Origin: Haloplasma contractile SSD-17B
GTDB lineage: Bacteria; Bacillota_I; Bacilli_A; Haloplasmatales; Haloplasmataceae
DNA: 64,000 bases
NCBI RefSeq assembly: GCF_000215935.2
Contig: NZ_AFNU02000012.1
Location: 1 to 64,000, forward strand
Reading direction: 5' to 3'
Translations under genes and position numbers: made by a program
Part shown: piece by piece, positions 1-64,000 of the stretch
How positions within the stretch are numbered: position 1 is the first letter of the stretch
Layout of the letters: the number at the start of each line of letters is the position of its first letter
Notes under the pieces: generated by a model
The model's input: the letters and a program-made list of their open reading frames with translations, nothing else
Told to the model about the DNA's origin: nothing
The model's database searches: none

Positions 1-330
1 TCTTACACGGTACAAGCTGGAGATAACTTATGGTCGATATCTCGGGCCTATAATGTCTCAATTGATGCGATTAGACAAGCCAATAATTTGACTACTGACG
101 AATTATCAATTGGACAACTTTTAGATATTCCAGAGACCACAACAAATCAGCAAGTAGTAACTACTTCTTACACGGTACAAGCTGGGGATAACTTATGGTC
201 GATATCTCGGGCCTATAATGTCTCAATTGATGCGATTAGACAAGCCAATAATTTAACTACTGACGAGTTATCAATTGGACAACTTTTAGATATTCCAGAG
301 ATTACAACAAATCAGCAAACGGCAACCACT
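1..330 (+). repeat. 165-bp tandem duplication encoding two near-identical LysM units
   Basis: Bases 1-165 and 166-330 are the same 165-base unit (LysM plus linker). Over the first 135 bases only three silent differences are seen (GGA/GGG, TTG/TTA, GAA/GAG); the linker after the unit differs more. The other four LysM units are much more diverged, so this looks like a recent in-frame duplication. More copies may lie upstream. Confidence 0.9.
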
Positions 331-1794
331 TCTTATACCGTTCAACCCGGGGATAACTTATCAGTCATTGCAAGTACTTATAACGTAACAGTCAATGATC
401 TTATGAATACAAATCAGTTATCTACAGATGTACTTCAAATTGGACAAGTCCTTGAAATTCCTCAAGAAGCTACTGTTACACCAGGTGTCAATCAAGCAAT
501 TGAAGCAGAAACAGTGAATTACACCGTGCAACCTGGAGATAGTCTATGGACAATCGCTAATCAGTACAATGTAACTGTCGATGCATTAAAACAAGCTAAT
601 AATATCACAACGGATACAATTGTTGTAGGCGATACGCTAACAGTTCCTCATATAGAAGAAGTCCTCGAGCATAATGAAACGAAACTAGTTGCAGAAGCTG
701 GAGTCAAAGACATTCTCTATAGAGTTCAACGAGACGATACAATCGAAAGCATCGCATATGCACACAATTTAACTCCTGAACGAATTATAGAGGCAAACAA
801 TTTAGTAAGTGACAACATTGTCCCTAACCAAGCATTGATTATTCCACTTGCAACCGACGCATCACAAGAACGTGCAAGTACGGTTAATCCTATTACATAC
901 ACCGTGCAATCTGGTGATGATTTATGGAAAATTGCTAAACGTCATGCTGTGTCAATAGATGACATCAGGGAAGCAAATAATTTAACTACTGATTCCTTAG
1001 ACATCGGACAAAATCTGGTTATACCTACAACACTCGTGTTTAATGAGACGAACAGGCAGAGTTTGGAATGGTTAGTTGAAGCACAATACAACATGACACC
1101 GACATCAGTTTTCCATGATCAAACAGCACAAAATCCAGAATATTGGGGGAAAGCTACTAGGGAGCAAATCAGCTACTATTCTAACCCCAATCATTTTGTT
1201 CAAAGCGAAACTGAAAGCTATCAGTTCTTAGTACTAAATTATCACCAAGGAATGGATGTTCAACATTTAAATACATTATTAGAAAATAGAGGTGTATTTG
1301 ATGGTATGGGATCTGTATTTGACCAAGCTGCTTCAAATTACGATGTTAGTCAAGTCTATCTTATAGCGCATGCTATGCTTGAAACAGGTAATGGTACGAC
1401 TCCATTAGCTCAAGGTACACTGGTAACAGAAGTAGATGGACAACCCGTAACTCCTAGAGTCGTTTATAACATGTATGGAATTAATGCACTAGATGCCAAC
1501 CCTAATCAATATGGTGCTGAATACGCCTATAAACAAGGATGGTTCACAGTTGAAGATGCAATCGATGGTGGTGCTGAATGGATTTCGAGTAATTATATCA
1601 ATCATCCAACTTATCAACAAAATACACTCTATAAAATGAGATGGAACCCAAGTGCACCTGGCATTCATCAATACTCAACCGATGTAGCTTGGGCGTATCA
1701 TCAAACATTCATCATAGCTGAGTTATTAGCGCCGTTACCAGATATAGAGCTTGAATATGACATTCCTACATTTACTGAATATGCTGCTGTATAA
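1..1794 (+). CDS. LysM-repeat cell-wall hydrolase with C-terminal glucosaminidase domain (5' end outside window)
   Basis: Likely a secreted or wall-bound N-acetylglucosaminidase (GH73/LytD-like) that cleaves peptidoglycan glycan strands. The frame is open from base 1, so the N-terminus and any signal peptide lie upstream. Six LysM units are visible (starting near bases 1, 166, 331, 520, 715 and 895), each of the form YTVQxGDxLWxIA...N.ANN...IGQ.L.IP; LysM binds GlcNAc polymers. The last ~180 residues carry the glucosaminidase signature: LIAHAMLETGNG (catalytic Glu candidate), then YNMYGINALD, then EWISSNYI. The first two LysM units are near-identical 165-bp tandem copies. The protein ends at a TAA followed by a terminator. 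Confident about family, less about which bond is cut. Confidence 0.88.
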   Translation, partial: SYTVQAGDNLWSISRAYNVSIDAIRQANNLTTDELSIGQLLDIPETTTNQQVVTTSYTVQAGDNLWSISRAYNVSIDAIRQANNLTTDELSIGQLLDIPEITTNQQTATTSYTVQPGDNLSVIASTYNVTVNDLMNTNQLSTDVLQIGQVLEIPQEATVTPGVNQAIEAETVNYTVQPGDSLWTIANQYNVTVDALKQANNITTDTIVVGDTLTVPHIEEVLEHNETKLVAEAGVKDILYRVQRDDTIESIAYAHNLTPERIIEANNLVSDNIVPNQALIIPLATDASQERASTVNPITYTVQSGDDLWKIAKRHAVSIDDIREANNLTTDSLDIGQNLVIPTTLVFNETNRQSLEWLVEAQYNMTPTSVFHDQTAQNPEYWGKATREQISYYSNPNHFVQSETESYQFLVLNYHQGMDVQHLNTLLENRGVFDGMGSVFDQAASNYDVSQVYLIAHAMLETGNGTTPLAQGTLVTEVDGQPVTPRVVYNMYGINALDANPNQYGAEYAYKQGWFTVEDAIDGGAEWISSNYINHPTYQQNTLYKMRWNPSAPGIHQYSTDVAWAYHQTFIIAELLAPLPDIELEYDIPTFTEYAAV

Positions 1795-1834
1795 GTTTTA
1801 TTGATTTAAACTTTAAGCATAATACTACCAAAAA

Positions 1835-1858
1835 GCCGAGTTTTAAACTCGGTTTTTT
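1835..1858 (+). terminator. Intrinsic terminator after the LysM hydrolase gene
   Basis: The stem CCGAGTTT/AAACTCGG is followed by TTTTTT, about 40 bases after the stop codon. Confidence 0.85.
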
Positions 1859-1874
1859 GTATAACTAGACATAC

Positions 1875-1923
1875 AAAAAGGACTATCTTATTAACCACTT
1901 ATCGGTTTATTTTAAGACAGTCC
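1875..1923 (-). terminator. Intrinsic terminator of the thioredoxin-like/Fe-S operon
   Basis: On the minus strand GGACTGTCTTA pairs with TAAGATAGTCC (one G-T pair) and is followed by TTTTT. It lies downstream of the thioredoxin-like gene. Confidence 0.75.
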
Positions 1924-2032
1924 ATTCTACAAAACGTTTACTTCCATACTTTTTTACATGCGTGTTATAGCTTTGAAAAGGTGGCTCATTTTAAATACTA
2001 ATAACCATTGATTATAAATAATGCCTTAGATT

Positions 2033-2356
2033 TTAATAAAACAATTTATAATATCGTGAAATTTTAGTTTCTAAATCAAGCATGCTAATATGTCTTAGTT
2101 CACGAATGGCTTCTTTTCCTTCTATAAACAATAGGACCGCTGGGACAGTGAACAAATTATATTGAGCTGAAAGATGTAATGAGTTTTCTACCTCTACTTC
2201 TATTTTTTTTATATTAGGATATTCATTTGTCAACTCGTTAACTTTAGGTTTAAGGACGCTGCATACACCACAATTTTTTCCACTAAAATAGATTAAAACC
2301 ATGTCTCTGTTTTGTATGATTTGTTCAACATCATTTATAGATGTAACAATTTCCAT
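2033..2356 (-). CDS. Thioredoxin-like protein
   Basis: A 107-residue single-domain thioredoxin fold. The redox motif is NCGVC near residue 30, and the cis-proline motif TVPAVLLF is near residue 73. There is no signal peptide, so it should act in the cytoplasm as a small disulfide or persulfide reductase. The ATG at 2356 is chosen because AGGAGG lies eight bases before it; the in-frame GTG four codons earlier overlaps that site. It is the second gene after the 4Fe-4S membrane protein, 132 bases downstream on the same strand, with a shared promoter and operator. The GV dipeptide differs from the classical GP, so partner and redox potential may differ from housekeeping thioredoxin. Confidence 0.85.
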   Translation of the reverse strand: MEIVTSINDVEQIIQNRDMVLIYFSGKNCGVCSVLKPKVNELTNEYPNIKKIEVEVENSLHLSAQYNLFTVPAVLLFIEGKEAIRELRHISMLDLETKISRYYKLFY

Positions 2357-2488
2357 GTAATACACCTCCTAATTATAGTGAGTCTTTTTTTCAATAAGTT
2401 ATTTTGATCGTACTACCAATATATTTGATACCATGATCTATATTAGATTTTTTATCTATTATTATTCTCCTCTGTTTCCATATGTTTA

Positions 2489-3049
2489 TCATTTCACTTT
2501 TAAATATTTATTAGATATTGTCATGACAGGGCATACTGTACACCATGTTCGAGGCCGATATAAAAACCCTAATAGTAAACCAATGACGGTAGTTGAGAAC
2601 ATCATAGAGTATATTCTAAACGATAAATGTACCGCCCATGGTGAAATATTGGGAATATGAATAAATTGTGGAAGTTGCCATGGTATTCTAAACGCAATCA
2701 TAAAACGAACTGCTTCCATAGCATTCATAAACTGTTGACTGACTAAAAAAGTCGACCAGATTAGAATGAATAAATTAATGACAAAATAGTATACAAAAAA
2801 TGTTTTTACCCAAGGCTTTTTTAACCAGTTGGGAGTTTTTCTAGTCTTAGTCTTTGTAAATAAAACAGAAAACAAGTTTGCTCTAGGACAGTAATTTTGG
2901 CACCACTTATTTTTCTTTTGTCTAACCAATATAATAAAAGGTGTAATCATACATAAAAACCCTAACCATGCAAATAGAATATTAAAAATTCCTAAAACAA
3001 ATAGTAGGATGGTAAACAATGAGAAATAGTTATATACGTTTCTTTTCAT
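2489..3049 (-). CDS. 4Fe-4S-binding polytopic membrane protein
   Basis: About 186 residues with four or five hydrophobic segments and two cysteine clusters, CQNYCPRANLF after the second segment and RTWCTVCPVMT near the C-terminus. This is the arrangement of membrane Fe-S proteins related to NapH/CcoG-type electron carriers, here short with only CxxxCP and CxxCP pairs. It probably passes electrons across or along the membrane; the thioredoxin-like neighbour may be its cytoplasmic partner (inference). The start is placed at the second ATG (3049), nine bases from GGAG; the ATG at 3055 is only three bases from it. The promoter just upstream carries a CsoR/CstR-like palindrome. Confidence 0.72.
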   Translation of the reverse strand: MKRNVYNYFSLFTILLFVLGIFNILFAWLGFLCMITPFIILVRQKKNKWCQNYCPRANLFSVLFTKTKTRKTPNWLKKPWVKTFFVYYFVINLFILIWSTFLVSQQFMNAMEAVRFMIAFRIPWQLPQFIHIPNISPWAVHLSFRIYSMMFSTTVIGLLLGFLYRPRTWCTVCPVMTISNKYLKVK

Positions 3050-3070
3050 ATTCATAATCTCCTTTCAATA

Positions 3071-3088
3071 TATACCCCAATAGGTATA
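3071..3088 (-). promoter_or_regulatory. CsoR/CstR-like operator over the transcription start
   Basis: TATACCCCAATAGGTATA: perfect arms TATACC/GGTATA around a C-rich centre, the general form of operators bound by CsoR-family repressors (copper, persulfide or formaldehyde sensors). It begins five bases after the -10 box, where a repressor would block initiation. No CsoR-like gene lies in this window. Confidence 0.55.
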
Positions 3089-3093
3089 ATGAT

Positions 3094-3122
3094 ATGATAA
3101 TGAATATCAACTAAAAAGTCAA
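3094..3122 (-). promoter_or_regulatory. Sigma-A promoter of the Fe-S/thioredoxin-like pair
   Basis: -35 TTGACT (3117-3122), 17-base spacer, -10 TATCAT (3094-3099) on the minus strand, immediately upstream of the palindrome at 3071-3088. Confidence 0.7.
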
Positions 3123-3210
3123 TACTACCTGTAATTAATTTTAAACTATTAGTTGGAAAGTAAGGAGTTTGTAGAAACTATATAACCATTATAAATGGAC
3201 TTTAGCCTAT

Positions 3211-3244
3211 AAAAAAGATGATCCCTAATTTTAAAGGAACCATC
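3211..3244 (-). terminator. Intrinsic terminator after the lipoprotein gene
   Basis: The minus-strand hairpin GATGGTTCCT/AGGGATCATC (with G-U pairs) is followed by TTTTTT, about 40 bases after the lipoprotein stop codon. Confidence 0.7.
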
Positions 3245-3284
3245 ACATACATATCGTTATATATGAGTGAATGTAACTATTTTC

Positions 3285-4745
3285 CTATTCTGAATTCACC
3301 TTTAACACCTTAACCGTCCCGTCATCTTTAAAGTAATATTCGTGGTAATACTCACCCTTCATCTGAGACTCTAATTCTTCCTCGAGGATCACCTTACCGT
3401 CTAAATCTAAATTAACTATATTTAAATAGCCTTTTTCATTCTCATAACTAATGTAGAAGATTTGTTCTTTATCATTAAAATAGTTGATCTTACGGATTGT
3501 TTCATAAGGACCTTCTTCAAATACCTTCTGACCATCTTCATTATAAATTTTCATAAATCGGCCATTGTTATTAGCATAATGGTCACTCTCTACGGTTAAA
3601 ACCTGACCAGTATTTAAAGCGACTATATCGATTGCGTATTGGTCGTCACATTTTGTCCAAAGTATATTGCCTTCTTGAGTTAAGCGTCGTAAACACTTTG
3701 TTTCACCTTCTAAATAATTGTAAGCAATACTGCCGTCCGAAAGCTCTTTAATTTTATAAATATCATCATGAGGATCTATTTGTTGTTCGAACTGTTCATT
3801 TCCATCTTGATTGATATAATTAATTGATTGTTGGTGTTGGTCGGTGTATGTTTTACCTATCGTATATATATAGCCAACATTTGTTTCAATCACTTGAGTA
3901 ATACCATGATAAGGGCCTTTTTTATAGATTTCATCCCCATTATCGTCTATTTTTACGAGATAGGAGTGATCATCTTGGTCATGATAATGATAAAGATAAG
4001 CTGATTCACTTTCTACAATAAGATGGTTAATTATTGGATGGGGACCCATTTTAAATTTTATGTTTCCATCTGAATCCTCTTTGTACAGATGGTGCTCTAA
4101 CAGTTTTACACGTTCAGTAGGATCATTAAACGCATAGATTACTTCATCATCTTTATTAAATGCTAGCTCAAATCCAAATCCTAGTTCTAGCCTATCCCAA
4201 AATTCGATTTGACAAATCTCGTTTCCCTCTTGATCAATACATAAGAAATTCGTTGGCATAGTAACTATACCGTCTTCATAAATAACATCAACAATATAGT
4301 TGATCACGATTATTCCTGATGCTGTTTCCGTAATATCACTAATAAGGTGGAATGGTCCTCCATCATAGATTTCTTCCCCTTTATTGTTAAACAGTTTAAA
4401 TGTATCTTCACCATCAAAGCGATCCCTATATGCAAAATAGAATCCGCCTGATTTAGTGCTTTTGATAGTGTGGATAGTATGATGGAATACCTCTCGTTGA
4501 ACGTTCCCATCCATGTCAACGAACGTCAACGTGTTGCCACCATCCATATCATTATAGTAGATCGCATAATCTTTAAAGGTATACATTAATTTACCCAATT
4601 TGTCGTCCTCTAAAAACTCAACGTCTGCTTTGTCAATCAGATAATCATTAGCATTAGGCATAGTATCTTCCTTTTCACTAAATACTGAACACCCAGATAT
4701 GAACATTAAAAAACTCACACAAAGTATAATACTTAATCGTTTCAA
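3285..4745 (-). CDS. Lipoprotein with propeller-like repeats, function unknown
   Basis: 486 residues. The N-terminus is a lipoprotein signal peptide ending in ISGC, so the mature protein should be tethered by a lipidated Cys near residue 19. The rest is made of repeats of the type D-x-x-G-x-E-x-Y-x-x-G-P-Y/F-x-x-I (for example NKGEEIYDGGPF, DNGDEIYKKGPY, EDGQKVFEEGPY), alternating with short beta-rich stretches. This recalls WG-repeat or beta-propeller proteins but I cannot name a family. The start is a TTG preceded by GGGGGAG. It is a single-gene unit with its own terminator. No catalytic motif is seen; a binding or sensing role at the cell surface is only a guess. Confidence 0.75.
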   Translation of the reverse strand: MKRLSIILCVSFLMFISGCSVFSEKEDTMPNANDYLIDKADVEFLEDDKLGKLMYTFKDYAIYYNDMDGGNTLTFVDMDGNVQREVFHHTIHTIKSTKSGGFYFAYRDRFDGEDTFKLFNNKGEEIYDGGPFHLISDITETASGIIVINYIVDVIYEDGIVTMPTNFLCIDQEGNEICQIEFWDRLELGFGFELAFNKDDEVIYAFNDPTERVKLLEHHLYKEDSDGNIKFKMGPHPIINHLIVESESAYLYHYHDQDDHSYLVKIDDNGDEIYKKGPYHGITQVIETNVGYIYTIGKTYTDQHQQSINYINQDGNEQFEQQIDPHDDIYKIKELSDGSIAYNYLEGETKCLRRLTQEGNILWTKCDDQYAIDIVALNTGQVLTVESDHYANNNGRFMKIYNEDGQKVFEEGPYETIRKINYFNDKEQIFYISYENEKGYLNIVNLDLDGKVILEEELESQMKGEYYHEYYFKDDGTVKVLKVNSE

Positions 4746-4956
4746 ATTGCACTCCCCCTTTATTCATTATATTATAAGATATCCTGTTATATAATGACTT
4801 CAAATATAATTTTCTGAGATAATTCTAATTAGAGGTTTATGCTTTGTCAATCAAATCGAACGAACTAGACCATGCATGAACACATTGTGAGAGTCGTGTT
4901 TGTTACACTCGTGCATGACATGAACTATATAGTCATCCCTCTCATAATCAATTTTT

Positions 4957-5386
4957 TTACATTTCCATATACAATTGATTAATGGTATTAAAAATTTCTT
5001 CGCTTTCTACATTATTATTAAGTAACTTTGTAAGAATAGCGTTCTCATATAAATAATTCCCTAGTTTAACACCCCTAGGTGAAGTCTTAGAAAAGCTCTC
5101 AATAATTATATTTACTCCATCTATAGTCAATTCATATACAGACTGAATTGCGATCTGAATATCTTCTAGAATAGCGAAAGGGCCCTCTATTTTAATCGGT
5201 TTTCTATTAATGTAATCATTTTTTAAATTTATTCCTCCAGCCCAACCATCTCTAGCTGCATACTTAATTGATCGTATATTCGACATAATAGCTGCTCCAA
5301 AGCATAGCGGGCATGGCTCCATTGTTGTGTATAACGTGTAGCGTCTAATAGCATTCCCTCCATACTAAATCAATTTGATCCCACAT
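4957..5386 (-). pseudogene. Nucleoside deaminase pseudogene with internal out-of-frame deletion
   Basis: A good ribosome site (AGGAGGT) and ATG at 5386 begin MWDQIDLVWRECY and then a TAG. The downstream frame carries GNAIRRYTLYTTMEPCPLCFGA, the second zinc/active-site block (PCxxC) of cytidine/guanine/tRNA-adenosine deaminases, and continues to 4957. The middle of the family, including the zinc-binding HAE motif that normally precedes xNAI, is missing. The longest ATG frame (5322 onward) starts inside the PCxxC block and is not a natural start. The junction sequence GAATGCTATT fits both the end of the N-terminal part (GAA TGC TAT) and the expected M-N-A-I codons, so a deletion between short direct repeats is likely (inference). 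Confidence 0.8.
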
Positions 5387-5574
5387 AAGTACCTCCTATA
5401 AACTTATCTTATATAATAACTTACACCTACATTATTCTTTATAATAACTTTTAGGACTTTCTCTTAATAACTCTTATACACATATTTTTCCATATTATAC
5501 CTTTTAATTATAGCATATCCTTCTTTGTTTTTGTAACATTCTAAAGATAATCAGTAGCTTAATCCTAAATAAAA

Positions 5575-5597
5575 AATCCTAGGATTAAGCTAGGATT
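5575..5597. terminator. Bidirectional hairpin terminator
   Basis: AATCCTAG/CTAGGATT with an A-tract before and a T-tract after. On the minus strand it follows the GNAT gene that ends at 5614. Confidence 0.75.
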
Positions 5598-5613
5598 TTA
5601 ATAATTCATTCTA

Positions 5614-6066
5614 TTATAAATCATCTATATGAATTAGATAGACATGTTTAATTTTAGTTTCACCAGTGAAAAACTTATGATCTTCTTCAACTGTAAATTT
5701 TCCTACTAAATTCCCATTCGCTTTCTTTGCAATCTTATTTGATGCTATATTATCACTATTTGTTGTTATAAAAATAGTGTGTTGATTATGAAATTTAATT
5801 AATGGTTTTAATAGTTTTAAAGCATTTAGTGAATAATTATTCCCTCTGTATTTCTGGTCGATCTCATATCCAATATTGCCATTATAGATCGTATATTCAT
5901 TAAATCCGATACGAAAACTAATTTTTCCTACAAGTTCGTTTTGATGAGTTAAAATCTCAAAGTAGTAAAAAGGTAATAAATCAAATTCATCTTCAGCATT
6001 TACTGTTTTAATAAGATTTAATTTTAATTCTTTACCTACAAGCAGATTATATTGATCTGTAAACAT
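5614..6066 (-). CDS. GNAT-family N-acetyltransferase
   Basis: 150 residues, predicted cytosolic acetyl-CoA-dependent acetyltransferase. The core reads NGNIGYEIDQKYRGNNYSLNA (residues ~63-83), the beta4-alpha3 region where GNATs bind acetyl-CoA, followed by HTIFITTNSDNIASNKIAKKANG and a closing beta strand. The pyrophosphate-binding loop is RGNNYS rather than the usual R-x-x-G-x-G/A, a weak version seen in some RimJ/RimL-like members. Substrate unknown. A GAGGGGGG site lies before the ATG. It stands alone between the deaminase pseudogene and the SDR gene. Confidence 0.75.
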   Translation of the reverse strand: MFTDQYNLLVGKELKLNLIKTVNAEDEFDLLPFYYFEILTHQNELVGKISFRIGFNEYTIYNGNIGYEIDQKYRGNNYSLNALKLLKPLIKFHNQHTIFITTNSDNIASNKIAKKANGNLVGKFTVEEDHKFFTGETKIKHVYLIHIDDL

Positions 6067-6195
6067 GAATATAACACCCCCCTCAACATAAGATCATCTA
6101 ATATTATATTTTATAATAACAAAGGTTCGTTCCATCCCTGTATCCTCTGTACTAGTTACTCTTTGGAGTGATAAAGTTCCTATTTGCTATAGAGT

Positions 6196-7440
6196 CTATA
6201 TCAAGTCAGATTTACTATTAGATTGTTCTTCTATAATGGTTGTAAATTCTTTATTAAACAACTCAATATCTTCAATCCAGCGCTCAATAATTTGTGAATG
6301 TTCTTTTAAAATTTCTGGGCTTTTTGCATAACCTTTTAATAAGTCTAATTGATGCAAATAATAGGACTTAATTTTATGTATGACAATGAATTCGTCTTTT
6401 GATATTAATCCCGCATCTATTGTATTATGAATTGATTTTAACGTTTCACGTATTTCTTCTGGATTTGTACCCATTGTTTTTTTAAAATCTCTAATCAACC
6501 ATTGTCTCTCGAAAATAGGTCTATTTTTCCAATCACCGATTTGCTCACAATATGTATCTTGTATTTTATTAAATGAAGGTGTTAATATACGTTTGTTTTC
6601 ATCGGATAATGTGATCAATTGATCCTCCGACTGTGATTTAATAGTGATTCCTGCATCAACTAACGCTTGAACAGAACCAATCTCTAAACCACGGTATTTT
6701 TCCTTTAACACAATCGATGCCGCAAACCCAGCTCCTGCTTGCTCTACTGTTAGTAAATGATCTTCGCTCATTCTATAGAACTCAGCTACTGTTTTATTAT
6801 AGAGGGGGGCAACTTGCTCAATCGCTTTATGTGCAGTTTCAGTCTTTACAATTCCTGGTCCTATTGAATACGTAATAACATTGGAATCTTCTAGTTCACC
6901 AGCTAATGTATTCGATAACTCGATTTGGGCAGTCTTAAACACTTCATATGCTCCCATATATGGAGCAGCACCAGATGAAGGAACCATGACAATAACTCCT
7001 GAATCTCTTTTTAACATATCATTTAATACACAAGTAACTAGTAAAACAGGGCCACGTAAATTCACACGATAACTTAGGTCCCAATTTTTAATTCCTACTT
7101 GATCAACAGCCCCCATTGGTGCTACTGTAGCATTATTAATTAGAATATCAACTTTTCCATGACTATTTATAACCTTTTTATACAATCGTCTAACATCTTT
7201 TTCTTTACTAATATCACAGTGTATAAAATGAGCTTTTTGTTCTCTAAATTCCTCATTTAATGTTTTCTCTGCTGATTTTCCAATTTTTTTATTTATTTCA
7301 GCTATGATTACAGTTACCCCTAACCATATTAATGCTCTACAGGTTTCATAACCAATACCTCCTCCACCACCTGTAACGATGGCAACTTGACCTTTTAACT
7401 GTTCACATACTAAGTTCCCTTTACTAATTAATAAATTCAT
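6196..7440 (-). CDS. Short-chain dehydrogenase/reductase with an extra C-terminal domain
   Basis: 414 residues. Residues ~15-265 form a classical SDR Rossmann domain: VTGGGGGIG (cofactor loop), CDIS, ILINNAT (NNAG position), MVPSS (catalytic Ser) and YEVFK (catalytic Tyr/Lys of YxxxK). It should reduce or oxidise a carbonyl or alcohol with NAD(P)H. The last ~145 residues are a charged, helical region beyond the normal SDR length, with no motif I recognise. Start ATG with GGAAGGGG ahead. NNAT instead of NNAG and the long tail are unusual; substrate not predictable. No operon partner is evident. Confidence 0.8.
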   Translation of the reverse strand: MNLLISKGNLVCEQLKGQVAIVTGGGGGIGYETCRALIWLGVTVIIAEINKKIGKSAEKTLNEEFREQKAHFIHCDISKEKDVRRLYKKVINSHGKVDILINNATVAPMGAVDQVGIKNWDLSYRVNLRGPVLLVTCVLNDMLKRDSGVIVMVPSSGAAPYMGAYEVFKTAQIELSNTLAGELEDSNVITYSIGPGIVKTETAHKAIEQVAPLYNKTVAEFYRMSEDHLLTVEQAGAGFAASIVLKEKYRGLEIGSVQALVDAGITIKSQSEDQLITLSDENKRILTPSFNKIQDTYCEQIGDWKNRPIFERQWLIRDFKKTMGTNPEEIRETLKSIHNTIDAGLISKDEFIVIHKIKSYYLHQLDLLKGYAKSPEILKEHSQIIERWIEDIELFNKEFTTIIEEQSNSKSDLI

Positions 7441-7960
7441 TTTTATCCCCTTCCTATGTTGATCCTATAACTATCTATAATTATTTATATACTAGTGGAA
7501 TAGATTTTGCACTAACTTAATTATTGATATCGAGAATTAAACTCGTTCTATTGATTTGTTACCCTAATTAAGTAGTCAAACATTTTTATTAAAAGAAGTT
7601 GTCTATTCATTATTTTATAATATATGATTCAATCATTTTGTATAGTATGATCTTCTTCTATAATTAATATGTTACTGATCATTCATCTCAAAAAAAACCA
7701 TATATATCCATTATATACCAATCGACCTTCGATATCTATATGGTAGTTAAATTATAGTCGTCAATAGATACCAGACTTAATACTTTATTAGTAATCTCTT
7801 TAACTTTCAGACTTTTCGTTAATACAAGATCAGATTAATTATTAATTATATTTATATCTTGTTAAGATTCTGTTAACAATATAAATAATTGTTTAAAAAT
7901 GTCGAAATATGTGATACTTTTGTTAAGGAGTTAAACATAATATTTTTCGGAGGATTATTT
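7441..7960. other. AT-rich intergenic region between divergent genes
   Basis: About 500 bases with no supported gene. The only structured item I see is a direct repeat TGTTAAGA/TGTTAACA (7860-7878), 11 bases apart, close to an AT-rich TATAAA near 7881. It could be a PhoP-type box for the phosphate transporter, but this is weak. Confidence 0.4.
7860..7878 (+). promoter_or_regulatory. Possible PhoP-type direct repeat upstream of Na/Pi cotransporter
   Basis: TGTTAAGA and TGTTAACA repeat with an 11-base period about 85 bases before the start codon. PhoP boxes in Bacillota are direct TTAACA-like repeats of that spacing. Only two copies are clear, so this is tentative. Confidence 0.3.
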
Positions 7961-9661
7961 ATGAATTTATTACTCACATCTACCGCAATTAATTATCAGA
8001 CAATCATCTTTGGGCTTATTGGTGGTTTAGGGATCTTTTTATATGGTATACACGCAATGGGTGAATCAATCAAGATTCTAGCAGGCGATAAAATGAAGGC
8101 CATCATTGAGAAGTATACGACGAATCCACTAAAAGGATTACTGGTAGGAACACTAGTTACTGTACTCCTTCAAAGTTCTTCTGGTACCACTGCACTTACA
8201 ATTGGATTAGTACGAGCAGGTTTAATGACATTCCCTCAATCAATAGGAATCATCATGGGTGCCAATATCGGAACAACAGTTACAGCATTCTTAATTGGAC
8301 TGAAGATATCAAATTATTCGCTTCTCTTTGTAGGTGTTGGAGCATTTCTTATATTCTTCATGCGAAATAAGAAATTAAATACTTACGGAAAAGCTTTACT
8401 AGGATTTGGTTTAATCTTTTTAGGAATGCAGTTTATGGGAGCTGAACTTAAGGCCCTTGCAAAACAAGAGGTTTTCAATTCTTTTATGTTGAAGTTCGGT
8501 AAAAATCCATTATTAGCTGTTTTAGGTGGTACAGGATTAACAGCACTTGTACAATCGTCTTCTGCATCAACAGGTATTGTTCAAAGTTTATATGAAAGCG
8601 ACGCAATCAGTTTACGTGGTGCGATCCCAATGTTACTTGGTAATAATATAGGAACTACAATAACTGCTATTCTAGCAGCAATCGGTGGTTCAATCGCAGC
8701 TAAACGTGCTTCTATATTTCATGTTATATTCAATGTAACTGGGGCAATTTTATTTTTATTAATACTAAATCCATATTATAACTTAATTGTAAAGATAACT
8801 GAATTTACTGATATTTCAAAAGAAATGGAAATCGCCGTTTCGCATATCATTTTTAATTTTACAATGGCATTTCTATTAATTTGGTTTGTTAAACAGTTAG
8901 AATGGCTTGTCAAAAAAATCATTCCAGGTACTGATAAATTTGATGGTCAATATAACGATGAGTTATTTAATGAAGTTATAATTCATGAATCTCCAGTATT
9001 AGCACTAGAATCAAGTAAAAAGGCGATCTTACATATGACAAACATTGTTGAAGACATGTTTAATGAAACCTATAAATATGCTAAAACATCGAATGTTAAA
9101 ACACTAGAGGAAGCACAACAACTTGAAACGATCATTAACGCATTAGACCGAAAGATACACGATTATTTAATAAAACTAACCTCTTCTGTAGAAGGAGAGC
9201 AATCTAAAATATTATCTAAATATTTAGACACGATTCGAGACTTAGAGAGAATTGGAGATCACTGTGAAAATATTTTAGAAGTTTGTGAATACATAGATGA
9301 ACATAAAGGGTCTTTAACAGAAAAAGCTTGGGTTGATTTAGACTTAATGTTTGACACTGTTAGAAAAATGATTGAAAATTCAAAAATCATTATTGACACA
9401 AATGAAAAGGATCTAGCTTCTAAAGTTGTAGAAATAGAAGACAGTGTCGACCGTCTTGAGAAGAAAGCTAGAAAACGTCACATAAAACGTGTTAATGAAG
9501 GAATTTGTACTTCAGAGACGAATGTCAACTTTGTTGAACTTCTATCTAATTTAGAGCGAATAGGAGATCACTGTTGTAACATAGCTGAATATGCTTTAAA
9601 TGAAGATTATTATGTAGTAATGGACGAGGAAGAGTTTGATTTAAGTACCTATCATGGATAA
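7961..9661 (+). CDS. Na/Pi cotransporter family protein with PhoU-like domain
   Basis: 566 residues. The N-terminal ~310 residues hold eight or more membrane segments with the duplicated signature LLQSSSGTTAL (near residue 65) and LVQSSSASTGI (near 190), typical of NptA/YjbB-type sodium-phosphate transporters. From ~residue 340 follows a helical PhoU-like region with two repeats ending in ERIGDHCENI and ERIGDHCCNI. It probably moves phosphate with Na+ while the PhoU part gates or senses it. The ATG at 7961 follows CGGAGG; the upstream in-frame ATG at 7889 lacks a site and would add 24 atypical residues. Monocistronic, with a strong terminator. Confidence 0.9.
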   Translation: MNLLLTSTAINYQTIIFGLIGGLGIFLYGIHAMGESIKILAGDKMKAIIEKYTTNPLKGLLVGTLVTVLLQSSSGTTALTIGLVRAGLMTFPQSIGIIMGANIGTTVTAFLIGLKISNYSLLFVGVGAFLIFFMRNKKLNTYGKALLGFGLIFLGMQFMGAELKALAKQEVFNSFMLKFGKNPLLAVLGGTGLTALVQSSSASTGIVQSLYESDAISLRGAIPMLLGNNIGTTITAILAAIGGSIAAKRASIFHVIFNVTGAILFLLILNPYYNLIVKITEFTDISKEMEIAVSHIIFNFTMAFLLIWFVKQLEWLVKKIIPGTDKFDGQYNDELFNEVIIHESPVLALESSKKAILHMTNIVEDMFNETYKYAKTSNVKTLEEAQQLETIINALDRKIHDYLIKLTSSVEGEQSKILSKYLDTIRDLERIGDHCENILEVCEYIDEHKGSLTEKAWVDLDLMFDTVRKMIENSKIIIDTNEKDLASKVVEIEDSVDRLEKKARKRHIKRVNEGICTSETNVNFVELLSNLERIGDHCCNIAEYALNEDYYVVMDEEEFDLSTYHG

Positions 9662-9695
9662 CAACTAATCGAACAATAAAATCAATATATATTCA

Positions 9696-9742
9696 GGGCA
9701 TCTCAAATTAATCATACTTGATTGTTGAGATGCCCTTTTTTT
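9696..9742 (+). terminator. Strong terminator after Na/Pi cotransporter gene
   Basis: GGGCATCTCAA/TTGAGATGCCC, an 11-base-pair perfect stem, then TTTTTTT. Confidence 0.92.
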
Positions 9743-10040
9743 ATTAGTTCGAAATCATTTTTATACTCACTATATTGACTTATCTTTCACGCTGCTTAAC
9801 GATGTATATTATTTTCTATTAAGTTTTTAATATCTTCTGGGAAAAGTCCTTCAAATTCACACAGGGTGGGAAATTTATATATTTCAAACTAAAACTCTAT
9901 AACAAAGCACAAATACTTTTTCTCACCTGTTTTAAATGGGTATAATTGATACCATAGTTAATAGAGAAGCTAGAGTCATCAGGACTGTTGTAAACTATAG
10001 CTTATATTCAAAGAATTTATTGATTCGATAGTACTATATA
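9743..10040. other. Intergenic region, nothing recognised
   Basis: About 300 AT-rich bases between convergent terminators. No ORF with family resemblance, RNA motif or repeat was seen. Confidence 0.5.
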
Positions 10041-10072
10041 AAAAAATGAGAAGGTACGTATTCCTTCTCATT
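10041..10072 (-). terminator. Terminator after the TolB-like gene
   Basis: AATGAGAAGG/CCTTCTCATT with A and T tracts on both sides; it immediately follows the minus-strand gene ending at 10081 and may work in both directions. Confidence 0.85.
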
Positions 10073-10080
10073 TTAAAATT

Positions 10081-10926
10081 CTATTCATCAAGTTTATAGG
10101 TAACAAATGCAAATTCTTTACTATCAGGTGACCATGAATTTACGTTCATTGTACCTTGGCCACCAAACACATCGAGCAGGGTCGTAACGTCTCCACCATT
10201 TGCTGACATCATGCGAATTTTAACATCTTTATTAGCAGGGTGATCCCCAGGCGCTACTTGATCTTTGTAGTAAGAGATAAAAACAACCTTTTCTCCATCC
10301 GGTGAGATATGTGGGAACCAATTATTAAAGTCATCTTTCGTCATCCTGGTTTGCTCACTTCCATCAGCATTCATACGCCATATTTGCATTAACCCACTAC
10401 GTACAGAGTTAAACCAAATATGGTCACCACTTGGAGAATATTCAGGACCATCATCTAATCCCTCAGCTGTTGTTAAACGAGTCTCTTCTCCTCCAGTTGC
10501 AGGTATTGTATAAATATCAAAGTTACCATTTCGCTCAGCACAATAAGCCAGTGTACGACCATCAGGCGACCAGCCGTGTAAATAACTTGGAGCATTAGGC
10601 GTAACTAAAGTTGGCTTTCCACCTTCAAGCGGCAATGTCCAGATGCGAGACTCATATGATTCCTTATGACCAGAACTAATTGCGATCATCTTACCATCAA
10701 AACTTAACACATGGTCATTGTTACATGATGTACAATCTTCAGTATTGATTTGCGTTGATTCCAAACTCTCTAAGTCAAATCTAAATATATGCCCATCTGC
10801 ATTATATACTAAATTCTTACCATCCATCGTCCAATTTGGTGCTTCTATATGTCCATTAAATACGTTAAGTACTCGACATTCCTTTTGTTCAACATTATAA
10901 ACGTGTAATATACTCTTCATGATCAA
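10081..10926 (-). CDS. TolB-like/PD40 beta-propeller protein
   Basis: About 280 residues, no signal peptide, so likely cytosolic. It is built of PD40/WD40-like blades: [51 protein letters not shown] and [10 protein letters not shown], each followed by a strand such as [16 protein letters not shown] or [15 protein letters not shown]. Six blades fit one complete propeller. The family includes TolB and oligogalacturonate-lyase-like proteins; without a catalytic domain a binding role is likelier. TTG at 10926 is best spaced from GGGAGAG; an ATG two codons later is the alternative. Monocistronic. Confidence 0.8.
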
Positions 10927-11210
10927 TTCAACTCTCCCAACTATAATATTTATATTCTATACTTCATAAGAAGCTGCCTTATAATTCATTAGTTTATTTG
11001 AATAACAATATAGATTCTTTTCTTTTTCGTTGTATTCGTGAATCCTGTTGCTATAGGTCGTCATCTACGTGATTTCTGTATAGGGTATTAAATTAAATTA
11101 TAAAGTCTTGCTAAAATACTATTACTCTTGTGTATTGTATAATTATAAACTAGAGATAACATTGTCATATATGACTTTTAACATTAATTACCTCACTTTA
11201 AAAGGTATAG

Positions 11211-11262
11211 AGGCTCTGTTAGGATGAATTTTATAACAACACAGTTCGCTTACAGAGCCTTC
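11211..11262. repeat. Dispersed hairpin repeat, copy 1
   Basis: GGCTCTGT...ACAGAGCC stem around a loop containing ATTTTATAACAACAC. A second copy with the same stem and a related loop lies at 33637-33690. Because the loops also match, they are probably homologous elements (a MITE-like or small structured repeat) rather than chance terminators. No gene lies directly before this copy. Confidence 0.5.
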
Positions 11263-11351
11263 TATTTTTACACAAATCCATATGAATTCAGATGTGTATA
11301 ACCTTGCATGAGTTCATTGCTATACTAAGTTTTTAAATCCTTTAGATCGTA

Positions 11352-11555
11352 TTACTCATCATAACTCAACCCAAACCCAAATGGAAATTCTATCGATGAT
11401 GGATCATAATCCTCTGAGTTGACAGTGTAACCAAATTTAGTCGCATCGTCTAACCACGTTACGGGTAGCTTTCCGGTAAAATTATAATCACCATACAATA
11501 CATCAGCAATACCTAAACCGCCTTCACTCCGAACTGCACAAACATCACTATATGA
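11352..11555 (-). pseudogene. C-terminal remnant of a GH3 beta-glucosidase
   Basis: The minus-strand frame reads SEGGLGIADVLYGDYN, then FTGKLPVTW, then IEFPFGFGLSYDE and TAA. This is the characteristic end of the second (C-terminal) domain of family 3 beta-glucosidases (usual GxADVLFGDxNPSGKLPxT ... FPFGxGLSY). Only ~68 codons remain of a family normally above 700 residues; an in-frame TGA lies at 11556-11558 and no catalytic domain is present upstream. It is a dead fragment, and the rest has been deleted. Confidence 0.8.
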
Positions 11556-11570
11556 TCAGCTATACGATCT

Positions 11571-11588
11571 TACAAAAACGTTTTCGTT
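11571..11588. promoter_or_regulatory. Possible cre-like palindrome near the GH3 remnant
   Basis: AACGAAAACGTTTTTGT (read on the minus strand) resembles CcpA cre sites (TGNAANCGNTNNCA) with mismatches at the ends. A carbon-catabolite site would suit a glucosidase gene, but the gene is now dead and the match is imperfect. Confidence 0.25.
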
Positions 11589-11674
11589 ATTCTAATTAAG
11601 TATACCATGTATGCTTCCTTCTAAAAAGACATTACTAAAGTTTATCGATCAATTCATCGAGAATCTATTCCATC

Positions 11675-11703
11675 AAAAAACTGTCCAATAAGTTAATGGA
11701 CAG
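11675..11703 (-). terminator. Terminator downstream of the 11797-12240 gene
   Basis: CTGTCC...GGACAG hairpin, followed on the minus strand by TTTTTT. Confidence 0.7.
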
Positions 11704-11796
11704 TCTATCATTACCTATTATACAAAACACTAGCATTAAAGGACTCAGTCAAACATGTTTAATGATAGATCGACAGGGTTTAGTTATAGTAAAAAT

Positions 11797-12240
11797 TTAA
11801 CGTTCTGCATTTTCATTAAACGTATATTCTTCTAAGAACTCCCATGTCTCATCTGTTAACTCTTTAATCCCATAATCACCAGTATCATCTTCGAGTTGAA
11901 AATGAGTATCATCAATTACTATTATACTAATAATACCCTCTTCATCTATTAAATAAAGCATGTAGTTAAGACACTTTACAGGTTCTTCATAATCGGCATC
12001 ATTATATTTTAAACCATTTATCTTGTTCATCAATTTTTTTATTTCATCCTTCTCTGATAAATAAAAACGTCGTTCAGATTCCTCAGTATCACATCCATGT
12101 TCAATCTGAGGTTCATCTTTATATATTCGGATTTGCTGAGGCACTCTATAGGATAATTCTTCTATTTCTTTTCTCAAATATAGAAATAATATTGCGGCAG
12201 TAGTGATCATTATTAAAAGTATAGCCATTACTCGCTTCAC
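11797..12240 (-). CDS. Small membrane-anchored protein, unknown function
   Basis: 147 residues. One N-terminal hydrophobic segment (residues ~4-22, AILLIMITTAAILFLYL) and then a charged, acidic soluble part, probably outside the cell. No lipobox and no family recognised. The start is a GTG with AAGGGGGC upstream. It is followed by a terminator and preceded by the unknown gene at 12351-13112 on the same strand, 110 bases away, so the two may be co-transcribed. Confidence 0.6.
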   Translation of the reverse strand: MKRVMAILLIMITTAAILFLYLRKEIEELSYRVPQQIRIYKDEPQIEHGCDTEESERRFYLSEKDEIKKLMNKINGLKYNDADYEEPVKCLNYMLYLIDEEGIISIIVIDDTHFQLEDDTGDYGIKELTDETWEFLEEYTFNENAER

Positions 12241-12350
12241 TCTAACGCCCCCTTTAATTAATAATAATCTATTGCGATTAAAATAATCTTTATTTACACA
12301 ATAGTAAAGCGTTGTTTAATATATTATCATCGATTATCTTACAATTTTAA

Positions 12351-13112
12351 CTACCACGGATCGTATTCTTCAACCCCATTACTAAGCAGCTCATAAATCT
12401 CCTCATTCGTATAGTCACATGTTAATCTATTGATAGCATCTACATTCTCGTTCAGGTATGGTTCTTTAGTAATCTCTAAATAATCAAAGTGAGTCGTTCC
12501 TAATAAGTCTATTAAATGCGACTTTGATATACGTTTGATTGTATAATGTTGCTCAAAACCACATTCAGGGTTATATAGACCATACATACTGTATGCATCG
12601 TCATCCTGCATAATGTGGATCCTATTTGCCTCTGGAATATGATTGTTAAGGCTGTGAATCACATATTGAATTGCCTCATCACGATTATTAAATAGCTGAT
12701 CTCCCAAGACATGATAGTTTTTCATTTCATCCTGCTCAACCACCTCATCACCATCTAAGTAATAAAGACTCGTAAAGTAATCAATATAATATAAATCCGA
12801 CCCTTTTTCTAAGTTAGTTAGCACCTTATTAAGCGAGCTTTCTTTCACTGCATGCACCTGAATATCGAAGGTAAAAAAGTCACAGTATAACTGCACGGAC
12901 CCTCTACTAATATTGACATCGAGCTCTCTTAGTAAGTCACGATTATGTTCTAAATCCAAACTTTCGTAAAGGTAGTCTTCTGCAAACTTTAGTGCATCCT
13001 TTTTTGAAGTAAAAAATTTATTCTCTAGTATTGGCGTTCCTTCATAAAAATTCCCTTCTTCAGTACTCCCCATTGTTAGAAAATAGATGTTATCCACAGT
13101 TTTATCACTCAT
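12351..13112 (-). CDS. Cytosolic protein of two similar halves, unknown function
   Basis: 253 residues, no signal or membrane segment. The two halves look related: ILENKFFTSKKDALKFAEDY (residues ~28-47) resembles VLGDQLFNNRDEAIQYVIHS (~135-154). After each comes a beta-rich stretch and then VKESSLNKVL or ISKSHLIDLL. This suggests an internal duplication. Acidic overall. RBS AGGAGG before the ATG. Family not recognised. Confidence 0.65.
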   Translation of the reverse strand: MSDKTVDNIYFLTMGSTEEGNFYEGTPILENKFFTSKKDALKFAEDYLYESLDLEHNRDLLRELDVNISRGSVQLYCDFFTFDIQVHAVKESSLNKVLTNLEKGSDLYYIDYFTSLYYLDGDEVVEQDEMKNYHVLGDQLFNNRDEAIQYVIHSLNNHIPEANRIHIMQDDDAYSMYGLYNPECGFEQHYTIKRISKSHLIDLLGTTHFDYLEITKEPYLNENVDAINRLTCDYTNEEIYELLSNGVEEYDPW

Positions 13113-13337
13113 TATTACGTTCCTCCTACTAATAATTAATTCCCTCTGTTGTTCAACTCATTTGGAAAATTCAATTATTCGTCTAGATTAAATGGTCAAT
13201 CACCATTATAGATGCATTTACTACAATAAAGTCCGACACTAAAACTTTACACCAGAATTTAAAGTGGACGTTAATATCATTATCGTTCATAACGCATCTT
13301 CTACCTATTTACCTGTTTATCAGTGGTTTAACAATCA

Positions 13338-14186
13338 TCACTTTAAAAACCGTATATACCTAATCGTCAAAACACCTGCTATAACGCCTAAAATCACAAA
13401 TGAACTAACAGTACCGATGAGTTGATTAATAGGAATATCGATATCCATAACGATTTGAACAATTGTTTGACAAATAACAGTTAATCCAATAATTACAATA
13501 AACACTAATAAAATAGGGGCCATTTTATATCCGACGGCTTGTCCTTTTAATAAGGCAATAGCACTCCCTATATAAATAGGGAAGATAATAGCTAAATCGA
13601 ACACAAAGGTTGGTTCTGTTGTATAGATCTCAATTGTTGATAAATGATGCCCATTAACAATCGCTGGAATAATAAATTGTAACCATACCAAGGTAGAGCA
13701 CCCACATATGATTAAGAATAAAGCGGTCCCCTTGAATGGTTTACCCTCTACAGAAGAAATATTGTCTGCTTTAAATAAATTAACCAATGAAAAAATCATG
13801 GAAAATAATGAGGCAGAAAATAGTAATACATACAGCAAAAATAATCGATTAAAGGTTACACCAAAAACAAGACAAGATGAATAATACAAGATTGCAGATA
13901 GTAATCCTATTTGAATAAACTTAAACTTAGCTACTCTACTACTTAGGATCATCGTATAGAGAAACAAGATCACAACAACTAGCATAGAAAGGTCAGAACC
14001 TTTATTGACACTAGCCTTAAAAACAGAATCATTTTTATAAATACCATCACCATACAAGGTAATAACTTCGTTATATATAGTATCCGTTATAATCTTACTC
14101 TCACCAGTCGTATAAAAAAGCCCAAAACCGGCAGTAATCATTACAAGTATCACGATAAGATAGTTTAAATAGTCTATTTTCTTCAT
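13338..14186 (-). CDS. Polytopic membrane protein, unknown function
   Basis: 282 residues with about seven or eight hydrophobic segments, and an extracellular-looking loop after the first (residues ~28-62). No transport or catalytic motif is recognised. The ATG follows GAAAGGGATC. It lies directly downstream of the M18 aminopeptidase gene on the same strand, but the hairpin at 14217-14255 separates them, so it is probably expressed separately. Confidence 0.6.
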   Translation of the reverse strand: MKKIDYLNYLIVILVMITAGFGLFYTTGESKIITDTIYNEVITLYGDGIYKNDSVFKASVNKGSDLSMLVVVILFLYTMILSSRVAKFKFIQIGLLSAILYYSSCLVFGVTFNRLFLLYVLLFSASLFSMIFSLVNLFKADNISSVEGKPFKGTALFLIICGCSTLVWLQFIIPAIVNGHHLSTIEIYTTEPTFVFDLAIIFPIYIGSAIALLKGQAVGYKMAPILLVFIVIIGLTVICQTIVQIVMDIDIPINQLIGTVSSFVILGVIAGVLTIRYIRFLK

Positions 14187-14211
14187 ACTCGATCCCTTTC
14201 AATTCAACTAT

Positions 14212-14255
14212 AAAAAAGCTGCCTCAAAAAATTAGTTCAATTTTGTGAGACAGCT
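14212..14255 (-). terminator. Terminator after M18 aminopeptidase gene
   Basis: AGCTGTCTCA/TGAGGCAGCT stem on the minus strand followed by a run of T, 20 bases after the stop codon. Confidence 0.8.
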
Positions 14256-14275
14256 TCCTATTATGTCAGTTTATA

Positions 14276-15640
14276 TTATTTAGTTAAGAATAATTTGTAA
14301 GCAAGATATGCTTCATATACATCTGCTTTTGATACAATTTCCATTGGTGCATGCATGTTGTGTACAGCTACACCAGCATCAATAACATTCATATTGTAAT
14401 TTCCTAAGATATAGGCAATTGTTCCGCCTCCACCTTGGTCTACTTTACCAAGTTCAGCTGTTTGGTAATGAATGTCATTACTATCCATGATATTTCTTAA
14501 CCATGCAATGTATTCAGGGTTGGCATCGTTACTTCCACCTTTACCACCTCTACCCGTATATTTATTAAAGCAGACTCCTCTACCGAAGTAAGCACTGTTC
14601 TTTTCTTCATTAACGCCTGCGAATAATGGATCGAATCCTGCACTAACATCACTTGATAACATTTTACTATTTTGCATCGCTCTTTTTAACGAGAGGTATG
14701 ACGTATCGTTTTGTAAATGTAATAACTCAGCAATCGTATTCTCAAAGAATAACGATGCTGCACCTGTAGCTCCTACACTTCCAATTTCTTCTTTATCAAC
14801 AAGGATACAGCACGTTGTGTATTCACATTCTTCTATATCTAAAATAGCCTTTAATGATGTATAAGAACATACACGATCATCATGTCCGTATCCTGCAATC
14901 ATACTACGATCTAGACCATAGTCTCTTGCTTTTCCTGCAGGTACCACTTCAAGTTCAGATGAAATAAAGTCCTCTTCCTCAATGTCATATTTTTCGTTTA
15001 ATAGTTTTAATATGTTTGCTTTAACAGCGTCTTTTTCTTCACCATCTAAAGGAATACTTCCAAATGTAACGTCTAGATTTTCTCCTTCAATTACTTTTGA
15101 TGCTGTCTTCTTCATTTGATCAGCCGATAAGTGAATTAAAAGGTCAGATATTCCAACAACAGGATCGTTTTCATCTTCACCGATTTCAATGTTTACAACT
15201 GTTCCATCTTTTTTAACAACAACTCCGTGAATCGCAAGTGGAATCGTTACCCATTGGTATTTCTTAATCCCACCGTAATAATGTGTATCGAGTAATGCGA
15301 AGTCGTTCTTTTCGTATAATGGATTTTGCTTAAGGTCTAGACGCGGTGAATCGATGTGAGCACCTAAAATGCGTAGCCCCTCTGTAATTGGCTTTTTACC
15401 AATTTGAAATAATGCAATGTTTTTCGCCATGTTAACTGCGTAAACCTTGTCTCCTTCTTTTAGAGAATCTACATCTTCAATGTTTACATAACCATGTTGT
15501 TCCGCCAGTTTAATACTTTCATCCACACAAAGACGTTCTGTTTTTCCCTTTGTTATAAAGTCTTTATACCCTTCACCAAAGCTCATGATTTGGTTCATCT
15601 TTTCTTCGCTAATGTTCTTCCAAATATTCTTCGAATACAT
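14276..15640 (-). CDS. M18-family zinc aminopeptidase
   Basis: 454 residues, cytosolic. It matches the bacterial M18 (aminopeptidase I/aspartyl aminopeptidase-type) family in length and motifs: GAHIDSPRLDLK (first metal His/Asp, near residue 95), AGYGHDDRVCSYTSL (bridging Asp, near 250), DKEEIGSVGATGA (catalytic Glu pair, near 280) and the terminal AVHNMHAPMEI (last metal His). It should release N-terminal residues from peptides using two zinc ions. ATG with GGAGAG at good spacing. Monocistronic with its own terminator. Specificity cannot be read from sequence. Confidence 0.92.
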   Translation of the reverse strand: MYSKNIWKNISEEKMNQIMSFGEGYKDFITKGKTERLCVDESIKLAEQHGYVNIEDVDSLKEGDKVYAVNMAKNIALFQIGKKPITEGLRILGAHIDSPRLDLKQNPLYEKNDFALLDTHYYGGIKKYQWVTIPLAIHGVVVKKDGTVVNIEIGEDENDPVVGISDLLIHLSADQMKKTASKVIEGENLDVTFGSIPLDGEEKDAVKANILKLLNEKYDIEEEDFISSELEVVPAGKARDYGLDRSMIAGYGHDDRVCSYTSLKAILDIEECEYTTCCILVDKEEIGSVGATGAASLFFENTIAELLHLQNDTSYLSLKRAMQNSKMLSSDVSAGFDPLFAGVNEEKNSAYFGRGVCFNKYTGRGGKGGSNDANPEYIAWLRNIMDSNDIHYQTAELGKVDQGGGGTIAYILGNYNMNVIDAGVAVHNMHAPMEIVSKADVYEAYLAYKLFLTK

Positions 15641-15817
15641 ACTATACTCTCTCCTCTTTTATAATCTACTTCTATTATAATATAAAAGCCCATTAATTTA
15701 CAGTTAATAGTGGTTATTCCTACCTATATCTTCTGTTTGTGTAATGTGTTGTTCTCATAAATTCTATTTAAAGAGTCTATTATGTCGTATTTTAAGAACA
15801 CATTACAACCAAGCTAG

Positions 15818-16327
15818 TTACCTGCTAATACAATATTTATACAGATAGTCATTTTCCTCTTCATCAAAAATAGTTCCTAATAATTTACCATTGTTCTTTT
15901 CAATGATCTTTTTTGAGACTGTATTATTAATATTACAGGTTAAGATCACTTCATCTATTCCTACTTCTATAGACTTTTTAAGTGCTAGCTTTAGAATTTG
16001 ATAACCATAACCCTTATTCCTATAAGTTGGTGATATATCATACCCTATATGACCAGCACAATCTACATCTTGGTGTCTAATTCTTACGACTCCTACTACC
16101 TCTTTTTTACTGATCATCCAGTAAGTTGAAGTTGTAACATCCCCTTTTAGAAGATTGATTCCCTCTGAAAGATTGTATAGGTCATTTAAATACTCCTGAA
16201 AATGATCTAGTGCCTTTATATATTTGTTAAAATAATGCTGATCGTTAATTTTTTTATATGCTAGTGCATACGTCTTCATACTCTCTTGGAATTTTAGACT
16301 AGGTTCAGTTAAAAATAGTTCGCTCAT
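15818..16327 (-). CDS. GNAT-family N-acetyltransferase
   Basis: 169 residues, cytosolic. A complete acetyl-CoA motif is visible: CAGHIGYDISPTYRNKGYGY (residues ~101-120), with R-N-K-G-Y-G fitting R/Q-x-x-G-x-G/A, followed by VILTCNINNTVSKKIIEKNNG, the usual second half. The N-terminal ~90 residues resemble YjdJ/GNAT proteins of unclear substrate. The ATG at 16327 lies seven bases after GGAGG; the upstream in-frame start would put this site inside the coding region. Confidence 0.85.
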   Translation of the reverse strand: MSELFLTEPSLKFQESMKTYALAYKKINDQHYFNKYIKALDHFQEYLNDLYNLSEGINLLKGDVTTSTYWMISKKEVVGVVRIRHQDVDCAGHIGYDISPTYRNKGYGYQILKLALKKSIEVGIDEVILTCNINNTVSKKIIEKNNGKLLGTIFDEEENDYLYKYCISR

Positions 16328-16447
16328 AAACCATCCTCCATTTACAGACATTTCTCACAATTTTTCTTATGTGTTTATAATGAGATCGCATATGCATATC
16401 TTATAAATCTACTTTATCGTTTGTACACATAGATAAATGAGAATTTT

Positions 16448-17044
16448 CTAAGCTGCACTCTGTAACTCATCCTCACAAACCTCTGTTTCTTCTCGTACTC
16501 TCTTATTAAAAAGCTTAGAGACTTGGTTGAAAATAAAAAATGCGATGACACTACATAAGTATCCGACGAGAATACCAGCTAGTATATCAGTAGGATAATG
16601 TACTGTTAAATATAAGCGCGTGAACGCCATTAATCCTGCTAAACCAAAAATAAGAATTGCATAGATCGTTTTCTTATAAAATTTAAATAGTGTAAATGCA
16701 GCTGCAAAGGCTGATGCTGTATGGCCTGATGGGAGTGAATGCGATGTAGGCTCCTCAATTAATAGTTGAATACCATCCATAAAATGATAAGGCCGCTCAC
16801 GTTTTAGGACTTCCTTTAAAAACATCTCATTTGTTAGATACATAATTGCTAAGGACAGTAACACTAGAAAACCAGCTTTACGGTGCTTTTTGAATACTAA
16901 TAAAATAACAGCAATTGCAATCCAAATCTCTGCAAAATCCCCCAATGATGTCATAAAACTCATAAACCAATCTAAAAATGGTGTATGCAAATCATAAATA
17001 AATCGTAATATTCCCTGCTCAATCACTTCTAAACCTTCTAACAT
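16448..17044 (-). CDS. PAP2-family membrane phosphatase
   Basis: 198 residues, five or six membrane segments. All three phosphatase signatures are present: KEVLKRERPY (KxxxxxxRP), SLPSGHTASAF (PSGH) and TRLYLTVHYPTDILAG (SRxxxxxHxxxD type). Such enzymes dephosphorylate undecaprenyl diphosphate (BcrC-like) or other lipid phosphates at the outer face of the membrane. The ATG at 17044 is best spaced from AGGAGGG; an ATG three codons upstream abuts it. The tail (residues ~180-198) is charged and cytosolic. Stands alone. Confidence 0.88.
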   Translation of the reverse strand: MLEGLEVIEQGILRFIYDLHTPFLDWFMSFMTSLGDFAEIWIAIAVILLVFKKHRKAGFLVLLSLAIMYLTNEMFLKEVLKRERPYHFMDGIQLLIEEPTSHSLPSGHTASAFAAAFTLFKFYKKTIYAILIFGLAGLMAFTRLYLTVHYPTDILAGILVGYLCSVIAFFIFNQVSKLFNKRVREETEVCEDELQSAA

Positions 17045-17053
17045 AATCCTCAT

Positions 17054-17426
17054 CCCTCCTATATATATATGACTATTATACCTTAATTAGATTGCTAAAA
17101 TCTATAAATTTTTAGTTTGATTATGAACGTACTTTTATATTGAATTCTTTAAAAGTCAACTCCATCCTCTAACAGTGATTAAATAATAAGTATTTCAGAT
17201 TAATTATACCTAATTTTAATGTGTTGTTTAATCAAAACTAAGTCTTTTAATGTTTAGAAATCGTTTTGAATTATTAAAATAATTATTAATATGCTTAAGA
17301 ATTAACTTCACTTTATATCACTAAGATTAGTTTTAAACTTTCATTTCCTGTAAGGTTACTATTATAAAAAAATCTATTTTATGTTATTATGAATACAATA
17401 ATAACTATAAAAAGAGGGTTGAATTT
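17054..17426. other. AT-rich intergenic region between divergent genes
   Basis: About 370 bases holding the promoters of the PAP2 and 5'-nucleotidase genes, with no clear consensus box, RNA motif or small gene that I can support. Confidence 0.4.
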
Positions 17427-18989
17427 ATGACATTTACATTAAGTGTTTTATCCACAACTGATTTACATGGTTCTGTTACATCAAAACGTTATAGTGATAA
17501 CAGTGAAGGCAACTTTGGGCTAGCAAAAATAGCCTCTTTAATAAAAAAAGAACGAAGTAAAAATCCAACACTATTAATTGATAATGGGGATACGATTCAA
17601 GGAAATGCATTAACCTACTATGATGCAAATATCGGTGGTCATAATGACCAAACTCCTATTGCTAAAGTTCTCAACGAACTGAATTATGACGCATGCGTTA
17701 TTGGAAATCACGAATTCAATTATGGACTCGATTATCTTAAACGCTATATGACCAGTTTACAATGTCCTACACTTTCGTGTAATATCAAAAAAAAGACTGG
17801 GGATTTCTTTGCTAGTCCTTATATCATAAAGAATATGGACGACGGACCTAAGATTGCAATTATTGGAGCAACTACTCATTATATCCCAAACTGGGAGAAA
17901 CCAGCGACTATTGAATCCTTAACATTTTTAGATGCCTATCAATCGGTAAAGGATACAGCCAAATATATAAAAGGTGAACACAATGTTGACTGTATGATTG
18001 TGGCCTATCATGGAGGAATTGAAAAGGATTTAAAGACAGGTGAGCCTCTCGCACCACTAACAGGTGAAAATCAAGGGTATAAAATGCTTGAAGAAATTGA
18101 TGAGATTGACATCTTACTAACAGGACACCAGCACAGAATCCTAAATGATGATGATGCGTTTGGAAAAGCCGTTACGCAAGGAGGATCAAATGGTGAGGTT
18201 CTCTCGAAAATCGAAATCGAATTCGAAAAAATTAATGATAAGTGGATGCTTAAGGATAAAAGCACTTGCCTAATGAAATGTGATCACGAAACAATAGATC
18301 AAGGAATTATTAATTTAATCACACCACTCGAAGAAAAAACACAAGTTTGGTTAGATCAAACAATCGGACAAGTTACTAATGGTGAATTACTAATAAATGA
18401 TCCTTTTAAAGCAAGACTAGACAAACATAAAATTGTAACGCTATTGAATCAAATACAAATGGAAATATCAGGTGCTGATCTATCGCTAGTAGCTCTAGGG
18501 AACTATATTAAAGGGTTTCCTAAGAATATTACAATGCGTGACGTAATATCAACTTATATTTACCCGAATACATTATGCGTACTAGAAGTGTCGGGAGCAT
18601 CTTTAAAGGAAGCACTTGAAAAGACATCAGAATATTTTACGGTACATAACGGTGAGATTAAAGTAAGTGACGCCTATCTGTACCCGAAACCTCAACATTA
18701 TAATTATGATTTGTATGATGGAATAACATATACAATCGATTTAAATGAACCGGTTGGCAGACGAATTAAAGATTTAACCTATAAAAACCATTCCTTGGAC
18801 ATGGACCAAATGTATCAAGTCGTAATGAATAATTACCGTGCAAGTGGTGGCGGGGATTATACGATGTTTAAAGAAAGTAACCTAATTAAAGAGATTAATA
18901 CTGATATGGTAGAAGTAATTACAAATTATATTAGGAAACATAAACAAATAGACGTTCCTGATATCAAAAATATTAACATCATCTATTAA
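17427..18989 (+). CDS. Cytosolic metallophosphatase/5'-nucleotidase (UshA/YfkN-type)
   Basis: 520 residues with no signal peptide, so unlike the secreted relatives it should act inside the cell. The metallophosphoesterase domain has all metal motifs: TTDLHG (residues 10-15), NGDTIQGN, IGNHEFNYG, AYHGG and GHQH (~235). A C-terminal 5'-nucleotidase domain (~300-505) follows, with LGNYIKGFP and NYRASGGGDYTMF, the substrate-binding motif. Likely removes phosphate from nucleoside monophosphates or 2',3'-cyclic nucleotides. It faces the phnDCEE operon tail to tail; given that operon's guanine riboswitch, both may belong to purine salvage (inference). A GAGGG site precedes the ATG. Confidence 0.9.
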   Translation: MTFTLSVLSTTDLHGSVTSKRYSDNSEGNFGLAKIASLIKKERSKNPTLLIDNGDTIQGNALTYYDANIGGHNDQTPIAKVLNELNYDACVIGNHEFNYGLDYLKRYMTSLQCPTLSCNIKKKTGDFFASPYIIKNMDDGPKIAIIGATTHYIPNWEKPATIESLTFLDAYQSVKDTAKYIKGEHNVDCMIVAYHGGIEKDLKTGEPLAPLTGENQGYKMLEEIDEIDILLTGHQHRILNDDDAFGKAVTQGGSNGEVLSKIEIEFEKINDKWMLKDKSTCLMKCDHETIDQGIINLITPLEEKTQVWLDQTIGQVTNGELLINDPFKARLDKHKIVTLLNQIQMEISGADLSLVALGNYIKGFPKNITMRDVISTYIYPNTLCVLEVSGASLKEALEKTSEYFTVHNGEIKVSDAYLYPKPQHYNYDLYDGITYTIDLNEPVGRRIKDLTYKNHSLDMDQMYQVVMNNYRASGGGDYTMFKESNLIKEINTDMVEVITNYIRKHKQIDVPDIKNINIIY

Positions 18990-19002
18990 CTTTAGAGTAA
19001 AA

Positions 19003-19037
19003 AAAGAAGGATACTTTTAATCGGTATCCTTCTTTTT
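19003..19037. terminator. Bidirectional terminator between nucleotidase and phn operon
   Basis: AAAGAAGGATAC/GTATCCTTCTTT, a 12-base-pair stem with A and T tracts on either side, serving both converging units. Confidence 0.9.
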
Positions 19038-19078
19038 AATATATATATTTAATAAAGGAAGACTTAAAATTCAAAATA

Positions 19079-19873
19079 CTAAACTAATTTTTTACGTATA
19101 TACGCAGATGTATAGTCAATAATCGTTACTAGGATTATGATGCTTATTAAAATCATCCCTACTTCTTCCCAGTTTCGATTCATTTTTGCAAAGTAAATCA
19201 TTGTTCCGATTCCACCTGCACCCACTAAACCTAAAATGGATGAGGCTCTGACATTTATTTCAAATCGATAGATTGCAAATGATATAAACTCTGGTAATAC
19301 TTGAGGCATTATACCATAAAAGAAGATTTGAACTTTATTCGCTCCACTCGCCTCAAGTGACTCTAATACTTTCATATCAATTGATTCGATTATTTCAGCA
19401 TACAGTTTTCCTAACATTCCAATTGAGTGTATAGATATAGCTAAAGCCCCTGCTAATGGTGTAGGTCCTACAGCAGCAACGAATAATATAGCTAATATTA
19501 CATTTGGAAATGCTCTTATTGCAGCTAACAGCCATTTACCTAAAACTGCTGCGGTAGAGTTGGTAATGTTAACTGCACTTATAAATCCAAAAGGAATCGC
19601 CAAGACAGCTGCTGTTAGAGAACCAGCGAATGCTATATAGAGTGTCTCTAATAATTTCGTTTTTATATCAGGTATTATCGTTGTATCTGGTTCAAAGAAC
19701 CTTGGAATAACATTTTTGAAGTTATTTATTGTCCATTCACTAAATACTCGATTCCAATTTATATCGATACTTAGATATGACCAACCATAGATTAAAATCA
19801 AGATGATTAGAACCAGTATTTCAATAAGTAAAGATTTATTTTTATTTTTTTTAATTGGAAGGTTCGCGTTCAT
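19079..19873 (-). CDS. ABC transporter permease (PhnE family), second copy
   Basis: 264 residues, about six membrane segments. It has the permease coupling loop typical of the family (ESLEASGANKVQIFFYGIMPQVLPEF; key E, A, G and P residues) and the conserved end RASSILGLVGAGGIGTMI. It forms the membrane channel together with the preceding permease. Its ATG overlaps the stop of that gene by one base (TAATG), so translation is coupled. Last gene of phnD-phnC-phnE-phnE. Annotation by family would be phosphonate import; the guanine riboswitch upstream argues for a purine-related substrate. Confidence 0.85.
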   Translation of the reverse strand: MNANLPIKKNKNKSLLIEILVLIILILIYGWSYLSIDINWNRVFSEWTINNFKNVIPRFFEPDTTIIPDIKTKLLETLYIAFAGSLTAAVLAIPFGFISAVNITNSTAAVLGKWLLAAIRAFPNVILAILFVAAVGPTPLAGALAISIHSIGMLGKLYAEIIESIDMKVLESLEASGANKVQIFFYGIMPQVLPEFISFAIYRFEINVRASSILGLVGAGGIGTMIYFAKMNRNWEEVGMILISIIILVTIIDYTSAYIRKKLV

Positions 19874-20802
19874 TATACCAATGCCCTCCTTATTCTATTA
19901 CTAATAACATCTAGTAATATAACTACAACGAATATAACGATTACAATCATCATTACGTCCGGATATTGGAACCATTTCAAACGTTCATTTAACAATTGAC
20001 CAATTCCTCCTGCACCAACAAGTCCTAGAATAATTGATGCACGGACATTGATTTCGAATACGTATAGAGCATACGATACAAAGTTTGGCAAGACTTGTGG
20101 AATAACAGCATACCAAATTGTCTGAATCTTATTAGCACCCGATGCATAAATAGCGTCAATCGGATTCATATCAATTGTTTCTATGCTTTCACTTAATAAT
20201 TTAGCTAATATACCAAAAGAAAAAATAGTCAATGCGATGATTCCTGAAAATGCTCCGATACCGAACAATGCGACGAATACTACGGCTAGGATAATATCAG
20301 GAATAGTTCTTACAATATTCAAAAGGAATTTAATTGACCTATTTAAGTATTTATTAGTTGTCACGTTTGCCGCACCAAGTACACTAAATGGAATTACAGC
20401 TATTGCTGCAAAGGTTGTAGCAATAATCGCCATTTGAAGCGTCTCAGCAAGTTTAGGCCAGACTTTTTCAACATAATTTAGATTTGGTGGCATAAATTTA
20501 CCAAACACCCTAGCCATGTCATTAAGTATATTAGTATCAAGGGTAGGTATATTAATATAAAAAGGCAGTGCCTCAATATCAATTTGAACATCTGTTATTA
20601 AATCTGATAACCCTGTCTCAATAATACTAATTAAATAAAAGATAGCAACGACTAAAAAAGATACTAAAATCACTAACTTTTTCCCCGGAGAATTAACACC
20701 TCTAGGAACTCCATCTGATGTAAACTCAAAAAATTTATACGGCTCTGACTCTTTAATGTTATCTTTTATTAACTTTACTTTATCATTTATTTTGCTCATC
20801 AT
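19873..20802 (-). CDS. ABC transporter permease (PhnE family), first copy
   Basis: 309 residues. A ~60-residue cytosolic N-terminal extension and one early membrane segment are followed by the permease core with DAIYASGANKIQTIWYAVIP (coupling loop) and RASIILGLVGAGGIG. It overlaps the end of the phnC-like ATPase gene by 20 bases and the next permease by one base, so the three are tightly coupled. Two different PhnE-type subunits presumably make a heterodimeric channel. Substrate inferred only from regulation. Confidence 0.87.
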   Translation of the reverse strand: MMSKINDKVKLIKDNIKESEPYKFFEFTSDGVPRGVNSPGKKLVILVSFLVVAIFYLISIIETGLSDLITDVQIDIEALPFYINIPTLDTNILNDMARVFGKFMPPNLNYVEKVWPKLAETLQMAIIATTFAAIAVIPFSVLGAANVTTNKYLNRSIKFLLNIVRTIPDIILAVVFVALFGIGAFSGIIALTIFSFGILAKLLSESIETIDMNPIDAIYASGANKIQTIWYAVIPQVLPNFVSYALYVFEINVRASIILGLVGAGGIGQLLNERLKWFQYPDVMMIVIVIFVVVILLDVISNRIRRALV

Positions 20803-21568
20803 CTATTCCCCCACGAATGTCTTCCGCACGAATAGAACGACCATAAATCTCTTCAAATGTTGCTTCTGTTACATTTTTAGCAGAGCCATCAAACACAACT
20901 TTTCCATCTCTCATACCAATGATTCGATCTGCATATTCCATCGCCATATCAATAAAATGCAGATTAACAATTGTTGTAATATGATCTTCACGGTTAATCT
21001 TCTTTAAATCTTTCATAACTTGATGTGAAGTCGGTGGATCTAAACTAGCAACCGGTTCATCTGCTAGTATAATATTAGGTTTTTGCGATAAAACTCTTGC
21101 AATACTGACACGCTGTTGTTGTCCACCACTTAATTGGTCGGCTCTTATATAAATTTTGTCTTCAATACCCAAACGTTGTAAACTTTCATAGGCTAATTTA
21201 CGGTCTTCTTTTGAGAATCGATTTAAAATACTTTTTATCGTACTCGTATAAGCTAAACGACCTGCTAGTACATTCTTAATAACAGTAGATCGCTTAACAA
21301 GATTATAGTCCTGAAAAATCATACCTATTTTCTTTCTTAAACCACGTAACTTCTTGTTTTTTAGACTTAAAATATCTTGACCTTCAATTAATAACTCTCC
21401 ATCTGTAGGTGTTACTATACGATTCATACTTCTTATTAATGTAGATTTCCCCGCGCCTGAAAGACCTACAACAACCACAAACTCACCCTTATTAATTTTT
21501 AAATCTACGTTCTTAAGCGCTTCTACACCATTGGGATACGTAAGTGATACATTTTTAAACTCAATCAT
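20783..21568 (-). CDS. ABC transporter ATP-binding protein (PhnC family)
   Basis: 261 residues. Walker A GLSGAGKST (residues ~35-43), Q-loop MIFQDYNLV, signature LSGGQQQRVSIARVL, Walker B ILADEPVASLD and the switch His in VNLHFIDMA. These match the PhnC subfamily (ASLDPPTSHQVM after Walker B). It powers the two PhnE-type permeases. The ATG follows AAGGAGG. Ends with TGA, confirming TGA as stop here. It lies 85 bases downstream of the binding-protein gene. Confidence 0.9.
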   Translation of the reverse strand: MIEFKNVSLTYPNGVEALKNVDLKINKGEFVVVVGLSGAGKSTLIRSMNRIVTPTDGELLIEGQDILSLKNKKLRGLRKKIGMIFQDYNLVKRSTVIKNVLAGRLAYTSTIKSILNRFSKEDRKLAYESLQRLGIEDKIYIRADQLSGGQQQRVSIARVLSQKPNIILADEPVASLDPPTSHQVMKDLKKINREDHITTIVNLHFIDMAMEYADRIIGMRDGKVVFDGSAKNVTEATFEEIYGRSIRAEDIRGGIDDEQNK

Positions 21569-21653
21569 ATCATGTATGCCTCCTTAAATTTGCTGTATCT
21601 AATAAGAAATAAGGGAGAAGGTTATTCTCCCTATAAATCTATTTATCTTTAAA

Positions 21654-22571
21654 TTAATTACCTAAATTAATAGAATCTTTAAATTTATTATAAGTGCTTC
21701 TTACAACATCATATTCACTGTCTTCTGCTAAGGCAATTGCATCCCAGCTATATACATCTTTCATAATTGCTAACATGTCTTCGTTAGCATTAAATCCATA
21801 GAATGCTTCTCTAATTTCTTGAACCAATTCATCATCTAATTCCTTTGTAACCGATATTGTATCGTTTGGAATAGGATCCGTGTATCCAATTACTTTTGTA
21901 TCAGTCATGATATTAGGATAATCTTCTGAAACAAGAACACGTGCATCATCAAATGTAGTGGCAACATCTGCATTACCTTCCATTACAGCGATGATTGAAT
22001 TATCATGAGAACCAGATTCTACTGTATCTGAGAAGAAATCAGTTGTAGGGTCCGTCACATCACTATATAAGTCTATAATTTGAGATGCAGGGAATAAAAA
22101 TCCACTTGTAGACGTTGCATCTCCATATGCCCATACTTTACCTCTTAAATCATCCATCGTATCTATTCCTGAGTCAGTTCTTACAAGGTATTGACCAACA
22201 TATGAACCACTTCCGTAACGTTCTGATTTTAAGATTACTTCAACACCATATTCTTCATTAGCTACTACATATGCAAATGAAGGAACAAATCCAATTTGTA
22301 CTTCATTTGTACCCATTGCCTCAACTAATGCATTGTAGTTAGTCATTACTCTACCTTCAACTTCAATATCTAAACGCTGAGATAATAGTTCTGCTAATGG
22401 TTCAACTGTATCTGCAATTGTGTCTGAGTTTGATGATGGAACAAATCCCATTACTAACTTTTCTGGTCTGTTATCATCCGCCCCTGTATTTGCATCATCC
22501 TTCTTTGATGTACATGCCCCTAATCCTAATGCAAGAACTGTTACTAAAAGTACACTAAATAATTTTTTCAT
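21654..22571 (-). CDS. PhnD-family solute-binding lipoprotein
   Basis: 305 residues. A lipoprotein signal ends at LGAC (Cys ~20), placing it on the outer face of the membrane. The mature part is a PhnD-type binding protein: LVMGFVPSSN at the start, GDATSTSGFLFP (the S-T-S motif that in phosphonate-binding relatives contacts the anionic group) and SGSHDNSIIAV. First gene of phnD-C-E-E, with GAGGAGG before the ATG. The family label is phosphonate/phosphite uptake, but a guanine-sensing riboswitch and terminator sit ~240 bases upstream, so a purine, nucleoside or similar ligand should be considered. Confidence 0.85.
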   Translation of the reverse strand: MKKLFSVLLVTVLALGLGACTSKKDDANTGADDNRPEKLVMGFVPSSNSDTIADTVEPLAELLSQRLDIEVEGRVMTNYNALVEAMGTNEVQIGFVPSFAYVVANEEYGVEVILKSERYGSGSYVGQYLVRTDSGIDTMDDLRGKVWAYGDATSTSGFLFPASQIIDLYSDVTDPTTDFFSDTVESGSHDNSIIAVMEGNADVATTFDDARVLVSEDYPNIMTDTKVIGYTDPIPNDTISVTKELDDELVQEIREAFYGFNANEDMLAIMKDVYSWDAIALAEDSEYDVVRSTYNKFKDSINLGN

Positions 22572-22801
22572 TTTTTGTCCTCCTCATATTTTTTAAAAAA
22601 TAACCTGACATACATATTTTGACATATTTAATACAATAAAACAACATTTTCTGAGCTTTTTTACCATACTTTTACATTACTTTAATATTAGATTTGTATA
22701 TCGAATACTGCTTAATGCAATCTAACTGTATACCCTCTTATTACGATCATTTATAAATTGATTTGTTTATACACTTTTACTCCTCAATTACAAATAATAA
22801 T

Positions 22802-22829
22802 AAAAAAAGAGCACCCGGAAGGAATGCTC
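22802..22829 (-). terminator. Riboswitch-controlled terminator in the phnDCEE leader
   Basis: On the minus strand GAGCATTC/GGGTGCTC (G-U pairs allowed) is followed by TTTTTTT. Its 5' arm, GCATTC, can instead pair with GAATGT, which contains the 3' strand of the aptamer P1 helix, and GGAACCT can pair with AGGTTTT just before it, giving a mutually exclusive antiterminator. Confidence 0.85.
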
Positions 22830-22874
22830 TACTAAAAACCTGACTAAAAATGAATATGAAGGTTCCATATCCAC

Positions 22875-22943
22875 ATTCGTAGTCCTAAAATTTACGGTTT
22901 TAGGGTAGAGACTTTCGATCCTTATCATCGACGATATACGAAT
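22875..22943 (-). ncRNA. Purine riboswitch aptamer, guanine class (C at the discriminator position)
   Basis: Read on the minus strand: P1 ATTCGTA/TACGAAT (7 perfect pairs); P2 TCGAT/ATCGA closing loop L2 GATAAGG; J2/3 AAGTCTCTACC (consensus AAGTTTCTACC, the only change being at the flipped-out U48); P3 CCTAAAA/TTTTAGG closing L3 CCGTAAA; J3/1 GAC before the P1 3' strand. All L2-L3 kissing and binding-pocket positions are kept, and the C in GAC (position 74) selects guanine/hypoxanthine rather than adenine. A terminator follows at 22802-22829, giving an OFF switch. The downstream gene is phnD. Confidence 0.93.
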
Positions 22944-23277
22944 ATTAACGATATTTAATTGTTGTCACTTCTTAATCAACTAATATTAAAAGTAATCGTC
23001 TATATAATAACATGAAATGACAAAAAAGCACAATACATTATTAAAAAAATTTCTTAAAAATGAATTTGACTATTAATGCTAAGGTAAGAAAGATGTTTAA
23101 TAAATAAGTAACAAGTTTTATAGTTAGTCTGAAAACAACTAACTCCTATGTAACATCTATTAAGGACGACCTGAATCATACTAACTTATTGAGTGAAATA
23201 CTGGTAAGTATCTATGAATACAAAAATAGAATTTGCACTCGATATAGCACAAATTCTAAATTATTTGATTATAGATT
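22944..23277. other. Intergenic region upstream of the riboswitch
   Basis: Apart from the probable promoter close to the aptamer, this AT-rich stretch shows no gene or structured element that I recognise. Confidence 0.4.
22952..22979 (-). promoter_or_regulatory. Probable promoter of the riboswitch-phnDCEE transcript
   Basis: -35 TTGATT (22974-22979), 16-base spacer, -10 TAAATA (22952-22957), placing the start just before the aptamer. Confidence 0.45.
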
Positions 23278-24096
23278 TTACATAAACCCTTGCAGAAACG
23301 CATCATAATCATCTGAGTATAGCGTATACGTCTTTCCGTCTTTAAAACAGTATAATTCCAATTCTTTTACTGATACACTTTCTATTCGATAAGCATTAAA
23401 TCGGTCACTAAAGTTATCCACATTTTTCAAGCCAATAGATTCCCAATCCCCACCAGTAAAATAATAGTAGTCTTTTCCTTCCTCTATGTGAGTCGGTAAT
23501 GATGAATATAATGTAGAATTGTTTGGATTTAAATCATTCAATTTGACTTGAAAATAATGTCCATCATCATTGGACCAGTAAACATCTAGTATAAAGACAT
23601 CTCGATCCACCGTTTCTAGGTAGCCTGACAAATCAAAGTTTTGAGACTTTTCATCAAAAGTTGATAGTTTATAAAATGCATTTCTCATCTTAAGATGATT
23701 TTCATTTACATAACTGTTTTCTATTATATATACATTTCCCATAATCATCTCATAATCTTCTTGGATTCCCTTTAAATTCTTATAATCCTTTGGCAAATAC
23801 TCAATATAGTCTCCTATAGTATTCATATTGTCTTTGTCAAAATCGAGTAACATTTCCTGTATTTGATTGTACTTTTCACTATATTGCTGCTGTTTATACA
23901 GATTAATTCCTAATGTGACTGACGGTAACCCAATAATAAGTGTAAATGCCATTACTAAAATCCTTCTATACATTTTCCTATACAGCACTTTAAAGTTTCT
24001 AGGTGCTACCATTATAAAAATAACCGTCGGTATTAAAATACATACCCCTAATACATAACCTAAAGATCCTTCCATCGCATCAATAATCCCAAACAT
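23278..24096 (-). CDS. Membrane-anchored protein, unknown function
   Basis: 272 residues. Two hydrophobic segments near the N-terminus (residues ~12-30 and ~45-65) and then a ~200-residue soluble domain, probably extracellular, rich in Asp, Tyr and Asn. No family motif recognised. ATG with AGGGAG upstream. Stands alone. Confidence 0.6.
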   Translation of the reverse strand: MFGIIDAMEGSLGYVLGVCILIPTVIFIMVAPRNFKVLYRKMYRRILVMAFTLIIGLPSVTLGINLYKQQQYSEKYNQIQEMLLDFDKDNMNTIGDYIEYLPKDYKNLKGIQEDYEMIMGNVYIIENSYVNENHLKMRNAFYKLSTFDEKSQNFDLSGYLETVDRDVFILDVYWSNDDGHYFQVKLNDLNPNNSTLYSSLPTHIEEGKDYYYFTGGDWESIGLKNVDNFSDRFNAYRIESVSVKELELYCFKDGKTYTLYSDDYDAFLQGFM

Positions 24097-24213
24097 AAAC
24101 TCACTCCCTTTAGTTTCTTTACTATATTTATACGAACCAAATTAATAATCATGCTTAATTTACATAAAGCATGATGGATCTGTTCGATACCTTTCTCTAA
24201 ATACTTAGAAAAA

Positions 24214-24351
24214 TCATATTTTCATATTTTTATCGATCACTTCTAAATCATAATATAAAGACTCAATGGTCTGAGTATTGATCACACTATTTAATTTATA
24301 TTCTTTTAAAGATTTTATAAGTTCATGATATCGTCTAAAGATGCGCATCAT
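24214..24351 (-). CDS. Possible 45-residue ORF
   Basis: MMRIFRRYHELIKSLKEY, then a tail ending in YYDLEVIDKNMKI. The composition is protein-like (basic helix, then acidic end), but the ribosome site is weak and the same frame stays open upstream (YYGKKWYIRV) without a start codon, so it could be the remnant of a longer gene. Family unknown. Confidence 0.25.
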   Translation of the reverse strand: MMRIFRRYHELIKSLKEYKLNSVINTQTIESLYYDLEVIDKNMKI

Positions 24352-24427
24352 TACTCTTATATACCATTTTTTACCATAGTAACTTTTTTCCTATTATACT
24401 AAATATTAATTAGTTAAGCAAATTAAG

Positions 24428-24444
24428 TTGTCTAAAGGTTTAAG
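24428..24444. repeat. 17-bp direct repeat, copy downstream of nhaC
   Basis: TTGTCTAAAGGTTTAAG, identical to 26250-26266 on the other side of the nhaC gene. Confidence 0.8.
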
Positions 24445-24545
24445 TATAGTCTTCTGTAGTTCGCTAACAGGATTGGCTCTAGTACTAGATTATAGTAATA
24501 AGAAACTAAATATAAATGATGAACTATAATTTGGCATAATAAAAA

Positions 24546-24577
24546 CAGTGAACTCCTAACAGATGAGAAGCTCACTG
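24546..24577 (-). terminator. Terminator after nhaC
   Basis: CAGTGA...TCACTG stem with an A-tract on the far side (T-run on the minus strand), directly after the antiporter stop codon. Confidence 0.75.
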
Positions 24578-24585
24578 CTTTTTAG

Positions 24586-26079
24586 TTAATCCTTTTTCAT
24601 GAATCGAACAAAGATAAATAGGACGATTGCCATCACAATATAAGCTAGTAGTAACATTTCAGATAGACCATAGACGAGATATCCGATAGAAGCGATTCCC
24701 GCTGTAATAAGCGCATATGGTACTTGTGAGATGAAGTGTGCTTGTAAGGTTGACCTTGCTCCTGTAGCTGACAAGACTGTCGTATCTGAAACCGGTGAAC
24801 AGTGATCTCCAAATACCGCTCCACCTAGAACGGCTGCAATCATAGCAGGCATTAATGCAGGATTCGTAGACACGGCTATTGGAACTGCAATTGGTAACAG
24901 TATACCGAATGATCCCCAGCTTGTCCCAGTAGCAAACGCCATTCCTCCTGCAATTAAGAATAGGATTAAAGGAAGAATGAATGCTGATAGGTTGGTACCT
25001 GATATATAAGCAGCTATTAGCTCACCAGTTCCAAGGTCTTGTATTGCACCTGATACCATCCATGCAAGTACCAAAATTGCTACTGCTGATTTAAACATGG
25101 CATACATCCCTTTAGTACTGACTTCTAATATGGAATTTCCTTTAACATGAGGGTCTGTAAGTGCGAAGATGACGGCAGTAATAAGTGCTGCTAGTCCACC
25201 AAAGAGTAATGGCACGGTGATTATTTGATCCATAACTAGTGATAGGTCAAAATTAGCTTGAAAGAGCATTATAAAGAATGTCACAATGATTAAAACGAGA
25301 ATCGGTACAATAAGTGTCCACTGAGTTGCTTGTTTACCTTGGATTTCTTCTTCTGTTTCCAATTCAGCGTTCAACTTTGAAGAGTCATCACCCCTAATTG
25401 ATTCATGCTCATAGGTTTTCATTGCACCAATGTTGATTTTATAGCGAATAACAAGGTAAACCATTATAATTGCAACGATTGGATAGAATTGATAAGGGAC
25501 TGCTGCTAAGAATCCAGAAAATCCAGTATGTGTTTCATATCCTGCAGTATCAAAAAGGTCGCCCATTATCCCAATGATGTATGCTCCCCACGTTGAAAGT
25601 GGCATTAAAATAACAACTGGTGCACTTGTAGAGTCAATAATATAGGCAAGTTTTGCTCGGGAAATGTTATACTTGTCTGTGATAGGTTTCGACACTTCAC
25701 CAATCACTAGTGCGTTAAAGTAGTCATCAATACAAATGACAATTCCCAAAATCCAAGCTACGATTTGAGCTGCTACACGGTTTTTTACTTTAGATACCGC
25801 CCACTCAGCAAATGCATGAACACCACCTGTAAGTGTTAAAATAGATGTTATTCCACCAATAATCACAACAAATCCTAAAATAGGCAAGTACCAATCATAA
25901 CTTGTAATAATTGCAAAAAAACTATTCCAGATGTAGGTTAGCGCTACTACTATATTATAATCTGCATAGATAAACGAAGCTAGAATGATTCCTACTCCTA
26001 ATGAGAGTAGAACCTTTCTTGTCAGCAAAACTAATAGAATCATAACGAACGCCGGAAATAATGCTATAAATAACTCCAT
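24586..26079 (-). CDS. nhaC: NhaC-family Na+/H+ antiporter
   Basis: 497 residues with about twelve membrane segments. Family signatures: CIDDYFNALVIGEV (residues ~115-128), DSTSAPVVILMPLSTW, MAFATGTSWGSFGILLP and VFGDHCSPVSDTTVLSATG (near residue 430). It exchanges Na+ (or an organic substrate for malate in MleN-like members) for protons at the membrane, important for pH and sodium tolerance. ATG with GAAAGGAAG. Its gene and flanks lie between two identical 17-bp direct repeats. Exact exchange partner uncertain. Confidence 0.9.
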   Translation of the reverse strand: MELFIALFPAFVMILLVLLTRKVLLSLGVGIILASFIYADYNIVVALTYIWNSFFAIITSYDWYLPILGFVVIIGGITSILTLTGGVHAFAEWAVSKVKNRVAAQIVAWILGIVICIDDYFNALVIGEVSKPITDKYNISRAKLAYIIDSTSAPVVILMPLSTWGAYIIGIMGDLFDTAGYETHTGFSGFLAAVPYQFYPIVAIIMVYLVIRYKINIGAMKTYEHESIRGDDSSKLNAELETEEEIQGKQATQWTLIVPILVLIIVTFFIMLFQANFDLSLVMDQIITVPLLFGGLAALITAVIFALTDPHVKGNSILEVSTKGMYAMFKSAVAILVLAWMVSGAIQDLGTGELIAAYISGTNLSAFILPLILFLIAGGMAFATGTSWGSFGILLPIAVPIAVSTNPALMPAMIAAVLGGAVFGDHCSPVSDTTVLSATGARSTLQAHFISQVPYALITAGIASIGYLVYGLSEMLLLAYIVMAIVLFIFVRFMKKD

Positions 26080-26249
26080 ATATAACTTCCTTTCGTATTT
26101 TTTGATAATTAATAATTATCACTACTTGTTTAAGCTAAACTCTGAACGTAAATAGTCCTCTATTCTATACTTCTTAGTATCTTCAATTTTTTAGTTTAAA
26201 TTAAGCGTTTGTGTAAGAATTATAATCAATAACTTTATATAATTATTAA

Positions 26250-26266
26250 TTGTCTAAAGGTTTAAG
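26250..26266. repeat. 17-bp direct repeat, copy upstream of nhaC
   Basis: TTGTCTAAAGGTTTAAG, identical to 24428-24444. Confidence 0.8.
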
Positions 26267-26317
26267 GAGCAATTTATTGTAAATGTCTATTTCAGTAAGA
26301 TAAGTTCATACAACACT

Positions 26318-26353
26318 AAAAGGCCTTAGATGATCTACAATTAAAGGCCTTTT
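26318..26353. terminator. Terminator after the 26439-27383 lipoprotein gene
   Basis: AAAAGGCCTT...AAAGGCCTTTT stem, with a short T-tract on both strands. Confidence 0.65.
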
Positions 26354-26438
26354 CTGTTATACTCCATTATTAGTTAAGCTCTTTTATCGGTTGTTAACCG
26401 GAGAATAAAGGTATTGTTGTTTTTTCTAATTTTTTAAT

Positions 26439-27383
26439 CTATCTTCGTTCATCGCCCTCAATTTCTATTTCCTTTGTCATCCCTTGCTCTTTAATTTCAT
26501 AGTGATAGGTAACATTTCCATCCTCATCAGTTACTTCTGTTATCGTTGCTTCACCTTCTAGTTCATTGACTTCATATTCTAATTTATAAATTGTCTGATC
26601 ATCCTGGATCGCCTTTTTCAACTCATAACTGCTTTCATAGTCGTTATCAGTTAACTCAATCTCAATCTCAGTCTCATCACCTTCTTGTTCAATCTCTAGT
26701 TCTACTACCTTTTCTACTCCATTAATCTCAGTTTCAATTGCAAAATACTGTTCATCCTCTTCCCTCGCAATTTCGACATACACATAATTTCCTGTATCAT
26801 CAATCGTTTCAAACCACATTTCGGATTCGCCATTCACTCGTTCTTTCTCACCATCAATGACGTACTCAATCCCATCGATCACCATTATTCCTGAAAGTAT
26901 AAATTCTTCTTCCTCTAGGTTAGGGGTATCTTCATCTTCTTCCGTAGCCGATTCTAACGAATAGAAAATTGTATAGTAGTTATCTGCTATTTTATATGTC
27001 AGTTCTTGTTCATATTCTTTATGTGTTGTAGAAATGTTCTCTTCAATTTCTATCGCTGTATTTACTCCTTCATCGATAAATGGTTTTAACTTATTAAAGT
27101 AGAAATTAACTTCCTCTAACTGACGCTCTATATTTAGAGAGTTCTCATCATCCGTTCCTGTAGAACTTAATACACGATAATTAATTTCATCTTGGTTTCT
27201 TGCTGATGCGTTCAGTTCGTGATTACCCGTTGTTGTTGCGAGCAACTCGCTTGCTAAATAAGTTGATATTGCTAACGTTTGATTCGTAGTTAATTGAGCG
27301 TTTGTATCAGTCGTTGGTTTAGCACATCCGATTAAGGTAAGCACTACTATTAATACTATAGATAATGCAACTACTTTTTTCAT
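26439..27383 (-). CDS. Acidic lipoprotein, unknown function
   Basis: 314 residues. The signal peptide ends LIGC (Cys ~20), so it is lipid-anchored outside. The mature part is very acidic and beta-rich, with repeating pairs such as VVELEIEQEGDETEIEIEL and ATITEVTDEDGNVTYHYEI that suggest antiparallel sheets. No family recognised. ATG with AGAAGGAG. Single-gene unit with its own terminator. Confidence 0.7.
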   Translation of the reverse strand: MKKVVALSIVLIVVLTLIGCAKPTTDTNAQLTTNQTLAISTYLASELLATTTGNHELNASARNQDEINYRVLSSTGTDDENSLNIERQLEEVNFYFNKLKPFIDEGVNTAIEIEENISTTHKEYEQELTYKIADNYYTIFYSLESATEEDEDTPNLEEEEFILSGIMVIDGIEYVIDGEKERVNGESEMWFETIDDTGNYVYVEIAREEDEQYFAIETEINGVEKVVELEIEQEGDETEIEIELTDNDYESSYELKKAIQDDQTIYKLEYEVNELEGEATITEVTDEDGNVTYHYEIKEQGMTKEIEIEGDERR

Positions 27384-27696
27384 AACCTGTCTCCTTCTTC
27401 TAATAAATATTTGTCGGTTAATTCTCGCTTTTCTGTAATATTATTAGTATGCTAACATCCATTTGATTTTATTAACTTAACTAATTAAATACTAGTCATT
27501 CAATGTGGATCAATCTAATTGTTTATAATTATTTTAAATATAAAAAAAGATAGTCCTGAATACATCCAGAACCATCCTTTTGTTGCAAGCTAATATTTAA
27601 ATTGGATCGGTTAAAAACAAAAATTGGATCGAAAGTAATTAAAAAAACACAATAAAATTCCATACAGTGCAGTTTAATGTGTTTTTTATAAATTCT
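27384..27696. other. Intergenic region with two terminator-like hairpins
   Basis: Contains a G-U-rich hairpin with a T-run on the minus strand at ~27541-27582 and the terminator at 27643-27688, plus a 9-base direct repeat ATTGGATCG (near 27600 and 27625). No gene seen. Confidence 0.5.
27643..27688 (-). terminator. Terminator after the LRR protein gene
   Basis: AAAAACACATTAAA-type stem with its complement across a short loop; T-rich on the minus strand just after the stop codon. Confidence 0.65.
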
Positions 27697-28305
27697 TTAT
27701 TCAGTAGGTTCAATTGACCTTAATTCTACTGGAAATCCTATAGTTTCCCATGCAGCATTGAACCTATTCTCATCACCTTCTATAGCAACACTTGTTATTT
27801 CATTATAATCAAACGCTTGAACACCTATTGACATGACATTTTTTGGTATTGTTACATTCGTTAAATAATTATCCATAAACGCATAATGTCCTATACTTGT
27901 AACTTGATTAGGAATTATTATACGAGTTAATTTATTGGAATAAAATGTATTATCTTCTATTATTTTTACGCTTTCTGGAATCATTACATTGGTTAACTGA
28001 TTGTGACTAAAAGCACTTTCTCCTATTTTCGTTACACTATTTGGGATTACTACACTTGATAGTTGATTACTTGCAAATGCATAATCACCTATTTTTGTCA
28101 CTTCAATTCCTTTAATTTTATCTGGGATTAAAACATTTGTATTACACAACATACTCTCTTCTTTATAGTCAGTTTTAGTACCAGTATCTGGATCAAATTC
28201 AAAACAAGAACTTTTTGAATACACCGGTTTTAGTATAAATAATAAGGAAAACAATACAATAATCGTCGCAATAATTATAAACTTTTTTTTAGATAATTTT
28301 TTCAT
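27697..28305 (-). CDS. BspA-type leucine-rich-repeat surface protein
   Basis: 202 residues. A basic N-terminus (KKLSKKKF) and a hydrophobic segment (residues ~9-25) serve as signal or anchor; there is no lipobox. Five 23-residue LRR_5 repeats follow, of the pattern VTKIGxxAFxxNxLTxVxIPxSV (from about residue 70 to 170). Such domains bind host or environmental proteins or polysaccharide at the surface. The repeats are followed by a short capping segment with W and F. ATG at 28305 chosen; the in-frame GTGs upstream overlap the GGTGGGGAG site. Confidence 0.82.
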   Translation of the reverse strand: MKKLSKKKFIIIATIIVLFSLLFILKPVYSKSSCFEFDPDTGTKTDYKEESMLCNTNVLIPDKIKGIEVTKIGDYAFASNQLSSVVIPNSVTKIGESAFSHNQLTNVMIPESVKIIEDNTFYSNKLTRIIIPNQVTSIGHYAFMDNYLTNVTIPKNVMSIGVQAFDYNEITSVAIEGDENRFNAAWETIGFPVELRSIEPTE

Positions 28306-28475
28306 ACTCCCCACCACCCTTTTTTAACAAATTATACCATTTATAAAGAGTTGTAACAACTACACCATGTTAAGTTAGATGTATATATAAATTTTTCTTA
28401 TTTATTTAAAATACCAATTAAAATAATTGCTTATTTATTCTGGTTTTAGATCTTAATATGTCTTTAGTATCATGT

Positions 28476-28511
28476 AAAAAAGTCTTTTGCTACGGTAGCA
28501 AAAGACTTTTT
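28476..28511. terminator. Strong terminator after the DUF4397 gene
   Basis: AAAAAGTCTTTTGCTA/TAGCAAAAGACTTTTT, a perfect 16-base-pair stem that should work in both directions. Confidence 0.92.
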
Positions 28512-28553
28512 ATTGGTTTAGCATCAAATGTAAGATTATTACTTCTTAAGATA

Positions 28554-29684
28554 TTACATTTGATCTTCAAATAGAATAGCTTCTAATGGTGGGTTCCCAT
28601 TTAGTAATCCAATTGCGTATACAGTATACATTTGACCTGGATCAAATATTACGTTTGGTATTCTTAACGCAACTTGATTTGTTCCTGTTGGTCTTACTTG
28701 TAAGTCTACTGTTCCAGCTCCTACCGGAATATAGTCTGTTACTTCTTTGTATGCTGTATCAACAAACAACTTTGTTCCATCAGGTAACGTGATATCAACA
28801 GCCGGTGCGTTTGGCGATAGATGAACAAATCGTACTTGCGCTTGGTCATCATCATTACTCTTGTGACTAACTCGGTTATTTGCAAAGTCTGGAATCATCG
28901 ATTCAAATCCAAATTCAGTGTCTTCATTTAAATCAACATATTCGTTTGTAGTTCCATTAGCAAGATTTGAAAGATCACTTGCTGTTTCCCCTACAATGTC
29001 ACCAAGCTCATCTATTACCCAACCAACGGTATTTTCAAGACCATCAACAACAACTTCTACTGTGTTTCCGAATTGGTCGACTGTTTTCTTTACAGTATTA
29101 CCAATTCGATTCACCAAGCCTTCCACTACATTTCCTAAGTCACTAATAACTTTAGCTATAATTTTACCTGATTGATTAACAACAACTTCATAAACATTCC
29201 CTACACGGTCAATAACTCGTTTGATCCGGTCTCCTGCATGAACCATAATATTACCTGTTTCATCAATAGCATCTTCAACGATTTCACCTGTTTGGTCAAC
29301 TACTACCTCTATAGTATTTCCTAAACGATCTTGAACTTTCTTAATTACTGTGTCCTCTTTACGTTTTTTCAAACTCGATTTTCGATTCGCGACTTCATCT
29401 TCGAGCACAACTAATTTCAACTGTCCTGTCTCACTAATTGCACTGATTGTCAAATATTTATCCCCATCAATCATAATCGTTTGATTATAAAGTAAATCTC
29501 CATTTTCAGAGTCGTAGATTTTTACATTATATCGTCCTTTTTCAAGGGGTAAATACTCTGTTACCTCACCATATTCTAATCCGCTAATTACCTGTTGATC
29601 ATTAATATAGATATCCACCGGTCTTTCAATTGTTGCTGCATGAAAAATTCTAACCTTCGCAACACTATTCACTCTATTATTCAT
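28554..29684 (-). CDS. DUF4397 protein with two flanking domains and a central repeat rod
   Basis: 376 residues. An N-terminal DUF4397-like beta domain (residues ~8-95, KVRIFHAATIERPVDIYIND) and a second one at the C-terminus (~285-376, QVRFVHLSPNAPAVDITLPD) enclose ~150 residues of 11-residue repeats such as DRLGNTIEVVVDQTGEIVED and DQFGNTVEVVVDGLENTVG. No signal peptide or membrane segment is visible although DUF4397 proteins are often exported. ATG at 29684 follows AGGGAGGAG; the earlier in-frame ATG has no site. The rod looks amphipathic and could self-associate. Function unknown. Confidence 0.8.
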   Translation of the reverse strand: MNNRVNSVAKVRIFHAATIERPVDIYINDQQVISGLEYGEVTEYLPLEKGRYNVKIYDSENGDLLYNQTIMIDGDKYLTISAISETGQLKLVVLEDEVANRKSSLKKRKEDTVIKKVQDRLGNTIEVVVDQTGEIVEDAIDETGNIMVHAGDRIKRVIDRVGNVYEVVVNQSGKIIAKVISDLGNVVEGLVNRIGNTVKKTVDQFGNTVEVVVDGLENTVGWVIDELGDIVGETASDLSNLANGTTNEYVDLNEDTEFGFESMIPDFANNRVSHKSNDDDQAQVRFVHLSPNAPAVDITLPDGTKLFVDTAYKEVTDYIPVGAGTVDLQVRPTGTNQVALRIPNVIFDPGQMYTVYAIGLLNGNPPLEAILFEDQM

Positions 29685-29803
29685 GACTTTTCTCCTCCCT
29701 TTACAATCTAATATAGTATATGAAGGGATGAGTAATTGTCTATAAATACACATACTTTAAACCTAAAATGGTTAATCTGACCTAGGACAGATCTCTTAAT
29801 TGA

Positions 29804-29828
29804 ATATGAAAAGAGCCGCTTTTCATAT
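29804..29828. terminator. Perfect hairpin downstream of the P-loop gene
   Basis: ATATGAAAAG/CTTTTCATAT, ten perfect pairs with a five-base loop, directly after the gene ending at 29850. It has no clear T-tail, so it could be a processing or weak termination site. Confidence 0.5.
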
Positions 29829-29849
29829 AGGACTCTTTAGTATTTTAAA

Positions 29850-30410
29850 TTAGAAGGTAAATTTTTCAACAATCAACTTTGCTACCTCATTAGGTTCTAG
29901 ATTTGTATTATTGATTTTTATGTAATTCTCGTATTTGATTTCACCTTCATACGAGTTTAACCGATACTTATCCTCTAAGTATCTAAATGTTTTTTCTGAC
30001 TTTTCCACATTCCGCTTCGTTGGTTTATTTTCTAGACGGTTTGGTGTCTTATTACGTTCAATACGTGCATCAAAGTCTGCCTCAAGTTCTACAAGATATA
30101 CATCGGCATCACGTTCTTTAAAGAGGTTCATAATTTCATGGACATACTCCCAATCAGATTGTTGATCAAGTGCCCACATATAAGTAAAAATCAAACCTTC
30201 TGAGTCGCCTTTTGATACTTCTTCAAATATTTCACGTCGAAATAAACCATTAAGACGCTTAAATCCAGGATCACCAAACTCGAAAAAATTTGATAGCAAA
30301 TCAATCGTCATATGATTATGAAATAACTTTAAACCTGTTTTCGTTGCTAGTTCCTGACCTATCGTCATTTTACCTACTGCATGCGGTCCAAATATAATAA
30401 CTAGTTTCAT
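29850..30410 (-). CDS. P-loop kinase-like ATPase
   Basis: 186 residues, cytosolic. Walker A GPHAVGKMT (residues 8-16); a shikimate-kinase/AAA_33-like layout with HNHMTIDLL, Walker-B-like VYLVEL near residue 105, and a lid with R residues (RIERNKTPNR). Probably phosphorylates a small molecule or nucleotide; substrate unknown. ATG with GGAG. Single gene. Confidence 0.78.
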   Translation of the reverse strand: MKLVIIFGPHAVGKMTIGQELATKTGLKLFHNHMTIDLLSNFFEFGDPGFKRLNGLFRREIFEEVSKGDSEGLIFTYMWALDQQSDWEYVHEIMNLFKERDADVYLVELEADFDARIERNKTPNRLENKPTKRNVEKSEKTFRYLEDKYRLNSYEGEIKYENYIKINNTNLEPNEVAKLIVEKFTF

Positions 30411-30573
30411 GTTTTACAACTCCTCTATGGTTTAACTTAATATACCTATAATACTATATATAGACAGGTAAATTCCACCTTATAGTTTATTTTAAATGTT
30501 ACAAATCTTATCTGATATAAAGTTATGACTATACTTCAAGGTAACTTGTGGAAATCTAGTCCATCCCTTTTAA

Positions 30574-31830
30574 TTAAATGGCTCTTATTTCTTTCACTCG
30601 TGTCATAGCGAAAGTTAATAGGATCATAATGACACCACAGGTCATTGGTAGAATCCATGGATTAATCCTATCTACAAGAAGTCCACCAATAATTGCTCCA
30701 ATAGGAGATAGCCCTTGTGCTAATGTCCCTAGAACTCCCTGAACTCGACCTAGCATTTCATTAGGAACTAGTTTTTGCATGGTCACACCAATCGGAACAT
30801 TTATAAAAATTGATGCAATTGCCATTGTTAAATACATTCCCATTAGAATAATTAAATAATACAAATTACTGAGTTGAAAGATTTTCTCAGACGTTACAAC
30901 TCCTACTAAGAATATTCCTACAGAAAATACTAAGATACAGATGATTAGGCGTTTGTAATTACTCTTAGCTTGTGGTAAAACGGATAAAACTAGTGAGGCA
31001 ACTAACATCCCAACAGGAAACATGATGTTTAGTAAGCTGTATTCAAATTCGCTAAACTTCCATAATTCTACGACAATATAGGGAATTGGTACTGTTAAGC
31101 CCATGATTGTGAATAGATTAAAGAATATAACAAATGCTCCTAGCACTAATAGCCATTTTTCTTGTTTCATATAGTCAATTCCCTCTTTTAAGTCTGTAAA
31201 GAAGGACCACTTTTCAGTTTGCACCTGTACTTCTTTTTCTATATCTACAGGTTTATGAACATTAAACTTTATAAACAACTCTGATAAACCTGATACAATA
31301 AACGATAGACCATTAACTAATAAGAATAAACGTATATCAATTAGCGCATACACAATCCCTCCTACAAAAGGCCCTGTAATAGCCGCTATTGAGGCAGACG
31401 CTTCACTCAAAGAATTGACACGTGTCAGATTTTTCTCACTTACCACATTTGGGATCGATGATGATAAAGCAGTATTAAAAAATGTACTACAGGTTGCTAA
31501 CAAGAATGTGGTCACATAAATATAACCAATTCGCAGCTCATCTGCAAAACTTAATCCCATTAAAGAGAGAACAATAATCCCACTTAGTAAATCAAGCATA
31601 ACAATTAATCGTTTCCTATTAAACCTGTCTGTTATCACTCCCGATACAGGACCAAATATAACTCTTGGAAATACACCTAATGCAAATGATAGACCGAAAT
31701 TTAATGCAGAACCTGTCACTTTTAACACATATAAACTAATCGCAAAGCTATAGATATAGCTCCCAAAGAGTGATACTACCTTACCTGTAAGGAGCAAAAT
31801 CATATTTGAGATTTCTGTTGATTTTTTCAT
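30574..31830 (-). CDS. Major-facilitator efflux transporter
   Basis: 418 residues, twelve membrane segments, with the MFS loop GVITDRFNRKRLI between segments 2 and 3 and a central cytosolic loop near residue 195. It resembles the macrolide/drug efflux group (NRE/MefA-type MFS). It starts 12 bases after the sigma-factor gene, and its AGGGGG site overlaps the end of that gene, so the two are one operon. The pump is therefore a likely target or partner of that sigma factor. Confidence 0.88.
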   Translation of the reverse strand: MKKSTEISNMILLLTGKVVSLFGSYIYSFAISLYVLKVTGSALNFGLSFALGVFPRVIFGPVSGVITDRFNRKRLIVMLDLLSGIIVLSLMGLSFADELRIGYIYVTTFLLATCSTFFNTALSSSIPNVVSEKNLTRVNSLSEASASIAAITGPFVGGIVYALIDIRLFLLVNGLSFIVSGLSELFIKFNVHKPVDIEKEVQVQTEKWSFFTDLKEGIDYMKQEKWLLVLGAFVIFFNLFTIMGLTVPIPYIVVELWKFSEFEYSLLNIMFPVGMLVASLVLSVLPQAKSNYKRLIICILVFSVGIFLVGVVTSEKIFQLSNLYYLIILMGMYLTMAIASIFINVPIGVTMQKLVPNEMLGRVQGVLGTLAQGLSPIGAIIGGLLVDRINPWILPMTCGVIMILLTFAMTRVKEIRAI

Positions 31831-31842
31831 TATTTAATCCCC

Positions 31843-33402
31843 CTATTTATTTACAATAATATAAGCCGATAACACATCATGACATGGTTTCGGTAAATGG
31901 ATATCATTATTTAAATAACAAGTATTCATGATTTCTACAATAAATGATTCCACTTGTTTCAGTGACACGATTGCTTTTAAGTCAGTTATTTTTTTGGGAA
32001 CATAATTCTTTAGTATTTTTTCAGTTTTAGGAATAATTGCTATAAATTCATGATACAAATCTACAACTGCATCTTCTAATAGTTCCTTTAGTGCCCGAAA
32101 TTCTTTCTTAGTAAAAACCGGCATATTCACGGTAAGTCCATCATTTTGATAAACATACCCCTCCTTAATAAGGGATAGTAGTTCATTTTCTTCATATTTA
32201 TTAAGATCCAAGTCAGCCTCGCTAGCTATTTTTAACAGTGTATCACCAGTAATCTGAGAGCATAAATCCTGGTATTTTTTATCTATAAGTGCATAATCCA
32301 TTACTACTAATGCATTACCTGAATCATCTGTATATCCATTAATACCGATATCAAAATCTTGGTCACCATAATCGCGCTCCATTCCCCATACATATCCACG
32401 ATAATCCTTATTAATTGATGGCAATTCTTTGATTTCATGTTTAAGAAACCGTTCTATTACCATTTCATATAGCGTAATGGATAATAACTGCCATTTTAAT
32501 GTGTTAAACGGTAGATCTGCACCCTTGAAGCCTATACTTCGTATTAAATTCTCTTTTTCATTTATAAAGTTATTTAAATCATTTGCTAACTCAGCGTAGT
32601 GGTCTTTTGTTTTATTATACAGTTCCTCTTCAAACTCTTTTGTAAAAATTACTATATTAGACTGAAACTTATTTGATTTTTTTGTTAACAAGTTATTCTC
32701 AAGAAGGATATCGATTTCATCCTCAAGGTAGACAGAAGCAACGCCTAGTTCAACACTAAGTTGTTCAGTCGTAATTGGTGAGTAAAAGGTTTCAAGCATA
32801 ATGTTTCCAGGTAGTTTTCGCTTAAATAATTTGTGATAATAATTTTTTGAATTTCCCCAGTAATAAATACTGAATCTCCTTGGATTAAAGCTTCGTTCCC
32901 CGCGTTCTCTAATCATGTTGACACCTTCCTTAACCTTTTTTCGTGATTTAAATAGATATTGCTTAACCATGTTCTCCGACATGCTTAGTTCCTCTGCAAT
33001 CTGTGCACAACTTCTCTCTTTAATATAGTAGAGCATCATCGTCTCACGGTATAGCCCTGATAAAATTGAGATTTCTCTGAATATAAGTCCTAACTCCTCT
33101 TGTTCTTCTACTTGATCGGTGATTCTATTTTCATACTCAATATGGTACTGTTCATTAAATTCGATATGCGTATTCTTACCTTTCTTTCTTAAATAGGTTT
33201 TAAATACATTATTCGCAACGGCCCACATCCAACCATAAAACTTGCGTTCATCCTTTAGTTGGTTATACGAGTCGTACAGATTTAGTAAGATTTCTTGCGA
33301 TAAGTCCTCAGCCTCATGGCGATTGTTCGTCCGCTTTAACGAATAGGCAAATATAGGTTCTACTGCCTCTTTTATCTTCTCTACAATTGCTGTATCATCC
33401 AT
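31843..33402 (-). CDS. ECF-type sigma factor with large fused C-terminal region
   Basis: 519 residues instead of the usual ~180 for ECF sigma factors. Sigma2 spans ~1-75 (HEAEDLSQEILLNLY, FYGWMWAVANNVFKTYLRKK) and sigma4 ~115-170 (YRETMMLYYIKERSCAQIAEEL, MSENMVKQYLFKSRKKV). From ~180 onward a ~340-residue region contains SFNPRRFSIYYWG and a winged-helix-like stretch (ITTEQLSVELGVASVYLEDEI), then unknown helices. No anti-sigma gene is adjacent, so the tail may hold the factor inactive or bind a ligand. Start ATG 33402, nine bases from GGAGG. Co-transcribed with the MFS pump. Confidence 0.85.
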   Translation of the reverse strand: MDDTAIVEKIKEAVEPIFAYSLKRTNNRHEAEDLSQEILLNLYDSYNQLKDERKFYGWMWAVANNVFKTYLRKKGKNTHIEFNEQYHIEYENRITDQVEEQEELGLIFREISILSGLYRETMMLYYIKERSCAQIAEELSMSENMVKQYLFKSRKKVKEGVNMIRERGERSFNPRRFSIYYWGNSKNYYHKLFKRKLPGNIMLETFYSPITTEQLSVELGVASVYLEDEIDILLENNLLTKKSNKFQSNIVIFTKEFEEELYNKTKDHYAELANDLNNFINEKENLIRSIGFKGADLPFNTLKWQLLSITLYEMVIERFLKHEIKELPSINKDYRGYVWGMERDYGDQDFDIGINGYTDDSGNALVVMDYALIDKKYQDLCSQITGDTLLKIASEADLDLNKYEENELLSLIKEGYVYQNDGLTVNMPVFTKKEFRALKELLEDAVVDLYHEFIAIIPKTEKILKNYVPKKITDLKAIVSLKQVESFIVEIMNTCYLNNDIHLPKPCHDVLSAYIIVNK

Positions 33403-33636
33403 AGAAACAAGCCTCCTCCCCTTTGTCCTCACTCATATAGTGTCAGAAACGTTCATTTGGTTATCTGATTTTTAAAAAAAGTTTTATTTTTTTTGGCTAT
33501 GTTAACAACCAATGTGCTATAGGTCACATCTTCTCTCATTTTTTCGTAAGTCATGTGTAAATAAATTTGAGTTTATAACGAAAGAACTGCCGAATATGTT
33601 GAACTAACTATAATACCGGATTACTATTAGGAATCG

Positions 33637-33690
33637 TCGCTCTGTTTAGACGGATTTTAATAACAATACGTTTCACAAAACAGAGCGTTT
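33637..33690. repeat. Dispersed hairpin repeat, copy 2
   Basis: CGCTCTGTT...AACAGAGCG stem, loop with ATTTTAATAACAATAC, then GTTTTTTT on the plus strand. Related to the copy at 11211-11262 in both stem and loop. Confidence 0.5.
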
Positions 33691-33715
33691 TTTTCTAACG
33701 ACTCGTATTCATTTC

Positions 33716-33747
33716 AAAAAAGCCCTTAGTATTATATAACTAAAGGC
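33716..33747 (-). terminator. Terminator after the 33792 small gene
   Basis: GCCTTTAGT...ACTAAGGGC on the minus strand followed by TTTTTT. Confidence 0.75.
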
Positions 33748-33791
33748 ATTCATTTTGTCCATTATTTAATTGTACGATACTTATATTCCTG

Positions 33792-34055
33792 TTACTTAAC
33801 AAAGGTTAACTTGAAATCCTCCAACCATGGAGAATCCTCTATCTGATTCCCTTCAGAATCTACAATACTGATGTATACGATGGATGTTCGAGAATCCCAT
33901 ATTGCTTTTTCTGTTTTTAATTTGGACTGAACACTTGAAAAATGCACGGTATAAATATAGCCATTATTAATCTCCATTACTTCATAATCATAATCGTCTG
34001 AGATAATTTCCATTAATAACCAATTATAGTATAGCATAAAAAAAATAAGTAGCAC
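33792..34055 (-). CDS. Small membrane-anchored protein, possibly a truncated paralogue
   Basis: 87 residues: one N-terminal hydrophobic stretch (LLIFFMLYYNWLL) and then a small soluble domain ending in ISIVDSEG...FKLTFVK. The end resembles that of the 365-residue membrane protein at 44464-45561 (YYVDQDEE...FELTFVKK). The start is a GTG very close to AGAGG, so either the true start differs or the gene is a shortened remnant. Has its own terminator. Confidence 0.45.
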   Translation of the reverse strand: MLLIFFMLYYNWLLMEIISDDYDYEVMEINNGYIYTVHFSSVQSKLKTEKAIWDSRTSIVYISIVDSEGNQIEDSPWLEDFKLTFVK

Positions 34056-34193
34056 ACCTCTGATAACAATCTTGATGGATTTAGTGGTAATAATTCAAAA
34101 AAATATCGATTAATAAACTCAATCACATAACAAGAATAGGATGCTGATCACTTAGCTAGCACTTTTTTATGTCAAAAAGAATTACAGTAAAAA

Positions 34194-34227
34194 ACATGCC
34201 ACCAGATACTAAACCAGTGGCATGTTT
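34194..34227 (-). terminator. Terminator after the aldo/keto reductase gene
   Basis: ACATGCCAC/GTGGCATGT hairpin with A/T tracts on both sides, directly after the stop codon. Confidence 0.88.
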
Positions 34228-34240
34228 TTATGATTTATAA

Positions 34241-35062
34241 TTAGTTAGTTGTATTCTTTAATCCATCCAAATAGTTCATGTCTTCATCACTGATTTCAAA
34301 GTCGACATTAGCGTTGTTTATAATATATTCTTCATGTGTCGATTTTGGTAATGGCAACACACCTTTTTGGATCACATAACGAATGCAAATTTGAGGTACA
34401 GATACATTGTACTTCTTAGCTAATTCTGCAACGTCTTCATTTTTCAGAAGTTTACCGGTTGCAAGTGGTGAGTAACCCTCTACTAGTATACCGTTCTCTT
34501 TACAGAAGTTTGTGATTTCGTCTTGTGTATCTCCGATGAAGTATCGTATTTGGTTTGCCATTGGTTTTACCGTGCATGTTTCTAAAATTGCTTTTAGATC
34601 GTTAACATTGAAGTTTGATACTCCAATCGCTTTAGCACGTCCACTCTTGTAGATTTCCTCCATTGCTTTCCATACTTCAATATTTTCTTTTGTACAGTCT
34701 TTACCGATTTCACTCCACGGCCAAGGCGCATGGATTAGGTAAAGGTCTACATATTCAAGACCTAATTGTTCCATTGTATCTTCAAATGCATCAAGTGCAC
34801 CCTCATAAGTCTTAATTTCAGCTCGTAATTTTGACGTTACAAAAATATCCTCGCGATTAATACCTGAATCACGAACTGCTTTTCCTACGCTTTCCTCATT
34901 TTCATAACCATTTGCAGTATCAATATGACGGTAACCATTCTTTAAAGCGTATGTTACTGAGTTGTAGGTTGCTTCACCATTTGGTATTTGCCATGTTCCA
35001 AATCCTACCTTAGGTATTTTAATTCCATTCTCTAACTCATAAGTTTCAGTAATAATTCCCAT
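34241..35062 (-). CDS. Aldo/keto reductase
   Basis: 273 residues, cytosolic NADPH-dependent reductase of the AKR5-type (2,5-diketo-gluconate reductase-like). The TIM-barrel catalytic set is complete: HIDTANGYENEESVG (Asp and Tyr, near residues 47-56), TSKL (Lys, ~77), LIHAPWPW (His, ~109), and the cofactor segment LPKSTHEEYI near the end (Lys/Ser for the NADPH phosphate). ATG with GGAGG. Reduces aldehydes such as methylglyoxal or sugar carbonyls in relatives. Monocistronic. Confidence 0.92.
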   Translation of the reverse strand: MGIITETYELENGIKIPKVGFGTWQIPNGEATYNSVTYALKNGYRHIDTANGYENEESVGKAVRDSGINREDIFVTSKLRAEIKTYEGALDAFEDTMEQLGLEYVDLYLIHAPWPWSEIGKDCTKENIEVWKAMEEIYKSGRAKAIGVSNFNVNDLKAILETCTVKPMANQIRYFIGDTQDEITNFCKENGILVEGYSPLATGKLLKNEDVAELAKKYNVSVPQICIRYVIQKGVLPLPKSTHEEYIINNANVDFEISDEDMNYLDGLKNTTN

Positions 35063-35309
35063 GTTGTAAATTCCTCCTAAGTTTTTTCTATCTAATTACA
35101 TTGTAAACCCTAACATGGGGTTAGGTCAAGGGAAAATATAAACGTTTCGATTAATAATCGTGTAAATATATCATTCTATTGATAGAGGCATATAGTCTTA
35201 TTAATTATTTATGATTGTAAATGAATACACAATTGATGTTATTTTTTATTCATGGTTTCACAACTAGTTGTTTCATATGTTTTTATCTATACATATCTTC
35301 AATACGTGG

Positions 35310-35315
35310 TATAAT
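35310..35315 (+). promoter_or_regulatory. Likely -10 box of the GGDEF gene
   Basis: TATAAT about 40 bases before the GTG start; the -35 region is poor (CTATAC at standard spacing). Confidence 0.35.
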
Positions 35316-35350
35316 AATGTCAATATATGTATGGACTGAGGTGATGTGCT

Positions 35351-36880
35351 GTGAAGGTATTCAATAAAATTGTATATGCATTCTTATTGTTTTTGATGTT
35401 AATGTTATTAGCACTTTGGTTGTTTAAACCACGTGGTGCTACATTAAATGATTGGAACATGGGAACAGAAGATAATAAAAATCAAATATCGCTTCCGATT
35501 AGTTTTCAGGTCCCTGAATCGAAAGTTTATACCTTTAAAACACACTTCAAAAAAACATCGTATAATACCCTAGTTATACCTGAAATTAATGGACATGCTT
35601 TTAAAGTTTTTATCAATAATCAATTAGTTGGCGGTGTCGGCGATTTTAATCATCCTACCGCTAATATATGGAATTATGTTCATACAATTAACTTTTCACA
35701 AGTAACACAAAACGAGTTAAATGAACTAAGAATTGATATCTATGGGTTGCATGATGTTGGTATTAATCAAGCTCCCTATTTAGCTAACAACACAGAGATT
35801 CAACCGTATGTTTTACTTCAAAATATTTTTATCAGTGAATCCATTAACTGGGTTATTGGCGCTGCATTTACCTTTGCCATTTTACTTTTACTATTATCAA
35901 TACATAGTGATATAAATAAAAAAATATATCTTTTCTATGCAATAGCACTATTTTTATTTTCTATATATAGTACAGACCTTACTTATCGTGAGACTACTGG
36001 CTCTTTAGCATTTTATCTAATAATACGTAAGATACAAATGTTATCACTTTTCCTATCGGCTAGTTTTATGGTTATTGCTGCTAGGTATTATTTCACAAGA
36101 CAAAAGATACCCTCTCTTGCAATCATCATAATTTTACTTATTTTATCACCAATCCTGTTTGCTCCAAGTTATATTGTACTAAATAACATTACACAATATA
36201 TAGGATTACTCCTGATCGTTAGTCTTATTTACTTGATTATAATTAACTTTATGGATCCGAACAAACGCACCCTCTTTTCAACTGTTTTTCTGTGTCTTGC
36301 TGTCCTCTATCGTTTCTTTGAATATATCTATGACTTACCTCCTATATTCGTCGTTCAATACGCGGTTCTTATTTATATATTGGGCGTTATTTATATGATT
36401 ATAGCAGACTATTCACTTTTAAAAGAGGAAAAAACGCGTCTTAATGAGAAAGTAAAACATGATCACTTGACTAAAGTATATAATCGCACGGCCTTAGAGT
36501 TCCTAACTATTTCGAACGGAGATGCAGTAATATTTATAGATATAGACAATTTTAAACACTATAACGATACACTGGGTCATAGTGCTGGTGATCAGTTGCT
36601 TATTAAATTTGCTAATTTTTTAAGTCTCATGATCCGCTCGCAAGGAGATTTAGTACGTTACGGTGGAGATGAGTTTGTCATTATATTATACAACCACTCT
36701 GTAACCGAGGCGACCGTTTTAATTGAAAAGTTAAGAAATGACATAAAGGACTTATTTGTAGAAATCGATCTATCTTATGGTGTTACCGAATTTAAGGATA
36801 ACCTTTTTGATTCTCTAATTCATGCGGACCGTAAGATGTATGAAATGAAGTTTATGAAAGAGAATACGAATAGCCATTAG
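35351..36880 (+). CDS. Membrane diguanylate cyclase (7TM with extracellular domain, GGDEF)
   Basis: 509 residues. A signal-anchor segment (~8-25), an extracytoplasmic beta-sandwich of ~140 residues like the 7TMR-DISM extracellular domain, seven membrane segments (~165-355), then GGDEF (~375-505). The active motif RYGGDEFVI is intact, as are DHLTKVYNR and IDIDNFKHYND (Mg binding), so it should make cyclic di-GMP in response to an outside ligand. The inhibitory RxxD motif is absent: the aligned stretch is SQGD. Start is a GTG with GAGGTG ahead. Monocistronic. Confidence 0.88.
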   Translation: MKVFNKIVYAFLLFLMLMLLALWLFKPRGATLNDWNMGTEDNKNQISLPISFQVPESKVYTFKTHFKKTSYNTLVIPEINGHAFKVFINNQLVGGVGDFNHPTANIWNYVHTINFSQVTQNELNELRIDIYGLHDVGINQAPYLANNTEIQPYVLLQNIFISESINWVIGAAFTFAILLLLLSIHSDINKKIYLFYAIALFLFSIYSTDLTYRETTGSLAFYLIIRKIQMLSLFLSASFMVIAARYYFTRQKIPSLAIIIILLILSPILFAPSYIVLNNITQYIGLLLIVSLIYLIIINFMDPNKRTLFSTVFLCLAVLYRFFEYIYDLPPIFVVQYAVLIYILGVIYMIIADYSLLKEEKTRLNEKVKHDHLTKVYNRTALEFLTISNGDAVIFIDIDNFKHYNDTLGHSAGDQLLIKFANFLSLMIRSQGDLVRYGGDEFVIILYNHSVTEATVLIEKLRNDIKDLFVEIDLSYGVTEFKDNLFDSLIHADRKMYEMKFMKENTNSH

Positions 36881-36953
36881 CAATCTTAATAAAGTCTTAA
36901 GTCGCTTCTAATTTACTTGCATAATCTCTTACCTCTATACGATGCCATTATAT

Positions 36954-37002
36954 AAGGCTATCTCATTAACTAACCCTTTCATACGGTTATTGAGATAGCC
37001 TT
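36954..37002 (+). terminator. Terminator after the GGDEF gene
   Basis: AAGGCTATCTCA/TGAGATAGCCTT, 12 base pairs, then T-rich sequence. Confidence 0.88.
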
Positions 37003-37071
37003 ATTTTTATTTTTTTATTTTAATAAATTTCTATTACTAGCTAATTTTATATATAAACTACTTTTGTCGTA

Positions 37072-37173
37072 TTATTTAGAACGATCTTTAAGCCCAACTA
37101 TTAAGGTTGCTGCTAATCCTCCCCATAAAACTAAGGCACCAAAGCATAAAAATAAAATTGATGTAAGTGTCAT
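37072..37173 (-). CDS. metS: MetS-like small subunit of an NSS amino-acid transporter
   Basis: 33 residues: MTLTSILFLCFGALVLWG, then GLAATLIVGLKDRSK. A single membrane helix with the W-G-G-L-x-A pattern seen in MetS, the tiny subunit needed with MetP for Na+-driven methionine/alanine uptake in actinobacteria and many Bacillota. The ATG follows the stop codon of the large transporter gene with no gap, and the GAGGAGG site lies inside that gene's end, so the two are translationally coupled. Below the length of usual gene calls. Confidence 0.82.
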   Translation of the reverse strand: MTLTSILFLCFGALVLWGGLAATLIVGLKDRSK

Positions 37174-38679
37174 TTAAGCCACCTCCTCAGTAGACTCAAG
37201 ACTTGTATAATGATCGTTTGCTTTACTTGCAGCAATTGATAAAATTATGATTGTAATAACGACACCCCATCCAAATATAAGAAGAGCAAGCTTCGGATAA
37301 TTTCCATAAGGACTTTTGATTTCATTATAAATATTCACCGCTAGCATAATCGTTAGGACTGTAGGCGTCACATACCTAATTAACACATCCCACCATAATC
37401 CTATTGAATAAATAGAAACAGAGTTTGTATGCTTACGTAATACTTTAGTTGAAAAGAACCAACCGACCACAATGCACTCGAGTAGTCCAATCACAATTAA
37501 TCCATATGCATTAATGAATGCATCTACGATGTCTAGGAAGTAAAGGCCTGCTCCTGTTGAGTATAAAACACTAATTGAATAACCTAATACACTTACAATG
37601 GTCACGACCTTTTTTCTACTTACGTTTGTTTTATCTTTTACTGCTGCTACGAACGCTTCTGTTAACGATACGCACGAGGTAATTCCCGCAAATACTAAAG
37701 CTGAAAAGAATAAAGCAGCAAAGACACTTCCAAGTCCACCCATGAGTGAGAATACCTTTGGAAACACAACAAAGGCTAACCCAATACTTTGAGTGGCTAC
37801 TTCATCCACAGGTACACCTTGACTAACAGCCATGAATCCAAGGATTGCAAATACACCGATCGCAGTTAAGAATTCGAAACCACTATTTGCAAATGCAGTC
37901 ATCAAGGCACTGTTATTTAAGTCGGACTTCTTAGGTAGATAACTAGAGTAGGTGATCATGATTCCCATTCCGATACTTAATGAATAGAAAACTTGTCCAT
38001 ATGCATCCATCCACACACCAGGTTCTAACACCTTGTTCCAATCAGGGGTAAATAATTTGTTAAGTCCTACTGCCGCTCCTGGTAACGTAACACCACGCAC
38101 TACTATAATTAAAATAATTATAATTAATAGAGGCAATAATACTTTGTTGATTCGCTCAATTCCTTTTGAAACACCCTTAAAACAGATAAACCAGTTTAAA
38201 AGCCATAATACTGTTATTCCAAACAAGATCGTCCACTGTATACTACCCAAATCAAATGGTCCTGTAGATAATTTTAAGAAATCATTGAAAAAGTAGTTAT
38301 TTGTATCCTCTCCCCATGCTTGGTTAAACGATAAGTAAACATAATTCAAAGCCCAACTTAAAATCATCGTATAATAGGTTAAGATTACAAATGATGTTAT
38401 ACTTGGCCACCAACCTAGCCATTCCCATTTTTTATTCATTCGAAAATATGACAGAGGTGCTGAACCTCTCATTTTATGTCCAATACTATATTCTAGTAAA
38501 AGTAACGGAATACCTGTTGTGAAGATTGCTATAAAGTATGGAACTAAAAAAGCTCCACCACCATTTGAATACAACAAATACGGAAAGCGCCATATGTTCC
38601 CAAGTCCTACCGCAGACCCTACTGCAGCAAGTATAAATCCCATCTTTGATCCCCATTGTTCTCGTTTTTGCTCTGCCAT
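37174..38679 (-). CDS. metP: Sodium-dependent amino-acid transporter (NSS/SNF family, MetP-like)
   Basis: 501 residues, 12 membrane segments. Signature near the N-terminus: WGSKMGFILAAVGSAVGLGN IWRFPYL (Na+/substrate site, LeuT family), then GGGAFLVPYF and the long GITSCVSLTEAFVA segment. Imports an amino acid with Na+. The leader is a T-box whose best-placed specifier is AUC (Ile); the MetS-like partner downstream instead suggests methionine/alanine. ATG 38679 is nine bases from AAGGAG (the GTG one codon earlier is less likely). First gene of the transporter/small-subunit pair. Confidence 0.88.
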   Translation of the reverse strand: MAEQKREQWGSKMGFILAAVGSAVGLGNIWRFPYLLYSNGGGAFLVPYFIAIFTTGIPLLLLEYSIGHKMRGSAPLSYFRMNKKWEWLGWWPSITSFVILTYYTMILSWALNYVYLSFNQAWGEDTNNYFFNDFLKLSTGPFDLGSIQWTILFGITVLWLLNWFICFKGVSKGIERINKVLLPLLIIIILIIVVRGVTLPGAAVGLNKLFTPDWNKVLEPGVWMDAYGQVFYSLSIGMGIMITYSSYLPKKSDLNNSALMTAFANSGFEFLTAIGVFAILGFMAVSQGVPVDEVATQSIGLAFVVFPKVFSLMGGLGSVFAALFFSALVFAGITSCVSLTEAFVAAVKDKTNVSRKKVVTIVSVLGYSISVLYSTGAGLYFLDIVDAFINAYGLIVIGLLECIVVGWFFSTKVLRKHTNSVSIYSIGLWWDVLIRYVTPTVLTIMLAVNIYNEIKSPYGNYPKLALLIFGWGVVITIIILSIAASKANDHYTSLESTEEVA

Positions 38680-38739
38680 CACTACCTACTCCTTTTATAT
38701 TATTATTTTTATTATGAATAATCTGGTTCTAAGAGAAAT

Positions 38740-38794
38740 AAAAAAATCTCCCATCTCTAACGCATAATTCACTTATGCACTAGAGACGAAAGAT
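38740..38794 (-). terminator. T-box terminator in the transporter leader
   Basis: Long minus-strand hairpin ATCTTTCGTCTCTA...TAGAGATGGGAGAT with inner stem GCATAA/TTATGC, then TTTTTTT; directly after the T-box sequence. Confidence 0.88.
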
Positions 38795-39025
38795 TTTTCG
38801 TGGTACCACTCTATTTTACAACCCACTTACATAGATTGCCTCATCAGGTCAAAATTAACCCTAGCCTTTTTAACGGGAGCAACCGATTTTATTTACATGT
38901 ACAAACATTCAATAAAATAGTTCAGGAGTGATCATTATATACTACATTAATACCGATTCACAGTAACACGGCTCCCTGAGATTAATGGCTTAGTATTTTT
39001 GTCTCCGTCGACACTTTTAAGTTTT
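38740..39025 (-). ncRNA. T-box riboswitch upstream of the NSS transporter
   Basis: Carries the T-box core AGAGTGGTACCACG (38799-38812) followed by the terminator. In Stem I the base pairs GGAG/CTCC and ATACTA/TAGTAT flank an internal loop whose 3' side reads ATAATGATCA. By comparison with the asnA T-box (AAC then A then helix), the specifier is ATC (38930-38932), the Ile codon. An ATG three bases earlier would be the Met reading but leaves an unusually long gap to the helix. Uncharged tRNA should permit readthrough into the transporter. Confidence 0.9.
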
Positions 39026-39037
39026 TAAATTAAATAA

Positions 39038-39066
39038 ATTTTACACTGTCACTTTATAATAGTCAA
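39038..39066 (-). promoter_or_regulatory. Promoter of the T-box/NSS transporter unit
   Basis: TTGACT (39061-39066), 17 bases, TAAAAT (39038-39043) on the minus strand. Confidence 0.75.
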
Positions 39067-39211
39067 GCAATTTTTATTATTTTAATTGTAAAAGCGTTTT
39101 TCATTTTGTTTAACTTTAGATGAACGCTAAGCTAGTCAATTGTCTTGGTATTAAAAATATATTAACAGATCGTCTATAAAGTAAGGCTTAAGTAGTGTAC
39201 TCTAAACTATG

Positions 39212-39254
39212 AAAAATGACCTGTTCCTTTTATTTCATAGACGGAACAGGTCAT
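39212..39254 (-). terminator. Terminator after asnA
   Basis: ATGACCTGTTCC/GGAACAGGTCAT, 12 perfect pairs, T-tract on either strand. Confidence 0.88.
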
Positions 39255-39305
39255 CTTTTTATTAGTGATAAGTTTCTACAACTACCTATTAAACCCTTAC
39301 TGCAC

Positions 39306-40304
39306 CTATAGTAAGTGAATATTTTTTTCTTTACATTCTTTAATCATTGATTTAGGCCATACAGAACTCTGCACTTCTCCAATATGTGCTTTTTCTAGGA
39401 AATACATACAAAGTCGTGATTGACCTATTCCTCCCCCGATCGTAAGCGGAAGAACATCATTTACAATTGCTTGATGGTATTCTAGATTCAGTCTGTCTAG
39501 TGTATTTGTTTCTTCTAATTGTTTTAGTAACGATTCTTTATCCACACGAATCCCCATAGATGATAGTTCAAAAGCTGTTTCTGAAACAGGATTGTATAAT
39601 AAAATATCACCGTTCAGCTCCCAATCATCATAGTCAGGTGATCTACCGTCGTGAGGTTTCCCTGATAATAGTTTTTTTCCAATTTTAAATATAAAGACTG
39701 CTTTATATTTCTTGCAGATCTCATGCTCTCTCTGTTTGCTAGTCAGATCAGGATATTGATTTTCAAGTTCTTGAGAGGATATAAAGAATATTGTTTCAGG
39801 TAATTTATGACTTAATACTGGGAACTCATCAACAATATATTCGTCCGTAATTTTAAGTACTTTATATATTCTTTCTACAACTTCTTTTAGTTTTAATTCA
39901 TTTCGATCCGATTGTCCAATAACACGTTCCCAGTCCCATTGATCAACATAGTATGAATGTATATAATCAGGTTCTTCATCTTTTCTAATTGCATTCATAT
40001 CTGTATAAATTCCTGCTTTTTCTTTAATATTGTATTTATACAGCGCCATCCTTTTCCATTTTGCAAGAGACTGAACGATTTGTACCTCATTATTATTAAA
40101 TACTGAAAACGATACGGGTTTTTCTGTTCCATTTAAATTATCATTCAGACCCGTTTCCGGTTGAACAAAAAGTGGTGCTGAAATACGAGTTAGATTAAGT
40201 TCATATGCCAGCTGTCGCTCAAAGAAATCCTTTAGTTTTTTTATTGCTTTTTGTGTTTGAAATAAGGATAATTTATTAACATATGTATCCATATGTTCAA
40301 TCAT
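39306..40304 (-). CDS. asnA: Aspartate-ammonia ligase (asparagine synthetase A)
   Basis: 332 residues, the usual AsnA length. Class II aminoacyl-tRNA-synthetase-like fold: LTRISAPLFV near residue 39, KWKRMALYKYNI, YTDMNAIRKDEEPDYIHSYYVDQWDWE (around 95-122), then GKPHDGRSPDYDDWELNGD and the C-terminal motif GGGIGQSRLCMYFL that binds ATP. It makes asparagine from aspartate, ammonia and ATP. ATG at 40304 is best spaced from AGAGG. Controlled by an Asn T-box directly upstream, which fits the product. Confidence 0.96.
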   Translation of the reverse strand: MIEHMDTYVNKLSLFQTQKAIKKLKDFFERQLAYELNLTRISAPLFVQPETGLNDNLNGTEKPVSFSVFNNNEVQIVQSLAKWKRMALYKYNIKEKAGIYTDMNAIRKDEEPDYIHSYYVDQWDWERVIGQSDRNELKLKEVVERIYKVLKITDEYIVDEFPVLSHKLPETIFFISSQELENQYPDLTSKQREHEICKKYKAVFIFKIGKKLLSGKPHDGRSPDYDDWELNGDILLYNPVSETAFELSSMGIRVDKESLLKQLEETNTLDRLNLEYHQAIVNDVLPLTIGGGIGQSRLCMYFLEKAHIGEVQSSVWPKSMIKECKEKNIHLL

Positions 40305-40320
40305 AATAGTCACCTCTCTA

Positions 40321-40590
40321 TAAAAAAACAGCCTTCTTTTCGTCTTTTTTAGGGACGAATGGCTGTAAAATCCGCGGTACCACCCTAGTTGTCAGTGATG
40401 ACCACTTAAGCAAATCCTTTTAACGGTGGATACCGTCTAATTCTACTATGAATGATTTCAATTCGATTAGAAACTCAGAGGTGTTCTTCGCTCTCAAATC
40501 TGAATTAGGCTCTCATCCTCCCTAACTTGCTTTGTCGACCATTAAGAGTTACTCTCCTCTTCACTGTTTTTAGTTTTATTAATTTAGTTT
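40321..40590 (-). ncRNA. Asn-specific T-box riboswitch upstream of asnA
   Basis: T-box core AGGGTGGTACCGCG (40373-40386), terminator hairpin ACAGCC...GGCTGT with TTTTTTT (40322-40366), and Stem I with base AGAGG/CCTCT. The specifier loop reads CGAAGAACA on its 3' side, giving AAC (40483-40485), an Asn codon, followed by A and the helix. Matches the downstream gene, so the assignment is firm. Confidence 0.94.
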
Positions 40591-40615
40591 TACTACATTT
40601 AAAGCCGTTCGTCAA
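40587..40615 (-). promoter_or_regulatory. Promoter of the asnA T-box transcript
   Basis: TTGACG (40610-40615), 17-base spacer, TAAAAC (40587-40592). Confidence 0.65.
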
Positions 40616-40845
40616 TATCTTTAAATCAATCTATTTGTTTGCTAGGCGTTTTCACTATTTTTTTATTGAGAATAGCTATAGACATTAACGGTATTGTATT
40701 TTAGAATCATATTCTTTTTTTATGAATTGCATACTTTTTATTTCAAACTATATATTTAGGGTAATTTCTATCACTAGTTATATAGTGATCTGTATTAGCT
40801 AGTTAGTGCCACCTTTTCTTTCTTTTAATAAAATGAAAAAGCGTA

Positions 40846-40873
40846 CCCGCAGAGTTATTATTTCATAGGGTAC
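40846..40873 (-). terminator. Terminator after queF
   Basis: GTACCC...GGGTAC hairpin then GCTTTTTC on the minus strand, about 40 bases after the stop codon. Confidence 0.7.
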
Positions 40874-40913
40874 ACTTAATTTTAAATTTATCAGCTGGTT
40901 TAAATGCAGAATT

Positions 40914-41411
40914 CTATCGGTTATCAATCGTTTCAGGATACATATCATGCTGAAATAGACGCTGCTTAGCTACATTTTCCCATTCAGTACCTGGTTTTCC
41001 GTAGTTACAATATGGATCAATTGAAATACCACCACGCGGCGTAAATTTCCCCCATACCTCAATGTATTTAGGGTCCATTAATTTTATTAAGTCTTTCATA
41101 ATGATATTCATGCAATCCTCATGGAAGTCACCATGATTTCTAAAACTAAATAAATATAGTTTTAATGATTTACTCTCAACCATTAATTTTCCTGGTACAT
41201 ATGATATATAGATAGTTGCAAAATCAGGTTGACCTGTAATTGGGCATAAACTTGTAAACTCAGGTGCATTAAATTTTACAAAATAATCATTACCTGGATG
41301 TTTATTCTCAAAACTTTCTAAGATATCCGGGTCGTATTCATAATTGTATTTTACACCTTGATTTCCTAGCAATGTAACACCGTCTAAGTCTTTTTCATTT
41401 CTCCCTGCCAT
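40914..41411 (-). CDS. queF: NADPH-dependent preQ0 reductase (7-cyano-7-deazaguanine reductase)
   Basis: 165 residues, the short (YkvM-type) QueF. Catalytic Cys in [14 protein letters not shown] (Cys ~55), the QueF motif [22 protein letters not shown] (~78-99, NADPH and substrate binding, His and Glu), and [13 protein letters not shown]. It reduces preQ0 to preQ1 for queuosine in tRNA. The gene follows the queuosine precursor transporter by two bases and shares its preQ1 riboswitch. Confidence 0.96.
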
Positions 41412-41413
41412 GG

Positions 41414-42097
41414 TTATCGTACTCCTTCCGCATTTGATTTTTTATGTTTAATGATGTAAATAATCACTGTATCTAACACTGCAAACATTAATTTTGCACT
41501 ATACATACCAATCATCATTTGTCCTAAAACTGCGAATGGCAATGTACCTAAGAACGCAATCGATAAGAATAAAACAGTATCAATCGCCTGAGATACAATT
41601 GTTGATCCATTATTACGAATCCACAACTGATTTGGAAACTTATTTTTTAATAAATGAAACAGTTGAACATCGATTAACTGCGACACATAGAAGGCGATTA
41701 AGCCACCCAATGCTATTCTTGGTAGTGGTGTAAACAATAATTCCATAGCATTTTTACTAAAATCAGTAGCATGAGTTGGTAAATACAACGCAAATGTCAA
41801 CCCTAATGTCCATACTATATTAGCAAAGAATGTAATGTGAACGATTTGTTTTGCCTTTTCCTTGGAATAAAACTCTCCAATAATATCCGTAATTAAGAAT
41901 GTAGCACCAATTGCTAACGCACCTGCAGGTACCGCTAATCCAAATACATCCACTCGCTTAAGTACTAAGATATTTGAGATTAAAACGAAGAATACACTTG
42001 TGGTCGCTAATCCTCTTAAACCAAACAGTTTATATCCTACAAGCACCACCAAAAAGTTAAATACAACAAATCCTAATATTAATAATAAATCTAACAT
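41414..42097 (-). CDS. Queuosine precursor transporter (YhhQ/VUT family)
   Basis: 227 residues, six or seven membrane segments. Family features: [18 protein letters not shown] at the start, [18 protein letters not shown] (the DxxxExYG-type motif after the second segment), [16 protein letters not shown] and [24 protein letters not shown]. Takes up preQ0/preQ1 or queuine. ATG at 42097 follows TAGGAGGA; the upstream in-frame start would run back towards the terminators. First gene of the transporter-queF pair under a preQ1 riboswitch. Confidence 0.9.
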
Positions 42098-42167
42098 ATT
42101 TCTTCCTCCTATTAGTTGTTCAATTAAATAAGAGATCAATATGTCTATAAGACTCTGCACAAATAAA

Positions 42168-42222
42168 AAAAGCCCTAAAAAGGCTCAAATAAAAACCCAA
42201 TCAGTCACCTGATTGATTTTAT
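42168..42222 (-). terminator. Two hairpins after the preQ1 aptamer
   Basis: First CAATCAGGTGACTGATTG then GGGTTTTT, then AGCCTTTTTAGGGCT followed by TTTTTTT (42168-42174). One or both may be the expression platform of the riboswitch or end short transcripts. Confidence 0.75.
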
Positions 42223-42223
42223 G

Positions 42224-42263
42224 CCTAGTTTTGTTTATAGACAGGATGGTCTCGAACTGTCTT
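42224..42263 (-). ncRNA. preQ1-I riboswitch
   Basis: Minus strand: stem GACAG/CTGTC enclosing TTCGAGACCATC, then an A-rich strand ATAAACAAAACTAGG that folds back as in preQ1-I H-type pseudoknots. It precedes the queuosine precursor transporter and queF, the expected targets, and terminator hairpins follow directly. Confidence 0.9.
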
Positions 42264-42280
42264 ATTTAATTTGCTCTTTT

Positions 42281-42310
42281 ATTTTACCATAATCTATTGT
42301 GTTGTAGCAA
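42281..42310 (-). promoter_or_regulatory. Promoter of the preQ1 riboswitch transcript
   Basis: TTGCTA (42305-42310), 18-base spacer, TAAAAT (42281-42286). Confidence 0.55.
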
Positions 42311-42626
42311 TTCTTTGAGCTAAATAGTTTAATTGTTAAATAATGTATTTATTCTACATAACAATTAACTGACCATACTAATCATATTTCGAAGGAACAG
42401 TACACAGTTACTGCATTATTAGATTTACCAGTCAAACTTACGCAGAGTTCAAGTAAAAAATAGAATGACCACCACATTATGGATATAAACTCTGTTTATT
42501 AGAATATGCGCAATAAGGGAACGTGTTGGTATTAACCCTCTTGATCGTTCAATTAAGTGTTTGAAAATTTTATTATTTACCATTAGAATTGTTAGCGTGA
42601 ATACAACCTAAGGATTAAAAAGCATA
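42311..42626. other. Intergenic region, nothing recognised
   Basis: About 315 AT-rich bases between the preQ1 promoter and the terminator of the proline-rich protein gene; no coding signature seen. Confidence 0.45.
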
Positions 42627-42664
42627 AAAGGAATGACTTTATTTTTAATACAAGTCATTCCTTT
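42627..42664 (-). terminator. Terminator after the Pro/Tyr-rich protein gene
   Basis: AAAGGAATGACTT/AAGTCATTCCTTT, 13 base pairs, T-rich after the stem. Confidence 0.82.
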
Positions 42665-42711
42665 CTGATTTTTGTTAAGTTGAGTTTCTGTAACTAAAAA
42701 TGCCAGTTAAC

Positions 42712-43212
42712 CTAGCACGTCATCTCAACAATCTCATCATAATCAAGTGCAATTTGTCTACCATTAGATAGAAAGCCACCTACACTATCCTCAGCAATTG
42801 ACGTTACATAGATATACAATCTTCTTCCATCTCTTGTGCGAATTGTTGCCCATTTTTGGTTGCATCCTCCTATTGTTGGTGGATAGACTGGGTATTGTGG
42901 ATACTGCGGTGTTTGTGGTGGGTATTGTGGATACGGCTGTGGTTGATATGGATATTCCGGAAATTGTGGGTACGGTGGATTTGGCTGATAGGGCGGCCTC
43001 GGGAACGGTTGGTAGGGTGGGATTGGATACGGTGGATTAGGTGTAACTGGTGGGATTGGACTAATAGGATATTGAGGATAATCTGGATAAGATGGAAAAC
43101 CTGGTAAGTAAGGTGGATATAGTGAACCTACTGGTTGTGGTTGAATACTTTCAGGTGAAATTGCATATAATGACGGTTGGTTTCCTTGATTATTATTTAT
43201 ATCTCCATTCAT
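42712..43212 (-). CDS. Pro/Tyr-rich protein with small C-terminal domain
   Basis: 166 residues. Residues ~25-115 are a low-complexity run of P, Y and Q (repeats like YPQYP, PPYQP, PNPPYP). The last ~50 residues form a compact domain: WATIRTRDGRRLYIYVTSI, then GGFLSNGRQIALDYDEIVEM, with a Cys at each end. There is no signal peptide, yet the composition is that of an exposed coat or wall-associated protein. Good AGGAGG site before the ATG. Family not recognised. The base bias (G+T rich on the plus strand) comes from the Pro/Tyr codons. Confidence 0.75.
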   Translation of the reverse strand: MNGDINNNQGNQPSLYAISPESIQPQPVGSLYPPYLPGFPSYPDYPQYPISPIPPVTPNPPYPIPPYQPFPRPPYQPNPPYPQFPEYPYQPQPYPQYPPQTPQYPQYPVYPPTIGGCNQKWATIRTRDGRRLYIYVTSIAEDSVGGFLSNGRQIALDYDEIVEMTC

Positions 43213-43469
43213 ATAAAAAACCTCCTAAAATCTTATCATTATATATGTATGCCTAAATAGAGGGGTCGGTATAGGCTTTATTCTTAGTTCGAATAACTTA
43301 ATTAAAAATTAATCATATACGATCACTTAATTTTGTTTTTAGATTTCTATTCTTCTTTTATTTTATTTACTCTATAAAACATTTTCACTCTTGTATTTTG
43401 GTTAAATGGTAGATAAACAGTAGGATATCAGTTATAATTAGTAATAAAATCAATTTGAGGTGAGTGAAT

Positions 43470-44396
43470 ATGTACTATAAAATAAAAACAAGCAAATTAC
43501 CTATGATCACATGGAATGGTCGAGTAAACCTTCAATCACCTTTTAAACATGAAGAACGTATTTTAGGCGAGTACATTATATATATTATTAATAGTGGCGA
43601 GTTGTTTCTTGAAGAAGACGGACAACGGTATCACCTACAAAAGGGTGATTATATTATGCTAGATCCTTATAAAAAACATAAAGGATATAAATTATCCACT
43701 TGTGATTATTACTATATTCATTTCAAATCCGATATTATCGAGAATCTAAATATCTCAGAAGAACGATTTAAAACAAAGATTAACAATAATTATACCCCTA
43801 ACTTTTATGCGAATGATGAACCCGAACAGTTCTCAATTTATCTTCCTAAACATTATAGTATTAAGGATATGAATGACTATTATAGTATAACGCATCATAT
43901 CGATGAAGCGATTAATGCACATCATGATGGCATTGCTTTTTATCCAGTTTTAGGCTCTACAAAACTAGTTGATATATTTATTAAAATCTATCAGATGCTA
44001 TTACGTGATTATAATTATAATGTTAATCATCAAGCTTCAAAATCATTACTTACTGTTCAGCACGTTAGAAAATATATAGAACGTAATATTTTCCGCACTA
44101 TTAAACGAAAAGAAATCATGGATATGATTCATCTTAACTATGACTATTTAAATCGCTTATTTAAAAAACAAATCGGATGCAGTATTAATAAATATATCCA
44201 GTTAAAGAAGATTGAGACTGCTAAAAACATCATGTTGAATAACCATGATTTGAAAATATCTGAGATTGGATACTTAGTTGGAATTGATAACCCCTTTTAT
44301 TTTAGTAAATTATTTAAAAAAATTGTTGGGGAATCTCCTCAGCAATATTATAAGAAAGTATTAGCTAATACCGATTATTCAAATGAACGCGAGTAA
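43470..44396 (+). CDS. AraC-family transcriptional regulator with cupin sensor
   Basis: 308 residues. N-terminal cupin (residues ~30-85: GEYIIYIINSGELFLEEDGQ, LQKGDYIMLDPYKKHKG) for a sugar-like ligand and a C-terminal AraC DNA-binding pair of helix-turn-helix motifs (~210-300: NYDYLNRLFKKQIGCSINKY, then ISEIGYLVGIDNPFYFSKLFKK and SPQQYY). Likely activator of a carbohydrate operon elsewhere; no sugar genes are next to it. ATG at 43470 fits GAGGTGAG. Own terminator. Confidence 0.9.
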   Translation: MYYKIKTSKLPMITWNGRVNLQSPFKHEERILGEYIIYIINSGELFLEEDGQRYHLQKGDYIMLDPYKKHKGYKLSTCDYYYIHFKSDIIENLNISEERFKTKINNNYTPNFYANDEPEQFSIYLPKHYSIKDMNDYYSITHHIDEAINAHHDGIAFYPVLGSTKLVDIFIKIYQMLLRDYNYNVNHQASKSLLTVQHVRKYIERNIFRTIKRKEIMDMIHLNYDYLNRLFKKQIGCSINKYIQLKKIETAKNIMLNNHDLKISEIGYLVGIDNPFYFSKLFKKIVGESPQQYYKKVLANTDYSNERE

Positions 44397-44420
44397 GGGA
44401 TGCTATATATTCTAAAAAGC

Positions 44421-44458
44421 AAAAAGAGACGATCACTTTTATATGATTGTCTCTTTTT
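44421..44458. terminator. Bidirectional terminator between AraC gene and membrane protein
   Basis: AAAAAGAGACGATC...GATTGTCTCTTTTT, shared by the converging genes. Confidence 0.88.
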
Positions 44459-44463
44459 ATTAG

Positions 44464-45561
44464 TTACTTTTTTACAAACGTTAATTCAAATGATTGGGCA
44501 TTAATATCTATACGTTCTTCATCCTGATCTACATAATAAATATCAAGCCAACGCTCATGCTCATTTATTGTGCTAAGATCTCTTAGGTATTGCCTAAAGT
44601 CAATTGAAATTTTATAAGCATTTAACTCCTGCTCTTGTTCTGCTGTATAATATTCTGATATATTGGCTTCATAATCACCATAACGAATACGAAGGTTATG
44701 AGAGTCAATAGATTCGATTTCGCTGTAATCACTTTCATCTATATAAATGACAATTGTAACTAAGCGATACTCATCTAACACATCATCTAGATAACAATCC
44801 ATTAATTTATAGCCAGTTTCACATACTTCACGATCAAAATCATCGTCGAGTATCGTTTCCTCTGTAATAATAAGTTCTTTTGGATAATGGTTATACTGTC
44901 TATATGACAAATATTTTTCTGTTAATACTCCTATTGGAATAAATAGCGTAATCAACAAGATACAGAACATAATAAAGATTACCTTTTGATGCTTTTTTCT
45001 ATAAGAAAGATCCTTCTTCTTTTCACTATCTTCCCATTTGTGATCTCTAATCAACTTTACTTTATCATCTAAATCCTTAAATAGCCGTTTATTAATATAA
45101 TAAAATAATAGTTGAAAAGGAAAAAAGATCGGGAAAAAAAATCCAAAATAATGAAGTGGAACGTTAAAGACATAAACGTAACAATAGAACCAATAAATCA
45201 TAATACCAATTGAATTAAAGTAAAATTTAGTCACACGTTCTCTTTTAATACCCGGATAGTGTTTTAATTTATAATAGTCATAGATCAATGATTTAATTTC
45301 CATGAGTAAAGCTATTAAACCGAATATAAATAACAGCAAAGATGCAAAAAATTCATGAAGAAATAGATAGCCAACTCCTTTCTCATTATCTCCCATCGAC
45401 TCAAAGTATCTTGATAATTCAACAAGATCCTCTACATAATCACCATGTTTATAACCATAATGTATTGTTATACCGATTAGTCCTAGAAATAACATAATAT
45501 CAAATATTGTTTTAATAATATTGACACGTTTTGTTTTCATACTAATATACTCTCTTTCCAT
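44464..45561 (-). CDS. Polytopic membrane protein with extracytoplasmic C-terminal domain
   Basis: 365 residues. About five hydrophobic segments (~16-35, 65-90, 110-130, 137-155, 198-218), with a charged cytosolic linker (KKKDLSYRKKHQK), then ~150 residues of soluble domain presumably outside. That domain ends in YYVDQDEE...FELTFVKK, similar to the small protein at 33792-34055. No known family. ATG with GAGGGGG. Lies just downstream of the 45610 gene, probably one transcript. Confidence 0.65.
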   Translation of the reverse strand: MEREYISMKTKRVNIIKTIFDIMLFLGLIGITIHYGYKHGDYVEDLVELSRYFESMGDNEKGVGYLFLHEFFASLLLFIFGLIALLMEIKSLIYDYYKLKHYPGIKRERVTKFYFNSIGIMIYWFYCYVYVFNVPLHYFGFFFPIFFPFQLLFYYINKRLFKDLDDKVKLIRDHKWEDSEKKKDLSYRKKHQKVIFIMFCILLITLFIPIGVLTEKYLSYRQYNHYPKELIITEETILDDDFDREVCETGYKLMDCYLDDVLDEYRLVTIVIYIDESDYSEIESIDSHNLRIRYGDYEANISEYYTAEQEQELNAYKISIDFRQYLRDLSTINEHERWLDIYYVDQDEERIDINAQSFELTFVKK

Positions 45562-45609
45562 ACTATACCCCCTCTAAACTTCTATGTGTTTAATTAATAT
45601 CCAATCTAT

Positions 45610-46065
45610 CTATTTTTTAGTATTCTTATGTATATCCTCAAGTAACTCAATCACTTTAGCAAATCCTAAGAATAAAACACCGCTCACAAAGGCAGAAGCC
45701 CAAATGTATAATGTAGTTAATACATGTATTCTTGACGAATATAACCCAGTTACTAAACCAATTAAAAATATTGCATAAGCAATCCCCTTTATAATTTGAT
45801 TAATTCGGATATGGTCACAAGTCTCTCCTTTGTATGCTATGATCTTCTCATAGTATTCATCTGAAACATCTAAAGCGACTTTTTCTACATATTGTTTGAG
45901 TTCAGCGTTATAGTAGCTTCTGTCTTCATCTTCAATAACAGGTATTTCTTTAAAAAGTCCCCATTTTATTAAGTCTTTCTTCTTTTTAATCTCTTTTTTC
46001 TTTTCAATTTTCTCCTCTTGTTCATTTAAGTACTGTTCAACAAGCTTTTTTGTTTCTTCATTCAT
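45610..46065 (-). CDS. Small two-helix membrane protein with charged N-terminus
   Basis: 151 residues. An acidic/lysine-rich N-terminal coil (EEKIEKKKEIKKKKDLI), a middle soluble part (YYNAELKQYVEKVALDVSDEYYEKI) and two C-terminal hydrophobic segments. ATG at 46065 follows AGGAGG; the earlier in-frame start has no site. Located just upstream of the larger membrane protein gene, 48 bases apart, so likely co-transcribed. Function unknown. Confidence 0.6.
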   Translation of the reverse strand: MNEETKKLVEQYLNEQEEKIEKKKEIKKKKDLIKWGLFKEIPVIEDEDRSYYNAELKQYVEKVALDVSDEYYEKIIAYKGETCDHIRINQIIKGIAYAIFLIGLVTGLYSSRIHVLTTLYIWASAFVSGVLFLGFAKVIELLEDIHKNTKK

Positions 46066-46245
46066 AATAAATCCTCCTAGAATACTATATACAACTATTA
46101 TAGAGTGTATGAACGTTACAATCAATCGTTTTTACAACATATGGATTAAGCTACAGACTAGTAATCAAATATAAACAAATTTTCCATAATTATGTTATAA
46201 TAAAATAACATAGAATATAAAGTGGATAATATAGAAGAGGTGATT

Positions 46246-48018
46246 ACAATCGAAATTAAAGAGAGAATTCAAAAGTTAAGAACATTGATGGAAGAGAAAG
46301 GACTCGCCGCCTACATTGTACCTAGTTCTGACCCACATCAGAGTGAGTATGTTGCAGAACATTATGCATCACGTGCCTTCATATCAGGATTCACTGGTTC
46401 AGCAGGTACTGCAGTGATCACACTAGATGAAGCTGGACTATGGACAGATGGACGTTACTTTGTTCAAGCAGCAGACGAGTTAAAAGGAACTGGTGTTAGA
46501 CTATTTAAGATGGGAGAAAGTGGCGTTCCTACTATCTCCGATTTTTTAAAGAAGTTACCTAAAGAATCTAAGATTGGCTTCGATGGAAAAGTTATTGCCG
46601 TGAACTATTTCAATAGTTTAAACAAGTCGTTAGCCAAAAAGGGATTCACTTACTCAGTAAATGATGACTTAATGAATGATGTGTGGGACGATCGTCCTGA
46701 AATACCAACAACTCCTGTTATCACACATGAAACGGTATACACAGGAAAATCACGTGAAGAAAAAATTAAAGAAGTCGTTTCAGAAATGAAAACACTAGGA
46801 GCAAGTCATTATGTCATTTCTGGACTTGACGATATTGCCTGGTTATATAACATTCGTGGGCGCGATATCAGATACAACCCACTAACAATTGCTTATACAG
46901 TTTTAACTGAAGAAAAAGCTTACCTATTTATCGATGACAACAAAATTAGTGATAAACTTAAAGCTGAATTAGAACAAGCAACCATTGAAATTAGACCTTA
47001 CAATAGCATTAAGGAATACTTTGAAAAACTCAATGAAGGTCTTGTAATATTAGACCCTTCAAAGACGAATATCTGGTTACATAGTGCTATAAAAATTAAG
47101 AAACTACCTATAAAAGATATTACAACCCGATTAAAAGGGATTAAAAATGAGACAGAAATTGAACATGTGAGAAACTGTATGGTACGTGACGGTGTAGCCA
47201 TGGTTAAGTATATGAAATGGTTAAAAGAAACGATCAAAGAACGTACAATAAAAGAAATAGAAGCGTCTGATAAATTAGCAGATTTCCGTAGTACGGACGA
47301 GTTGTTCTTTGACTTCAGTTTCCCTACTATTTCTGCTTATAAAGAAAATGCAGCACTCCCTCATTACCGAGCAACTGAAGAAAAACAAGCGACTATTAAA
47401 CCAGAAAGTTTATATCTAGTTGACTCAGGTGGACAGTACTTAGACGGAACGACTGATATCACACGAACCATTGCAATGGGACCATTAACTGAAGAAGAAA
47501 AAACGGACTTCACCCTAGTTCTTAAAGGAATGATTGACCTAACACTACAACGTTTCTTATATGGAACAACTGGTTCTAAGCTAGATATCATTGCAAGAAT
47601 TCCTTTATGGAATGCCGGACTTGATTACAAGCACGGTACCGGTCACGGAGTTGGATTCTTCTTAAATGTTCACGAAGGACCACACAGCATAGGATCTCGT
47701 CCGAATACCGTCAAGATTGAAAAAGGGATGATCATGTCTAACGAGCCTGGTGTTTATAAGGCAGGAAAGCATGGTATTCGAATTGAAAATATCATTGTAG
47801 CACAAGAAGATATCAAGACAGAGTTTGGTGGACAGTTCATGAAATTTGAAACGGTAACGTTATGTCCGATCGACTTAGATGCAATTGATGCCTCCTTACT
47901 TTCTAAGGAAGAAAAAACATGGTTAAATGCTTATCATAGAGAAGTGTTTGAAAAATTATCACCCTATCTAAACGAAGAAGAACAAGTATTCTTAAAAGAG
48001 TACACAAAGGAAATCTAA
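46246..48018 (+). CDS. Aminopeptidase P (M24B Xaa-Pro aminopeptidase), apparent AUC start
   Basis: About 590 residues, cytosolic. Two creatinase-like N-terminal domains (VPSSDPHQSEYVAEHY near the start; ISGLDDIAWLYNIRGRDI) precede the catalytic pita-bread domain: LVDSGGQYLDGTTDITRT (metal Asp pair), HGTGHGVGFFLNVHEGPH (metal His) and MIMSNEPGVYKAGKHGIRIEN (Glu residues). It removes an N-terminal residue before proline. The best start by ribosome site (AGAGGTGATTACA) and homologous N-terminus (EIKERIQKLR) is the ATC at 46246; GTG at 46240 or 46222 are in-frame alternatives with poorer spacing. Terminator follows. Confidence 0.88.
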   Translation, partial: TIEIKERIQKLRTLMEEKGLAAYIVPSSDPHQSEYVAEHYASRAFISGFTGSAGTAVITLDEAGLWTDGRYFVQAADELKGTGVRLFKMGESGVPTISDFLKKLPKESKIGFDGKVIAVNYFNSLNKSLAKKGFTYSVNDDLMNDVWDDRPEIPTTPVITHETVYTGKSREEKIKEVVSEMKTLGASHYVISGLDDIAWLYNIRGRDIRYNPLTIAYTVLTEEKAYLFIDDNKISDKLKAELEQATIEIRPYNSIKEYFEKLNEGLVILDPSKTNIWLHSAIKIKKLPIKDITTRLKGIKNETEIEHVRNCMVRDGVAMVKYMKWLKETIKERTIKEIEASDKLADFRSTDELFFDFSFPTISAYKENAALPHYRATEEKQATIKPESLYLVDSGGQYLDGTTDITRTIAMGPLTEEEKTDFTLVLKGMIDLTLQRFLYGTTGSKLDIIARIPLWNAGLDYKHGTGHGVGFFLNVHEGPHSIGSRPNTVKIEKGMIMSNEPGVYKAGKHGIRIENIIVAQEDIKTEFGGQFMKFETVTLCPIDLDAIDASLLSKEEKTWLNAYHREVFEKLSPYLNEEEQVFLKEYTKEI

Positions 48019-48033
48019 TCTAGACTACAATAC

Positions 48034-48074
48034 AAAAAAGACATGAGCCTATTCAATGGTCCATGTCTTTTTTT
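48034..48074 (+). terminator. Terminator after the aminopeptidase P gene
   Basis: AAAGACATG...CATGTCTTT then a run of T. Confidence 0.85.
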
Positions 48075-48181
48075 GTTGTTTAGCTTACACCCTTTTTAAA
48101 CTGTCTCACAATATTTTAACGAATAGTTAATCTCTTTGATATTATCATGTAAATATCCAATGTACAGGAAAATACTTTATC

Positions 48182-49021
48182 TTATTCCTCAGGAAATTTT
48201 TCAGTTTCTTTCATTTTCTTTTTCTTCTTTTGACTACGCTTTACTAAGCGATACACTCCATAAGAGATAGGACCAAATACAACAGCCCACGGCAAGAGTG
48301 TCACAATTACAACAATAAGTGCCTCTAGGAAGATAACAAGTGCTGAAAACCCACCAGATAATCCACTCCATACTCTATCACCAAATGTTAACTCTTCTTC
48401 TTTCTCTACATCAACATCTAAGTAAATATTTAACTTAACCTCACTATAATCAACAAGGCTGTCAAACTGATTCAGTTCACCTTGTAGGCGTTGAATTTCA
48501 ATTTCAATTTCTGATAGTCGTCTATTAATCTCTATCATGTCATTTAGAGATGCTTCCTCATAAAGCTCTAACAGTCGATCGCGTTCTGCTTCATACGTAC
48601 GAATAAGATTTGACTTGTCCTGATAATCAAGAGAAACATCCGTAGCGGTTTTATTAAAATTAGTTACATCATGACCCTCTGATATTGAATCTAGAAATTG
48701 ATCAAGACGATCACTTTTTACTCTCACCACTAAGAACGCTGTATATTCTGATATTTTCTCTAAATCTAACCATTCATCATCATTTAGCTCATCTTTTATT
48801 ATATTGACGCTATTAGTAATATCGTTCGTTGTCAAATCAGTATCCACTTTATAAATGATCTTACGATTTGGTGTTGCGTCACTATTAGTAGTCGTGACAC
48901 TTTCATCTACACCTTTGTCTCCATGTTCTTTATTGTATTCTTTATCTGATGCATTACAACCAACTAATAATACCGATAACACACAAAACAAAACTAGTAT
49001 TAATTTAAGCCTACTCTTCAT
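48182..49021 (-). CDS. DUF4349-family lipoprotein
   Basis: 279 residues. Lipobox LVGC (Cys ~22). Then the DUF4349 domain: RKIIYKVDTDLTTNDI, YTAFLVVRVKSDRLDQFLD, VTNFNKTATDVSLDYQD, a coiled coil rich in E, R and L (~135-180), and a final membrane segment (~228-255) with a basic tail (RSQKKKKKMK). So both ends are membrane-attached, the middle outside. ATG 49021 seven or eight bases after GGAGG. Role in this family is unclear; often linked with envelope stress. Monocistronic. Confidence 0.85.
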   Translation of the reverse strand: MKSRLKLILVLFCVLSVLLVGCNASDKEYNKEHGDKGVDESVTTTNSDATPNRKIIYKVDTDLTTNDITNSVNIIKDELNDDEWLDLEKISEYTAFLVVRVKSDRLDQFLDSISEGHDVTNFNKTATDVSLDYQDKSNLIRTYEAERDRLLELYEEASLNDMIEINRRLSEIEIEIQRLQGELNQFDSLVDYSEVKLNIYLDVDVEKEEELTFGDRVWSGLSGGFSALVIFLEALIVVIVTLLPWAVVFGPISYGVYRLVKRSQKKKKKMKETEKFPEE

Positions 49022-49208
49022 AATTTCCTCCATATATACTTATTCATTTCTTATTCATTATGACAACACTACGCCTGTCTATTTTACTATATTTTACCAT
49101 ATTTAAAAATAGAATAAAATTTATTAAAGTATATTTTTTCCAATCGTTATCATTGATTTTTACACAATTAAAAAAGTTAGAAAGTATTTATACAGTTCTA
49201 ACATTGCT

Positions 49209-49607
49209 CTATGGTATAAAGTCCAAAATAACGTTCCAAACTATTGTTGATAAGTATACAGTTAACGACATAATCGCAAAACCACCCAATAGCCCTGTAA
49301 TGAGTCGCCTTATATTATTCGATTGTAATAATTTAATGTATTGAACTATGCCATCTATAGCCATTATTCCTACAAAGATTACGTTTAAAATTAAGTGATT
49401 AAACCCAAAAAATAAGCACATAGGAGCGATGATAAATTGTCCAATTAGAATGCCTGTACACCTTGCACAAATAGGAAATTGATAATTCTTATAAAAGAAT
49501 GAACGAGAACTTATTTGATGGCATCCACATGATTTCCCAAGATGCATCAATTTCAACCAAGTTAGATGCTGTTTATTGGTTGCTTGCCTCTTTTCATTAG
49601 AATTCAT
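49209..49607 (-). CDS. DUF2085 membrane protein
   Basis: 132 residues, three membrane segments. It has the conserved block CGCHQISSRSFFYKNYQFPICARCTGI, where C-H-Q and C-A-R-C-T-G are typical of DUF2085, probably a metal-binding cytosolic-side motif. The gene overlaps the zinc-ribbon gene by 11 bases, so the two are coupled. Function unknown. Confidence 0.82.
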   Translation of the reverse strand: MNSNEKRQATNKQHLTWLKLMHLGKSCGCHQISSRSFFYKNYQFPICARCTGILIGQFIIAPMCLFFGFNHLILNVIFVGIMAIDGIVQYIKLLQSNNIRRLITGLLGGFAIMSLTVYLSTIVWNVILDFIP

Positions 49608-49962
49608 GGTTACAGTTTATACACTTTCTAATAGTAGCTGTTCTTTTATTCGATAATAGACCACATAGTAAGCCAAGAGGACCGAATAAAATAAATCCAC
49701 AACATCCATTTGCTGCACTGTAATCAGACCCAGACTGAATCGTTACAAAGTGAATATTAGGTGAATGACAGTTTGGACATTTGATATAGTCCTCGCCTTC
49801 AAAGTCCCTATTCACATTTTCATGATTCGATTCATCTGTTGTTATTACTTCACCTTCATAAATATTTTGTTTGTCATCTTGTTCTTTATCAAACTTAAAT
49901 CCACAACTTTTACAATAACTTGATTGTTCATCATTTTCTGTACCACACAAATGGCATTTCAT
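49597..49962 (-). CDS. Double zinc-ribbon protein
   Basis: 121 residues. An N-terminal zinc ribbon MKCHLCGTENDEQSSYCKSCG (two CxxC pairs), a linker of ~45 acidic residues, then KCPNCHSPNIHF ... CINCNHEF, a second ribbon interrupted by a hydrophobic Gly/Cys segment (GCCGFILFGPLGLLCGLL) that could insert in the membrane. Coupled to the DUF2085 gene downstream (11-base overlap). Likely an adaptor or structural protein at the membrane; no enzyme motif. Confidence 0.75.
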   Translation of the reverse strand: MKCHLCGTENDEQSSYCKSCGFKFDKEQDDKQNIYEGEVITTDESNHENVNRDFEGEDYIKCPNCHSPNIHFVTIQSGSDYSAANGCCGFILFGPLGLLCGLLSNKRTATIRKCINCNHEF

Positions 49963-50076
49963 ATGAGATCACCATCCATTCTTTACTTTCTATTATTATA
50001 TCATGTTCAGTTTGTGTAAAAAAATTATATACGATCATTTTTCTTTGGTAATTTTTTTGAAAGCTTTACTTCAATA

Positions 50077-50457
50077 CTAGTCTCTTATTAAATCATTCTC
50101 TTTTTCTACAATCTCTTTTTGCACCTTTTTGCTTAGGGATTCTAAAACTAGTTTATACGCCTGATCTAGCATCTTCTTAAGTACTTTATCAGGTACATTC
50201 CCCTCTAAATATAGCGAATTCCAATGTCTTTTACTCATATAATAACCCGGTATGATTTCTTCATATTTTTCTCTTAATAGTTCTCCGAAGTCAGGTTCTA
50301 ATTTCATCGTGATGATTGGCTTTCCTTCTTTATCTCCTCCACACATCGCAAACATCTTACCATTTATACGGTACCTTGTAGCGTCCCACTCGATTTTATA
50401 ATCTTTCTCTACACCTTTTTTAGTTGTGCAATACTCATCTAACCAATTATAGTTCAT
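50077..50457 (-). CDS. MmcQ/YjbR-family protein
   Basis: 126 residues, the complete YjbR-like fold with double-stranded-DNA-binding-like shape: KGVEKDYKIEWDATRYRINGKMFA, ITMKLEPDFGELLREKYEEIIPGYYMSKRHWNSL, then a C-terminal helix pair. Small cytosolic protein of uncertain role. ATG after AAAGGAGG. Single gene. Confidence 0.85.
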   Translation of the reverse strand: MNYNWLDEYCTTKKGVEKDYKIEWDATRYRINGKMFAMCGGDKEGKPIITMKLEPDFGELLREKYEEIIPGYYMSKRHWNSLYLEGNVPDKVLKKMLDQAYKLVLESLSKKVQKEIVEKENDLIRD

Positions 50458-50646
50458 AGTGGCCTCCTTTCTTTATACTTCAAGTTGCTTATTTACTATT
50501 TGATACTTAACCGTTTAATATAAATTATTCCAATACTATATTATTCATTACCATCTTTTTCTTAATCATATACTTTTTAAGAGTAATCAGCAAGCTCTGC
50601 TCAAAATCATCGAACCATTCGCCATACATAAGAGTTAAAAGTAGAA

Positions 50647-50681
50647 AACTGCCTATACAATTTAAGTATGTATAGGCAGTT
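50647..50681 (-). terminator. Terminator after the APH-like gene
   Basis: AACTGCCTATACA/TGTATAGGCAGTT hairpin with a short T-tract on the minus strand. Confidence 0.85.
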
Positions 50682-50702
50682 GTTAATGTTTTTTATTTAA
50701 TA

Positions 50703-51683
50703 CTAAATTGTTTTTCCAAATTCACGACTACGTTTCTCCATCAATCGTCCTAAATGCGCTCTTAAACTAATCATCCATTCAGGTTCATGATTCCACGACT
50801 CAGTCACTGAACGTAAACAACGTATATAGCCATACAAGTTCGCATACCTTGCAAAAAGTGGTATTAATTTATATAACTTCTCGTCAATACTTCTAACAGA
50901 ACGATATCCAGATAAGAACTTTTTCGTGTATTGCTCGTGCAGTTCCTTAGGGAACTCTTCTTCAATACTATTTAACGAACGTTCAATATCTACAACATAC
51001 CAGTGATAGACCGAATCATCAAAGTCAATCGGTGTAAATAAACCCGATTCTTCATCATAGAAGACATTGTCCGGTTCAAAGTCAAAATGTATAAGTCCAT
51101 AGTGTTCATCGCTTACTTCCAAATCTTTAAAATAATCTTCTAGTAGACTAAGTTCTTTAATCGCAAGATTTTCATCTTGAAAATCATTCAATACTTCTCT
51201 CATCCAACTGAATTGATCAAGCCAGCTTGGACGCTTATGATCAGGATTAAATTCATTACTTAGGTTGTGTAACTTCCCAAGTGATAGACCCCAATTAAAT
51301 ACGATTTCATTGGTAAGGTCGACTTGACCTAGTTGTTTCCCTGGTACACTTTTAAATACAACCGCGTAATACGTTCCTAGAGGGGTAACAACTTCTTCAA
51401 GTTGATTGCCATATTTAGAGGGAACACATTCAACAACGGAGTAATCACTAGACTTCAAGTAATTAATAAACTCTAGTTCTGCTATTACGTGTTCTTTGTC
51501 TTTCTCGTCCTTTGGTGCCATTCGCAAGTAATATACCTGTTCATTAATCTCGAATGGATAAATTGCATTGGCTGCGGTCCGAAAATAATTAAATGATTCT
51601 GGTACTTCCTTTAGATCTGTCCAGTAATTTACGACCATTAATGCCGCATTAAAATTAGCAAATAAATGTTTCAGTTTTAACAT
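50703..51683 (-). CDS. Aminoglycoside phosphotransferase-family kinase (APH-like)
   Basis: 326 residues. The APH/choline-kinase fold: nucleotide loop near residue 40, catalytic loop GLIHFDFEPDNVFYDEESG (H-F-D-x-x-x-x-N, residues ~185-203) and the metal motif TPIDFDDSVYHW (D-F-D). This phosphorylates a small hydroxyl substrate; drug resistance is possible but many members are metabolic kinases. ATG 51683 follows AGGAGAG; the earlier in-frame start would add ~22 atypical residues. Own terminator. Confidence 0.85.
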   Translation of the reverse strand: MLKLKHLFANFNAALMVVNYWTDLKEVPESFNYFRTAANAIYPFEINEQVYYLRMAPKDEKDKEHVIAELEFINYLKSSDYSVVECVPSKYGNQLEEVVTPLGTYYAVVFKSVPGKQLGQVDLTNEIVFNWGLSLGKLHNLSNEFNPDHKRPSWLDQFSWMREVLNDFQDENLAIKELSLLEDYFKDLEVSDEHYGLIHFDFEPDNVFYDEESGLFTPIDFDDSVYHWYVVDIERSLNSIEEEFPKELHEQYTKKFLSGYRSVRSIDEKLYKLIPLFARYANLYGYIRCLRSVTESWNHEPEWMISLRAHLGRLMEKRSREFGKTI

Positions 51684-51749
51684 ATATACTCTCCTAGATT
51701 TATTTTTATTGTTATTCTTGTTTAACATTAAAGAATAGCAACAAGTCAA

Positions 51750-51930
51750 AATCCATAATGTTCTTACAGATAATAGTTAGCTTGCTGCTACTAACTAGAC
51801 ACTATCACCTGTAATGCGTATTAATCTGTGTGTCATACCACTCACTCCCTTCACTAATATCATTGTTTATTTTACCATATATTGGTATATTTAGCAATTA
51901 CAACTTTTATTAGGTTTTGTAATGATTAAT
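51750..51930. other. Intergenic region
   Basis: No gene or RNA motif recognised between the APH-like gene start region and the candidate small RNA terminator. Confidence 0.4.
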
Positions 51931-52031
51931 AAAAAAGAACGGAATATACAATCCCGTTCCAATTAGGTATCATTAATTTATTTAATTATTCGCCTTTACT
52001 CTGTTAAGAATTATATTTGATCCACTCCTGC
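51931..52031 (-). ncRNA. Candidate ~100-nt small RNA
   Basis: A complete minus-strand unit: -35 TTGCAA (52060-52065), 16 bases, -10 TATAAT (52038-52043), then about 100 bases to the terminator GAACGG...CCGTTC with TTTTTT. No ORF longer than 15 codons fits between. The inverted repeat GCGTT/AACGC overlaps the -35 box. Could be a regulatory RNA or a tiny peptide gene; nothing in it matches an RNA family I know. Confidence 0.4.
51937..51959 (-). terminator. Terminator of the candidate small RNA
   Basis: GAACGG...CCGTTC hairpin then TTTTTT on the minus strand (51931-51936). Confidence 0.8.
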
Positions 52032-52037
52032 ATATTA

Positions 52038-52068
52038 ATTATAGCATGTAAGCGTTATATTGCAACGC
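52038..52068 (-). promoter_or_regulatory. Promoter with overlapping inverted repeat for the candidate small RNA
   Basis: TTGCAA-16-TATAAT on the minus strand; GCGTTATATTGCAACGC (52052-52068) spans the -35 hexamer as an operator-like palindrome. Confidence 0.5.
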
Positions 52069-52138
52069 GCATGTCTGGATGATTATTAAATATATCGATT
52101 CGTTGATTTTTTTTAAAAAAAAGCTATTTATTTTATGT

Positions 52139-52144
52139 TATAAT
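52139..52144 (+). promoter_or_regulatory. Extended -10 promoter of the small ORF/WYL regulator unit
   Basis: TATAAT preceded by TGT (TGn extension) and followed six bases later by ATG. Confidence 0.55.
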
Positions 52145-52150
52145 TTAATT

Positions 52151-52282
52151 ATGAAGAAAATAAGAAGTCACCTATATCTAAACATTAAAGCAAAGAATGT
52201 GGCATTTATACCCATCCTTGTAAAAATAAATAAAAGCGAAAGGACGGTCACTGTAAAAACTGTTGCAGAAACGATTAAATGA
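52151..52282 (+). CDS. Possible leaderless small basic protein
   Basis: 43 residues starting MKKIRSHLYLNIKAKN, with a basic C-terminal half (NKSERTVTVKTVAETIK). An extended -10 box (TGT-TATAAT, ending at 52144) lies only six bases before the ATG, so transcription would start at the A of ATG, with no ribosome site. It lies 64 bases upstream of the WYL regulator on the same strand. Protein-like but unrecognised; the long frame from 52079 has no start signal. Confidence 0.35.
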   Translation: MKKIRSHLYLNIKAKNVAFIPILVKINKSERTVTVKTVAETIK

Positions 52283-52346
52283 TTATTTCAGCATTTAATT
52301 TAGACGTTCTTTTCTTTTATAAGAATGAAAATGGAGGGACTTGTTT

Positions 52347-53258
52347 ATGAAAATAGACCGAATAATTAATATGATTACCATACTTATAAAGAAACAAAAA
52401 GTTACGTCTAAAGAACTAGCTGAATATTTTGGAGTATCCGTCCGGACCATTCAAAGAGATATTGATACATTAAGTATGGCAGGTATCCCTATTTATTCAG
52501 AAGTGGGAAAAAAAGGTGGATATAAAATTCTTGAAGCGTATACGTTTGATAAGAATTTTTTAAATATAGATGAAGCAAATATACTAATACCTTTTCTTAA
52601 AAATCTACAACAATCTGTTCCATCTGCTGAATTAGATTCAGTCTTTAATAAATTTTCCAGTCTAAGTAAACATAATAATGATCAAAAATTAGTAGTTAAA
52701 ATGAATCCACTAATCAATGAAAAGAGTTTTAAACATATACTAAGTCAATTAACAAAGGCGAGAGATGAACAATTAAAGATAACAATCACTTACATTGATT
52801 CAGAATTTGAAAAAACGATGAGAACAATAAATCCTTATACATTAGTCATGTTAGGAACGACTTGGTATGTATATGCATTTTGTAAATTAAGAAATGATTT
52901 TAGAATGTTTAAGCTAACTCGAATTGTAACCTGCGAACTATTAACTGAGAAGTTTATTGTAAAAGATAAGCCAGAACCTCTACCATGGGATCACTTGCTA
53001 GATAGTGGTCGAGATAGCACTGAAATAATACTTGAAATTGATCGTGCATTACAAGGTAAATTACCCGAATATTTTGATTTCAATAATTGTAAGATTAAAG
53101 ACAATAAGATTATTGTTAATTTATTTTATCCTGTTGACGAGTGGTTATATTCCTTACTAACCGGTTTAATTCCTCATGTAAAAATAATCAAACCTGACTG
53201 GTTAAGAGCGGAATTTATTAACAGATTAGAATTAAGCTTAGAAAAAAATAAACTATGA
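52347..53258 (+). CDS. HTH/WYL-domain transcriptional regulator
   Basis: 303 residues. N-terminal winged helix (residues ~1-60: VTSKELAEYFGVSVRTIQRD as recognition region, then GIPIYSEVGKKGGY as the wing), and a WYL-type sensor domain (~130-220: ITYIDSEFEKTMRTINPYTL, TWYVYAFCKLRNDFRMFKLTRI). WYL domains bind ligands such as nucleic acids or small molecules. ATG 52347 eight bases after GGAGGG. Followed 68 bases later by a zinc-ribbon gene it may regulate or share a transcript with; a hairpin straddles its stop codon. Confidence 0.88.
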   Translation: MKIDRIINMITILIKKQKVTSKELAEYFGVSVRTIQRDIDTLSMAGIPIYSEVGKKGGYKILEAYTFDKNFLNIDEANILIPFLKNLQQSVPSAELDSVFNKFSSLSKHNNDQKLVVKMNPLINEKSFKHILSQLTKARDEQLKITITYIDSEFEKTMRTINPYTLVMLGTTWYVYAFCKLRNDFRMFKLTRIVTCELLTEKFIVKDKPEPLPWDHLLDSGRDSTEIILEIDRALQGKLPEYFDFNNCKIKDNKIIVNLFYPVDEWLYSLLTGLIPHVKIIKPDWLRAEFINRLELSLEKNKL

Positions 53259-53281
53259 CATACTGTTGTCATAGTTTATTT
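53248..53281 (+). terminator. Hairpin across the WYL regulator stop codon
   Basis: AATAAACTATGACA/TGTCATAGTTTATT, 14 base pairs with T-rich sequence following; the TGA stop is within the 5' arm. May partially separate the regulator from the downstream zinc-ribbon gene. Confidence 0.7.
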
Positions 53282-53326
53282 TATATAATAAATCCGTAAA
53301 TAAATAATAATTTAAGGAGAGATATT

Positions 53327-53584
53327 ATGGATTCTAAACCATGTCAGAGTTGTGGTATGACCATTGATCACAAAAAACTTTATGGTACAAACAAAAATGG
53401 GACGATTAATACTGAATATTGTAAATACTGTTATTCAAATGGAGAATTTAATAAACCAGATGAAACTTTTTCCGAGATGGTTGAATCGTGTATACCTTTT
53501 GAAGTTGAAGCTGAGGGTTATACAGAAGATGAAGCTAGAATAGTATTAACCGAAAAATTAAAACCATTAAAACGGTGGTCTTAA
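53327..53584 (+). CDS. Small zinc-ribbon protein (zf-ribbon_2-like)
   Basis: 85 residues. PCQSCGMTIDHKKLYGTNKN followed by TEYCKYCYSNGEFNKPDETF: two CxxC pairs binding one zinc, then a helical tail (FSEMVESCIPFEVEAEGYTEDEA). This matches the 'putative zinc ribbon' family common beside transcription regulators. Good AAGGAGAG site. Probably a small adaptor or metal-responsive protein. Terminator follows. Confidence 0.85.
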   Translation: MDSKPCQSCGMTIDHKKLYGTNKNGTINTEYCKYCYSNGEFNKPDETFSEMVESCIPFEVEAEGYTEDEARIVLTEKLKPLKRWS

Positions 53585-53590
53585 CGAACG

Positions 53591-53630
53591 AACGCAATAA
53601 ACATCCACTATGGATATTTATTGCGTTTTT
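53591..53630 (+). terminator. Strong terminator after the zinc-ribbon gene
   Basis: AACGCAATAAACATCC/GGATATTTATTGCGTT, one mismatch, then TTTTTC. Confidence 0.9.
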
Positions 53631-53685
53631 CTTTTTTATTAATATTGAATTTACTTATATTTATAATTATCTTTTTTTGTGAACA

Positions 53686-54258
53686 TTATTCTTTTATCCG
53701 ATAAACCAAATTTAACGTTTCGTCTAATCCATAATCTCCTTCTCCGTATCGGTTAACAGCTTCTCTAGAGTAGAAGTGTGTGATGTATTCCGAATCGAAT
53801 TCTCTAAAACCACACTTTTTATATGCTTTTATTGCATGTGTGTTTTTGCACCATGGTCTTATTATAAACGTATTGATTCTATGATGTGATCTAACAAAAT
53901 TCATAACTAACTTTAATGCTTCTATTCCATAACCTTTTCCTGTATCCTTTTTAGACGCTATAAAGATATCAAGTTCTGCACACTTTTCTGTTCCCTCACT
54001 TAAGGCATAGCTAATCGAACCAATGACACGATTATCTGCTTTTATAAGTAAATAACTTCCGTCTATACCAGGATGTCCAGTAAATAGGGAATCAGGTTCA
54101 TCATTATTAAATTCTTCAAAGGAAGGTGCAGGATGTTGTTCATTAAACATAAGATCGATTATTTCAGGTGACATCAATAAATCATATACGATTCTCTTAT
54201 CTTTTTTAATAGCAAATTGAAGTATAACCTTAAAATCGGGATTCTCTATTAGATACAT
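53686..54258 (-). CDS. GNAT-family acetyltransferase, aminoglycoside 6'-type-like
   Basis: 190 residues. Acetyl-CoA motif ELDIFIASKKDTGKGYGIEALKLV (residues ~96-119, K-x-x-G-K-G-Y-G), then TFIIRPWCKNTHAIKAYKKCGFREF, the usual 'N-x-x-A-x-x-x-Y-x-K-x-G-F' ending. The layout is close to AAC(6') and related GNATs; substrate unproven. ATG with AAGAAGGAG. Lies 41 bases after the CDF exporter gene on the same strand, perhaps in one transcript. Confidence 0.82.
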   Translation of the reverse strand: MYLIENPDFKVILQFAIKKDKRIVYDLLMSPEIIDLMFNEQHPAPSFEEFNNDEPDSLFTGHPGIDGSYLLIKADNRVIGSISYALSEGTEKCAELDIFIASKKDTGKGYGIEALKLVMNFVRSHHRINTFIIRPWCKNTHAIKAYKKCGFREFDSEYITHFYSREAVNRYGEGDYGLDETLNLVYRIKE

Positions 54259-54299
54259 AAATGATTCTCCTTCTTTCAGTTTAACATTTGTATAAAACG

Positions 54300-55181
54300 T
54301 TATGATTCACACGACTTATTTTTACATTCTTCACATTCAAACTCGAGTTCGATTGTAATATGGCGAGCACCATTTTTCTTAAGTATATTTCTTACTTCTT
54401 TTTTCATCAATACGATCTTATCTAATTCTAAGTCGTCCCTTACTACTATATGCGTACTTACCATACTTTTTTCACCTTCTAGTGACCAAATATGAGTATG
54501 ATGTACAGATAAAACATTCGAATGTTTTTGGACTTCTTTTTCAATACGGTCTATAGAAATATTCTTCGGAACCCCTTGTAAAAACACATTGAATACCTGT
54601 TTCAAGTTTTTTAACACATTATAAAGCACATATAATGTGATGAATACAGATAAGATTGGATCTAATATCGGTATATCTTTATACATTAGTACAATACTAG
54701 CGATTAATAAGACTACCCAACCCAGTATATCCTCCATTAGATGCCAAGTTACTACTTTTTCATTGAGTGAATTACCTCTTTTTAATCTTAAAACGGCCAT
54801 ACCATTAACGATTATTCCAAGTATTGCAAAGATCAGCATTCCTTCAGGATTAATAGGTTCCGGATTCATTAATCTTGGTATGGAGCGTGTTAATATGAAG
54901 ACAGATCCTCCTATTAAGATTACACTATTGATTAATGCACCAAGTAATGAAAAGCGACCATATCCGAATGAAAACTTTTTATCCGGTTCTTTTTTTGAGT
55001 ATTTTTCTAAGAACCATGCGGAACCTAGTGAAAATGAGTCACCTAAATCATGTAAAGCATCTGATAGAATTGCCATACTATTTGTCCATAATCCCCCGAT
55101 AATTTCTAGTATTGCAAATGAAAAATTTAAGAAAAAAGCAACCTTTATATTGGCTTGTGAACCACGATCATCATGTCCCAT
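54300..55181 (-). CDS. CDF-family divalent cation exporter (CzcD-like)
   Basis: 293 residues. Six membrane segments; metal site residues in LSDALHDLGDS (H-D-x-x-D, segment 2) and WHLMEDILGW (H-x-x-x-D, segment 5). A cytosolic C-terminal domain (~205-293) has HHTHIWSLEGEKSMVSTHIVV and ends with Cys-rich ECEECKNKSC, likely extra metal binding. Exports Zn2+/Cd2+/Co2+ against H+. ATG with AGAGG. No metal operator recognised upstream. Confidence 0.9.
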   Translation of the reverse strand: MGHDDRGSQANIKVAFFLNFSFAILEIIGGLWTNSMAILSDALHDLGDSFSLGSAWFLEKYSKKEPDKKFSFGYGRFSLLGALINSVILIGGSVFILTRSIPRLMNPEPINPEGMLIFAILGIIVNGMAVLRLKRGNSLNEKVVTWHLMEDILGWVVLLIASIVLMYKDIPILDPILSVFITLYVLYNVLKNLKQVFNVFLQGVPKNISIDRIEKEVQKHSNVLSVHHTHIWSLEGEKSMVSTHIVVRDDLELDKIVLMKKEVRNILKKNGARHITIELEFECEECKNKSCES

Positions 55182-55265
55182 TATTTACACCTCTATTATG
55201 TTTTTCAAACTAGATACTATCATTATATCAAACTATACAACAATAAATAAGTTTCATACTTTTTA

Positions 55266-55296
55266 GAAAAAAGTACCTTCCATTAAGAAGATACTT
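55266..55296 (-). terminator. Terminator after the VOC locus
   Basis: AAGTATCTTC/GAAGGTACTT on the minus strand then a T-run. Confidence 0.8.
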
Positions 55297-55307
55297 AGTT
55301 TTTAACA

Positions 55308-55670
55308 TTATTTATTTTCTATAAATTGAATTTTTAGTCCATTCGGGTCTAAAACATAGAAGAATGCTACATTAGGCGCAGGTTCAAAGGGACCACTATG
55401 AATACTGATACCTTTTTCTTTAACAAATGCCATCATTTCATTTATTGACTCAACTTCAAAGCCTAATGAAATACCTTGATCTATGTTAATCCCGTTATTA
55501 TTTTTGTTATCTATTAATTCTACTTGAGTCTCACCATTACCTAAAAATACGATCTCCATATCTGGTCCCGCTTCGAATCGTCTATTTTCTTCTAAACCAA
55601 CAACTTCCTCGTAAAATAGTAATGACTCTTCCATATTATTAACTTGTATTGTACATTAGCAAAATTTCAT
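55308..55670 (-). pseudogene. VOC-family (glyoxalase-like) gene with in-frame stop at codon 5
   Basis: A good ribosome site (GGAGTG) leads to ATG at 55670: MKFC, then TAA (55656-55658), then in the same frame CTIQVNNMEESLLFYEEVVGL and the rest of a ~120-residue VOC fold (ELIDNKN, GISLGFEVESINEM, FYVLDPNGLKIQFIE). VOC proteins normally begin just as here, so the TAA breaks the first strand. Translation from the internal ATG at 55634 lacks a ribosome site and the first strand. Either a nonsense mutation or a read-through or re-initiation case. Confidence 0.8.
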
Positions 55671-55685
55671 ATCAGAACACTCCTT

Positions 55686-57110
55686 TTAATCATCTAATCT
55701 TTTTTCAATCGATAATAAATAGCGCTGATGCATGTCGTAAGAACCATCTGTTGAGTACACTTTAATATACAATTGTTTTTCTTCATGTGTATACTGATCA
55801 ATATGTGCTATTTTACTCTGTCCTAATGATTCATTGCCATAGATACCATTTCCATCTTGATCAACTATATCAAAACGATAATTTTTAGCTTCAGGAATAT
55901 TCTCTAAGGTGATTGTAAGTGAACATTCCTCATATGCAATAAATTTATAAAAATCAACATCTTCACTGTCATGTAAAGTGGCATACACGTTCCCTGATTC
56001 ATACAGATAACTTGCGCTGCCAGAAGTATTATTTCCATCAAAACTCTTGAAATCATACTGGTCCACAATACCTTCCCATTTATGATTAAATATAAACTGA
56101 TCGATATTAAAAGTGGTAACAATGCTTATTGGTTTATTAGACTTATAAACATCATATGGTCTGTATTTTATTCCCATACCATTACTTATGTCTGCAAAAC
56201 TAAATAAAGACTCTTTATAATCTTTATTAATATGAGTATAGTGGCCTAAAACTTGAATTTCATTTAAGTCTAACAAATGATAATCGTGATTATCACCCAT
56301 TAAGTTATACTCTACAGATTGATGTAGCTCAGTTATATTTTGTTTTGGCAACTCTATTTTAGCTATCAAATCATCCCGGTTGTATAGATAATCTTCAGAT
56401 GATTGTTCGATTTTTACCTTGTCATCTTCTTTATACACATTCCTACTTCGTAGAATATGATCTTCAAATGGCAATATATTATATTTAGTTTTATATCTAA
56501 GTTCTTTAGGGAGCGAAATACCTAAGTAACCAATCCCACGGTTTTCTGGTATCTCGTTCCATGTAATCGTAACTCTTACATATAATGAAGTTTCCTGATA
56601 CCAATCTTCACTACCTAATAATACGGTTGTTGTCGTTAGTGTTTTTTCTTCATCACTTACAGATGATGTAGTTGTATCCATTATGTTAAATTCTGTGTAT
56701 TCTAAAAACTCGTCTTCTGTTATCCCTTCTGCCTCGAGCTTACTAAAACCTAAATAGTTAACTAAGTCATTACGATTCTTGACCTTTATATAGTCATCAT
56801 CGAAGAGATAGGATCTATACTCTCCTTTATTTCTGGGCAACGTAACCGTTTGTTTTAAATCTTTAAAGTTATTATAATTGTCTATATTCCTGAGATTTAA
56901 CCTTGGAATACTTGCTGTACGTTTAGCGCTTACTAAAGTGAACTCAATGTCTTTATTCTCCCTATTAATATTGATAGCAAAAATCACATCATCTCTTCTT
57001 GTCAAATAAGTAATAAGAAACGCAACTATTATTACTGTTGGTAAAATAACTATTAGTCTTTTGTAAGTGACTAATGCAGTTGTTATAAAAAACCACACTA
57101 CTCTATTCAT
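55686..57110 (-). CDS. Membrane-anchored extracytoplasmic protein, unknown function
   Basis: 474 residues. One strongly hydrophobic segment near the N-terminus (residues ~19-38) after a short charged start, and then a large beta-rich outer domain with several Asp/Tyr-rich stretches. The last ~90 residues (YLYESGNVYATLHDSEDVDFYKF, then EYSLTITLENIP-like text) resemble bacterial pre-peptidase C-terminal-type sandwiches, without certainty. ATG 57110 eight bases after AGGGGG. Family not recognised. Confidence 0.6.
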   Translation of the reverse strand: MNRVVWFFITTALVTYKRLIVILPTVIIVAFLITYLTRRDDVIFAININRENKDIEFTLVSAKRTASIPRLNLRNIDNYNNFKDLKQTVTLPRNKGEYRSYLFDDDYIKVKNRNDLVNYLGFSKLEAEGITEDEFLEYTEFNIMDTTTSSVSDEEKTLTTTTVLLGSEDWYQETSLYVRVTITWNEIPENRGIGYLGISLPKELRYKTKYNILPFEDHILRSRNVYKEDDKVKIEQSSEDYLYNRDDLIAKIELPKQNITELHQSVEYNLMGDNHDYHLLDLNEIQVLGHYTHINKDYKESLFSFADISNGMGIKYRPYDVYKSNKPISIVTTFNIDQFIFNHKWEGIVDQYDFKSFDGNNTSGSASYLYESGNVYATLHDSEDVDFYKFIAYEECSLTITLENIPEAKNYRFDIVDQDGNGIYGNESLGQSKIAHIDQYTHEEKQLYIKVYSTDGSYDMHQRYLLSIEKRLDD

Positions 57111-57256
57111 TCCCAATACCCCCTAGTAAAGTAAATTAATGAATGATCTTTATAATTAAAATCATATGTAACGATCACTTATTAATGTATTCATGATTTC
57201 ACTTATATATTATATCAACTATTTCCACTAATTAGTAATTAAATCTATTGTTAATT

Positions 57257-57282
57257 AAAAAAAGGCACTTTGTTCAGTGCCT
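57257..57282 (-). terminator. Terminator after the AraC-GyrI gene
   Basis: AGGCACT...AGTGCCT hairpin with TTTTTT on the minus strand. Confidence 0.82.
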
Positions 57283-57375
57283 AAATACAAATCCATATAA
57301 ATCGTTTTATTAATAATAACCTTAACATTATAATATCTTTTTGAGAGAGTCATTAATCTGTGAACGTTCTATAGT

Positions 57376-58206
57376 TTACTTCTTTAAAGGTATAAGAATT
57401 TCTATCCCTTCAGGACTATAACGTTCCATGTTAAAGTATTCATCCACCTCAAAGTCTTGTTTTTGCAACCATTCCCCGAATATGAATTGATAAGTGTCAC
57501 CTAATAGTGATGGATCGTCATCATGTGTAAATATTGCATACTCTCTTTCAGGTATAGTCTTACCTACTAAATCCATCGGAATGTTAGTTAAATCTTCAAC
57601 TTCTTTAGAGATTAAGTAATGGAAATTTCCTGCATCCTTATAATCTTCTGTATGAAAACAAAAACCATAGGTTACATCTTTATTTACAAGATGATCTAAC
57701 TGCTCGATTTTTTCGATATGTCTACCCCACATTGTCGCTATTTCATCTTCTTCATTCTTACCATAATAAATCATTCCTATTAGTTTCTTGGATCTCAACG
57801 TTTTAATAATAGGTTCCATAAAAACATCCTTCCTTTTTTTTATCGTTATATTCGTTAGTTTTGGTTTATAAAAGAGCTTGATATGATCACTCGACTTTCG
57901 ACACCTAGATGGTGAAATGTTAAAGTAGTCAGAAAATGCCCGACTAAATGCTTCACTACTACTAAACTGGTAATCCATCGCGACCTTTATAATCTTTTCA
58001 CCTGTTCTTTTTAATTCTTTTGCTGCTTCTGACAACCGCCTCTTTCTCAAGTAATTCCAGGGTGTATCCTTAGTAGCAAATTGAAATAATCTGATATAGT
58101 GAAATGATGAGTAGCCAATATGATTCGCTACATCCTCAATTTTAATATCATTTTTTATATTTTGTTCCATATAGTCAATGGAATTCAACACCTCTTTTTC
58201 TATCAT
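57376..58206 (-). CDS. AraC-type regulator with GyrI-like effector domain
   Basis: 276 residues. N-terminal AraC DNA-binding pair (~10-105: IEDVANHIGYSSFHYIRLFQ, VAMDYQFSSSEAFSRAFSDYFNISPSRCR), then a GyrI-like ligand-binding domain (~125-276: FMEPIIKTLRSKKLIGMIYYG ... WLQKQDFEVDEYFNMERYSPEG). This is the Rob/SoxS-with-effector layout of multidrug or stress regulators. ATG after GGAGG. Own terminator. Confidence 0.9.
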   Translation of the reverse strand: MIEKEVLNSIDYMEQNIKNDIKIEDVANHIGYSSFHYIRLFQFATKDTPWNYLRKRRLSEAAKELKRTGEKIIKVAMDYQFSSSEAFSRAFSDYFNISPSRCRKSSDHIKLFYKPKLTNITIKKRKDVFMEPIIKTLRSKKLIGMIYYGKNEEDEIATMWGRHIEKIEQLDHLVNKDVTYGFCFHTEDYKDAGNFHYLISKEVEDLTNIPMDLVGKTIPEREYAIFTHDDDPSLLGDTYQFIFGEWLQKQDFEVDEYFNMERYSPEGIEILIPLKK

Positions 58207-58810
58207 TTAAAACCAACCTCCACTACGATTATATTCAATCAGATGTATAAATTCATGATATATCTTGCTCAATCAGGTTATAGGTATTATTTTATCTAAA
58301 TTATAATATAAAAGATAGCATCAACGGTCTTACTTAGTTCCTCTGTTCCCATATTGAATTATACATTTAAAACCTTGACTCTTTGCCCACGTTTATAAAT
58401 CTTCTAATAGGTCTTCTGTTTGGTTAGTAGGAAAACCATAATCTTTAGCCTAGAATATGATTGTGTTCTTTTTTTAGGGCCAGACTTACAAATAGCTTGA
58501 TATTGTTCAGTTCCGTATGAACATGTTACAAGATGGTTATACATGTGAACATTTTTTGATTGTAATTTATATTTTATCACACAATTCCTATGATTTTATC
58601 GCTATAATCTTCAGATATAAAACAGTTAGTAACTTTATACAATCATCACATATTTCAGACATTCTATCTGTTTAAATATCTTATCAACGCGATCACATCG
58701 ATTAAGTTGTCCAAGCAATGTACAAGTACCCCTAGCTTCAATGATTTTCATTTAATCCTAATACAGCGAAATGTAGGAACGTTTTGATTTATTTCTTCTA
58801 AAATCTAACT
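58207..58810. other. Intergenic region containing a decayed coding stretch
   Basis: About 600 bases; apart from the remnant at 58330-58544 nothing is recognised. Confidence 0.5.
58330..58544 (-). pseudogene. Decayed coding remnant, family unknown
   Basis: Minus-strand text that looks translated in two frames: NHLVTCSYGTEQYQAICKSG in one, then DYGFPTNQTEDLLEDL, a TAA, and TWAKSQGFKCIIQYGNRGTK in the other before a TAA at 58330. A frameshift and an internal stop would explain it. I cannot name the family, and chance is possible for such short text. Confidence 0.35.
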
Positions 58811-59380
58811 TTATTCATATTCAACACCGATCCCTAAAGGAATTATACTCTCTAGATTTAACTCTCTTGTCACTCTCTTACATCGATTAAGGTGATCGGA
58901 TTTTGTTATAACGCCATGTAAGTATCGATCTACTGAATCAACATCCTTCAATAATTCTATAAAAGGGTGCTCATCAATTTTTTCTTTTTCGCTATGTTTA
59001 ACAATAGCAGTTACTATCAATTCTATTTCCTCTTCAGTTATCTCACCTAATTTATCTCCAAATTGTGAATTGTATAGATTTAAATACTCATATACAAATG
59101 GCTTTGCTGCTTGTGCATGATCTTTACGTTTTTTCGTCTTTACGACGCCTATATCATGAAGTGCTGCAGCAATCGCAGCTAGTTCTGTATTTATACCTCT
59201 CTTAAATGCTAAGAGTTTTGCTATCTGAACACTCGAATACATATGCATGATATTCCATCGTATTGGTAACTCCCTTCCCTCATCATTTAAGTCCTTCATA
59301 TCCTTTAGTAAGAGCGCTAAGATTCGATTCAGTCTTTTCATCGGTAACCTTATAAAATTTTTACCCTGATTTGTTTTCAT
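58811..59380 (-). CDS. HD-domain phosphohydrolase
   Basis: 189 residues, cytosolic. HD motifs: MHMYSSVQIAKLL (first His), AALHDIGVVKTKK (H-D pair, near residue 76), VKHSEKEKIDEHPFIE and DVDSVDRYLHG (last Asp). A one-domain metal-dependent phosphohydrolase acting on nucleotides or similar; substrate unknown. ATG 59380 follows GGGAGGG. No operon link to the downstream genes is evident. Confidence 0.85.
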   Translation of the reverse strand: MKTNQGKNFIRLPMKRLNRILALLLKDMKDLNDEGRELPIRWNIMHMYSSVQIAKLLAFKRGINTELAAIAAALHDIGVVKTKKRKDHAQAAKPFVYEYLNLYNSQFGDKLGEITEEEIELIVTAIVKHSEKEKIDEHPFIELLKDVDSVDRYLHGVITKSDHLNRCKRVTRELNLESIIPLGIGVEYE

Positions 59381-59418
59381 CAATATCCCTCCCAATTTTA
59401 CTTTATATTAATTATACC

Positions 59419-59446
59419 AAAAAAAGGTACTGAATAGACAGTACCT
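59419..59446 (-). terminator. Terminator after the alpha/beta hydrolase gene
   Basis: AGGTACTG...CAGTACCT hairpin then TTTTTT on the minus strand. Confidence 0.82.
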
Positions 59447-59482
59447 CACGAATTATCTTCTACAACACTATTTAGCTCTTTA

Positions 59483-60214
59483 CTACTTGCGAACAAATGT
59501 TCGTATCAAATCGCCTACATACTTTCGTTTAGCAATAGGTAGCATGTGACGTGTTCTTGGAACGACTACTAATTCAGAATCTTTTATTAGCTCATGGATT
59601 TTCTCGGAATAGTCTACTGATGTTAAGATTTCATTTTTACCTGTAATAATTAATGTAGGAATTTTAACTTTTCTTAACTTATTTAATAAATCAATATTCC
59701 CGCATATTTTCAGGTCATTAATAAGCGTTTTATCAGATTCTAGCTTGGTGAATAACTTATACATACTTGGACAAAAAAATGACCCACAAGATTTTAATAG
59801 ATAGAATCGATCTACTTTATTCCTTAGAACCTTATTTTTAAAATTTTTATCAACATGATCAAATTTAGCTCCAGAGTTTAGTATAACAGCCTTCTTTACT
59901 GAACGGATCCTCCTGGCCGCTACACCCAAACACACTGCTCCGCCTAAAGAGTGTCCTATTATTGTGACATTTTCTAATTGTTTTACAAATTTCGAAACTC
60001 CGTGGATATAATCATCAACTGAATCACATTTTTGTTTATCTGATTCTCCATGTCCTGGTAAATCGATCAAATAACAATTAAATTCTTTTAATTCTTTAGC
60101 AAGTGGATATAGAAACTCGTGATTACAACCAGAGCCGTGGATAAACACTAAGTTTCGTTTGCTACTATCATTTTCATACAATTCGTAGTATATTCCGTTT
60201 ACTTTATTACCCAA
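59483..60214 (-). CDS. Alpha/beta hydrolase
   Basis: 243 residues, cytosolic. Oxyanion-hole motif VFIHGSGCNHEF (residues ~23-34), nucleophile elbow IIGHSLGGAV (Ser ~88), acid in LIITGKNEILT and catalytic His in RTRHMLP (~224). A small-molecule ester or lactone hydrolase. The start is TTG at 60214 with AAGGAGG seven bases before; no better ATG exists in frame. Single gene. Confidence 0.86.
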   Translation of the reverse strand: MGNKVNGIYYELYENDSSKRNLVFIHGSGCNHEFLYPLAKELKEFNCYLIDLPGHGESDKQKCDSVDDYIHGVSKFVKQLENVTIIGHSLGGAVCLGVAARRIRSVKKAVILNSGAKFDHVDKNFKNKVLRNKVDRFYLLKSCGSFFCPSMYKLFTKLESDKTLINDLKICGNIDLLNKLRKVKIPTLIITGKNEILTSVDYSEKIHELIKDSELVVVPRTRHMLPIAKRKYVGDLIRTFVRK

Positions 60215-60620
60215 CTTTAACCTCCTTATGCCCTACTTCTACTTTTATTATCCTTATGCAATTCATCTATATGCATTAATTTAGAAAGATTTTCTATTTG
60301 CTACTACATGGTTTAAATCAACCTATTACATAGAACTAGTCTTATCATGTATTTTTAGACTACACAATGATAGAACTAGACATACCTTCAACATTATTTA
60401 GTGGTAAACTAAAATCGTATTGAGACTGGTCATTATCCTAAATAAAGTTCATTTACAAAAGGGTTGTCTCTATTTAATAGAGATAACCCTTTGTTATTAC
60501 TTATAATAGTGTGTGATTTGAGCATACATAAACATCTCTATAGGAGTCATCCTATTCAATATCCCTTATCGCTCTTCAACATCTTTCTAAATATTCATTC
60601 AATTTACAACTAACTAGAAA
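60215..60620. other. Intergenic region with one hairpin
   Basis: Holds AAAGGGTTGTCTCTA/TAGAGATAACCCTTT (60457-60491), a 15-base-pair hairpin with one mismatch and poor T-tails. No gene seen. Confidence 0.45.
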
Positions 60621-60633
60621 GGAAGGGCAACTA

Positions 60634-60697
60634 TGCAGTACCATGATTATAACGATAAGCACTAAGAGTTTAAGGTGAGATGACTCACCTTTTTTTA
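60634..60697 (+). other. Micro-ORF with ribosome site followed by a terminator
   Basis: AGAAAGGAAGG precedes ATG at 60634 and the ten-codon ORF MQYHDYNDKH ending TAA, followed directly by the plus-strand terminator GGTGAG/CTCACC with TTTTTTT (60673-60697). No plus-strand gene follows for over 2.5 kb. It may be a tiny peptide gene, the end of a small RNA, or the relic of a deleted gene's start. No matching promoter is obvious. Confidence 0.35.
60673..60697 (+). terminator. Terminator after the micro-ORF
   Basis: AGGTGAG/CTCACCT, four-base loop, TTTTTTT. Confidence 0.8.
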
Positions 60698-60716
60698 TTG
60701 ACCATAAACAGCAAAA

Positions 60717-60740
60717 AAAGACTTGAACAATCAAGTCTTT
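60717..60740 (-). terminator. Terminator after the HIBCH-like gene
   Basis: AAAGACTTGA/TCAAGTCTTT with A/T tracts on both sides. Confidence 0.85.
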
Positions 60741-60757
60741 TCAGTTTATTTTAATGG

Positions 60758-61840
60758 TTACCCTAACGGGTGCTTCCCATCTTTCCATTTATAAACAAAA
60801 TATGAATCAACATCTTCCTGAGATACCTCATTCGCCCTTAAAGGGGACCAGTTGAATTTTTTATCTTTATCCACTAGAACTGAGCGTATTCCCTCTTTGA
60901 AGTTATGTGACTGTACAATATTCATACTTAAATCTAGATCCATCTTAAAACAATCCATTAATTTTTTATCTTGTCCTCTTTTCATTAACTCAAGCGTTAC
61001 TTTCATCGATGTAGGAGGAAAGGTAACCATACGATCAAGCGTTTCTTGAGCCCATAAATCTCGATGGTTAGCATCTTCTTCTAATGATTCAACTATCTGC
61101 TCAATGGTATTAAATGAAAAGTATTTATTAATTTTGTCCTCAATTTTAGATATCTTGGATCGCTCACTATTTGTTTCACAATAGTTATCTAATATCTGCT
61201 TTAAGTTTTCATTACATGTATCTGTGTTCCATTGAGTTTGTTTAATTTCTTCTTTAAGCGCTGGCCACTGATCACTTCGTAATAGATAATCAGCTCCACC
61301 TAAATACATCAAATCGACTCCATCGATCAAATTAGCAGTTAGTGCTAGGTACCGTCCTGTATATCCTGGAAAATTATTTAGAAAATAACTTGCTGCAACA
61401 TCAGGGAAGAATCCAATTTGAAGTTCTGGCATAGACCATTTTGTTTTTTCGTTTACAATCCGATAGTCACAGCCGTTTGATAAACCGGCTCCACCACCCA
61501 TAACTAAACCATTCATATAAACTACGATTGGCTTATGGTAAGTGTGCACTTTATAATCCATTAAATATTCTTTTGATAAATAATTAGCAGCATAATCTGT
61601 ATCTCCCTCTATAACATGATTATAGACTTCTTTAACATCCCCACCTACACAGAATGCATCCTCATGAGTAGATGTTATACATACTAATGAAATATCAGTG
61701 TCATTCTCAAAAGATTCTAATTGATCATAAATAGTATGAACCATTTCCCATGATAAAGCATTTAAAGCATCAGGTCGATTAAGCGTAATCCACCCAACTC
61801 CATTGTCTTTTTCAATAATCACTTTGTTATTCTTATTCAT
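60758..61840 (-). CDS. Enoyl-CoA hydratase/isomerase family, 3-hydroxyisobutyryl-CoA hydrolase-like
   Basis: 360 residues, longer than plain crotonases and fitting the HIBCH branch (valine breakdown: hydrolysis of 3-hydroxyisobutyryl-CoA). Motifs: NRPDALNALS (CoA), DAFCVGGDVKEVY (oxyanion loop), MNGLVMGGGAGLS and MPELQIGFFPDVAASYFL (catalytic Glu and Asp). Long C-terminal helical part ending in YKWKDGKHPLG. ATG 61840 follows GGAGGG. No other valine-degradation genes are nearby. Hydratase activity cannot be excluded. Confidence 0.87.
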   Translation of the reverse strand: MNKNNKVIIEKDNGVGWITLNRPDALNALSWEMVHTIYDQLESFENDTDISLVCITSTHEDAFCVGGDVKEVYNHVIEGDTDYAANYLSKEYLMDYKVHTYHKPIVVYMNGLVMGGGAGLSNGCDYRIVNEKTKWSMPELQIGFFPDVAASYFLNNFPGYTGRYLALTANLIDGVDLMYLGGADYLLRSDQWPALKEEIKQTQWNTDTCNENLKQILDNYCETNSERSKISKIEDKINKYFSFNTIEQIVESLEEDANHRDLWAQETLDRMVTFPPTSMKVTLELMKRGQDKKLMDCFKMDLDLSMNIVQSHNFKEGIRSVLVDKDKKFNWSPLRANEVSQEDVDSYFVYKWKDGKHPLG

Positions 61841-61918
61841 TTTGTTCCCTCCAAGCATTTTAATAATTGGTATTACAATTTTTTATTTATTTGTATAAAC
61901 CGTTATGTCATTATTCTG

Positions 61919-63019
61919 CTACACTTCTCCATATTTACGATAATGTGCAAGTAGCAAATCCACTACTTGTCCATAACTCTTTGTCCCTTCTTCCTGTCCA
62001 TTTCCTTTTAAATAAGTGTCATTTACAGTATCAGCTACTTCACTAGCTTTTCCTTCATATTTAACCCAGAATCCATTAATATAAGTGAGGTCACGCTTTA
62101 CATCTTCTGAGAGTAATGAAATCAACTCAAACCCAAGTTCATAGTCATCTCGCAATAAGGCATTCAACGTATACTTAAGAGCAAACATAGTTCCAGAATA
62201 CCTAAAATCACTATCTTTATGAGCAGTTGCAGTAAGATAAGCAATATAGTTAGCTTCTCCTTCGTATGCAAACCCCCGTTGATGTGCCATCTCATGAAGC
62301 GTATTAGTTGGAATCTGTAAATCAGGAGTTGCTACGTTCACATTGGGCTCCGCTGTATAAGGTATATAAATCCCCACTATTTGTGTATAAAGCATCGGTC
62401 TAGAAAGCATGATCGGTTTTGGTTTACCATAACTACCAGAGAGGACTCTATACTCATCAGTTACTTCCTTGTACCCTTCATCAGAACGTTCAAAGACGGA
62501 CTCATAACCTCCCTCTATTGTCATAACCCCCTCTGAATCCTCATTTACTTGCCCTCTTAAATCATTGGCTTTAAGGATTAAGGCCTTACTTAGGTTATAA
62601 AGTTCCTCAGTACTTGATTCTTTAACTTCTAGGTTCATAACCTCAGTAATCGATTGTCTACTGTAATTAAAACCCCATAGAAGCATAAACAATATATACA
62701 TAACTGAAACATACGATAAGAGTTTCTTCGTTACGATTAATAATTCACCTTTATTAAATTTCTTAATCATGACGACTATAATAACTGGTATAGCAAGTAC
62801 ATGGAGTAGAATTAGAATTTCACTTATTGAAAATGTAACGAACCCACTTAACCAACTTATTCCTTGTCTAACCCACTTATTTATAGTGGTTGAGTAAAAT
62901 TGTTCTACTAGCCTACTATGATTTTCTAATGACCTTCCTATGAAATAAACTAACATCGCGACAAGCGGCCATATTATAGACTTTAGATTTATAATTAGTC
63001 TTTTTATTATGCTAAACAT
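61919..63019 (-). CDS. DUF3810 membrane protein with HExxH zinc motif
   Basis: 366 residues. Three N-terminal membrane segments, then a soluble domain with LHEMAHQRGFAYEGEANYIAY (H-E-x-x-H plus downstream E), the expected zinc-metallopeptidase site of DUF3810 proteins. Likely an envelope peptidase with its active domain outside; substrate unknown. ATG with GAGGGGG. A 20-bp tandem repeat lies ~110 bases upstream. Confidence 0.83.
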   Translation of the reverse strand: MFSIIKRLIINLKSIIWPLVAMLVYFIGRSLENHSRLVEQFYSTTINKWVRQGISWLSGFVTFSISEILILLHVLAIPVIIVVMIKKFNKGELLIVTKKLLSYVSVMYILFMLLWGFNYSRQSITEVMNLEVKESSTEELYNLSKALILKANDLRGQVNEDSEGVMTIEGGYESVFERSDEGYKEVTDEYRVLSGSYGKPKPIMLSRPMLYTQIVGIYIPYTAEPNVNVATPDLQIPTNTLHEMAHQRGFAYEGEANYIAYLTATAHKDSDFRYSGTMFALKYTLNALLRDDYELGFELISLLSEDVKRDLTYINGFWVKYEGKASEVADTVNDTYLKGNGQEEGTKSYGQVVDLLLAHYRKYGEV

Positions 63020-63131
63020 AGTATCCCCCTCCTCTTATATACTCCTACCTAGAATTTTTTCTATATTAATTATAACAAACTTAGACACTCTATGAACAGT
63101 AGAACACGTTTTTTAGCGATTTATTAACATC

Positions 63132-63171
63132 TATTGACACTTATATACGTTTATTGACACTTATATACGTT
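63132..63171. repeat. Two perfect 20-bp tandem repeats
   Basis: TATTGACACTTATATACGTT occurs twice head to tail between the divergent DUF3810 and ABC-ATPase genes. Confidence 0.9.
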
Positions 63172-63245
63172 ATAAACTCTAATAAGTACCTATTCTCTTT
63201 ATATGCAAATCTCTTGATTTTTTTCAAAACTATTTATTACTTTGT

Positions 63246-63274
63246 TTGACAACTAAATTGGTTTAATATATAAT
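63246..63274 (+). promoter_or_regulatory. Consensus promoter of the siderophore ATPase gene
   Basis: Perfect TTGACA (63246-63251), 17-base spacer, perfect TATAAT (63269-63274). Confidence 0.9.
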
Positions 63275-63288
63275 GAATGATGTTAACG

Positions 63289-63305
63289 TTGATAACTGTT
63301 ATCAA
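63289..63305 (+). promoter_or_regulatory. Fur-box-like operator
   Basis: TTGATAACTGTTATCAA, a perfect 8-1-8 palindrome close to the TGATAATnATTATCA Fur consensus, starting 14 bases after the -10 box, where Fur with iron would repress. Confidence 0.78.
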
Positions 63306-63329
63306 TTAGAAAGTTTAAGGAGGGTCATT

Positions 63330-64000
63330 ATGCGCCTTTATACGGATCATTTAAATGTGGGTTATGGAGAACAATTAATTTTAAAAGACCTTTCCGTCAC
63401 GATCCCAGATCATAAAATTACAACTATTATCGGTCCGAATGGCTGTGGAAAATCTACTTTATTGAAGACAATGACACGGATTATTCCAAAGCAATCAGGA
63501 AATGTGATTTTAGACGGCGGAGATATTTCTAAGGGAAATACAAAAGAACTTGCTCGAAAAATGGCGATTCTTCCACAAACACCTGATAGTATGACTGGTT
63601 TGACAGTCGGAGAATTAGTCTCATATGGTCGCTTTCCTTATCAAAAGGGATTTGGACGCTTGACAAAAAAAGATTATGAAGTGATCGACTGGGCACTTGA
63701 GGTAACTGGGATTTCTGAATTTAAATACCGAACGGTCGATGCCCTATCAGGTGGTCAACGTCAAAGAGTATGGATCGCAATGGCACTTGCGCAAGATACC
63801 GAAATTATTTTCCTTGATGAACCAACTACTTATTTAGACATGGCTCATCAATTAGAAATTCTAGAACTTCTGAAAAAGCTAAATGAAGAAGAAGGTCGTA
63901 CAATTATTATGGTTCTCCATGACTTGAATCAAGCTGCTCGCTTTGCAGATTACATTATCGCTTTAAAAGATGGCGAAATAGTGAAAGCCGGCACTTCATT
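63330..64000 (+). CDS. Iron-siderophore ABC transporter ATP-binding protein (3' end outside window)
   Basis: At least 223 residues, open at the window end. Starts MRLYTDHLNVGYG after AAGGAGGG. Walker A GPNGCGKST (~34-42), Q-loop ILPQTPDSM, signature LSGGQRQRVWIAMAL, Walker B IIFLDEPTTYLD and switch His VLHDLNQA: the FecE/FhuC/YusV group that powers ferric-siderophore uptake. A Fur-box-like site and a perfect promoter precede it, so it should be induced by iron limitation. Partner permease and binding protein are presumably beyond 64000. Confidence 0.92.
   Translation, partial: MRLYTDHLNVGYGEQLILKDLSVTIPDHKITTIIGPNGCGKSTLLKTMTRIIPKQSGNVILDGGDISKGNTKELARKMAILPQTPDSMTGLTVGELVSYGRFPYQKGFGRLTKKDYEVIDWALEVTGISEFKYRTVDALSGGQRQRVWIAMALAQDTEIIFLDEPTTYLDMAHQLEILELLKKLNEEEGRTIIMVLHDLNQAARFADYIIALKDGEIVKAGTS

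What the first reader, a model, noticed from the sequence alone, without database searches (positions are those of the whole stretch)
22802..22943. Guanine-class riboswitch controls a 'phosphonate' ABC transporter operon
A textbook purine aptamer (all loop-loop and pocket bases, C at the base that selects guanine) with a terminator and a matching antiterminator sits on the minus strand, with phnD-phnC-phnE-phnE next downstream. Riboswitch logic (guanine turns expression off) argues that the transporter brings in a purine, nucleoside or purine precursor, not phosphonate. A cytosolic 5'-nucleotidase converges on the operon end. I do not know whether this pairing is already described elsewhere. 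No other gene lies between switch and operon, so the link is direct.
Basis: partly seen in the sequence, partly recalled or inferred. Interest (0 to 1): 0.78.

Follow-up and report, generated by a model that had tools for sequence, protein, structure and literature searches.

The report
Guanine switch on likely nucleotide importer
A guanine-sensing RNA switch controls a membrane importer that databases call a phosphonate transporter; comparison with relatives suggests that it really takes up purine nucleotides from broken-down DNA or RNA, an ability reported in some bacteria for which no importer gene has been assigned.

Summary
Window 22860-22961 (-) is a guanine-type purine aptamer (Rfam 77.6 bits, cut-off 37) with a terminator and a competing antiterminator, and phnD-phnC-phnE-phnE follows directly. 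Three genomes of another family also have a purine aptamer directly before a homologous phnDCEE, the only purine aptamer found in each. The PhnD tree implies that the pairing arose at least twice.

But a free base or nucleoside is unlikely: the phosphate-binding residues are intact, a 5'-nucleotidase gene without signal peptide adjoins phnDCEE in dozens of genomes in three orientations, and many Bacillaceae copies carry PhoP-box-like repeats.

Best reading (about 0.6): an importer of purine nucleotides, switched off by guanine, whose partner enzyme releases nucleoside and phosphate inside the cell. Another guanine switch in this genome precedes an ABC operon that includes a nuclease lipoprotein, which fits nucleic-acid scavenging. 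No ligand was tested.

The parts
22860..22961 (-). guanine-type purine riboswitch aptamer (RF00167); C at 22882 is the guanine-selecting base
   Evidence: (77.6 bits)
22808..22830 (-). intrinsic terminator stem-loop, followed by a T run
22827..22910 (-). alternative antiterminator fold: J2/3 22910-22905 with 22832-22827, plus hairpin 22884-22842
   Evidence: computed fold only
23004..23009 (-). possible extended -10 element (TGT TATTAT) upstream of the aptamer
   Evidence: read from the sequence; not found by the scan; inference
21654..22571 (-). phnD-like lipoprotein, solute-binding protein, 305 aa
   Evidence: (PF12974 1.2e-62; TIGR01098 over cut-off; TIGR03431 PhnD equivalog below cut-off), model pLDDT 89
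20783..21568 (-). phnC, ATPase
   Evidence: TIGR02315 358 bits, cut-off 266
19873..20802 (-). phnE1, permease
   Evidence: TIGR01097 282 bits, cut-off 217
19079..19873 (-). phnE2, permease
   Evidence: TIGR01097 281 bits, cut-off 217
17427..18989 (+). 5'-nucleotidase family enzyme with no evident signal peptide, convergent with the operon; orthologues adjoin phnDCEE elsewhere

Best explanation
A guanine-binding riboswitch that ends transcription when guanine is plentiful controls a PhnDCEE-type ABC importer for purine nucleotides (nucleoside monophosphates or close relatives). When guanine is scarce the antiterminator forms and the importer is made. PhnD would hold the phosphate with its conserved Ser-Thr-Ser-Gly, His and Tyr residues and the rest of the molecule with the clade-specific TFDDxR and PNDTIS motifs. 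Inside the cell the neighbouring 5'-nucleotidase would split the nucleotide into phosphate and nucleoside, from which guanine arises and closes the loop. Shown by computation: aptamer, terminator, alternative fold, gene order, recurrence, nucleotidase pairing, absence of PhnJ and true PhnX, conserved pocket residues. Inferred: the ligand, the direction of control, the cytosolic place and the role of the nucleotidase in this organism.
For: Aptamer and platform. Recurrence: G048, G550 and G551 have an RF00167 aptamer (51.8, 61.6, 56.0 bits) directly upstream of phnDCEE, and it is the only purine aptamer found in each genome. Tree: the window PhnD lies among Bacillaceae PhnDs, the other three in a distant clade, hence at least two origins of the pairing. 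A 5'-nucleotidase orthologue adjoins phnDCEE in 44 of 80 Bacillaceae loci (43 downstream on the same strand), in 6 of 7 close relatives from the window's class (divergent) and in about 15 further loci, besides the convergent window copy. PhoP-box-like repeats (TTWACA, period 11) upstream of phnD: 12 of 80 at score 16 or more against 0.25 expected, so the solute probably carries phosphorus. PhnJ is absent from the window genome and 8 class relatives and from 15 of 19 Bacillaceae tested; PhnX over cut-off in 1 of 28 genomes; PhnDs found beside phosphonate-breakdown genes are only 22-23% identical to the window PhnD and lack the TFDDxR and PNDTIS motifs. Pocket residues R118, Y124, S154, G157, H189, D209, R211, N236, D237, T238 invariant in 55 sequences, S156 in 54. 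Precedents: PhnD-family GpxB binds glycerol-1-phosphate (PMC12718374); PhnD-fold XAC2383 solved with ATP. The nearest solved relatives of the enzyme are 5'-nucleotidases. The same genome has another guanine-switch ABC operon that ends in a nuclease lipoprotein.
Against: No binding or uptake data. None of the 80 Bacillaceae relatives has the aptamer. G048, G550 and G551 lack this nucleotidase orthologue (only weak matches to larger proteins), so there the nucleotide would have to be used directly or the ligand differs. PurR boxes in Bacillaceae are only suggestive. Mollicute relatives of PhnD (p37/Cypl) bind thiamine diphosphate (PMC6609329), so the family is versatile. Phosphonate routes other than PhnJ and PhnX, and phosphite oxidation, were not searched. 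The computed antiterminator does not prove switching.
Confidence: 0.6

Rival explanations
1. The importer takes up a phosphorylated compound that is not a nucleotide (for example a sugar phosphate, a glycerophosphate or thiamine phosphate) and the guanine switch reports a general purine or phosphate state.
For: PhnD family members bind glycerol-1-phosphate and, in Mycoplasma, thiamine diphosphate. Some relatives have HAD-type phosphatases beside phnDCEE instead of the nucleotidase (identified by eye).
Against: The usual partner is a 5'-nucleotidase with nucleoside-binding relatives; three genomes spend their only purine aptamer on this operon.
Confidence: 0.17
2. The importer takes up a purine base or nucleoside without phosphate.
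For: Guanine riboswitches commonly control base and nucleoside transporters; the same genome has switches on an NCS2 permease and a Bmp-type nucleoside ABC. G048, G550 and G551 lack the nucleotidase orthologue.
Against: Phosphate-binding residues are almost invariant; PhoP-box-like repeats in Bacillaceae; nucleotidase pairing. The window genome already has two other purine importers under guanine switches.
Confidence: 0.1
3. It is an ordinary phosphonate, phosphite or phosphate importer and the guanine switch is a regulatory accident or a phosphate-economy link.
For: Family annotation; nearest folds are phosphite and phosphonate binders; PhoP-box-like repeats in relatives.
Against: No PhnJ or true PhnX in the window genome; PhnJ- or PhnWX-linked clusters use another PhnD; the pairing recurs in a second family as the sole purine aptamer; the PhnD equivalog model is not met. 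B. coahuilensis strains grew on DNA but not on 2-aminoethylphosphonate, although one of them carries a phn cluster (PMC4744853).
Confidence: 0.1

Closest known systems
Guanine (purine) riboswitch, RF00167, as at B. subtilis xpt-pbuX
   Same: Aptamer architecture, C at the specificity base, terminator-type off switch
   Different: Controls a PhnDCEE importer; no such target was found in the papers searched
PhnCDE phosphonate importer (TC 3.A.1.9), E. coli PhnD
   Same: PhnC and PhnE equivalog models met; fold and phosphate-binding residues shared
   Different: PhnD equivalog cut-off not met (157 against 261 bits); no PhnJ or true PhnX in the genome; nucleotidase partner
GpxBCD glycerol-1-phosphate importer of marine bacteria (PMC12718374)
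   Same: PhnT-family importer for a phosphate ester rather than a phosphonate; similar phosphate pocket
   Different: About 20% identity; no guanine switch mentioned in the passages read
phnCDE1E2 plus yfkN-like gene in Bacillus coahuilensis m2-6 (PMC4744853)
   Same: Same kind of gene pairing of transporter and nucleotidase-family enzyme; no phosphonate-use genes in its metabolic model apart from a phnY-like match
   Different: Role left open by its authors; no riboswitch mentioned in the passages read
p37/Cypl (thiamine diphosphate binder of Mycoplasma hyorhinis)
   Same: PhnD-like lipoprotein for a phosphorylated compound in a Mollicute (own knowledge and PMC6609329)
   Different: Thiamine ligand; relation to the clade here was not tested

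Membership tests
Guanine-class purine riboswitch (RF00167) | Score over the Rfam gathering threshold, three-helix aptamer | tested here: met
   77.6 bits against 37, full length
Guanine-class purine riboswitch (RF00167) | C at the ligand-pairing base and U at position 51 | tested here: met
Guanine-class purine riboswitch (RF00167) | Expression platform coupled to the aptamer | tested here: met
   terminator and competing fold, by computation only
Guanine-class purine riboswitch (RF00167) | Binds guanine and changes expression | not testable with these tools
   needs in-line probing or a transcription assay
Phosphonate importer PhnCDE | PhnC and PhnE equivalog models | tested here: met
   358 bits against 266; 282 and 281 against 217
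Phosphonate importer PhnCDE | PhnD equivalog model TIGR03431 | tested here: not met
   157 bits against a cut-off of 261
Phosphonate importer PhnCDE | Accompanied by C-P lyase or phosphonatase | tested here: not met
   PhnJ absent, PhnX only below cut-off in the genome; other routes not searched
5'-nucleotidase (UshA/YfkN/CD73 superfamily) | Metallophosphatase and 5_nucleotid_C domains with conserved metal ligands | tested here: met
   PF00149 and PF02872; D12, H14, D52, N94, H95, H195, H234, H236 invariant in 7 orthologues
5'-nucleotidase (UshA/YfkN/CD73 superfamily) | Acts on nucleotides in the cytosol | tested here: inconclusive
   no N-terminal hydrophobic segment before the first catalytic strand (read from the sequence); activity not tested
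Nucleotide importer | Binding protein binds nucleotides | not testable with these tools
   phosphate-binding residues conserved, ligand unknown

The most novel reading that the evidence does not exclude
A widespread clade of 'phosphonate' PhnDCEE importers in Bacillaceae and in the window's own class is a dedicated importer of intact nucleotides, under phosphate control in some lineages and under a guanine riboswitch in others, often coupled to a 5'-nucleotidase inside the cell. It would be a candidate for the unassigned nucleotide uptake reported in Mycoplasma mycoides.
Probability: 0.45. Interest if true: 0.82.

Novelty: new variant of a known kind. Interest (0 to 1): 0.7.

Why it matters
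Bacterial membranes are generally held to be closed to intact nucleotides, so extracellular nucleotides are thought to be dephosphorylated before uptake (stated in PMC8289736). Uptake of whole deoxymononucleotides was reported for Mycoplasma mycoides, with no gene assigned (PMC6609329). A named operon with two kinds of regulation and a partner enzyme makes that question testable. It would also correct the annotation of many 'phosphonate' transporters, which matters for estimates of phosphonate use.

Tried and rejected
Purine aptamers in 80 Bacillaceae loci: none, so the switch does not seem ancestral to this PhnD group. PurR boxes upstream of phnD in Bacillaceae: a CCGAAY box near -155 in about 15 loci, but the paired box is weak; not used as evidence. 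Viral contigs: no relatives. The window's own family has no close PhnD. Literature for a known purine switch on phnD: no such case in the open-access papers searched; ykkC subtype 2d 'phn_DUF6' is a different transporter. The main text of the 2013 riboswitch regulon survey (PMC3766115) does not name phn genes; its supplements could not be read. The second PhnD of the genome (contig C3) was considered as a near paralogue and set aside: about 22% identity, different motifs, no aptamer.

Full report
Observation. The window carries one purine riboswitch, at 22860-22961 on the minus strand, far above the Rfam threshold. Its specificity base is C and its core is that of the guanine class. A terminator follows. 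phnD, phnC, phnE and phnE follow on the same strand, with no ORF of 80 aa or more and no promoter-like match on that strand between terminator and phnD. The gap of about 230 nt is long, so an internal promoter that the simple scan misses is not excluded.

Own genome. Six purine aptamers were found. The five others stand before xpt-guaA, a Bmp-type nucleoside ABC, an NCS2 permease, guaB, and a second ABC operon of unknown substrate whose last gene is a lipoprotein with a staphylococcal-nuclease domain. In that last case the gap between terminator and first gene is long and promoter-like matches lie in it, so the link is less direct than in the window. The set looks like a purine-supply regulon, and the nuclease operon suggests that the organism feeds on nucleic acids.

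Recurrence. The closest relatives of the window PhnD (51-69% identity) are in Bacillaceae and near relatives; in its own class the nearest are about 40-45%. None of the 80 Bacillaceae loci has a purine aptamer. But in three genomes of another family of the class (G048, G550, G551) an aptamer sits directly before phnDCEE, and a whole-genome search finds no other purine aptamer in any of them. Two of the three genomes are incomplete (77 and 87%), so 'only' holds for the sequence at hand. The tree places these three PhnDs far from the window PhnD, which groups with Bacillaceae copies (support 0.91), so the pairing arose at least twice.

Partner enzyme. A 5'-nucleotidase orthologue of the window enzyme adjoins phnDCEE in 44 of 80 Bacillaceae loci, 43 of them downstream on the same strand, in six of seven close class relatives in divergent order, and in about fifteen further loci. 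In the window it is convergent. Three arrangements with the same pair argue for a functional link. The enzyme has no evident N-terminal membrane segment and its nearest solved relatives are 5'-nucleotidases. A 2016 paper on Bacillus coahuilensis noted a yfkN-like gene beside the phn cluster in two genomes and left its role open; it also reported growth on DNA but not on 2-aminoethylphosphonate as phosphorus source (PMC4744853).

Not phosphonate. PhnJ is absent from the window genome and eight class relatives, and from 15 of 19 Bacillaceae tested. A true PhnX is present in one of 28 genomes. Regions around PhnJ in four Bacillaceae genomes and around PhnX in one were read: two PhnJ regions and the PhnWX region contain their own PhnD, and these are only 22-23% identical to the window PhnD and lack two motifs (TFDDxR, PNDTIS) that are conserved in the nucleotidase- or aptamer-linked clade. 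In the other two PhnJ regions no PhnD was detected in the stretch read. Other phosphonate and phosphite routes were not searched.

Phosphorylated ligand. Ser154, Ser156, Gly157, His189, Tyr124 and Arg118 are invariant or nearly so in 55 sequences; Ser, Tyr and His residues hold the phosphate in GpxB, a PhnT-family importer of glycerol-1-phosphate (PMC12718374). The residue-by-residue match to GpxB was not aligned here. A PhnD-fold protein has been solved with ATP. Upstream of phnD in Bacillaceae there are PhoP-box-like direct repeats, 12 of 80 at a score expected 0.25 times by dinucleotide shuffling; the loci are related, so the count is not of independent events, and the box model was written from memory of the B. 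subtilis consensus.

Synthesis. Phosphate control in one lineage, guanine control in two others, a 5'-nucleotidase beside the operon and a phosphate pocket are together explained most simply by a purine nucleotide as substrate. That step is inference. The weakest points are the lack of any ligand test, the absence of the nucleotidase orthologue in the three other aptamer-bearing genomes, and the known versatility of the family.

Compared with the known. The riboswitch is an ordinary member of its class. The transporter belongs to the PhnT family but not, by the tests here, to the phosphonate equivalog. A guanine switch on such a transporter was not found in the open-access papers searched, which is not proof that it is undescribed.

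Noticed in passing
G000:C1:264859-264960 (+), L007:2503-8976: A second guanine-switch ABC operon of unknown substrate: MalK-like ATPase, two permeases, SBP_bac_8 protein and a lipoprotein with a staphylococcal-nuclease domain; looks like nucleic-acid scavenging.
   Followed up: partly
window 40348-40573 and 38779-39020 (-): Two T-box leaders, upstream of an asparagine-synthetase-like gene (39306-40313) and of a sodium-dependent transporter gene (37174-38682); the gene identifications are by eye.
   Followed up: no
G000:C3:89324-90061 (-), L015:4731-7152: A second PhnD-type gene with its own ATPase and permease genes, without purine aptamer; only about 22% identical to the window PhnD.
   Followed up: partly
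L054-L133, upstream of and beside phnD: PurR-box-like CCGAAY element near -155 in about 15 Bacillaceae loci, and HAD-type phosphatase genes beside phnDCEE in some loci where the nucleotidase is missing.
   Followed up: partly
L163:1382-1480 and L167:1356-1454: The purine aptamers of G550 and G551 have a shortened L3 loop compared with the usual CCGUAAA; ligand class not tested.
   Followed up: no
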